A stretch of 32,216 bases of DNA, from positions 1-32,216 of the forward strand of contig QHYL01000422.1 in assembly GCA_003224105.1 (NCBI GenBank), written 5' to 3'. This DNA is from Acidobacteriota bacterium. GTDB taxonomy: Bacteria; Acidobacteriota; Terriglobia; Acidiferrales; UBA7541. Positions within the stretch are counted from its first letter, which is position 1. Each line of letters begins with the position of its first letter. The position numbers and the translations under genes were made by a program. Under the pieces are notes generated by a model. The model was not told the origin of the DNA and did no database searches. It saw nothing but the letters and a program-made list of their open reading frames with translations. Shown piece after piece: positions 1 through 32,216 of the stretch.

Positions 1-188
1 TTCACCATGCGCGCACGATGCATGGTTCGGGGGCGAACGATACGCCGCGGCCGCGGAGGGCGACGGTGATCAACGTTTTTCTGGATGGCGTGATGTCCAA
101 CGCGAATGAGCCGCTGCTCGAAGGCGTTCCGGTGATTCCTCGCGGCGAAAAAATGGGCGGGCAGTTCTTTCCGCTGCTGTATCGGTGA
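1..188 (+). CDS. Phytanoyl-CoA dioxygenase-like protein, C-terminal fragment
   Basis: The reading frame enters from the left edge and stops with TGA at 186-188, giving about 61 C-terminal residues. The fragment contains HGSGAN followed by [12 protein letters not shown]. This matches the distal iron-binding His and the downstream 2-oxoglutarate-binding Arg of the phytanoyl-CoA dioxygenase (PhyH) family of Fe(II)/2-oxoglutarate oxygenases. The end, [17 protein letters not shown], resembles the tails I associate with bacterial PhyH-like proteins. These enzymes hydroxylate varied small molecules, so the substrate cannot be told. The N-terminal half, including the HxD motif, lies outside the window. 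The family call is moderately secure because it rests on one short motif block. Confidence 0.6.
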
Positions 189-214
189 ATTTCAAAGAGA
201 ATCGTTAGAGGACG

Positions 215-538
215 TTAGCGGGGAAAGCGCGGGCGCGGGCCATCTTCAGCACGAATGACGGTGGTCGAGGGCAAACCTACCGAGCTTTGCCAAGATTGCA
301 GGGCCGAGCGCCCCGCTTCGGTAGGCTCATAGGTCTGATCCAGCAAGCCTTGACGCACCAAACTGTTGATGACGGCCAGGTCGGGGAAAGATTGCCCGAG
401 CTGAATCCTGCCATTGGGCCAGGACCACAGGCGTTCCCCATTCAAGAGCTGCTGAAGAGTTTCCGCTTCCGATTTGTTTAGGTTTAGCATGACCATGACC
501 AGGTTTGGCGCGGAGGTCGCTTGCCGCCAGGCCGACAT
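215..538 (-). CDS. Small winged-helix-like hypothetical protein
   Basis: This 107-residue ORF converges on the PhyH-like gene. Residues about 20-85 read like a small winged helix: a helix rich in Leu and Glu (NKSEAETLQQLL), a hairpin-like stretch, then LVRQGLLDQTYEPTEAGRSAL. The last segment resembles the recognition-helix and wing end of MarR/PadR-like proteins (GLL...Y.LTEAGR.AL). I cannot assign a family. No clear Shine-Dalgarno precedes the ATG at 538, and internal ATG codons at 496 and 490 are alternative starts. The opposite-strand ORF 287-481 is treated as its shadow. It could be a transcriptional regulator or a stand-alone fold. Confidence 0.5.
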   Translation of the reverse strand: MSAWRQATSAPNLVMVMLNLNKSEAETLQQLLNGERLWSWPNGRIQLGQSFPDLAVINSLVRQGLLDQTYEPTEAGRSALQSWQSSVGLPSTTVIRAEDGPRPRFPR

Positions 539-812
539 GGCGAATCAATTTCGCTGATGAGAAGCTGGGCTTGACCCCCGCGACGGACTAAGGAGCATGC
601 CGATGACCAAGCAGGCGGGGGAAGGGCCTTTGTCTAAGTCCTTGATTTCCATGCTAGTTACAGAAGCGGTGATGCGAAGGCACGCAACCCTTTGCTGTAG
701 GGGATGAAAAAATCTGCGCTGAAGTGCAAAGGGAATGCACACACTTGCCAACCTTTCCATTTTCTGTAGACCAGGCACAAAAGAAACCCAAAAAGGGCAG
801 TGCGTGGAGACC

Positions 813-1265
813 CTAGAGTTTCTTGAGTGGGCCGGGGAGGATACTGCTCAAAGAATACGCGCCGGGGCCGCTAATCAAAAGCCCCAAAGAAACCAGCAAG
901 ACTGTTAGGGCGAACTCGTATCCGCCTTTGTTGATGTCGAAGCCATGCGGCAGGTGGACCAAGTAAATGGCGCCACACATAACGGCGATGACGCAGACAG
1001 AGCCGATCCGCTGTAGAGCGCCAAGCAGAATCGCCAAGCCGCCGAAGAATTGCGCTATTCCTACTAAATAGCCAACAACGACAGGCACATGCAGGAAGCT
1101 AGCGAAGCCCTGGGGACCGGGGCCGCCGAAGGCGCCGAAAAGGATGGCGCTGCCGTGGTAAAGGACTGGGAGCGAGCCTGCCACGCGCAGAATAAGAAGA
1201 GTGAGATTTGGCGACGAAGAGCTTGCGGGGGCTGGAGGGATTCCGGTGAACGTACCTGCGCCCAT
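813..1265 (-). CDS. DoxX family membrane protein
   Basis: This is a 150-residue integral membrane protein with four predicted hydrophobic helices, at roughly residues 20-45, 58-82, 88-108 and 118-140. Features typical of DoxX/DUF4870-like proteins are the LRVAGSLPVLYHG start of helix 1, the GPGPQGFASFL loop, and GIAQFFGGLAILLGALQRIGS. The final loop carries HGFDINKGGYEFAL, a common DoxX segment. The family is linked to quinone-dependent oxidation and redox stress, but the substrate is unknown for most members. The ATG at 1265 has AGGAGG a few bases upstream, which supports the start. The gene lies about 100 bp downstream of the phosphate transporter on the same strand and may be read through from it. 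Confidence 0.8.
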   Translation of the reverse strand: MGAGTFTGIPPAPASSSSPNLTLLILRVAGSLPVLYHGSAILFGAFGGPGPQGFASFLHVPVVVGYLVGIAQFFGGLAILLGALQRIGSVCVIAVMCGAIYLVHLPHGFDINKGGYEFALTVLLVSLGLLISGPGAYSLSSILPGPLKKL

Positions 1266-1366
1266 AAGGGCCTCCTTTGGCGTGCGAGGGAGTTGTAGCA
1301 GGAATCAGCGGGCGTAGCCAAGGGGTTTTTGGACGCGAAACGGACCGAAAGTGGGCAGTACTGGAA

Positions 1367-2398
1367 CTAGGGAAGCACGTGTACGAGGGCTTTGAAAACA
1401 ATTGCACCGAAGAGAGCGGCGCCGGGAATGGTGAGTATCCAGGCCCAGACAATGCGGCGCGTTATGCCCCAGCGAACCGCGGTGAGCCGACGGGAAGCTC
1501 CGACGCCGACGATGGCGCCGGTGATGGTGTGGGTGGTGCTGACGGGGATGCCAAAAATGGCGTTCGCAACGATAGTGATGCCACCGGCGGTTTCCGCGGA
1601 GAATCCACCAAACGGCGTCAGTTTCGTGATGCGCTGACCCATGGTTTTGATGATGCGCCAGCCGCCAGCCATGGTGCCGCCACCCATGGCGAGATGACAA
1701 CAGATGATCACCCAGAATGGCACCGGGAGCTTGCCTCCACTGGACTTGAGAAGTCCGCCTGCGACCAAGGCGGCGGTTATGATGCCCATGCCTTTTTGCG
1801 AGTCGTTCGTGCCGTGGCCCAGGCTAAAGAGCGCGGCGGAGAAGAGTTGGAGTCTGCGAAACCAGCGATCGACCTTGAGAGGACGCTGGTGCTGGACGAT
1901 CCAACTGGCAAGCGTGGTTAGAAGGATAGCGAGGGCCATGCCGACAAGGGGCGAGAGAAAAATGAAAAGGACAGGCTTGACCCAACCTTGGAGAACCAGG
2001 GCCTGATAGCCAATGTGCGCGACGGCGGCGCCGCCATAGCCGCCCATGAGCGCGTGCGAGGAACTCGTGGGCAAGCCAAGAATCAACGTGGTGAGGTTCC
2101 AGGTGATGGCCCCAAGAAGACCGGCAAGAATCACTTGCTCGTTGATCATGTCGATGCGAACGAGGCCTTTGCCGATGGTACTGGCGACGGCAGTGCCGAA
2201 GAAAAATGCGGCGATGAAGTTCCAGAAAGCCGCCCAGGCGACGGCCGTGAAAGGCTTGAGGACGCGCGTGGAGACGACCGTGGCGATGGAATTGGCGGCG
2301 TCATGCCAGCCATTCGAGAATTCAAAAGCAAAAGTGAGAAGAACGACGGCGAGGAGCAGGGGCGGAATCGCGGCAAGGCGAGCAAGGATTTGCGGCAT
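1367..2398 (-). CDS. pit: Inorganic phosphate transporter, PiT family
   Basis: This low-affinity phosphate permease (343 residues from the chosen start) carries both PiT signature repeats: FSNGWHDAANSIATVVSTR near the N-terminus and GHGTNDSQKGMG in the middle. Around ten hydrophobic helices surround them. It imports phosphate, usually as a metal-phosphate complex, coupled to an ion gradient. The ORF track extends the start to 2500, but the added 34 residues are Arg/His-rich and overlap the upstream DUF47 gene. The ATG at 2398 starts directly at MPQILARLAAIPPLL, 8 bases beyond the DUF47 stop, and fits the family better. The DUF47-PiT order is a very common bacterial pair, so co-transcription and translational coupling are likely. 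The reverse-strand ORFs across it are shadows. Confidence 0.93.
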   Translation of the reverse strand: MPQILARLAAIPPLLLAVVLLTFAFEFSNGWHDAANSIATVVSTRVLKPFTAVAWAAFWNFIAAFFFGTAVASTIGKGLVRIDMINEQVILAGLLGAITWNLTTLILGLPTSSSHALMGGYGGAAVAHIGYQALVLQGWVKPVLFIFLSPLVGMALAILLTTLASWIVQHQRPLKVDRWFRRLQLFSAALFSLGHGTNDSQKGMGIITAALVAGGLLKSSGGKLPVPFWVIICCHLAMGGGTMAGGWRIIKTMGQRITKLTPFGGFSAETAGGITIVANAIFGIPVSTTHTITGAIVGVGASRRLTAVRWGITRRIVWAWILTIPGAALFGAIVFKALVHVLP

Positions 2399-2406
2399 GG
2401 CGAAGG

Positions 2407-3033
2407 TTACGCGCTCTTCAGAATGACGCCTTCGATGACGTTGGCGACGTCTTCGCACTTGTCGACGGCGGTTTCGATGACTTCGTAAATCTCCTTCCAC
2501 TTGATGATCTGCACGGAATCCTTCTCTTCATCGAAAAGCTGGGCGATGAGGGTGCGGCAGACGCGGTCGCTATCGTTTTCGTAACGGTTGATCTCGATGC
2601 AGTGCTTGAGGGCGTTTTCTGGCGTTTCCAGTGCGCGAACGGCAGCCTCGACTTCGGCGGTGGTCGAGACCAGGATCTTGATGAGGTCGAGCGTGCCAGG
2701 GCGGACGGAATCCACGCGGTAGAGAACGAAGCGGCTGGCGGCCGCGTCGATCAAGTCAATGACGTCGTCGAGCTGGCTGCAGAGCTCGTGAATGTCTTCG
2801 CGATCGAAGGGCGTGATGAAGGTTTGGTTTAGCTTGGTGAAAATGGCGTGGGTGATTTCATCGCCTTCATGCTCGAAGGCTTTGACGATTTGCACCTGCT
2901 CGGGTACGCCGGTGTAATGCGTGAGCATTTTGAGCAGGGCGTTGGCCCCTTCGCGAATGTTGGCAGCTTGTTTAGCGAAGAGGTCGAAGAATCCCTCTTC
3001 GCGGGGCAAGAAGCGCTGCAAAAGTCCAGGCAT
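2407..3033 (-). CDS. DUF47 / PhoU-like phosphate transport regulator
   Basis: This 208-residue all-helical protein begins MPGLLQRFLPREEGFFDLF, the usual start of the DUF47 (Pit accessory protein, PhoU-like) family. It contains the PhoU-type acidic motifs EHEGDEITHAIF and NRYENDSDRVCRTL, which in this family bind metal clusters, and ends ETAVDKCEDVANVIEG. It is thought to control the adjacent PiT transporter on the cytoplasmic side. The start at 3033 is preceded by a GGGGGGAG-rich Shine-Dalgarno. The ORF track's longer form adds 40 residues without homology. It is the first gene of a DUF47-PiT operon. No promoter stands out in the 144 bp upstream. Confidence 0.9.
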   Translation of the reverse strand: MPGLLQRFLPREEGFFDLFAKQAANIREGANALLKMLTHYTGVPEQVQIVKAFEHEGDEITHAIFTKLNQTFITPFDREDIHELCSQLDDVIDLIDAAASRFVLYRVDSVRPGTLDLIKILVSTTAEVEAAVRALETPENALKHCIEINRYENDSDRVCRTLIAQLFDEEKDSVQIIKWKEIYEVIETAVDKCEDVANVIEGVILKSA

Positions 3034-3177
3034 GTTGTTTGACTCCCCCCTGAGGAGTCTTGGCTGAGGCAGGGAGAGTGTAAGCGAAGCGGGGGAGGGG
3101 AGGCAAATGGAGCCGGTGTACGTTTTCGGATAAAACCGAGAAGTAAGGATCAAATCCGAGTCAGCAGATCGAATAGG

Positions 3178-3441
3178 CTAGCGCAGAGAGAGGGTAGTCA
3201 ATCCGCGCTTACTGAAGCGGCTCGATTCGTAGAAATCGTAAGCAATCCAGCTGATTAGCCAAATCAGTATGCCTAGGCCTCCAAGAGGCCAGAGTCCGAG
3301 AAGTATGGTGATGAAGTTAAACGCTACAAGCGGGCCAAATGCTTTCCACCACCCGGAGACTTCGGACTTGTCGTTGGTAGATGCTTTCATCTCCAGTTTG
3401 GGGGGGCGGCGACTTCTTTGCTTTTTTTTGTAGATGGTCAT
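3178..3441 (-). CDS. Small two-helix membrane protein of unknown function
   Basis: This 87-residue protein has a basic N-terminus (KKKQRSRRPPK), a linker, and one long hydrophobic region, WKAFGPLVAFNFITILLGLW then LGGLGILIWLISWIAYDFY. That suggests two closely spaced membrane helices with a short Pro/Gly turn. I do not recognise the family. The upstream RHH gene ends with TAG at 3445-3447, directly followed by TTG then ATG (3441), so translation is probably coupled. The ATG is preferred over the TTG that the ORF track uses. The segment is lower in GC than its surroundings, as is the partner gene. By position it could be the effector or target of the RHH protein, but there is no sequence evidence of toxicity. 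Confidence 0.55.
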   Translation of the reverse strand: MTIYKKKQRSRRPPKLEMKASTNDKSEVSGWWKAFGPLVAFNFITILLGLWPLGGLGILIWLISWIAYDFYESSRFSKRGLTTLSLR

Positions 3442-3444
3442 CAA

Positions 3445-3642
3445 CTATAGAGGGAATGCTCCAAATCGAAAAACAGGCCCAGAAGGCCTATCGCGCTCAA
3501 GCCGATCATATTGCTCTTGCATGATTCCTCGCTTAAGCAGCTCGTTGACTCTTTCACTCGCCGACCGATGGCCCTTTGTAGCAGAAACATAGCGGTCAAC
3601 CTCAGGCTCGATCGTGTAGCTTTTAGCGACTTTGAGGCCCAT
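3445..3642 (-). CDS. Ribbon-helix-helix (CopG/antitoxin-like) DNA-binding protein
   Basis: This is a 65-residue protein whose N-terminal half, KVAKSYTIEPEVDRYV then RSASERVNELLKRGI, fits the RHH fold: a short DNA-contacting beta strand, helix A, a turn with S-x-S, then helix B. RHH proteins of this size are usually antitoxins or autorepressors that dimerise on short direct or inverted repeats. The ATG at 3642 is preferred to the TTG at 3648 because GAGG lies 6 bases before the ATG. Upstream is a sigma-70 promoter with a tandem ATATGATAA repeat in its spacer, a plausible operator for this protein. It is followed without a gap by a small membrane protein, not by a recognisable toxin. Confidence 0.7.
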   Translation of the reverse strand: MGLKVAKSYTIEPEVDRYVSATKGHRSASERVNELLKRGIMQEQYDRLERDRPSGPVFRFGAFPL

Positions 3643-3668
3643 AGACAACCTCGTACATTTAATGGGTT

Positions 3669-3697
3669 AATTTATCATATAAATTATCATATGTCAA
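3669..3697 (-). promoter_or_regulatory. Predicted sigma-70 promoter with tandem 9-bp operator repeat (RHH gene)
   Basis: Read on the minus strand, TTGACA (3692-3697) and TAAATT (3669-3674) are separated by exactly 17 bases. The spacer and flanks contain two identical copies of ATATGATAA (3684-3692 and 3672-3680), repeating every 12 bp. Each copy touches a promoter element, as expected for an autorepressor site. The predicted start is about 20 bases before the RHH ATG. Confidence 0.6.
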
Positions 3698-3717
3698 GCC
3701 GTATTGAGAGCCAATCA

Positions 3718-3751
3718 AAAAGGGCGGTCCGGCAAGCCGGACCGCCCTTTT
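3718..3751 (-). terminator. Rho-independent terminator of groEL (possibly bidirectional)
   Basis: A perfect inverted repeat has arms AAAAGGGCGGTCCGGC and its complement, separated by only two bases, 23 bases past the groEL stop. On the minus strand the hairpin ends in a run of five T. The plus-strand reading also ends in four T. It accounts for the mirrored peptide RAVR(L/Q)AGPPF seen in two spurious ORFs on opposite strands. Confidence 0.9.
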
Positions 3752-3773
3752 GCATTGAGGTTTTGGGTGATTC

Positions 3774-5435
<1,662 letters not shown>

Positions 5436-5466
5436 CTAACTTGCAAAGTTTTTTGGGACACAACCA

Positions 5467-5515
5467 CGGGTCTGAAGACCCGCCACTACAGCTGGGTTGA
5501 AGCCCAGCCTCTACA
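5467..5515. repeat. Two tandem TGAAG-hairpin repeat units between groES and groEL
   Basis: Unit 1 (5467-5490) is CGGGTC-TGAA-GACCCG followed by CCACTACA. Unit 2 (5491-5515) is GCTGGG-TTGAAG-CCCAGC followed by CTCTACA. The loop (TGAAG) and tail (CTACA) are kept while the stem bases differ and still pair. That is the signature of a dispersed hairpin repeat or of selection on structure. A third, single copy occurs at 28107-28129. In the groE transcript it would form two adjacent hairpins just before the groEL ribosome-binding region. Confidence 0.75.
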
Positions 5516-5525
5516 AGAAATAAGG

Positions 5526-5846
5526 TTACTTGCGGGAACCGGCAGCCTTGGCGGCGCCGCTCAGCTTCGCCAGAATCTCTTCTTCGCGAAGGATGAGGTA
5601 CTCTTGGTCTTCGATCTTGATTTCCGTACCGCTGTACTTGCCAAACAGGACGCGGTCGCCCGGCTTGACGTCAAGAGGGATCAATTCGCCCTTCTCACGC
5701 TTTCCGGCTCCCACGGCGATGATTTCTCCCTCCATGGGTTTCTCTTTTGCGGAGTCAGGGATGATGATGCCACCCTTGACCGTTTCCTTCTCTTCAATGC
5801 GCTTCACGATGACACGGTCGTGGAGCGGGGTTAGATGCACTGCCAT
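5526..5846 (-). CDS. groES: 10-kDa co-chaperonin GroES
   Basis: GroES is the heptameric lid of the GroEL chamber. The 106-residue product has the standard beginning [31 protein letters not shown], including the mobile loop that contacts GroEL. It then has the [25 protein letters not shown] core. The tail ([11 protein letters not shown]) is about ten residues longer than in many homologues. The ATG at 5846 has GGAGG upstream. It is the first gene of the groESL operon, with CIRCE and a promoter about 60-115 bp upstream. Confidence 0.98.
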
Positions 5847-5907
5847 CTTGGAAAACCTCCATAGGTGATCTTGCGGTTTTGATGTGGCTTGGAAGCGGAA
5901 GAGGCTC

Positions 5908-5934
5908 TTAGCACTCCTCGCAACCGAGTGCTAA
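5908..5934 (-). promoter_or_regulatory. CIRCE operator (HrcA binding site)
   Basis: TTAGCACTC, nine bases, then GAGTGCTAA form a perfect match to the CIRCE consensus on both arms. It overlaps the promoter -10 region and the probable transcription start of groES. Established knowledge: the HrcA repressor binds CIRCE and releases it on heat shock. hrcA itself is not in the window. Confidence 0.97.
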
Positions 5935-5961
5935 TATAGGCAGAAATGCCTGCCATGTCAA
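5933..5961 (-). promoter_or_regulatory. Sigma-70 promoter of groESL
   Basis: On the minus strand TTGACA (5956-5961) and TATATT (5933-5938) are separated by 17 bases. The -10 element shares two bases with the CIRCE arm, so HrcA binding would block RNA polymerase. The context GGCTTGACAT is identical to that around the -35 of the RHH gene at 3692-3697. Confidence 0.85.
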
Positions 5962-6039
5962 GCCTTTCCCTGACAAAATCGGAAAATCTCAGCTGGTCTC
6001 GATGTTGACGTAACTTGTTTATTTATAGCAGCTTAAGTG

Positions 6040-6059
6040 GTGCAAGGTAAATCTTGCAC
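6040..6059. promoter_or_regulatory. Dyad GTGCAAG-N6-CTTGCAC upstream of the histidine kinase gene
   Basis: A perfect 7-bp inverted repeat with a 6-base centre lies in the groES/kinase divergent region, ending just before the candidate -24/-12 promoter. No T-run follows, so it is not a typical terminator. Its size and symmetry suit a dimeric activator or repressor. Which protein binds is not known from sequence. Confidence 0.4.
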
Positions 6060-6060
6060 T

Positions 6061-6076
6061 TGGTGATTGCCTTGCT
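6061..6076 (+). promoter_or_regulatory. Candidate sigma-54 (-24/-12) promoter
   Basis: TGG at 6061-6063 and TTGCT at 6072-6076 place GG and GC exactly ten bases apart, the invariant sigma-54 spacing. The inner CACG of the consensus is not matched. The predicted start near 6087 would give a leader of about 70 bases before the kinase GTG. The case is strengthened because the operon encodes a sigma-54 activator, but a chance match remains possible. Confidence 0.4.
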
Positions 6077-6155
6077 TTCCCTTGGGGAGTAGGATTCGAC
6101 AGGTTCTCTTCAAACTCTTGGTTCGACTGCAAAATTTTTTTATGGAGCAAGTTCT

Positions 6156-8156
6156 GTGGACTTGCTGCTCTATGTCCGGTTGATCGGGCACACGTTTGGC
6201 ACGCTGATCCAGCTCTTCTGGATGGTGGTGATTCTTGGGTATCGACGGCAACGCAATTTCGAGCGCGTGTTTTTCTTTCTGTGCCTGGCGTTTTTTCTTT
6301 TTTACGGCGGCTCGCTGCTCGCGCTGAATTCGCAGATCTATTACCCCAAGCCACCTCCGGGAGTCCAAGGCTTTGCTATCGCGATTATCTCCGCAGGCCT
6401 GTGCCTAGCGCCCGCGCTGCTGCTGCATCTCCACATGGAATACGCGGAGACGCGCGGTCTGCTTCAGGTCAAGGCCTGGAAACGCGGAGTGCTTGCGTTT
6501 TTTTATTTGGCGGGGTTGCATCTGGCTTTTCACCGGATCCCGCTGCTCTTGCAGGAGGGGCGGTTTGACTTCATAGCGCCGGGAAACTCCCTGGGACAAG
6601 GATTTGCCATGGTGCTGGTGATTTCACTGGCTTGGTGTGCCGGGTGGGAGCGGCGCTTCGCAACCACAGCTCCGGACAAGGCACAGCGTTACTTTCACTG
6701 GACCCTGATGTTCTTTTTTGTCGCGGCGCTTGCTTCGGCAGGGATCCTTCACCTTGCGCCATTCGCAATTTCGCTGCGAACCAGCGAGGTATTTGCAACG
6801 GTTTTCTCTCTGATGCCAATTGTGCCCTTCACGGTGCTGATTGACCTGGTGTATCGGCGCAACTTTTTGCAAATCGGGAGGCAGAAGAACCTGGTCTACG
6901 CGGTCTCCGCGACGTTCCTGGCGCTGCTTTATTTGAGCCTGGTCCGCCGCGTTGGCATTTGGCTGGAGCCGCTGCTGCCGCCGGAAGCTTCCGCTTCAAT
7001 CCTCTTGTTCGTGCTGGTGGTTTTCATCGAGCCGCTGCAGCGCGTGCTGGGACGCAGCTTGCGAGAGACGGCGCAGCTGGAGATGGACCGCGTACAGCGA
7101 TTGATGGCGGAATTCCAGCAGGAAGCGCGACAAGGAAACGTCTTCAGGTTTGCGCGCTTCATTGAAAGAAGGATCAAAGAGCAATTCGAGTTGCGCGAAG
7201 TACGGCTGGTATTGGTGGATGAAGAAAATTCCGGGCATGCGGGCCGGAAAACCACGGAGCCTCGAGCGGCTCTGGCGTTCGATCCGCATGAATTCGCTAT
7301 TGTGCGCGAGGGGAAGAGCGAAGGCGTGCTTCACGCCGAACCGCATGGAGCGAACATCTCGGGAGATACGGCGGCGGCGCTGGAGTTTTTGTGCGAGCAA
7401 TTGTTGGGGGCGCTGGATTTATGCCGGTTGATTGAAGAGAAGCTGCGGCTGGAAAGGGAACTGGCGGAGCGGGAACGCCTGGCGCTCGTGGGGCAGATGG
7501 CGGCAAGCATTTCCCACAACCTGAAGAATCCGCTGGGATCGATGAAGACGATTCTACAAGTGCAGCTGGAGAATCCGGAGCTTCCGGATTCGATTCGCGG
7601 CGAAACAAAGATGGTGCTTGATGAAATTGGGCGGCTTTCAACGAAGCTCAATCAGTTGTTGCAATTCAGCCGGCCAGCGGTGCGCGGACGAGACGGCTCT
7701 GGGAGTTGCGATGCGGCGGCGGTGGTGGAGGAAGTGACGGGAGTGCTGTCGCACGAGGCGGAACGGCGCGGATTGCAATTACAAATAGAGATTTCCTGGG
7801 CGAATGCCAAAGTCGCGATCAGCGCGGAAGCATTGAACGACATCGTCTCGAACCTGGTTGTGAACGCGCTGGAAGCTGCGCCGCGAGGAGGACAGGTGAG
7901 CGCCGCCGTGGCGAGAGAGGACGGGAATTTCTGCTTATTGGTGGAAGATGACGGGCCGGGAATTCCACTGGCGCTCAAGGAAAAGATTCTGCAACCTTTT
8001 TTTACGACAAAATCGCAGGGAACCGGATTGGGGCTGGCGATTGTGGCGCGGCGCGTGGCGGAGTTTGGCGGAAAAGTGGATTGGGAAAGCCCGGTGAAAG
8101 AGGGGCATGGGACGAGGTTCAAGGTGACTCTACCAGTTGAAACAAAGAAGGAATGA
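6156..8156 (+). CDS. Membrane sensor histidine kinase (NtrB/PrsK-like layout)
   Basis: This 666-residue kinase has about eight or nine hydrophobic helices in residues 1-300. A cytosolic stretch (about 310-430) follows that may be GAF-like, then a charged coiled linker (EEKLRLERELAERERLALVGQM). The dimerisation/phosphoacceptor domain follows with SISHNLKNPLG (His454), and then a HATPase_c domain with N-box NDIVSNLVVNALEAA, G1 EDDGPGIP, FFTTKSQGTGLGLAI. It should autophosphorylate and pass phosphate to the adjacent sigma-54 response regulator. Translation starts at GTG 6156, preceded by GGAG; an upstream ATG at 6142 is out of frame. The multi-helix sensor plus sigma-54 partner recalls PrsK/PrsR pairs, but this cannot be confirmed here. 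The signal is unknown. Confidence 0.92.
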   Translation: MDLLLYVRLIGHTFGTLIQLFWMVVILGYRRQRNFERVFFFLCLAFFLFYGGSLLALNSQIYYPKPPPGVQGFAIAIISAGLCLAPALLLHLHMEYAETRGLLQVKAWKRGVLAFFYLAGLHLAFHRIPLLLQEGRFDFIAPGNSLGQGFAMVLVISLAWCAGWERRFATTAPDKAQRYFHWTLMFFFVAALASAGILHLAPFAISLRTSEVFATVFSLMPIVPFTVLIDLVYRRNFLQIGRQKNLVYAVSATFLALLYLSLVRRVGIWLEPLLPPEASASILLFVLVVFIEPLQRVLGRSLRETAQLEMDRVQRLMAEFQQEARQGNVFRFARFIERRIKEQFELREVRLVLVDEENSGHAGRKTTEPRAALAFDPHEFAIVREGKSEGVLHAEPHGANISGDTAAALEFLCEQLLGALDLCRLIEEKLRLERELAERERLALVGQMAASISHNLKNPLGSMKTILQVQLENPELPDSIRGETKMVLDEIGRLSTKLNQLLQFSRPAVRGRDGSGSCDAAAVVEEVTGVLSHEAERRGLQLQIEISWANAKVAISAEALNDIVSNLVVNALEAAPRGGQVSAAVAREDGNFCLLVEDDGPGIPLALKEKILQPFFTTKSQGTGLGLAIVARRVAEFGGKVDWESPVKEGHGTRFKVTLPVETKKE

Positions 8157-8187
8157 ACTAACGGCGTAAAGAAGCAAGGAAAATGTC

Positions 8188-9588
8188 ATGAAGACGATAC
8201 TCATTGTGGATGACGAGCCCGCGGCAAGATACGGCTTGCGGCGGGCGCTGGAATCGAAATATCGAATTGCGGAAGTGGATTCGGCGGAGGCGGCACGCGA
8301 GGCGTTGCCGCGCGAGCAACCGGATTTGGTGCTGTTGGACGTGGTATTGCCGGGACAAGACGGATTGTCGTTCTTGAAATGGATGCGCGGGCAGGGGAGC
8401 GAAGTGCCGGTGTTGATGGTTTCCGCGTTGGACGCGGCGAAAACGGCGGTGCAGGCGCTGCAGCTCGGAGCGGCCGACTATTTGGTGAAGGGATTTGAAC
8501 TCGACGAATTGCGGCAGCGCGTAGCGAACCTGCTGAAACTGGCAACACTCGAAAAGGAAAATGATGCGTTGCGCCGCCGCATGGCCACGGAAGGGCAGTT
8601 TGGGCAGATGATTGGGCGCTCGGCGGAGATGCGGCGCTCGTTCGAGATGGCGGACCGCGTGGCGCCGACGGACTCGACGGTGCTGATTTTGGGCGAAAGC
8701 GGAACGGGAAAAGATTTATTGGCACAGGAAATTCACGCGCGGTCGCCGCGCGCCGGGAAGCCGTACGTTGCGGTGAATTGCGCGGCGCTGCCGGAAACGC
8801 TGATCGAGTCGGAATTGTTTGGCTATGAACGCGGAGCGTTCACGGGAGCGGCGCAACAGAAAAAAGGGAAGTTCGAGCTGGCCTCGGGCGGAACGATTTT
8901 TTTGGACGAAATCGGGGACATGAATCCAGTGACACAGGCCAAGGTGCTGCGTGTGCTGGAGAACCGCACCATTGAACGGCTGGGCGGGACGCAGTCGATT
9001 CCCGTGGATGTGCGGGTGATCAGCGCGACGCACCGCAACCTGGCCGCGGAAATTCGCAATGGCAAATTTCGCGAGGACTTGTTTTACCGGTTGCGCGTGG
9101 TGACAGTGGAATTGCCGCCATTGCGCGCGCACAAGGGAGATATCGCGTTGCTGGCCGAGGCTTTTCTGCAAATGCATGGCGCGCGACTGGGGCGGACGGC
9201 TCGGTTGAACCGCGAAGCGATGGCGGCCGTCGAGAAATACGATTGGCCAGGCAACGTCCGCGAACTAAAGAATGCGCTGGAGCGCAGCGTGGTGCTTTGC
9301 CGCAAGGAAGAAATCGGTGTGGAGGACTTGCCCGCGGAAGTAGCGCACGGAGAAGCGATTTCCATAAAGCACGGCAGCGAAACTCAGGATCACGGAATGG
9401 GCGAGCAGGATTTTCGCGAGGCGAAGCGAAAATTTGAAGTGGCGTATTTGATGAAGCAATTGGCCGAGCATCGCTGGAACGTTTCGCGGACGGCGGCGAC
9501 GATTGGGCTGCACCGGCAGAGTTTGCAGGAAAAGCTGCGCGAGCTGGGAATCCGCCGGCCGGGGCGGGAACCTCTGGAAGAAGAGTAG
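8188..9588 (+). CDS. Sigma-54-dependent response regulator (NtrC family)
   Basis: This 466-residue transcriptional activator has three domains. The receiver domain (1-120) has acidic DDE at 8-10, phospho-acceptor Asp51 in LLDVVLPG and Lys101. The AAA+ domain has Walker A GESGTGKD at 169-176, the sigma-54 contact loop GAFTGA at 216-221, Walker B GTIFLDE at 235-241 and arginine-finger region FREDLFYRLRV. The C-terminal Fis-type HTH reads WNVSRTAATIGLHRQSLQEKL. Every motif needed for sigma-54 activation is intact. AAGGA precedes the ATG and the kinase ends 31 bp upstream, so the two form one operon. Its targets are unknown; the dyad and -24/-12 motif before the kinase suggest autoregulation. Confidence 0.96.
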   Translation: MKTILIVDDEPAARYGLRRALESKYRIAEVDSAEAAREALPREQPDLVLLDVVLPGQDGLSFLKWMRGQGSEVPVLMVSALDAAKTAVQALQLGAADYLVKGFELDELRQRVANLLKLATLEKENDALRRRMATEGQFGQMIGRSAEMRRSFEMADRVAPTDSTVLILGESGTGKDLLAQEIHARSPRAGKPYVAVNCAALPETLIESELFGYERGAFTGAAQQKKGKFELASGGTIFLDEIGDMNPVTQAKVLRVLENRTIERLGGTQSIPVDVRVISATHRNLAAEIRNGKFREDLFYRLRVVTVELPPLRAHKGDIALLAEAFLQMHGARLGRTARLNREAMAAVEKYDWPGNVRELKNALERSVVLCRKEEIGVEDLPAEVAHGEAISIKHGSETQDHGMGEQDFREAKRKFEVAYLMKQLAEHRWNVSRTAATIGLHRQSLQEKLRELGIRRPGREPLEEE

Positions 9589-9650
9589 TTGGTCTTGGTT
9601 TTTAGTTGCTGGTAAAGGCAAAGAAGTCAGGTGATCTGACTTTTGATCTG

Positions 9651-10283
9651 ATGGTGATGATCAACAAGCTCACGGTGGCTGGTTACGTGATGGCGGGAGG
9701 CGCGAGCACACGATTTGGTTTCGACAAGGCGAGCGCCGAGTTGAATGGGCAGACGATGCTGAAGCGCATGTGCACGGTGCTCAAGGATGTGACAGCGTCA
9801 GTAAGCGTGGTGGCTCCTTTTGGGCGTTATGCAGACTCGGGAGAACGTGTTGTGGAAGATCACTGGCCTGGAGAAGGGCCGCTTGGCGGCATCATTACCG
9901 CGTTGATGGATGTGCACGCGCGAAATCATCAGCCTACGTGGTGCCTGATTGTTGGCTGCGACATGCCATTTCTTACCAGCGAATGGCTGAAGTACCTAAG
10001 CGAGCGCGCATTTGCAAGCAGCGCTGCAGTGGTTACGCCGCAATCCTCTGTTGGCCTCGAACCGCTTTGCTCCTGCTGGCATACCAGCGCGAAGGACCAG
10101 TTGCGGTATGCGTTCGAAGACGGTATCCGCAAAGTGACCGAAGCGATGAAACGCGTTAGCATGGAAGTAGTTGACGAGAAGGATTGGGCACGATTTGATA
10201 AAAGCGGGCGGCTGTTCTGGAACATGAACACGCCCGCGGAATACGAGGAAGCGCGGCGGATTTTGGACGTGGAAGGACGATGA
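9651..10283 (+). CDS. mobA: MobA-like molybdenum cofactor guanylyltransferase / NTP transferase
   Basis: This 210-residue nucleotidyltransferase has the MobA fold. The N-terminal nucleotide loop is AGGASTRFGFDKA, GPLGGIITAL follows, then the metal-binding CDMPFL, and the C-terminal NMNTPAEYEEA. MobA joins GMP to molybdopterin to give the guanine dinucleotide cofactor of some molybdoenzymes. Related enzymes (MocA, other sugar or cofactor nucleotidyltransferases) share these motifs, so the exact substrate is not certain. The ORF track begins at TTG 9606. I prefer ATG 9651 (or 9657) because homology begins at LTVAGYVMAGG. No strong Shine-Dalgarno is visible at either. No molybdopterin synthesis genes are nearby. 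Its stop overlaps the start of the ATPase gene as ATGA. Confidence 0.8.
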   Translation: MVMINKLTVAGYVMAGGASTRFGFDKASAELNGQTMLKRMCTVLKDVTASVSVVAPFGRYADSGERVVEDHWPGEGPLGGIITALMDVHARNHQPTWCLIVGCDMPFLTSEWLKYLSERAFASSAAVVTPQSSVGLEPLCSCWHTSAKDQLRYAFEDGIRKVTEAMKRVSMEVVDEKDWARFDKSGRLFWNMNTPAEYEEARRILDVEGR

Positions 10284-11143
10284 CCGACGTTCTAAAAATC
10301 AATCAGGGCGGGCCCACGAAGCTGAAATTTCCGAACGAAGATACCAGCGAGCGGGCGGCGCACGACTACGTCGACCCGCGTTCCGAGAACTTCTTTGAGT
10401 TTCGCGACGTGTGCAAGGCCTTCGATGAGCGTCCCGTGCTGGATCACGTCAGCTTCACGGTGAAGCACGGGGAAACCTGCATCATCATGGGGCGAAGCGG
10501 GGTGGGGAAGTCCGTCACGCTGAAGCACATCATGGGCTTCTTGAAAGCGGATTCGGGGCGCGTCACTGTGGACGGAGAAGACGTCACCGACTACACCGAA
10601 GAGCAATTTGCGGAAGTACGCCGCAAAGTGACGATGGTGTTTCAATCAGGCGCGCTGTTTGATTCGCTGACGGTGCGGGAGAACATTTCGTTTCCGCTGG
10701 ATGGCCAGCCGGGGCTGACTCCGGAAGACATTGACGAATACGTTCAAAAAATCGCACACCTGCTGGAAGTGGACCACGTGCTTGACAAGCTGCCGAGCGA
10801 GCTTTCTACGGGCATGAGGCGCGCGGTAGCTATCGGGCGCGCGTTCGCGCAGAATCCCGAAGCGATTTTATACGATGAGCCGACGACCATGGTGGATCCC
10901 ATCATGGCGGGACACATGGGCGATTTGATTTTGCGATTAAAGGAAGCATTCCACAAGACTTCCATCATCGTCACGCACGACACTCACCTGGCGAAGAAAC
11001 TTGCCGATACCGTCGTTTTTCTGCAAGAGGGCCGCGTGACATATTTTGGGCCGTGGGGCGGATTCGAGAATTCCGACGATCCCTTCATTGTAAATTTCCG
11101 CAAACAGGATGAGCTGATTCCCGCGCTGGACGTGACTCTGTGA
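10280..11143 (+). CDS. ABC transporter ATP-binding protein, MlaF/Ttg2A-like
   Basis: This 287-residue ABC ATPase has Walker A GRSGVGKS (71-78), the Q-loop MVFQSGALFDSLTVREN, signature LSTGMRRAVAIGRAFAQNP (175 onward), Walker B ILYDEPT and switch IIVTHD. MGRSGVGKS, FQSGALFDSLTV and DEPTTMVDPI are typical of the MlaF/Ttg2A group that drives phospholipid transport between membranes. The signature has Thr where most have Gly (LSGGM). There is a 35-residue N-terminal extension before the domain. No MlaE permease or MlaD substrate-binding gene is adjacent; the coupled neighbour is an APC permease of a different superfamily. The partner permease must be elsewhere, or the protein has another role. 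ATGA and GTGA overlaps tie it to both neighbours. Confidence 0.88.
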   Translation: MTDVLKINQGGPTKLKFPNEDTSERAAHDYVDPRSENFFEFRDVCKAFDERPVLDHVSFTVKHGETCIIMGRSGVGKSVTLKHIMGFLKADSGRVTVDGEDVTDYTEEQFAEVRRKVTMVFQSGALFDSLTVRENISFPLDGQPGLTPEDIDEYVQKIAHLLEVDHVLDKLPSELSTGMRRAVAIGRAFAQNPEAILYDEPTTMVDPIMAGHMGDLILRLKEAFHKTSIIVTHDTHLAKKLADTVVFLQEGRVTYFGPWGGFENSDDPFIVNFRKQDELIPALDVTL

Positions 11144-12594
11144 GTCAGGCTGCCAACGGCCCCTCCGATCCCAGCGCTTGCAATCCCATCGGGCAGCTTC
11201 GCAAAGAAATGGGATTCTGGGATGTTCTGCTCTTCAATATTGCAACCGTGTTAGGACCGCGTTGGATTGCGGGGGCTGCGCACAACGGTACGTCTTCCAT
11301 CAGCTTATGGGTCATCGCGGCGGTGTTTTTCTTTGTTCCTTCCGCTTTGGTGATCAATGAGCTGTCTTCGCGGTTTCCGCATGAAGGCGGCCTGTACGTC
11401 TGGTCCAAGGAAGCGTTCGGGGATTTTCACGGATTTGTGGCCGGATGGTGCTACTGGATTTATACCGTCTTCTATTTTCCGGGCTTGTTGCTGGCGAGCG
11501 CCTCCATGAGCGCGTACGTGATTGGCGAGAGCGGTGCCCGGCTGGAGCACGATCGCGCATTTCTTTTGCTGGTTTCGCTCGGGTTGCTGCTCGTTGCGGT
11601 GGTGCTCAACATCATCGGGCTGAACGTAGGGAAATGGCTGCAGAATGCAGGCGGCGCCGGCACGTATTTGCCGCTGCTGATGCTGGTGGGCGTGGCCGGC
11701 TTGCTGTGGGTGCGGCACGGTTCGGTGACGCATTTCAGTCTGGGTCATGTTTGGCCCACGTGGAATTGGGACACGGTGAATTTCTGGTCGCAAATTGCAT
11801 TTGCGTTTACCGGCCTGGAATTGGTTTCGTGCATGAGCGCAGAAGTTCGCGATCCGCAGCGAACGTTGCCTCGCGCGGTGTATGGAGCGGGAGCGTTGAT
11901 TGCCGCGATGTACATTGTGGGAACGCTGGCAGTGCTGGTGCTTGTACCGGCCGGCGAAGTGTCGGTGACCAGCGGAGTGTTTCACGCGATTACTGCGGGC
12001 TCGATCGCGCTGAAAGTTGGTTTCTTTGGGATTCTTGCGGCAGTGCTAGTCACAGTAGGGAACGCCGGAGGAGTGGGCAGCACGGTTGCCGGGATTGCGC
12101 GCGTGCCGTTTGTGGTTGGCATTGACCAGTATTTGCCACGCGCTTTTGGGAAAATTCATCCGCACTGGAAGACCCCGTACGTTTCCATCCTCGTGCAGGC
12201 AATTATTTCTGGGCTGATTCTGCTGGTGAGCCAGATCAACCAATCAACTCGAGATTCCTATCAACAGTTGGTCGACGCCGCCATCATTCTTTACTTCATC
12301 CCTTTCCTATATATGTTTGCTGCGGCGATATGGCTGTCGCGCCGGAGGGACCGGACAGAAAATGACCGGGCAGTGCTCATTCCTGGCGGACTTCCCGGCG
12401 TGTGGATCACCAGCGGGGTCGCGTTTTTCATAACTTTGGTTTCCATTGTGTTGTCTGTGTTTCCGCCGGGAGAAAGTTCAAACCGAACTTCCTTCCTCTT
12501 TAGAACGCTCTTGTGGGTCGTCGCTGCGCTGGCCGTTGGTCTAACGCTGTACTGGCGCGGCCTAAGGGCGAAGCAGGAGGCGCACTCGGCTTGA
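11140..12594 (+). CDS. APC-superfamily amino acid permease
   Basis: This secondary transporter of 484 residues has about twelve hydrophobic helices. The N-terminal helix 1 segment, LLFNIATVLGPRWIAGAA, is the broken-helix region of APC transporters. Later features include PHEGGLYVWSKEAFGDFHGFVAGWCYW and AFTGLELVSCMSAEVRDPQR, both typical of APC amino acid permeases, and FGKIHPHWKTPYVSI. It most likely imports an amino acid or amine in symport or exchange; specificity cannot be read. The GTG start overlaps the ATPase stop (GTGA), so translation is coupled. Only 3 bp separate its stop from the convergent riboflavin synthase gene, and no terminator is visible there. Confidence 0.9.
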   Translation: MSQAANGPSDPSACNPIGQLRKEMGFWDVLLFNIATVLGPRWIAGAAHNGTSSISLWVIAAVFFFVPSALVINELSSRFPHEGGLYVWSKEAFGDFHGFVAGWCYWIYTVFYFPGLLLASASMSAYVIGESGARLEHDRAFLLLVSLGLLLVAVVLNIIGLNVGKWLQNAGGAGTYLPLLMLVGVAGLLWVRHGSVTHFSLGHVWPTWNWDTVNFWSQIAFAFTGLELVSCMSAEVRDPQRTLPRAVYGAGALIAAMYIVGTLAVLVLVPAGEVSVTSGVFHAITAGSIALKVGFFGILAAVLVTVGNAGGVGSTVAGIARVPFVVGIDQYLPRAFGKIHPHWKTPYVSILVQAIISGLILLVSQINQSTRDSYQQLVDAAIILYFIPFLYMFAAAIWLSRRRDRTENDRAVLIPGGLPGVWITSGVAFFITLVSIVLSVFPPGESSNRTSFLFRTLLWVVAALAVGLTLYWRGLRAKQEAHSA

Positions 12595-12597
12595 TTT

Positions 12598-13263
12598 TCA
12601 AAAGCCCTGACGAACAAGCTCTTCGATGGTGAGGGCCGAGCCTGGGCGCGATTTCTCACGTGCTTCAAGATAGTTCTCGATGTATTTTCCGAGGATGTCG
12701 GCTTCGAGGTTGACGGCGTCGCCGGGTTTGCGGTCGCGGATGTTGCTGTGGCCGTAGGTGTAAGGAATGATGGCGGCCTCGGCGACGTTTGTCTTGTTGT
12801 CCCAGCGCGCGACGGTGAGGCTGATGCCATCAATGCTGATCGAACCTTTCGGGACGATGTAGCACGCGAAGTCTTCCGGGACGCGCACACCGTACGACCA
12901 GTTTTCGCCTTCCGGCGTGAGATGCGTTACTTGGCCAACCGTGTCCACGTGACCGAGAACAAAGTGGCCGCCAAATTCCTTGCCCGCGGTGAGCGGCCGT
13001 TCGAGATTGACGCGCGAGCCCACGCGAAGGCTGCCATCGCTTGAGCCGAAGGAGGTTTTGCCGAGAGTTTCGCCGGAGAGATCGGCTGAAAAGCGGCCGT
13101 TGTGAATTCCCGTGATCGTCAGGCAGCAGCCGTTCACGGCGATGCTGTTCGCGACGGCGAGAGAAGGCCCGAGGGATGGAGCGTGGATGCTGACACGTCC
13201 GCCGTCCCGCTGGACGTCGAGGGATTCGATGGTTCCAAGATGCTCGATGATCCCCGTGAACAC
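12598..13263 (-). CDS. ribE: Riboflavin synthase, alpha subunit
   Basis: This enzyme dismutates two 6,7-dimethyl-8-ribityllumazine molecules to riboflavin plus the pyrimidinedione. The 221-residue product has two tandem lumazine-binding beta barrels. The first starts FTGIIEHLGTIES with VNGCCLTIT and VNLERPL. The second has GHFVLGHVDTVG and SISIDGISLTV with VNLEADILGKYIENYL. I start it at GTG 13263 because MFTGIIE is the family start. The ORF track's 42 extra residues cross the divergent promoter region and lack homology. GGAGAGG is upstream. It is not clustered with ribD, which lies 3.5 kb away on the same strand. No FMN riboswitch is seen before it. Confidence 0.95.
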   Translation of the reverse strand: MFTGIIEHLGTIESLDVQRDGGRVSIHAPSLGPSLAVANSIAVNGCCLTITGIHNGRFSADLSGETLGKTSFGSSDGSLRVGSRVNLERPLTAGKEFGGHFVLGHVDTVGQVTHLTPEGENWSYGVRVPEDFACYIVPKGSISIDGISLTVARWDNKTNVAEAAIIPYTYGHSNIRDRKPGDAVNLEADILGKYIENYLEAREKSRPGSALTIEELVRQGF

Positions 13264-13364
13264 GTTGCTTGCGCTGCCTCTCCGAATGAGTGTACAGCAT
13301 TTCGCGACGAAGGCTGAAAGCACTAGACTAAGCCGAGTAACATGCCGCGCCCAGAGGTTTTGCG

Positions 13365-14360
13365 ATGAAAGCCTGCGTTTTGCAAACACCGGCGAAAGTG
13401 GAGACGAATCCGCTGGAATTTGCTGAAGTGACGATTCCGGAGCCGGGGGAGGGCGAAGTTCGCGTGCGAGCGCACGCTTGCGGGGTGTGCCGCACGGATT
13501 TGCATGTGATTGAGGGCGAATTGCCGCCGCGGAAGTCGCCAGTAATTCCCGGACACCAGGTGGTGGGTGTGGTTGAAAATGCGGGAAAAAATGCAGGGCG
13601 ATTTGCGGTTGGCGCGCGCGTGGGAATCGCCTGGTTGCATAAAACAGACGGAACTTGCGAATACTGCCGCGCGGGCGCGGAGAATTTATGCAATGCGCCG
13701 GAGTTCACCGGTTACACCGTGAACGGCGGGTATGCCGAATACATTGTCGCGCCAGAGAGTTTTGTTTATCCCATTCCAGAAGGATTTCCGGACGAGCAGG
13801 CAGCGCCATTGCTTTGCGCGGGTATTATTGGATTTCGTTCGCTACGGCTTTCAGGGATCAAGCCCGGAGGAAGGCTGGGCTTCTATGGCTTTGGGGCTGC
13901 TGCGCATGTTGCCATTCAAGTGGCGCGGCATTGGAAAGTCGAAGTGTACGCTGCCACGCGAGATGCGAGGCATCAGAAGCTGGCGCTGGAATTAGGAGCC
14001 GCGTGGGCCGGCGGCACGTTTGATGAACCGCCGAAGAAGCTGGACGCGGCCATTGTTTTTGCGCCTGCGGGAGAAATCGTTCCCGCAGCACTCAAGGCCC
14101 TGAAGAAGCGTGGCGAGCTGGTGCTCGGCGGAATTCACATGAGCCCGATTCCTTCGTTTCCTTACGATTTGCTGTATCAAGAGCGGATGATTCGCAGCGT
14201 GGCGAACAACACACGGCAGGATGGTGAGGATTTTCTTCGCATTGCGGCAGAGATTCCGATTCGGACGCACGTGCAAAGTTTTCCCTTGCGCGACGCGAAT
14301 CGCGCGCTCAACGCGCTGAAGAATGACGCCATTCCCGGCGCGGCGGTCCTGCGCATATGA
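13365..14360 (+). CDS. Zinc-dependent alcohol dehydrogenase (AdhP/AdhA-like)
   Basis: This 331-residue medium-chain dehydrogenase has an N-terminal GroES-like catalytic domain and a Rossmann NAD(P) domain. Catalytic zinc ligands are Cys42 (CGVCRTDLH), His64 (PGHQVVG; Gln replaces the usual Glu) and Cys151 (LLCAGIIGF). The nucleotide-binding loop is [10 protein letters not shown]. The structural zinc lobe normally has four cysteines (C-G-x-C-x2-C-x7-C). Here the first is Asp95 ([15 protein letters not shown]), leaving Cys98, Cys101 and Cys109. It should interconvert alcohols and aldehydes; the physiological substrate is unknown. AGAGG precedes the ATG. The stop overlaps the next gene as ATGA. 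Confidence 0.92.
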
Positions 14361-15076
14361 GGGATTTGAAGAAGCAGGAGCTGGCCGTCATCGAAGCGGT
14401 CGCCAGGCGGTTTTCGCCAACGTGGGGGAAGGAGACTGATCTCCCCGGTGCGTGTATCAAGGTCGATGGGAAACGGGTTGCTGTTGATATCGCAATGCTT
14501 AAACGACACACCACTGACAAAGGAGATGGCGCGAAGCCTCGTTTGAGGTTCGATAAGGTTGCGACTAGACTTATGGAACGTTTGCGAGCCAACCTAGGAG
14601 AAGCCGTGCCCGACGGGATGACCGTGGTGGTGACCATCACCGCTCCCATCCGTTTGGCATCGAAAACCGCCGCCGTGCTGGAACGCAAAATGCAAACTCT
14701 TCTTGGGCGGAGATTGGCAGGGCAAGATGAGAAAGACACGGTTCACGGGAATCATGTCCGGATTCGACTTTTGAGGAACGGATGGAAGCAAACGCCAAAG
14801 ATGATTGGGTTCGTGCACAATTCCGACACAGATCCACTTCTGCTCTTGAACATGACTCGTGAATTGCTTGAACTACTTAGCGCCGAGACTGGCAGGCAGA
14901 GGAGGCGGCTTGTGTCAAAGCGCGCGGATGAGCGATGGCTTGTTGCTACAAGCGCCAGGGGAAGTTCATGCCTAGAGACGTACCGCTACATCTATTCGCA
15001 GCTGCGCTTGGTGACCGACTTTAAGAAGATTCTCATGGCGTTTGGCGATGGCCGCGCCGAGGCGTTGACGGAATGA
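14357..15076 (+). CDS. Hypothetical protein coupled to the alcohol dehydrogenase
   Basis: I do not recognise this 239-residue protein. It has no signal peptide or membrane segment, is mixed alpha/beta by appearance and rich in Arg, Lys and Leu. A possible beta-strand run is [21 protein letters not shown], followed by [25 protein letters not shown]. That stretch hints at a nucleic-acid- or nucleotide-binding fold, but no catalytic motif stands out. The ATG overlaps the dehydrogenase stop (ATGA), so it is probably co-translated. Its base composition is lower in GC than the flanking genes. It converges on the TPR gene with 7 bp between stops. The minus-strand ORFs across it look like shadows. 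Confidence 0.65.
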
Positions 15077-15083
15077 AGCCATT

Positions 15084-16688
15084 TCAGTTCGAGGAAGAGG
15101 CGACTTTGACCGGCGCTTTGAGGCGCTCATCACCCGGAGAGATTTCCGTCAATTTCTCGTAGTAGCGTTTGGCAACCGCATCGTTACCGGAGGCTTCTGC
15201 GGCTCGCGCGGCTCCATAGACTGCGTTGAAGCGATTCGGGGCGACCTTGAGAACAGCTTCATATTCGGCGAGAGATTCCTTCGGCTGATTTTTCAGAGAA
15301 TAGAGTTCCGCCAGCATTTCCCGGGCGGGCGTAACGGCTCCTGGGGTGACCGCGTCCTTGTCCATGCTCTCTTCCAGCTCGACGGCGGAGCGCATCTTGG
15401 AAATTGCGTCGGACTTGTTTCCAACTTTTTCGGCCATCCAAGCTGCCACCTCACGGCGCTGCACTTCAATTTGATTTGCCCAATAGGTGTTGTTGAGCTT
15501 CGAGGTGGCATCGCGGAGCGCGGCGAGCGTCTGCTCGGCATTGGCGGCTCGTTCGAGATTGCCGGCGCGCGCACTGGCTTCGCCGATGGCCGCCCAAGTG
15601 ATGGCTCCCGCCCAAGGCACTGCTCCTTTTCTCACATTCAACGCGCTGGCCTGCTGCCAGTTGCCAAGTTCAATCGCGGCACGCGCGGGAATAGCAGCAA
15701 GGGCGTAGTCGCCGGTCAGAGTGAGTCCAGAAACTGGCGACAGGGCATTCATTTCGTCCAGCACGGCCATCGCCTGTTTTACGCGGCCGCTTTGCAAGTA
15801 GGCGTACTCGAGATAGTCCATGGCATGGAGGCGCTGATCGCGGGCTTCACCGCTTTGCGAAGTAGGTTCGGCCGCGGCGGCTAGCTGCGCCGATTGGATG
15901 TTCGAGCTAATGGATTCGTCCCACGAACCGACGCGCGTGAAAAGGTGCGAGGGCATGTGATTGGCGTGGGCGGAAGCGGGCGCGATTTTCGCGTACATGC
16001 GCGCGGCGGGAAGGCCCTTTTCTGCAAGAACGGCGTTGTCGTAGCAATGGATGATGTAGTGCGCAATGCCTGGATGGTGGGGATGTTTGAGGAAGAGGGG
16101 TTCGAGGGTTTCGCCGCAACGGAGCTGATTTGCGAAGGTCTTGTCCGTTTTGGGCGCAACGATGTAGAACGTAATCGCGTGGAAAATTGCGGCCTCAGTA
16201 TCGTCGGGGTAAGCGATTTGCAGTTCGCCCATCTTTTTCTCGAAGGCCTGGTCGTAAGAAGGAGCGGTCTTGCCGTCTTCCACATACACGGTGGCCAAGG
16301 CATCGATGTAGGCTCTTTCACGAGCCGTGGTGGCGGAATTGGAAGCTGCGAGCTGCTGGGCGTTCTTGAGCGCCAGCCTTCCTGCTGCGGTGTCGCCGTT
16401 CTTCCACAACCCGTGATAGTGGGACATGGCGACGCCCCACTGGGCCATGGCGCAAGAAGGATCCTGCCTGGAGATTTCCGTGAATGCTGCTCTTGCTTGT
16501 TCGTATTGAAAGGAGTGCAGGAGCGCTACCGCGCGGTTGAAACTTATCGCAACCATCTTCGCGCAGGAAGTTGCGAACTGGACGGAGCCTACTTCTTCGG
16601 CGGAGAGTTCGTGGTGGTGTTCCTGGGCGGCCAGAGGCAGGGAGGTAGAGCCAAGCAAAATGGCCAGAAGTATCGGAATGCTGCGCAT
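15084..16688 (-). CDS. Secreted tetratricopeptide-repeat protein
   Basis: This is a 534-residue protein with an N-terminal signal peptide (MRSIPILLAILLGSTSLPLA, probable cleavage after AAQ) followed by a His-rich HHHELS. The body is helical repeats: FNRAVALLHSFQYEQARAAF with DPSCAMAQWGVAMSHYH, and classic TPRs at the end (PKESLAEYEAVLKVAPNRFNA, GNDAVAKRYYEKLTEISPGD). It belongs to a broad group of exported TPR proteins without known function, probably a periplasmic scaffold. The start at 16688 has GGAG upstream. The ORF track's extra 135 residues run into ribD and are rejected. It is last in the long minus-strand run, 97 bp after ribD. Confidence 0.85.
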   Translation of the reverse strand: MRSIPILLAILLGSTSLPLAAQEHHHELSAEEVGSVQFATSCAKMVAISFNRAVALLHSFQYEQARAAFTEISRQDPSCAMAQWGVAMSHYHGLWKNGDTAAGRLALKNAQQLAASNSATTARERAYIDALATVYVEDGKTAPSYDQAFEKKMGELQIAYPDDTEAAIFHAITFYIVAPKTDKTFANQLRCGETLEPLFLKHPHHPGIAHYIIHCYDNAVLAEKGLPAARMYAKIAPASAHANHMPSHLFTRVGSWDESISSNIQSAQLAAAAEPTSQSGEARDQRLHAMDYLEYAYLQSGRVKQAMAVLDEMNALSPVSGLTLTGDYALAAIPARAAIELGNWQQASALNVRKGAVPWAGAITWAAIGEASARAGNLERAANAEQTLAALRDATSKLNNTYWANQIEVQRREVAAWMAEKVGNKSDAISKMRSAVELEESMDKDAVTPGAVTPAREMLAELYSLKNQPKESLAEYEAVLKVAPNRFNAVYGAARAAEASGNDAVAKRYYEKLTEISPGDERLKAPVKVASSSN

Positions 16689-16785
16689 GAGGTTCACTCC
16701 TTCACGGACGCAGAAATGCAAAACCGAGGGAGACGAAAATCTGAAACGAGCTTGACGAAAAGTATGTTCGCGGCGGATGGACAAG

Positions 16786-17919
16786 TCAATCACGAAAAGC
16801 GTCGCGCAGGTAGGCTTCCATAGCGATGTCAGGGCCGAATCCCTGTGTACGGATGTTGCGCAACGGAGGGAGATAGAGGCTGGGAGCCAACGCGAAGGGA
16901 ACGCGATTATCACCGGCGATTTTGGGCGCGTAGAAGAGAAAAAGCTTGTGAACGACGCCGGCGGCCAGTGCGGCGCCGTTGAGCGTGGGGCCTGCCTCCA
17001 GCAAGACGCTGAGGATTTCGCGCCGCCCCAGTTCCGTAAGAACGGCGCGCAAATCGAGGCGGCCCGCTTTTGCTTTGACCTGTACCATTTCAATTCCCGC
17101 GTATTGCAATTTTCGCGCCTTGGCTGACTTCAAGGAACCTGCGGTAAAAATTAGAAGATCGTCATCCGCCGTTTTGACGATGCGAGATTTGGGCGGCAAG
17201 CGGAGTTTCGAATCGAGCACGACACGCAAGAGCCGCCTGCGGCGCTGCAAGCCGCTACGATCCGTGAGTAGCGGGTCGTCGGCGAGAATCGTGCCGATTC
17301 CGGTAAGCAGGGCATCCGACGCATGACGCATGCGGTGAACTTCGAGGCGGGACTCCTCGGACGTGATCCATTCGTGGCCGTCACGTTTGCCGATGCCTCT
17401 TGCTCTTTTCTTTCCGGATCGCGGCAAAGCGAGCTGGCCGTCAAGGGTCAGCGCGGACTTCAGCGTGACGAAGGGCTTTTTGGTTCGAATCCAGCAAGCA
17501 AACGGTTCGTTGAGCCGACGAGCTTCATCTTCGCCAACGTCCTTGACGACTTCTATGCCGGCCAGGCCCAGCCGCTCGAAGCCGCGGCTGGCGTTGAGCG
17601 GGTTCGGATCTTCGATGGCGGCGACGACGCGTTGCACACCGGCGGAAATTATGGCTTCGGTGCATGGACCGGTGCGTCCCGTGCGGCTGCAAGGCTCGAG
17701 CGTAACGTAGAGCGTTGAGCCGCGCCCCCGTTCCTTCGCCGATTTCAGCGCCACGATTTCCGCATGGTCGCGCCAGTCGTATTGGTGAAAGCCTTCGCCG
17801 ATGATCTGGCCGTTGTTGACGATGACGCATCCCACGGTGGGATTCGGGCTGGCCAAGCCTACGCCTTCGCGCGCGAGGGCCAGCGCGTGCTCCATGAAGC
17901 GAATGTCGTGTTCGTTCAC
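16786..17919 (-). CDS. ribD: Bifunctional riboflavin biosynthesis deaminase/reductase RibD
   Basis: RibD performs the second and third steps of riboflavin synthesis, deaminating then reducing the pyrimidine intermediate. The 377-residue protein has an N-terminal cytidine-deaminase-type domain (1-145) with zinc ligands His52 (HAEIVAL, catalytic Glu54), Cys77 and Cys86 (EPCSRTGRTGPC; most homologues read CSHHGRTPPC). The C-terminal reductase domain has KPFVTLKSALTLDGQLA and LLEAGPTLNGAAL. A short basic insert (SGKKRARGIGKRDGHEW) lies where homologues are usually shorter. It starts 3 bp after the ftsY stop, so co-transcription is likely. The paired ribE is nearby but in a separate unit. Confidence 0.95.
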   Translation of the reverse strand: MNEHDIRFMEHALALAREGVGLASPNPTVGCVIVNNGQIIGEGFHQYDWRDHAEIVALKSAKERGRGSTLYVTLEPCSRTGRTGPCTEAIISAGVQRVVAAIEDPNPLNASRGFERLGLAGIEVVKDVGEDEARRLNEPFACWIRTKKPFVTLKSALTLDGQLALPRSGKKRARGIGKRDGHEWITSEESRLEVHRMRHASDALLTGIGTILADDPLLTDRSGLQRRRRLLRVVLDSKLRLPPKSRIVKTADDDLLIFTAGSLKSAKARKLQYAGIEMVQVKAKAGRLDLRAVLTELGRREILSVLLEAGPTLNGAALAAGVVHKLFLFYAPKIAGDNRVPFALAPSLYLPPLRNIRTQGFGPDIAMEAYLRDAFRD

Positions 17920-17922
17920 GAT

Positions 17923-18894
17923 TTAGTCGAAAAGGGAATTCGCGTACGCTTCGGCATTGAAGGGAACCAAATCGTTGATCTGTTCGCCGGTGCCAACAAA
18001 GCGAATCGGCAAGCCCAGCTCGCGCGAAATGGCGACGACGATGCCGCCTTTGGCCGTGCCGTCGAGCTTGGTGAGGATAATCCCCGTAACACCGACGACC
18101 GAGGTGAATTCGCGTGCTTGCGCCAAACCGTTTTGCCCTGTGGTTGCATCAAGGACAAGCAGAACGTCGTGCGGCGCGCCCGGAATCACTTTTGCGGCGG
18201 TGCGTTTCATTTTTTCGAGTTCGGCCATTAAGTTGGATTTGGTGTGCAGGCGCCCCGCGGTGTCCACGATGACGACATCGGCTGCGCGGGCCTTGGCGGC
18301 GGCCATGGCATCGTAAACCACGGCGGCCGGGTCGGCGCCGGATTTTTGCTTGACCACCTCGACGCCGTTGCGCTGCGCCCAGATTTCGAGTTGCTCGATG
18401 GCGGCGGCGCGAAACGTGTCCGCGGCGCAAAGCACGACGCTGCGATTCTCTTGCCGCAGGCGGTTTGCCAATTTGCCGATGCTCGTGGTTTTGCCGGCGC
18501 CGTTCACGCCGACGATGAAAATGACGCGCGTCCCCGCGCCGTTCGAAGAAGCGGAAATGCCGCTCGCGCCGGCAGCGTCCTGTTTTGCTGATGCATTCAG
18601 GATGCGCAGGATGTGCGATTTGATTTCGCGCTTGAGTTGAGCGGCGTCCGAAAGGGCGTCGCGATCCAACTTTTCGCGGACGGCGTCGAGAATCTCGCGT
18701 GTGGGTTTTACTCCAAGGTCTGTCGAGAGCAGCGCGGTCTCCAGATTCTTGAGGATCGAGGGATCGATCTTGCGTTCGCCGAGAATAATCGTGTCAACCG
18801 TTTCGGAGAGCGCCGCCTTCGTCTTGCTGACGGACTTCTTCAGCTTCTCAAGAAACGTTGGTTCCGGCTCGTTTTTGCCAAACAGGGAGATCAT
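17923..18894 (-). CDS. ftsY: Signal recognition particle receptor FtsY
   Basis: FtsY docks SRP-ribosome complexes at the inner membrane. The 323-residue product is the compact form: a short N-terminus with only a small basic/amphipathic start instead of a long acidic A domain, the helical N domain (about 10-100), then the GTPase NG core. The core has G1 GVNGAGKTT at 129-137, [26 protein letters not shown] and the closing [13 protein letters not shown] Ser/Ala/Gly-rich linker lies at about 102-121. The gene sits 104 bp after the HD-GYP gene and 3 bp before ribD on the same strand. No strong Shine-Dalgarno is visible. Confidence 0.97.
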
Positions 18895-18998
18895 ACGGTC
18901 GCGCGCTATTCATTCCACGCAACCTCAGATTGTAACAGATACACTTTCCGGCGCTCCGGGCGGGCGTATTTGAGCAGCACGAAAAGGATGGGTGGCCG

Positions 18999-20804
18999 CT
19001 ATACGTGGACTTCGACGGCGCTGAGGCGCAGTTTGCCGTGCTGCACGGCAGATTCGAGCGCAGTCACGACAATGGGATCGAACTTTGAGCCGGCCAGAGT
19101 GCGAATGCGTTCCATGGCAAAGTCCAAATCCATGGCCGTCTGGTAAGGGCGGTTGGTGGTCATGGCGTCGAGCGTATCCGCCACGCCAATGATGCGCGCC
19201 ATCAGGGGGATCTGCGGTCCCGACAATCCATACGGGTAGCCCCGGCCATCGATATGCTCGTGGTGCAGTTCGATGCCCGGCAGCACTTCCTTCAGTTGCG
19301 AAACGGGGCGCATGATGTTCGCGCCTTTGACGGTGTGCTGCTTCATCAAGCCGAACTCTTCGGGCGTAAGCGCCCCCGGCTTTTTCAGCACGCGATCCTC
19401 GACGCCGATTTTTCCCACGTCGTGCAGCAGCGCGGAAATGCGCAGCTTGTCTAACTCTTCGGTGGAGAGCCCAAGTTCCTGCCCGATCAGTGTGGAATAT
19501 TTCGCGACGCGCCCGGAGTGACCGCGCGTGTACGGATCCTTTTCGTCGATGGCCGCGGCGAGCATGCGAATCGAGCCGATAAACAGTTCACGGTTCTCTT
19601 CCGCCGCTTCTTTCAACTTCTCGATGAATTCCTCGATGTCGCCGGCCATCTTGTTGAAATTCTCGGCGAGCTCGCTGATTTCCAGCGCTCCTCGCGCTAC
19701 GGACCGTTGATGAAATTCGCCGCGGCTGATGGCGCGCGTTGATGCGGCAAGCCCGCGGATGGGCCCGCTGATGCCCACAGCGAAGAAATATCCGACGACG
19801 ATGGCGGCAAGCACCACGATCGCGGCAAACAACAAGGCTTGCCGGTTCAGGTCATCCACACCGGTGTCGCTTTCCGCTGCGTCCAGGCGGCGCTCTGCGA
19901 TCACGGCCCAGTTGAGTTCGGGAAACGTGCTGTACGTTCCGATCATTTCGACGGAGCGTTTCTTGACGGTTTCGGAGAACCGCATCGTCTCGGTATTGCG
20001 AAGGTCCTGTGGGAGCGCTCGCACCTGTTCGACCAGGGGGTTGCCGCGCGCATCCGCGCCGGGAACGAAATTCTTTGTGTCATGATGCGCCACGATGTGG
20101 CCGTTGTGGTCCACGATAAAAACGGAGCGGCCACGCACACTGGCGTCCTGTAACCGGTGAAGGATGGAGTCCAGCGAGACCACCGCTGCAAGCATGCCCG
20201 TGAAATTGTCATTGGCATCCTTCAGGGGAACCGCCACCACAAACGCCGGCCGGTTATCCGGCACCAGCGCCAGCGGATCGCTGCGAAACTTGGTGACCTG
20301 GAGTTGTTGCGACTGCAGGCAAGTGACAAACGCTCGCTGCAGCGCCTTTGCCACGAAGGGATCCTGTTCGGCCTGGAAATTTCCTTGCGACGCTTTTGTC
20401 CCTCGACCGGATTTGCCCACAGCCGTCAGGTAAAGGAACGTGCTCGGATTGCTTTCGACGAAGTTCTGGAGCAAGTGCGTCACTTTGGGTTCCGCGGCGG
20501 GATCCTCCACGTCTTTGATGACGTCCGTGAGATCCATAATCTGCCGCTCGCTCATCAGCTGCTCGGTCAGGTTAGATTCAAAGTGCTGGATTTCTTGCGC
20601 CAGGGAACGCACCAGGTCCGCCTGCTGCAAGCGCTCGGTATCCACCAATTTGTCCTGGCTGAGCTGCAGGACGAGCCGGTGATACAGGCCGAGGGGCAGC
20701 ACGCTGACCATCAAAAGCGCGCCCAAGACAAGCCAAAGAATGCGCACCTGCCCTGCGCGCAGGCGTTTCCAGAGGCCCCAAAAGGATTGAGCGGTGGGCG
20801 GCAT
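18999..20804 (-). CDS. Membrane HD-GYP cyclic-di-GMP phosphodiesterase with dCache sensor and HAMP
   Basis: This 601-residue signalling protein has TM1 (about 22-46), a periplasmic dCache-like sensor (about 50-315, with DPFVAKALQRAF and SVFIVDHNGHIVAHHD), and TM2 (about 323-346). A HAMP domain (GPIRGLAASTRAISRGEF) and coiled linker follow, then an HD-GYP domain. All signature residues are present: HSGRVAKYS, HDVGKIG (HD at 461-462), KQHTVKGANIM, HHEHIDGRGYP (514-524, GYP intact) and GVADTLDAM. It should hydrolyse c-di-GMP in response to a periplasmic ligand. It lies 30 bp after gpsA. Such enzymes tune motility, biofilm or envelope functions; its place in a phospholipid operon is notable. Confidence 0.95.
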   Translation of the reverse strand: MPPTAQSFWGLWKRLRAGQVRILWLVLGALLMVSVLPLGLYHRLVLQLSQDKLVDTERLQQADLVRSLAQEIQHFESNLTEQLMSERQIMDLTDVIKDVEDPAAEPKVTHLLQNFVESNPSTFLYLTAVGKSGRGTKASQGNFQAEQDPFVAKALQRAFVTCLQSQQLQVTKFRSDPLALVPDNRPAFVVAVPLKDANDNFTGMLAAVVSLDSILHRLQDASVRGRSVFIVDHNGHIVAHHDTKNFVPGADARGNPLVEQVRALPQDLRNTETMRFSETVKKRSVEMIGTYSTFPELNWAVIAERRLDAAESDTGVDDLNRQALLFAAIVVLAAIVVGYFFAVGISGPIRGLAASTRAISRGEFHQRSVARGALEISELAENFNKMAGDIEEFIEKLKEAAEENRELFIGSIRMLAAAIDEKDPYTRGHSGRVAKYSTLIGQELGLSTEELDKLRISALLHDVGKIGVEDRVLKKPGALTPEEFGLMKQHTVKGANIMRPVSQLKEVLPGIELHHEHIDGRGYPYGLSGPQIPLMARIIGVADTLDAMTTNRPYQTAMDLDFAMERIRTLAGSKFDPIVVTALESAVQHGKLRLSAVEVHV

Positions 20805-20834
20805 CTAACTCTAAATTTTAGGGTGAGACGGCGG

Positions 20835-21800
20835 TCACGGGGGGACAAGTAAGCCAGGGCGTCTCGCAACTGCAACTAGGACTTTAGTACTAAGGGAAAA
20901 AATTGGGCTGGTAAACAGGCGTTTTTTGTCGACGCCTTCTGCGACCATGCGCATTTCTGCGAGGACTTCCAGGAGCCTGCGGCCTTTGCCAAGTTCCATT
21001 CCAACGTGGCGGTTGCGGCTGAGCGCCCCGGTGCACGTCAAGACCAAATCGCCCAGACCCGCCAGTCCGCTTAGGGTTTCCGGGCGCGCTCCGAGCGCCG
21101 CCGCGAGGCGCATCATTTCCGCGAGGCCGCGCGTGATTAACGCCGCCAACGGATTCGAACCAAGGCCCAGCCCCCGGCATGCTCCTGCTGCGATGGCTAT
21201 CACGTTTTTCATCGCACCGGCGAGTTCCACGCCCAGCACGTCGTCATTGGTATACAAGCGGAAGGTTGGTCCGGAAAGTTCTTCCTGCAACAGAGCCGAG
21301 AGGGATGGATCCTGCGCCGCCAGAACTACCGCGGTTGGCTCGCCGCGCGCAGCTTCCGCGGCAAACGACGGGCCGGAAAGAACGGCGATGCGCCGAGACG
21401 GCTCCGCGGCGCCCGCTTTTGCAAGAACCTGAGCGAGGACCAGGCTCATGCGCAAGTGCGTTTCAGGTTCGAGCCCTTTCGTGGCGCTTACAAAGACCAT
21501 CTCTTTGGTGATAGATGGCAGAGCTTGTGCGTAAACCGCACGAGCGTGGACGGAAGGCATCGCGCCAATAACGATTTGGGCGCTGGCAATCGCTTTCGCC
21601 ATATCGTGAGTCGCGCGAATGCCGTCGAGCAACCGGACACCCTTCAGATACACGGTGTTTTCGCGCTGACGCTGCAACGTTTCCGCAAGTTCCGCGTTGC
21701 GCGCCCAGAGAGAAATCTCGTGCGGTTTCCGCGCACGGGACAACACGACCGACAGCGCCGTTCCCCAGCTTCCCGCACCAAGAATGGCGATTCGCGTCAT
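20835..21800 (-). CDS. gpsA: Glycerol-3-phosphate dehydrogenase [NAD(P)+], with atypical C-terminus
   Basis: GpsA reduces dihydroxyacetone phosphate to sn-glycerol-3-phosphate, the phospholipid backbone. The 321-residue ORF has the dinucleotide loop GAGSWGTALS, VSATKGLEP, LSGPSFAAEAA, the catalytic-Lys segment LAGAMKNVIAIAAGACRG and GLAGLGDLVLTCTG. Through MRMVAEGV (about residue 289) it is a normal GpsA. After that, the expected end (about 40-50 residues with a PI.E motif and an LM.R-like tail) is replaced by 33 unrelated residues ending RRPGLLVPP. This may be a frameshift, a local rearrangement or real divergence. The active site lies before the break. The start overlaps the plsY stop (ATGA), so the two are coupled. 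Confidence 0.93.
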   Translation of the reverse strand: MTRIAILGAGSWGTALSVVLSRARKPHEISLWARNAELAETLQRQRENTVYLKGVRLLDGIRATHDMAKAIASAQIVIGAMPSVHARAVYAQALPSITKEMVFVSATKGLEPETHLRMSLVLAQVLAKAGAAEPSRRIAVLSGPSFAAEAARGEPTAVVLAAQDPSLSALLQEELSGPTFRLYTNDDVLGVELAGAMKNVIAIAAGACRGLGLGSNPLAALITRGLAEMMRLAAALGARPETLSGLAGLGDLVLTCTGALSRNRHVGMELGKGRRLLEVLAEMRMVAEGVDKKRLFTSPIFSLSTKVLVAVARRPGLLVPP

Positions 21801-22420
21801 TCCGTGTCCTTGTTTTTGGAGAAAGAAAACTTTGGCTCCACGCCTTCAATCACGCGCTGCAAATTTCCTCGGTGCTTGTAAACGATCAGCAGCGCTGCGG
21901 CCACGGTCCCGAATGTAACCGACATGGGCGGAGCGTGATGAGGGGCCCAGAGTAAGTAAATCAGCAGCGGCATGGCCGCCGCGGCGGAAACCGAGCCGAG
22001 CGAAACGTAGCGCCAAAAGATAACCACGAGCAGAAACAGAAGGAGCGCCCCGAGGCAGGCGAGCGGAGATAAAACCAGAAATATTCCCGTGGCCGTCGCG
22101 ACGCCCTTGCCCCCTTTGAACTTCAGCCAAACGGGGAAGCAGTGCCCCGCCAGCGCCGCGAATGCGGCTATCATCATCCATGTGGCGCTGTCGTTCGAAA
22201 GTTTTTCCGCAAGGAAGACCGCGCCCGCACCCTTGGTTGCGTCGAGCACCAGGGTAAGAACGCCCGCCAGCCATCCAGCAGCGCGCGCGACATTGGTGGC
22301 GCCGATGTTTCCGCTGCCCGCCTTTCGGACGTCGCCGCGCCCGAATGCCTTTGTCAAAAGCAGTCCAAACGGAATCGAGCCAAGGAAGTAGGCGGCGATT
22401 GCGATCACAAGAAGAGTCAT
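21797..22420 (-). CDS. plsY: Glycerol-3-phosphate acyltransferase PlsY
   Basis: This integral membrane enzyme transfers an acyl group from acyl-phosphate to glycerol-3-phosphate, the first step of phospholipid assembly. It has 207 residues and about five hydrophobic helices. All three PlsY motifs are present: SGNIGATNVAR, KFKGGKGVATATG, and HRGNLQRVIEGVEPKF near the end, preceded by YFLGSIPFGLLL. ATG 22420 gives the usual short N-terminus; the ORF track's TTG at 22441 adds seven residues and neither has a clear Shine-Dalgarno. It overlaps gpsA by ATGA, so the product of GpsA is used by its direct genetic neighbour. Confidence 0.96.
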   Translation of the reverse strand: MTLLVIAIAAYFLGSIPFGLLLTKAFGRGDVRKAGSGNIGATNVARAAGWLAGVLTLVLDATKGAGAVFLAEKLSNDSATWMMIAAFAALAGHCFPVWLKFKGGKGVATATGIFLVLSPLACLGALLLFLLVVIFWRYVSLGSVSAAAAMPLLIYLLWAPHHAPPMSVTFGTVAAALLIVYKHRGNLQRVIEGVEPKFSFSKNKDTE

Positions 22421-22447
22421 CGAGATGCGCGACGGAATCAAGCGATG

Positions 22448-23011
22448 TTATTCCACGTTTGGAGCGAACGGGAAAGTTGCGATGGTAGTGTACTCCGCCC
22501 CGCCAGGTTTCAGCTTGCTTTGAATCAAGTGAAACTCGTTCGTGCGTAGCGAGCCAAACTCACGCTGTCGATGGTCTGCGATGAGCTTGCGCAGCGCTTC
22601 GGGCAGGCGCGGGCGTTCGAACCGCGCCAGCGTCAGATGAGGAGAAAACTCCCGTTTCTCGCGTGGAATTCCGAGCTTCTCCATCGTTCCTTCGATATCC
22701 CCGGCCAGCGTCTTCAAGTTCGGCGTAGCCTCCATGCCAGCCCAAAAAACTCTTGGGTGCTTTTCATTGGGGAAGAATCCCAAGCCTCGAAATTCCAGAG
22801 CCACGGTTTTGTCTGAACGAATCATCGCGAGCGCGCTGCGAACCGCATCAAGCTTACCCTCAGCGACCTCTCCCAGGAATTTCAACGTGACGTGAAGGTT
22901 TTCCGCGCGCACCCAGCGTGGCTCCTTGGTGACAGATCGAAACGAATTCAGCAAGGTTGCGAGATTTTGGCGTACCGCGGAAGGAATTTCCAGCGCGACG
23001 AAGAGGCGCAC
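22448..23011 (-). CDS. thpR: RNA 2',3'-cyclic phosphodiesterase (2'-5' RNA ligase family)
   Basis: This 187-residue 2H phosphoesterase has the two catalytic tetrapeptides HVTL (from His40) and HLTL (from His125), with typical flanks MRLFVALEIP, RWVRAENLHVTLKFLGEV and FSPHLTLARF. ThpR enzymes open 2',3'-cyclic phosphates on RNA ends and can ligate tRNA halves in vitro; the role in the cell is unclear. The start is GTG at 23011, 3 bp after the cinA stop, so it is in the same transcript. A cinA-thpR neighbourhood is common in bacteria. Confidence 0.95.
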   Translation of the reverse strand: MRLFVALEIPSAVRQNLATLLNSFRSVTKEPRWVRAENLHVTLKFLGEVAEGKLDAVRSALAMIRSDKTVALEFRGLGFFPNEKHPRVFWAGMEATPNLKTLAGDIEGTMEKLGIPREKREFSPHLTLARFERPRLPEALRKLIADHRQREFGSLRTNEFHLIQSKLKPGGAEYTTIATFPFAPNVE

Positions 23012-23014
23012 CGT

Positions 23015-24289
23015 TTAGGACCTCTTTGCGCCTTCTGTCGGCGGTTCTCCGCCGTTGTAGAGAAAATGCAGACGCACCATGTCCAGCGCGAGCTGCGACG
23101 CGTGCCAGCGAACGGCTTCGCGGTCCCCGGGAAAGCGCACGCCGCGCTCTTTCACTCCGCCAGCGTGCGACAGGGCAATATGTACCGTGCCAACCGGTTT
23201 TTCTTCGCTGCCGCCGCCGGGCCCGGCAATTCCCGTGATGCCCACGCCGAGTGTGCTCCCCACGCTGCGCCGGATGCCGTCGGCCAGCGCTTTCGCAACT
23301 TCGCTGCTCACCGCGCCTTTCGATTGAATCAGTTCTGCCGGTACACTCGCCCACGAGGTTTTTAAATCGTTGCTGTAGCAAACCACGCCGCCCAGAAAAT
23401 ACGACGAGCTGCCCGCAATGCTGGTCAGACGCTCGGCCAGCAAGCCTCCAGTGCAGCTTTCCGCGGCAGAGATCGTCGCCTGATTCGTCCTGAGCAGTTG
23501 GGCAATCACTTCTTCCATCGAGGAGCCGTCTTTCGAGTAAATCCGGTCCGTCAACGCGAGCTCGAAACTTTGCACGATTTCATCAAGCGTTTGTTGCGCC
23601 TGCATGGCGTCGTCGGTCCACGTGCGCAGGTGAATCTGTATTTCGCCTGGCGCTGCAAGGATCGTTGTGTGCACACCGGGGTAGCGCGTATAAATCGGCT
23701 TGATGCGCTGCTCCAGTGCGGACTCTCCCATTCCCGCAACGCGCAATTCGCGGTGAAACATGCGCACGCCCGAGCGGCGCTTCTCCAGCCGCGGCAGCAC
23801 CTGCTCCTGATACATCGGCTTAAGCTCGCGAGGCGGTCCCGGCAGCAGCGCAACGCAGCGCCCCTTGTCTTCGAGCCACAACCCCGGCGCCGAGCCGCGG
23901 GGATTGTCCAGCACTTCCGCGCCTTCCGGCACCATGGCTTGCCGCACGTTCACCCCAGGCATTTCCCGGCCCAATTGCCGGAAGCGCCCTTCGATGTATT
24001 TGAGGATGGCTTCATTCAGGATGAGTTTCCGGTGGAGCAGTTCCGCGACGGTTTCACGGGTCAAATCGTCTTCGGTGGGCCCAAGTCCGCCGCTCGCAAG
24101 AATCAAAGGCACGCGTTCGAGCGCATCGCGGAACGCTTCCGCCAGCAATTCGCGGTTGTCGCCCACAATCGTCTTGCGAACGACCTCGATGCCGAGCTTG
24201 TTGAGTTCTTCGGTGAGAAACAGCGAGTTGGTGTCCAGGCGGTCCGGAGTCAGTAGTTCCGAACCAACAGCTATGATCTCGGCTTTCAT
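23015..24289 (-). CDS. cinA: CinA-family protein (nicotinamide-nucleotide amidase / ADP-ribose pyrophosphatase type)
   Basis: This 424-residue two-domain protein has an N-terminal MoCF/COG1058 domain with EIIAVGSELLTPDRLDTNS and ILASGGLGPTEDDLTRE. Its C-terminal CinA amidohydrolase domain carries ISAAESCTGGLLAERLTSIAGSSSYFLGG, VSSEVAKALADG and GITGIAGPGGGSEEKPVGTVHIAL. The family recycles NMN formed from NAD, and some members clear ADP-ribose. I start it at ATG 24289 (MKAEIIAVGSELL). The longer ORF-track start lies inside the upstream gene. The start overlaps the NHL-gene stop (TGATG). Full length for the family. Confidence 0.95.
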   Translation of the reverse strand: MKAEIIAVGSELLTPDRLDTNSLFLTEELNKLGIEVVRKTIVGDNRELLAEAFRDALERVPLILASGGLGPTEDDLTRETVAELLHRKLILNEAILKYIEGRFRQLGREMPGVNVRQAMVPEGAEVLDNPRGSAPGLWLEDKGRCVALLPGPPRELKPMYQEQVLPRLEKRRSGVRMFHRELRVAGMGESALEQRIKPIYTRYPGVHTTILAAPGEIQIHLRTWTDDAMQAQQTLDEIVQSFELALTDRIYSKDGSSMEEVIAQLLRTNQATISAAESCTGGLLAERLTSIAGSSSYFLGGVVCYSNDLKTSWASVPAELIQSKGAVSSEVAKALADGIRRSVGSTLGVGITGIAGPGGGSEEKPVGTVHIALSHAGGVKERGVRFPGDREAVRWHASQLALDMVRLHFLYNGGEPPTEGAKRS

Positions 24290-25347
24290 CAGCTCAATGA
24301 TCCAACGAGCGGCAGGCCGCGCACGTCCCAATCCAGCGTGAAAAGCGCGCCGCTGGTGGCCAGAATCGCGCGGCCGGAGGACTGCAGCGCCAGGCCCACC
24401 AAGCCCGAACCGCTCAGCGCAATGTCAGCGTGGCCCTGCGTGTCGACACGCACGATACCTCTCCAGCCCCGGTACGAAGCAGCCACAAACAAATTGCCGT
24501 CGCGGTCAAACGCTAGTCCTTGAGGCCGGCCCAGTCCGCGGAAGAATACGCTGACTTCGCCGCCAGGTGTGATGCGGTAGACGCGATCGAAGCTGGAAGT
24601 GGTCGGACCCGCCACGTATAGATCGCCGTTGGGATGAAACGCCAGGTGATAGGCCGCCACGGACGGCTCGAGCGTCGCAAAGACAAAAATCTCGCGCGAC
24701 GGGCTGATCTTAAAAATCGTTCCGCTGCGGTCCCCAATGTACAAATTGCCTACACTATCAAAAGCGATGCCCGTGGCGATGCCCATGCCTTCAATCCACG
24801 GCTCGGACCGGCCGTCGGAGGTGACGCGGTGGATCGTTCCGTCATTCCGGCACGAAACGAAAAGATTTCCTTCGCGGTCGAGCGCCAATCCCGTGGGATT
24901 CACCAGCGAAGTCAGAAAAGGCTTCACGTCGTAGTTCGCCGTGATTTTGTACAGCGAAACGGGAACACGCTGGCCGCGCGGACCTGAGAACGTCACGTAA
25001 ATGTTTCCCTCGTGATCCACCGCGGGATTCGCTACAGGATTCAGATTGTCTGCGATTTGTATGCCGATGTGGACGGGATGCGGGGAGCTCTCGTGGCCGT
25101 CGGATGCCACTCGCACGGTTCCGCCGCTGGCCCCTTCCGGAACTCGCGCGATCAAACGGCTTTCGCTGGCCAGCGCCAGGCTGGCTTCCGCTTCTCCAAA
25201 GCGAACCACCGGCCGTGCCTGCGCGCGCGAAACGAATCCGCGCCCGTGAATGGTCATCTCCCCGCCGGGGATGGCTGCCGCAGGCGCAACTCTCTCAATG
25301 TGCGGAATGCCGTTCTTTTCAGCCGAGGAACTGAAGCCGAATTTCAT
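24289..25347 (-). CDS. IPT/TIG plus NHL-type beta-propeller protein
   Basis: This 352-residue protein starts with an IPT/TIG-like immunoglobulin fold (about 15-95: IERVAPAAAIPGGEMTIHGRGF). It continues as a six-bladed-type propeller with repeats of the form NPTGLALDREGNLFVSCRNDGTIHRV, ATGIAFDSVGNLYIGDRSGTIFKI and RPQGLAFDRDGNLFVAASYRGW. The blades resemble NHL/SMP-30 gluconolactonase-like proteins, but I see no clear metal site. There is no signal peptide, so it appears cytosolic, which is unusual for an IPT-propeller protein. It overlaps pgpA (ATGA) and cinA (TGATG), so it is tightly co-translated with both. Function unknown. Confidence 0.85.
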   Translation of the reverse strand: MKFGFSSSAEKNGIPHIERVAPAAAIPGGEMTIHGRGFVSRAQARPVVRFGEAEASLALASESRLIARVPEGASGGTVRVASDGHESSPHPVHIGIQIADNLNPVANPAVDHEGNIYVTFSGPRGQRVPVSLYKITANYDVKPFLTSLVNPTGLALDREGNLFVSCRNDGTIHRVTSDGRSEPWIEGMGIATGIAFDSVGNLYIGDRSGTIFKISPSREIFVFATLEPSVAAYHLAFHPNGDLYVAGPTTSSFDRVYRITPGGEVSVFFRGLGRPQGLAFDRDGNLFVAASYRGWRGIVRVDTQGHADIALSGSGLVGLALQSSGRAILATSGALFTLDWDVRGLPLVGSLS

Positions 25348-26060
25348 ACCCAGCCAATGTGAAACGTCAGGAGGCCGAAATGCAACGCCACACGCAACAG
25401 GATGGCCGCGAACACTCCCGCCATCCAGTCATCCGCCATGATGCCCCAGCCGCCGCGCAATTTCTCGAGACGGTGAATGGGCCACGGCTTCAAGATATCG
25501 AATACTCGAAAAAGTATAAAACCCAAAAGCAGGTATTTCCAGTTGGCGAGGCTCAACGCGAAAAAGATGGTGTATTGGGAAAAGTCAAAATGGGTCATCA
25601 AGTGCGGCAGGGCGATGGGGATCAGTGGCAGCAGCAGGGCCAGGTGCTGGCCGGCCACTTCGTCAATGACCACGTGCTGGGGGTCCTCGACGCACGCGTA
25701 GGAAGCCACGCGCGACGCGCTCCAAACTCCAAGAGCCGATAACAAAAGGAAGAGCACGCCGGTAATCAACAGCGGAAAGGCGAGCATCGAGTTGTGAACG
25801 CTGGTTCCGGGCGTGCCGAACAAGTTTTCCCTTAGAATCGTGTCTGCCAGTGGATGCAACGAAAATAAATCGCGAATGGACCGCGGATGCAAAAAGAATA
25901 TGGCCGAAAGAAAAGCAGTGGCGACGCCGGCCAGCGATCCAAGCGTACCCGGCGCTTTGCGAATGTAGCCAATCCCGAACACCGTCGCGACCGCTAGCGC
26001 CAGTCGCGGCCTTTCGCGGGAATTATCCAATGCGCGCCCAGGGCTAGGATTCGTGGTCAT
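25344..26060 (-). CDS. pgpA: Phosphatidylglycerophosphatase A
   Basis: PgpA removes phosphate from phosphatidylglycerophosphate to give phosphatidylglycerol. The 238-residue membrane protein has the family motifs GYIRKAPGTLGSLAG, DPQHVVIDEVAGQ and FRVFDILKPWPIHRLEKLRGGWGIMADDWMAG, the Asp/Glu-rich Mg-binding active site. Hydrophobic helices lie between them. It is longer than E. coli PgpA because of a polar N-terminus and an insert of about 40 residues (residues 55-95, NLFGTPGTSVHNS). Its start lies inside the yacG end (17-bp overlap) and its stop overlaps the NHL gene as ATGA. It forms part of a lipid-synthesis set with plsY and gpsA downstream. Confidence 0.94.
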   Translation of the reverse strand: MTTNPSPGRALDNSRERPRLALAVATVFGIGYIRKAPGTLGSLAGVATAFLSAIFFLHPRSIRDLFSLHPLADTILRENLFGTPGTSVHNSMLAFPLLITGVLFLLLSALGVWSASRVASYACVEDPQHVVIDEVAGQHLALLLPLIPIALPHLMTHFDFSQYTIFFALSLANWKYLLLGFILFRVFDILKPWPIHRLEKLRGGWGIMADDWMAGVFAAILLRVALHFGLLTFHIGWV

Positions 26061-26262
26061 CGGGTTTGTCGAGATCGAGCAGAATCGTCTTGCGCTCGCC
26101 TTCCACGGGTTCCTCTTCGTCGAAAATTGGATCGGAGACCACGTACTTCTCGCTGGCCCAGCAGCCCAGGTCCTGCATCCGGCAGCGCTCGCTGCAAAAC
26201 GGGAAGTCCTTGTGCACTTCCGAGTCAGTCTCGGCTTTGCAAATCGGGCATCTATGCTTCAT
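26044..26262 (-). CDS. yacG: DNA gyrase inhibitor YacG-like zinc protein
   Basis: This 72-residue zinc-ribbon protein has Cys5 and Cys8 (CPIC), then Cys23 and Cys27 in FCSERCRMQDLGCWASEKYVV, which is the YacG signature. In E. coli YacG binds GyrB and blocks its DNA binding. The C-terminal half is acidic (DPIFDEEEPVEGERK). I start at ATG 26262; the ORF track's 17 extra residues (NAEDTENAE) are a translated 9-nt repeat, not protein homology. It overlaps pgpA by 17 bp and is first in the long minus-strand run. A possible minus-strand -10, TATACT, lies at 26363-26368 without a good -35. Confidence 0.88.
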   Translation of the reverse strand: MKHRCPICKAETDSEVHKDFPFCSERCRMQDLGCWASEKYVVSDPIFDEEEPVEGERKTILLDLDKPDDHES

Positions 26263-26273
26263 GTTGAAATTCT

Positions 26274-26300
26274 TCTCTGCGTTCTCTGTGTCCTCTGCGT
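26274..26300. repeat. Three tandem 9-nt units, YCTCTGYGT
   Basis: TCTCTGCGT, TCTCTGTGT and CCTCTGCGT follow one another without a gap just upstream of yacG. On the minus strand they read ACGCAGAGG, ACACAGAGA, ACGCAGAGA and translate to NAEDTENAE. That peptide is familiar from mis-extended N-termini in environmental genomes. The element lies in the yacG leader. Confidence 0.7.
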
Positions 26301-26370
26301 TGAGGAATCCCAAAGCGCCCGGGCCGGGAAATAGGCTCGCAGAGAATGGCTCCTCGACCGAAAGTATAGC

Positions 26371-27834
26371 CTACCCGAGCACGCGCAGCGGCGCACCGGT
26401 AGCAATTCTGTGAAGCTTCTCCGCAGGCGGAACTGGCGCCGTAACATGTACGCTTGCGTCCGTTTTTCTCGCCGGCCGCGGCAGAATCTCCACCACGTGC
26501 CCAATCAAGTCGTACGCATCAGACTTCGTGATTTTCACGCGTACCATGTCCCCTTGTTCTGCGATTTCTCCACTCGTCAACTCGATATCCGTCAGGTAGA
26601 GCTTCCCATCAATCTCCGGCGCCATGCCTTCCAGGCGGGCCTCCCACACCAACGGGTTGTCTTTCGAGGGACCTTCCACCAGCGCAACATAAGTCTCCCT
26701 CTTTACCGCGCGATATTTCGCGCGCAGGTTTTCCCGCGAAACCTTCTTCTGGATAGCCATCAGGCGCTTTCGCCGGTCAGTGATCGTTTCCGCATCCACT
26801 TTTTCACTCAGCGAATAACTCCCGGCGTTGTCCACATCCGAGTATTCAAACACGCCCATCCAATCGAGCTTCGCGGTCCTCACGAAATCGCACAGCTCCT
26901 TGAAATCTTGTTCCGTTTCGCCCGGAAATCCCACGATGAACGACGTGCGCAGCGACACGCCTGGAATGGTCTTCCGCATGCGCTCGAGCAGGTGCAGGAA
27001 CGCGTCGCCGTTCGAGCCGCGCTTCATGCGTGCCAAGACGTTCCGGCTGGCATGCTGCAACGGCATGTCAAAGTACTTTGCCAGCCGCGGATGCGCCGCG
27101 ATAGTGTCCAGCAATTTCTGCGTCACGCGGTTTGGATAGGCATAGAGGAACCGCACCCACAGCAAGTCTTCGATTTGTCCGAGCTTCGCGAGCAATTGCG
27201 CCAGCCCGTCGCGCAGGCCCAAATCCTCTCCGTAAGAAGTCGTGTCCTGGCCGATAAGCGTGATTTCCCGCGCGCCGGCTGCGGCAAGATTTTCCGCTTC
27301 GCGCACGACCGATTCAAATCGCCGGCTGCGGAATTTCCCGCGCAGTTCGGGAATGATGCAAAACGTGCAGGGATGGTCGCAGCCTTCCGCAATCTTGATG
27401 TACGCGGCGTGTTTTGGCGTCGTCACGGTGCGGGGTGTGAACTCGTGATACAAAAACGTTGGAGGTTGCGCCGGCAATACACGCAGGTCGCCATGCACGG
27501 CTTCCAGAATGCGCTCGACTTCGCCGGTTCCCACCACCGCATCCACTTCCGGCACTTGCTCCAGAATCTGTTCGCGATACCGCTCCACAAGGCAGCCGGC
27601 CACAATCAATTTTTTCGCCGCCCCGAATTTCTTGTACTCCGCCATTTCCAGGATGGCGTCCACGGATTCTTTCTGCGCCGCCTCGATGAAGCTGCAGGTG
27701 TTGACAACGAGCACTTCCGCCTCATCGGCGCGGGGCGTGAGCTCATAGCCATCACGCGTAAGAATGCCCATCATCACCTCGCTGTCCACGAGGTTCTTCG
27801 GGCATCCCAGGCTCACAAATCCAACTTTCGTCAT
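26371..27834 (-). CDS. rimO: Ribosomal protein uS12 methylthiotransferase RimO
   Basis: RimO adds a methylthio group to the conserved Asp of ribosomal protein S12, using two 4Fe-4S clusters. The 487-residue product has an N-terminal UPF0004 domain with cluster cysteines 11, 47 and 81 (GCPKNLVDSE, NTCSFIEAA, AGCL). The radical-SAM core has Cys152, Cys156 and Cys159 (GCDHPCTFC), and a C-terminal TRAM domain (about 385-450) follows. GCPKNLVDSEVMMG and the YAYPN segment point to RimO and not to MiaB. A Pro/Ala-rich tail of about 35 residues follows TRAM. The start ATG 27834 leads straight into the family sequence. The opposite-strand 495-residue ORF 26410-27897 is a shadow. Confidence 0.97.
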   Translation of the reverse strand: MTKVGFVSLGCPKNLVDSEVMMGILTRDGYELTPRADEAEVLVVNTCSFIEAAQKESVDAILEMAEYKKFGAAKKLIVAGCLVERYREQILEQVPEVDAVVGTGEVERILEAVHGDLRVLPAQPPTFLYHEFTPRTVTTPKHAAYIKIAEGCDHPCTFCIIPELRGKFRSRRFESVVREAENLAAAGAREITLIGQDTTSYGEDLGLRDGLAQLLAKLGQIEDLLWVRFLYAYPNRVTQKLLDTIAAHPRLAKYFDMPLQHASRNVLARMKRGSNGDAFLHLLERMRKTIPGVSLRTSFIVGFPGETEQDFKELCDFVRTAKLDWMGVFEYSDVDNAGSYSLSEKVDAETITDRRKRLMAIQKKVSRENLRAKYRAVKRETYVALVEGPSKDNPLVWEARLEGMAPEIDGKLYLTDIELTSGEIAEQGDMVRVKITKSDAYDLIGHVVEILPRPARKTDASVHVTAPVPPAEKLHRIATGAPLRVLG

Positions 27835-27973
27835 AGGAATGGAAATCGTTCCTTAAGGCAATTCTTCATTCTAGCATGCGCGTGCGTTCGAACCTGAATT
27901 TGAAGTTGACTAGCTAAGGGGTGCGTTGATTTTCGACGGGCTTGAGATATTCTTTAGATATGAATCGCCACGC

Positions 27974-27979
27974 GATAAT
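27974..27979 (+). promoter_or_regulatory. Possible -10 element for the tRNA-like RNA
   Basis: GATAAT matches five of six -10 positions and is followed by a GC-rich discriminator. It ends 15 bases before the predicted 5' end of the cloverleaf. The -35 is weak (TTTAGA at 27953-27958, short spacing), so this is suggestive only. Confidence 0.3.
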
Positions 27980-27994
27980 AGGACCTCGCGCATC

Positions 27995-28087
27995 GGTGGG
28001 TAGCACCAGCCGTGCAGGGGGTCTTATAAGCCCTGGGAAACGCTAGATTAGCGTGCCGGGAGGGGGCGGCACCCTCACCCACCACCA
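27995..28087 (+). tRNA. tRNA-like cloverleaf, anticodon UAU, long variable arm, atypical D- and T-loops
   Basis: A 93-nt plus-strand segment folds as a full cloverleaf. The acceptor GGTGGGT/ACCCACC (27995-28001/28077-28083) has 7 of 7 pairs. It is followed by encoded A-CCA (28084-28087). The D stem is GCAC/GTGC (28003-28006/28012-28015). The anticodon stem is GGGGT/GCCCT (28018-28022/28030-28034, two G-U pairs) with loop CTTATAA, giving U33 and anticodon UAU (28025-28027). The variable arm is ACGCTA-GAT-TAGCGT (28040-28054). The T stem is GAGGG/CCCTC (28060-28064/28072-28076), abutting the acceptor as in real tRNAs, with a 7-nt loop. Odd points: one linker base before the D stem instead of two, a 5-nt D-loop (CAGCC) without GG, and T-loop GGCGGCA instead of TTCRA. 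A class II arm with an Ile-type anticodon is unusual. It may be a divergent or serine-type tRNA, a tRNA-like regulatory RNA, or a pseudogene. Confidence 0.55.
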
Positions 28088-28106
28088 ATCTCAAAGCCAA
28101 AACACA

Positions 28107-28129
28107 GTGCAGGCTGAAGTCTGTGCTAC
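28107..28129. repeat. Third copy of the TGAAG-hairpin repeat
   Basis: GTGCAGGC-TGAA-GTCTGTGC pairs over all eight positions (three G-U) and is followed by TAC, matching the loop and tail of the two units between groES and groEL. It lies 20 bases after the tRNA-like segment and 22 bases from the tgpA-like stop. The rest of the 317-bp gap (27835-27973 and 28088-28106) shows no ORF or other structure that I can support. Confidence 0.65.
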
Positions 28130-28151
28130 GGCAACCTGGTTCGAACGAACT

Positions 28152-30431
28152 TTACCGCGCAGGTTTTGTCCACGAACGCAATAGTGCGCGAACTTGTTCG
28201 AGCAATTGACCAAGGCGCGTCGTGTTGCATGGCGCGCCGCCAAAGCGGGCGTGCACGTAAAGTTGCGTAAACTCTTGCACCGCCGGAGCAAGTTGCGGTG
28301 AATCCATGGCCGCGGCAAATTCCAAGGGCGTTTGCGTCTCGGCCCGCGGCAAGCCACGCCGCGCCAACACCCGCAGCAATTCCGCATACAGCCGCGAAGC
28401 AAGCTGAGGGTCGGAGCGTCCCGGCTTGGCCGCGCGAATTCGCAGAAACAGTCGCATCCGCCGAATCACTTCCGCAGGCACGTTGTAGCGCAGCGCCAGA
28501 AGCAACAACACGAGCACAACCGGAAGCAAATATCCCAGCGAGCCGTGTTCCAGCTGCCAGGACTTCAGCCATCGCTTGGCGTCTTGTTGTTTCCGGTCAA
28601 ACCAGGCTCGGGCCGATTCTCCCCAATTCTTCGAACCGCGTTGCAGGTTTTGCGCCAAGGTCACCTGATGCGCGAAGTCGTAGCCAATCACCCACTCATT
28701 CCAGGTCATCTGCATCCAGTCGATGTAAAACCCAAGCCGCGTCAAAAAGCCGTTCCCGCCCGCGCCGCTGGACGGCGTGGGATCGAAGACCTGCCAGCCA
28801 TTTCCGGGGAAGTACACCTCCACCCAGCTATGCGCGTCGCTCGCGCGCACGATGTAGTCGCCGCCCAGGTCGTTGTACTCTCCGGGGAGAAACCCGTTTA
28901 CTTCGCGCGAGGGAATGCCCAGCGTTCGAAGCATGATGGCCATGGCCGAAGCGAAATATTCACAATGTCCCGCGCGCGTTTCGAACAGGAAGTGCGCCAG
29001 CGGATCCTGCCCCGGCTTCCCGCTGAGATTCAACGTGTAGGCGAAGCGCGTGCGCAAATACGTTTCGATACGCTGAGCCTTGTCGAACGGTGTTTGCGCG
29101 TTTTTCGTGATTTCTCGCGCTAGATCTGGAATGCGCCGGTCGAGCTCTGCGGGAAGCTGCAAGTAAGTCGAGGTAATGTCACTTGAGTAGTCGGCTCCCG
29201 CGGTTCGGAGTCTCCCGGCATCGCGCGGCGGCAAGCGCGAATTACCTGCGTAGCGGACCGCGGCGAAGTTACCGAAGGGGACTTTCAGCGTCCCGGTCTC
29301 GTCGGTAAGAAGGTAATTGCGTTGCATCGCAGCAAACGAATTTGTCGCTCCGCCGCTGAAGTTCCCCTGCACGGCTAAGACTCTTCCCGGGACAAAAATC
29401 GCGTTGGTGGCCACCGGCTCGAGATACACCGTGTAATTGACGGTCTGCCCCGAAATGTTTTCCTTCTGGGCTGGTTCCGGCGTATGAATCCAGCCATCCG
29501 CTTTCGTTCCAAGCCTCCGGGGATTTATCACGTTCGAGCTCCAACGCTTTCCATCGAAGGTCGTTAGAGCAATGCCCCTCCATCGCAGCCATTCGTATCC
29601 AATCGGCTTTCCCGTTTCCACGCGCATCACCACTGCGGAGCTTTTCTTGATCTCTCCGATCTGGCCCAGTTCGACATCTTCGGTGAAACCGGTCATGAGC
29701 GTGGGGCTGAAGCTGACGCGTCCCAAATAGCCGGCGCTGAATCGCGGGAAGAAAAAGAAGAACATCCCCCCCAGAAGGATGGTGCCTAAGGCCACACTCA
29801 GAGAGGCAAAGCTGAGCGAGCGATTGAGTTTGCGCTCCGTTTCCGGGTGTGCGGGGACCGGGGAGATGGTTCCGGCGGCCCCGCGCCGTAATTCCAATCC
29901 GATGAATGTGGAAACTCCAGACAGGAGGAAAAGGAAAAACAGGGTCAAGAACAGCGTGTCTACGGTCAGGATGGCCGCTGCCAGAATTGCCGCAAACGCC
30001 AGCATGCTCAAGAAGTGCGCGTCGCGGTCCGTAGAAGCGCTGTAAAACCGGACTAGCATAGCCACAATGAGAAAATGCACTACCGCCAGAAGCAGGGCAA
30101 AGAGCGGCGGATTTGATGAGCCGCCAACAAAAAACCGCGACAGAAACAGCGCGTCCACCGGGAAGAACAAGAGATACACCAGCAGGCACCAGGTTGCGGC
30201 GCGAGGAGCAAGTTCCACTGGGCGTCCATGCCACCAGCGATAGCCTTTCTGCAGCGCCGCGAGCGGGGCAATCAATGAGGTGAATAAATCCAGTTTTCCG
30301 GTGCTCGCCAGCGTCAGGATCGAAGTAAGAACCAGCAGGGAAAGGGACGCGCGGAAATATTTTTCGGCGGGCAATGCCGGGGCAGGCTGAGTTGTCGCGG
30401 TTGTGGCCATGGGAATTTCATATCGTAACAT
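28152..30431 (-). CDS. TgpA-like membrane transglutaminase (DUF3488, transglutaminase core, DUF4129)
   Basis: This 759-residue protein has six or seven N-terminal hydrophobic helices (DUF3488, residues about 30-240) and a large extracytoplasmic part. A transglutaminase-like core follows with the Cys-His-Asp triad in RAGHCEYFASAMAIMLR, SDAHSWVEVYF and WQVFDPTPS. One further helix (SLGYLLPVVLVLLLLAL) and a C-terminal DUF4129-type helical domain end it. Members are thought to act on envelope proteins. ATG 30431 has GGAG about 8 bases upstream; ATG 30410 is an alternative without one. TgpA genes normally follow a MoxR ATPase and a DUF58 gene. The DUF58 gene is present upstream, separated by mutY. 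Confidence 0.92.
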   Translation of the reverse strand: MLRYEIPMATTATTQPAPALPAEKYFRASLSLLVLTSILTLASTGKLDLFTSLIAPLAALQKGYRWWHGRPVELAPRAATWCLLVYLLFFPVDALFLSRFFVGGSSNPPLFALLLAVVHFLIVAMLVRFYSASTDRDAHFLSMLAFAAILAAAILTVDTLFLTLFFLFLLSGVSTFIGLELRRGAAGTISPVPAHPETERKLNRSLSFASLSVALGTILLGGMFFFFFPRFSAGYLGRVSFSPTLMTGFTEDVELGQIGEIKKSSAVVMRVETGKPIGYEWLRWRGIALTTFDGKRWSSNVINPRRLGTKADGWIHTPEPAQKENISGQTVNYTVYLEPVATNAIFVPGRVLAVQGNFSGGATNSFAAMQRNYLLTDETGTLKVPFGNFAAVRYAGNSRLPPRDAGRLRTAGADYSSDITSTYLQLPAELDRRIPDLAREITKNAQTPFDKAQRIETYLRTRFAYTLNLSGKPGQDPLAHFLFETRAGHCEYFASAMAIMLRTLGIPSREVNGFLPGEYNDLGGDYIVRASDAHSWVEVYFPGNGWQVFDPTPSSGAGGNGFLTRLGFYIDWMQMTWNEWVIGYDFAHQVTLAQNLQRGSKNWGESARAWFDRKQQDAKRWLKSWQLEHGSLGYLLPVVLVLLLLALRYNVPAEVIRRMRLFLRIRAAKPGRSDPQLASRLYAELLRVLARRGLPRAETQTPLEFAAAMDSPQLAPAVQEFTQLYVHARFGGAPCNTTRLGQLLEQVRALLRSWTKPAR

Positions 30432-30492
30432 CGGCGATCTCCGCTATGCGGCGGCCTTTGAGGAAACCACCGAAAGAATAAACGCTCGGGCG

Positions 30493-31611
30493 CTATTGGG
30501 CGGACGAAGTCGCCGCAAGTGCCGCGCGGGCCACTTTTCGTGTGAGGTTGGAAACCGGCAGAACCGTAATTTCGCTTAGTGGAACTTGTTCTGCCCCTTT
30601 GATGCGCGGGAGTTTTTTCACGCTGATGCGAAACGGCTCCACGGTAACTTCGCGGTAGGTTACCGTATGCCGAACTTTTTCCGCCGCCACGAAGCGAAAG
30701 CTGCTATTCCGGTCACGAACCTGTAGCTTTCGCAAATGGCCGCGCAATTTCGCGACGGCGTCCCCGTTCACGGATACCGTCGGAAAATGCCATAAATTGG
30801 AAGCGAGCGTCGGAACGTGATCGGCGGGCGATTGCACGTTTCGTTTTTCAGGCGGAGAGAGCAGCAGCGTCCGACCGCGTTCGTCCGCAAAGACAGCCGC
30901 AGCCAGCCGGATCTCCACGGTTGCGCGTTTTTTGCGCTTCTCCGGTAGAAGATCCGCGATGCCCAGTTTGCGGCCTTCACAAAACTGCGTTACGGGACAG
31001 AGCAGGCACTGCGGAGATTTTGGCGAGCAAAGAGTGGCGCCGAGTTCCATCATCGCCTGGTTCCAATCCCCGGGCGATTTGGGCTCAAGGTAAGCATCCG
31101 CGCATTTCAGCAACTCCTGCCAGCGCGGCGATTCGCGCAAATCTCCGCGAACCGCTCCCAGGCGCGCCAGAACGCGGGCAACGTTGCCGTCCAGCACTGC
31201 CTGTTTTTGGCCGAAAGCAATGCTGAGAATGGCTGCCGCGGTGTAATTCCCGATTCCCGGCAACGCCAGCACGTCTCCCAGGCGCGACGGAAACTTGCCT
31301 CCATGCTCAGCGACAATCTGTTGCGCTGCCTTATGCAGATTTCTCGCGCGGCTGTAATAACCCAGCCCGGACCAGAAACGCAGCACTTCTTCCTCGGGTG
31401 CGGCAGCTAACGCGTGAAGACTCGGAAAGCGTTCGAGAAAACGTTCGTAATAGGGGATCACCGCCGCGACTCGCGTTTGCTGCAGCATGATTTCGGAAAG
31501 CCACACGCAATACGCGTCGCGCGTGCGCCGCCAGGGCAGGTCGCGTTGGGATTGCCGAAACCAGGAAAGCAATTGTTTGCGGAATGCGGCGAGTTCTCTT
31601 CCTTTTAGCAT
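30493..31611 (-). CDS. mutY: Adenine DNA glycosylase MutY
   Basis: MutY removes adenine paired with 8-oxoguanine. The 372-residue product has the HhH-GPD core: catalytic Glu40 in SEIMLQQTRV, helix-hairpin-helix LPGIGNYTAAAI, and Asp141 in VLDGNVARV. The 4Fe-4S cluster cysteines are 195, 202, 205 and 211 (C-x6-C-x2-C-x5-C). A C-terminal Nudix-like domain (about 228-365) recognises 8-oxoG. The ORF track extends to 31956, but the added 115 residues overlap the DUF58 gene and lack homology. ATG 31611 begins MLKGRELAAFRKQLLSWF. No clear Shine-Dalgarno is visible. It sits between DUF58 and tgpA, an uncommon place. Confidence 0.95.
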   Translation of the reverse strand: MLKGRELAAFRKQLLSWFRQSQRDLPWRRTRDAYCVWLSEIMLQQTRVAAVIPYYERFLERFPSLHALAAAPEEEVLRFWSGLGYYSRARNLHKAAQQIVAEHGGKFPSRLGDVLALPGIGNYTAAAILSIAFGQKQAVLDGNVARVLARLGAVRGDLRESPRWQELLKCADAYLEPKSPGDWNQAMMELGATLCSPKSPQCLLCPVTQFCEGRKLGIADLLPEKRKKRATVEIRLAAAVFADERGRTLLLSPPEKRNVQSPADHVPTLASNLWHFPTVSVNGDAVAKLRGHLRKLQVRDRNSSFRFVAAEKVRHTVTYREVTVEPFRISVKKLPRIKGAEQVPLSEITVLPVSNLTRKVARAALAATSSAQ

Positions 31612-31679
31612 AGTGCGTCGCGATTCTCGCACAAGTAGACAGGTTATTCGAGAAGCGCCCCCAAACTGCGATTGGTTTC

Positions 31680-32216
31680 TCAGTCGAGGAAGACGATGTA
31701 AGAGGTGCTCCACACCGCGTGAGGAAAAAAACCGCGGGGCTGGCTGGTTACGATGATTTTGAAGATTTCCGGATTCGAAGCGAGCTCGCTGATAAGCCTT
31801 TGCTCTGAATCGATGGGCAGCGGCTGCACGGCGGCAAGATGACCGAGGATTGCAAAAATATTTCTTTCGGCGGGAGCCAGAGGCACATCGAAGCCGACAC
31901 TGCGGAATTGCACCATGGAATTCGCCTGGTAGAAGTGCCACGCAATATTGGCGCATAGGGCGACCGCCCTCTCGAAGCGCTCGCTGATGGGCGGTTGTGT
32001 TGATGCCGAATTTGCCGCGGATGGCTCAACCGCTGCGGAGTGAGGATCAAGCACCAGCAACACGCGAGAGTCTTCCTCGCGCGTAAATTCCCGGACCATG
32101 AGCGAACCGGAACGCGCCGTCGCTTTCCAGTGGACCAGCCGCGCGCTGTCCGTGTGGACATAGTCGCGCAGCGCATATAAATCCTGGCCCCGCCCCTTGG
32201 TGATGCTTTCGAGCGC
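31680..32216 (-). CDS. DUF58 domain protein, N-terminus cut by window edge
   Basis: The frame enters from the right edge and encodes 178 C-terminal residues. It starts with SITKGRGQDLYALRDYV, then ARLVHWKATARSGSLMVREF, the DUF58 signature (DxARxxHWKxxAR), and VLLVLDP, a von Willebrand A-like strand. The ORF track shows only the part after the internal Met at 32099; the upstream 39 codons to the window edge are open and continue the homology. DUF58 proteins usually sit with MoxR ATPases and TgpA in an envelope or metal-insertase-like unit. The tgpA-like gene two positions downstream supports that. Confidence 0.88.
   Translation of the reverse strand, partial: ALESITKGRGQDLYALRDYVHTDSARLVHWKATARSGSLMVREFTREEDSRVLLVLDPHSAAVEPSAANSASTQPPISERFERAVALCANIAWHFYQANSMVQFRSVGFDVPLAPAERNIFAILGHLAAVQPLPIDSEQRLISELASNPEIFKIIVTSQPRGFFPHAVWSTSYIVFLD

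Follow-up and report, generated by a model that had tools for sequence, protein, structure and literature searches.

A tRNA-Ile with the anticodon UAU works together with an adapted IleRS in Mycoplasma mobile and in lactic acid bacteria. The bacterial norm is a tRNA-Ile2 whose position 34 bears a lysidine-type base and which IleRS does not otherwise charge, the enzyme requiring either G34 or a lysidine-type modification (PMC11938285, PMC9976931). It is because of this preference of IleRS that UAU is nearly unused in bacteria, the anticodon being missing from nearly all of them (PMC8007984). The tRNA-Ile(UAU) of M. mobile and lactic acid bacteria, which is expected to read AUA without lysidine (PMC4013482; PMC9976931), shares its anticodon with the RNA analysed here. 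No long variable arm is described for it, whereas our family combines a long arm bearing a GAU loop with a divergent core.

Going by a review of allo-tRNAs (PMC7609411), the closest reported relative of our element is the allo-tRNA(UAU) of soil bacteria, the most abundant soil allo-tRNA group, which counts an Edaphobacter pseudogene among its members. The review reports a long variable arm, a UAU anticodon, polycistrons of irregular tRNAs, variants with broken stems, a tendency to escape standard tools and an occurrence in soil bacteria, Acidobacteria among them, all of which recur in our family. It defines allo-tRNAs by an 8/4 or 9/3 split between acceptor and T stems, and gives the UAU group as 8/4 or 9/4, whereas our family has a 7/5 split; phage tRNA arrays, a GCC/GGC elbow and an Ile-like variable-arm loop do not appear in it. 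Like an allo-tRNA, our element combines a long variable arm with an anticodon that has no relation to serine. On this comparison of descriptions, the published allo-tRNA(UAU) sequences may be the same as our family or a sister to it. Also similar in its core is tRNA-Pyl, which likewise has a one-base linker, a five-base D-loop without GG and a T-loop without T-psi-C (PMC7609411), and which shares a 6-bp anticodon stem with most relatives of our element. It differs in its CUA anticodon and very short variable loop, and we found no sequence relation between the two.

The stretch of DNA analysed, referred to here as the window, is a 32,216-nt contig (QHYL01000422.1) of a soil Acidobacteriota bacterium, in which a tRNA-like gene lies in an intergenic region with an ordinary gene on either side (Table 1). 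All five helices that the initial annotation had proposed fall where it placed them and together form the minimum free energy (MFE) fold of the plus strand, a cloverleaf ending in ACCA. The 7-bp acceptor stem, 5-bp T stem, 7-nt anticodon loop and encoded CCA end are those of a standard tRNA, and A73, U33, A37 and A38 are retained; absent are the D-loop G18G19, the T-loop TTCRA and U8, in place of which the RNA has CAGCC, GGCGGCA and A8. A73 and an isoleucine anticodon (UAU, or GAU in L060 and L069) are sequence traits of tRNA-Ile. The variable region spans 25 nt. The five-pair anticodon stem, as initially described, is real in the window and is one base shorter than that of most relatives, which have 6 bp. 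Also as anticipated, scanners miss the element: ARAGORN called no tRNA within the window, an Rfam search of the window returned nothing even at E<=5, hence no known Rfam family, and the Rfam tRNA model found 39 tRNAs in the whole genome, none of them at the element.

Table 1. Features of the tRNA-like element in the window (positions counted from the first base of the window).
Feature	Positions	Strand	Observations
Promoter-like box GATAAT, whose end is 15 nt from the start of the RNA	27974..27979	+	NATAAT-like box at this distance in 7/11 solitary copies
tRNA-like RNA gene with encoded CCA	27995..28087	+	MFE cloverleaf; family covariation; constraint at an orthologous locus of two other species
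Acceptor stem, 5' strand GGTGGGT (partner 28077-28083)	27995..28001	+	6/7 pairs changed on both sides among relatives
One-base linker, A replacing U8/N9	28002..28002	+	A in nearly all family members
D arm, stem GCAC/GTGC, loop CAGCC (28007-28011)	28003..28015	+	Every intact solitary copy has CAGCC
Anticodon arm, stem GGGGT/GCCCT, loop CTTATAA, TAT at 28025-28027	28018..28034	+	CTTATAA in nearly all members
Variable arm ACGC-TAGATTA-GCGT, GAT at 28046-28048	28040..28054	+	Stem covaries; loop motif retained
T arm, stem GAGGG/CCCTC, loop GGCGGCA (28065-28071)	28060..28076	+	Pairing in 98.9% of cells across the family
Acceptor stem, 3' strand ACCCACC, discriminator A and CCA	28077..28087	+	ACCA in nearly all members

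The folding energy is unexceptional for the base composition (z = -1.25, with 21 of 200 shuffles equally stable), which makes the single sequence weak evidence, so the proof of structure rests on comparison. DNA searches turned up the element in two congeners (G017 and G004) and, in decayed form, in G090, G092 and G373, and a pattern scan of GTDB genomes added further copies, all in records labelled Acidobacteria, Acidobacteriota or Acidobacterium. A covariance model built from nine copies, which gave the window element an E-value of 1.1e-23 with that copy included in the model, extended the search to more distant members in G282 (2.3e-17, outside the model), G193 and G378. In the G282 member, the acceptor and T stems are mostly rewritten through paired changes. 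Across 37 distinct members, 92.7% of cells pair and 23 of 28 pairs have changed on both sides, the compensatory changes that the initial annotation had proposed looking for. Covariation scores 0.504, compared with 0.174 for shuffles, none of 500 shuffles reaches any of these measures, and sliding the partners by 1-3 columns lowers pairing to 36-48%. Since the alignment was fitted to the model it somewhat favours the structure, and relatedness inflates covariation scores, yet with an effect this large the fold is scarcely in doubt, and a chance structure is ruled out. The first claim that the helices exceed chance stands on the relatives; the energy of the single sequence does not prove it.

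Judged by these matches, the element belongs to a class II (long variable arm) tRNA-Ile-like family with the anticodon UAU, in line with its early description as a divergent tRNA-like RNA of the allo-tRNA kind in Acidobacteriota. The linker A and the loop CTTATAA are near-universal, the GAT anticodon of L060 and L069 being the variant, and the 7/5 stem split described at the outset holds throughout; an eighth acceptor pair would be A-C. Several other matches were set aside: one in G003 (L004) lies within a coding region and, like the pattern matches outside the Acidobacteriota (L045, L046, L049, L050, L052, L053 and L055-L058), is missing the rest of the structure and is attributed to chance, and the weak phylum-wide matches of a second model were partly ordinary class II or Ile tRNAs, plus a tmRNA.

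The relatives of the element are regular members of phage and bacterial tRNA arrays. Those in G282, G193 and G378 sit among 10-16 tRNAs within ~3 kb, and patterns derived from these array forms match contigs in IMG/VR, where by covariance score 40 viral loci, pre-selected with a short pattern from the element, carry it. All 17 of the viral loci that were scanned for tRNAs hold arrays, of 4 to 35 tRNAs each. Two viral array loci encode T4-type clamp-loader and sliding-clamp proteins, and a third encodes a Ro60 homologue and adenylosuccinate synthetase. Array and viral D-loops are small and contain GG except in L111 (TGGT, AGGT, CGGCC, CGGCT), and with few exceptions their T-loops are of the [TA]TCGA or [TA]TCGT type; other Acidobacteriota arrays (L144, L145, L190-L192) have members with more ordinary D-loops or T-loops. 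Cultured phages and plasmids gave no DNA match to the element. Dense tRNA arrays of Acidobacteriota at L190-L193 (G858, G930, G905) were also seen to include a class II tRNA-Ile(TAT) with a 3-nt D-loop, CGG in L190 and L192.

The window copy, in contrast to these relatives, is chromosomal and solitary, ARAGORN calling no tRNA in the window, and has a remodelled elbow. By its loops it is a member of a solitary host subfamily with the D-loop CAGCC and the T-loop GGC[AG]GCA, the latter specific to solitary forms; the T-core pattern was not found in viral contigs. The odd loops and one-base linker noted initially are fixed among the intact solitary members. The D-loop GCC is complementary to the T-loop GGC; the elbow contact may therefore persist in exchanged form instead of having disappeared. 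The competing GTGCCG/CGGCAC hairpin, first proposed as a possible switch, is not conserved, its 3' strand reading CAGCAC in other solitary copies. The viral form L075 has the D-loop CGGCC, one change from CAGCC, and in a tree of these short sequences the solitary copies form a group, modestly supported (47-74%), among the forms from arrays and viruses, which makes descent from an array form likely, short of proof, and lends weak support to a viral ancestor. Seven of the eight searched genomes with a solitary copy have just one and the eighth has two, while the decayed copy of G373 is likewise single. The loci are unrelated: the window copy lies between rimO and a TgpA-type transglutaminase gene, and the neighbours elsewhere, read from translations, include larC, tsaD/GrpB, methylmalonyl-CoA mutase and others. 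Around larC, a search for empty sites found the gene in relatives and no alignable insertion boundary.

Two observations concern the surroundings of solitary copies. L062 has, 0.7 kb from its intact copy, a second and degraded one (L062:5000-5095), whose anticodon loop reads CTCATGA and which has its upstream block in common with the intact copy. Short inverted repeats of the GCACGACTTCAGTCGTGC type lie beside the element in the window (28105-28130) and in L062 (near 4150 and 4925), and in these two species they resemble a dispersed palindromic repeat.

A NATAAT-like box lies 15 nt upstream in 7 of 11 solitary copies, mostly at unrelated loci, and a sigma-70 scan upstream of the window element gave no full match. 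We infer from the shared box that it may act as a promoter. We rejected the idea that the minus strand serves rimO as a leader or riboswitch, since that strand folds worse, neighbours vary between species, and a conserved promoter-like block closer to rimO is retained in relatives that lack the element. Nor is the antisense orientation to the flanking genes, which the initial annotation had singled out as a feature, conserved.

A variable arm of 4-5 bp closing the 7-nt loop [CT]AGATNR fits most members. The long arm first described is real, and its division into 6 bp and 3 nt fits most relatives less well. The stems vary by compensated changes while GAT stays constant, with exceptions in L047 (GCT), L067 (lost) and L111 (GAC). 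Set against 40 isoacceptor anticodon arms taken from these arrays, the arm is nearest to tRNA-Ile(GAT), both in the loop (mean 4.4/7) and over the whole arm (best 14/15). The likeness is weaker in the window's own genome, where the arm shares 11 of 15 bases with tRNA-Ser(GGA) and 8 with tRNA-Ile(GAT), the closer whole-arm match to tRNA-Ser(GGA) being due to the stem. As the likeness was noticed after viewing the data, we treat mimicry of the tRNA-Ile(GAU) anticodon arm by the variable arm as a hypothesis. Serine acceptance, suggested initially, is not favoured by the sequences, in which A73 and the Ile-like loop point to isoleucine.

Constraint is directly visible at a locus, L060/L185, where two species have the element in the same place. 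The element differs between them at only 3 of 94 sites (3%), the gene next to it at 35% of its third codon positions, and the upstream spacer is barely alignable. If sites are treated as independent and change neutrally at 0.35 per site, no more than three changes would have P ~6e-14, which indicates that this copy is under selection; one of the three turns the anticodon from UAU to GAU, still isoleucine. For the window copy the comparison is with G017, from which it differs at ~13 of 95 sites, counted by eye, against 35-46% of third positions in neighbouring genes (P ~2e-6). These changes fall mostly in the acceptor and D stems, which are broken in G017, so the G017 copy is probably failing; the direct evidence of constraint thus applies to the L060/L185 locus.

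We propose that the element is a stand-alone class II tRNA-Ile-like gene of the host, descended from an array tRNA, charged with isoleucine, reading AUA and using its variable arm to recruit IleRS, a reading that we judge evenly balanced between right and wrong. The ancestor would be a tRNA of the phage or Acidobacteriota array type, kept by a host lineage as a solitary gene, in which the contact between D-loop GG and T-loop UC would have been rebuilt as complementary GCC/GGC, perhaps with the L-shape preserved. The RNA would be transcribed from its own promoter with its CCA end encoded, isoleucine being the amino acid most likely charged. Its UAU anticodon could read AUA independently of lysidine, on which the usual tRNA-Ile2(CAU) relies, and the GAU-bearing variable arm would help to bring in IleRS, supplying what that enzyme needs. 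The element may thus represent an unrecognised way of reading AUA codons. In an engineered case, HisRS variants were recruited modestly by a pseudo-anticodon placed in the variable arm (PMC7590224). The combined version, in which one RNA has two Ile-type anticodon arms (UAU to decode AUA, a variable-arm GAU pseudo-anticodon to recruit IleRS) along with phage-array origin, solitary retention, GCC/GGC elbow and freedom from lysidine, we hold to be unlikely as a whole.

The main doubt about ribosomal use comes from the solitary T-loop, which lacks T54-psi55-C56 and A58 and is unusual for a ribosomal tRNA. The leading rival is accordingly a tRNA-derived RNA outside translation, either a mimic with a regulatory role through binding to IleRS or to some other tRNA-binding protein, or a decoy in the conflict between phage and host. 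We consider this somewhat unlikely. Intact solitary copies combine fixed non-standard T- and D-loops with sequence constraint, their relatives are members of phage arrays, and the UAU allo-tRNAs tested in E. coli are described as inactive in translation (PMC7609411), all of which would suit a mimic; the CCA end, A73, U33, A37/A38 and the UAU-to-GAU change suggest instead that decoding or recognition by IleRS is still selected. Next is a functionless, decaying remnant of a mobile tRNA array. Presence is patchy (within the genus the element occurs in 3 of 36 species, and elsewhere in ~6 of 250 species of another family), the window copy is one anticodon-stem base short, and stems are broken in G017, G090, G092, G373 and the second L062 copy. 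The initial annotation would have taken such breaks as a sign of decay or chance; they occur side by side with intact copies under constraint. That the new loops are common to the intact solitary copies and absent from array forms, that the upstream box is shared, and that the L060/L185 copy has changed so little make a remnant quite improbable. A small mobile tRNA-derived element, a ~140 bp unit that includes the upstream block and is moved by the enzymes of other elements, would account for the common block at intergenic loci that differ between species, for the second copy in L062 and for a rimO intergenic region that in the window and G017 is ~200 bp longer than in most element-free relatives, but the single copy in nearly all searched genomes, the constraint at a fixed locus and the lack of terminal repeats or target duplications on inspection by eye render it very improbable.

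A class II tRNA-Ile(UAU) that is frequent in phage arrays and has an Ile-like variable arm would show how viruses may supply AUA decoding independently of the lysidine enzyme of their host. The solitary copies, their elbow rebuilt, would then be a rare instance in which cells have retained a phage-type tRNA, and the unexplained soil allo-tRNA(UAU) group would gain a genomic context and a testable function.

Several further features were seen near the viral tRNA arrays. The Ro60-type protein at L076:9762-11387 has TROVE and vWA domains by Pfam match, and a viral protein at L074:9324-10952, also near a tRNA array, resembles it by eye. ARAGORN further identified a permuted-type tmRNA (L074:7163-7509) on a 165-kb viral contig, where it adjoins the tRNA array, and a tRNA-Pyl (CTA) at the end of a 35-tRNA viral array (L077:6738-6813).
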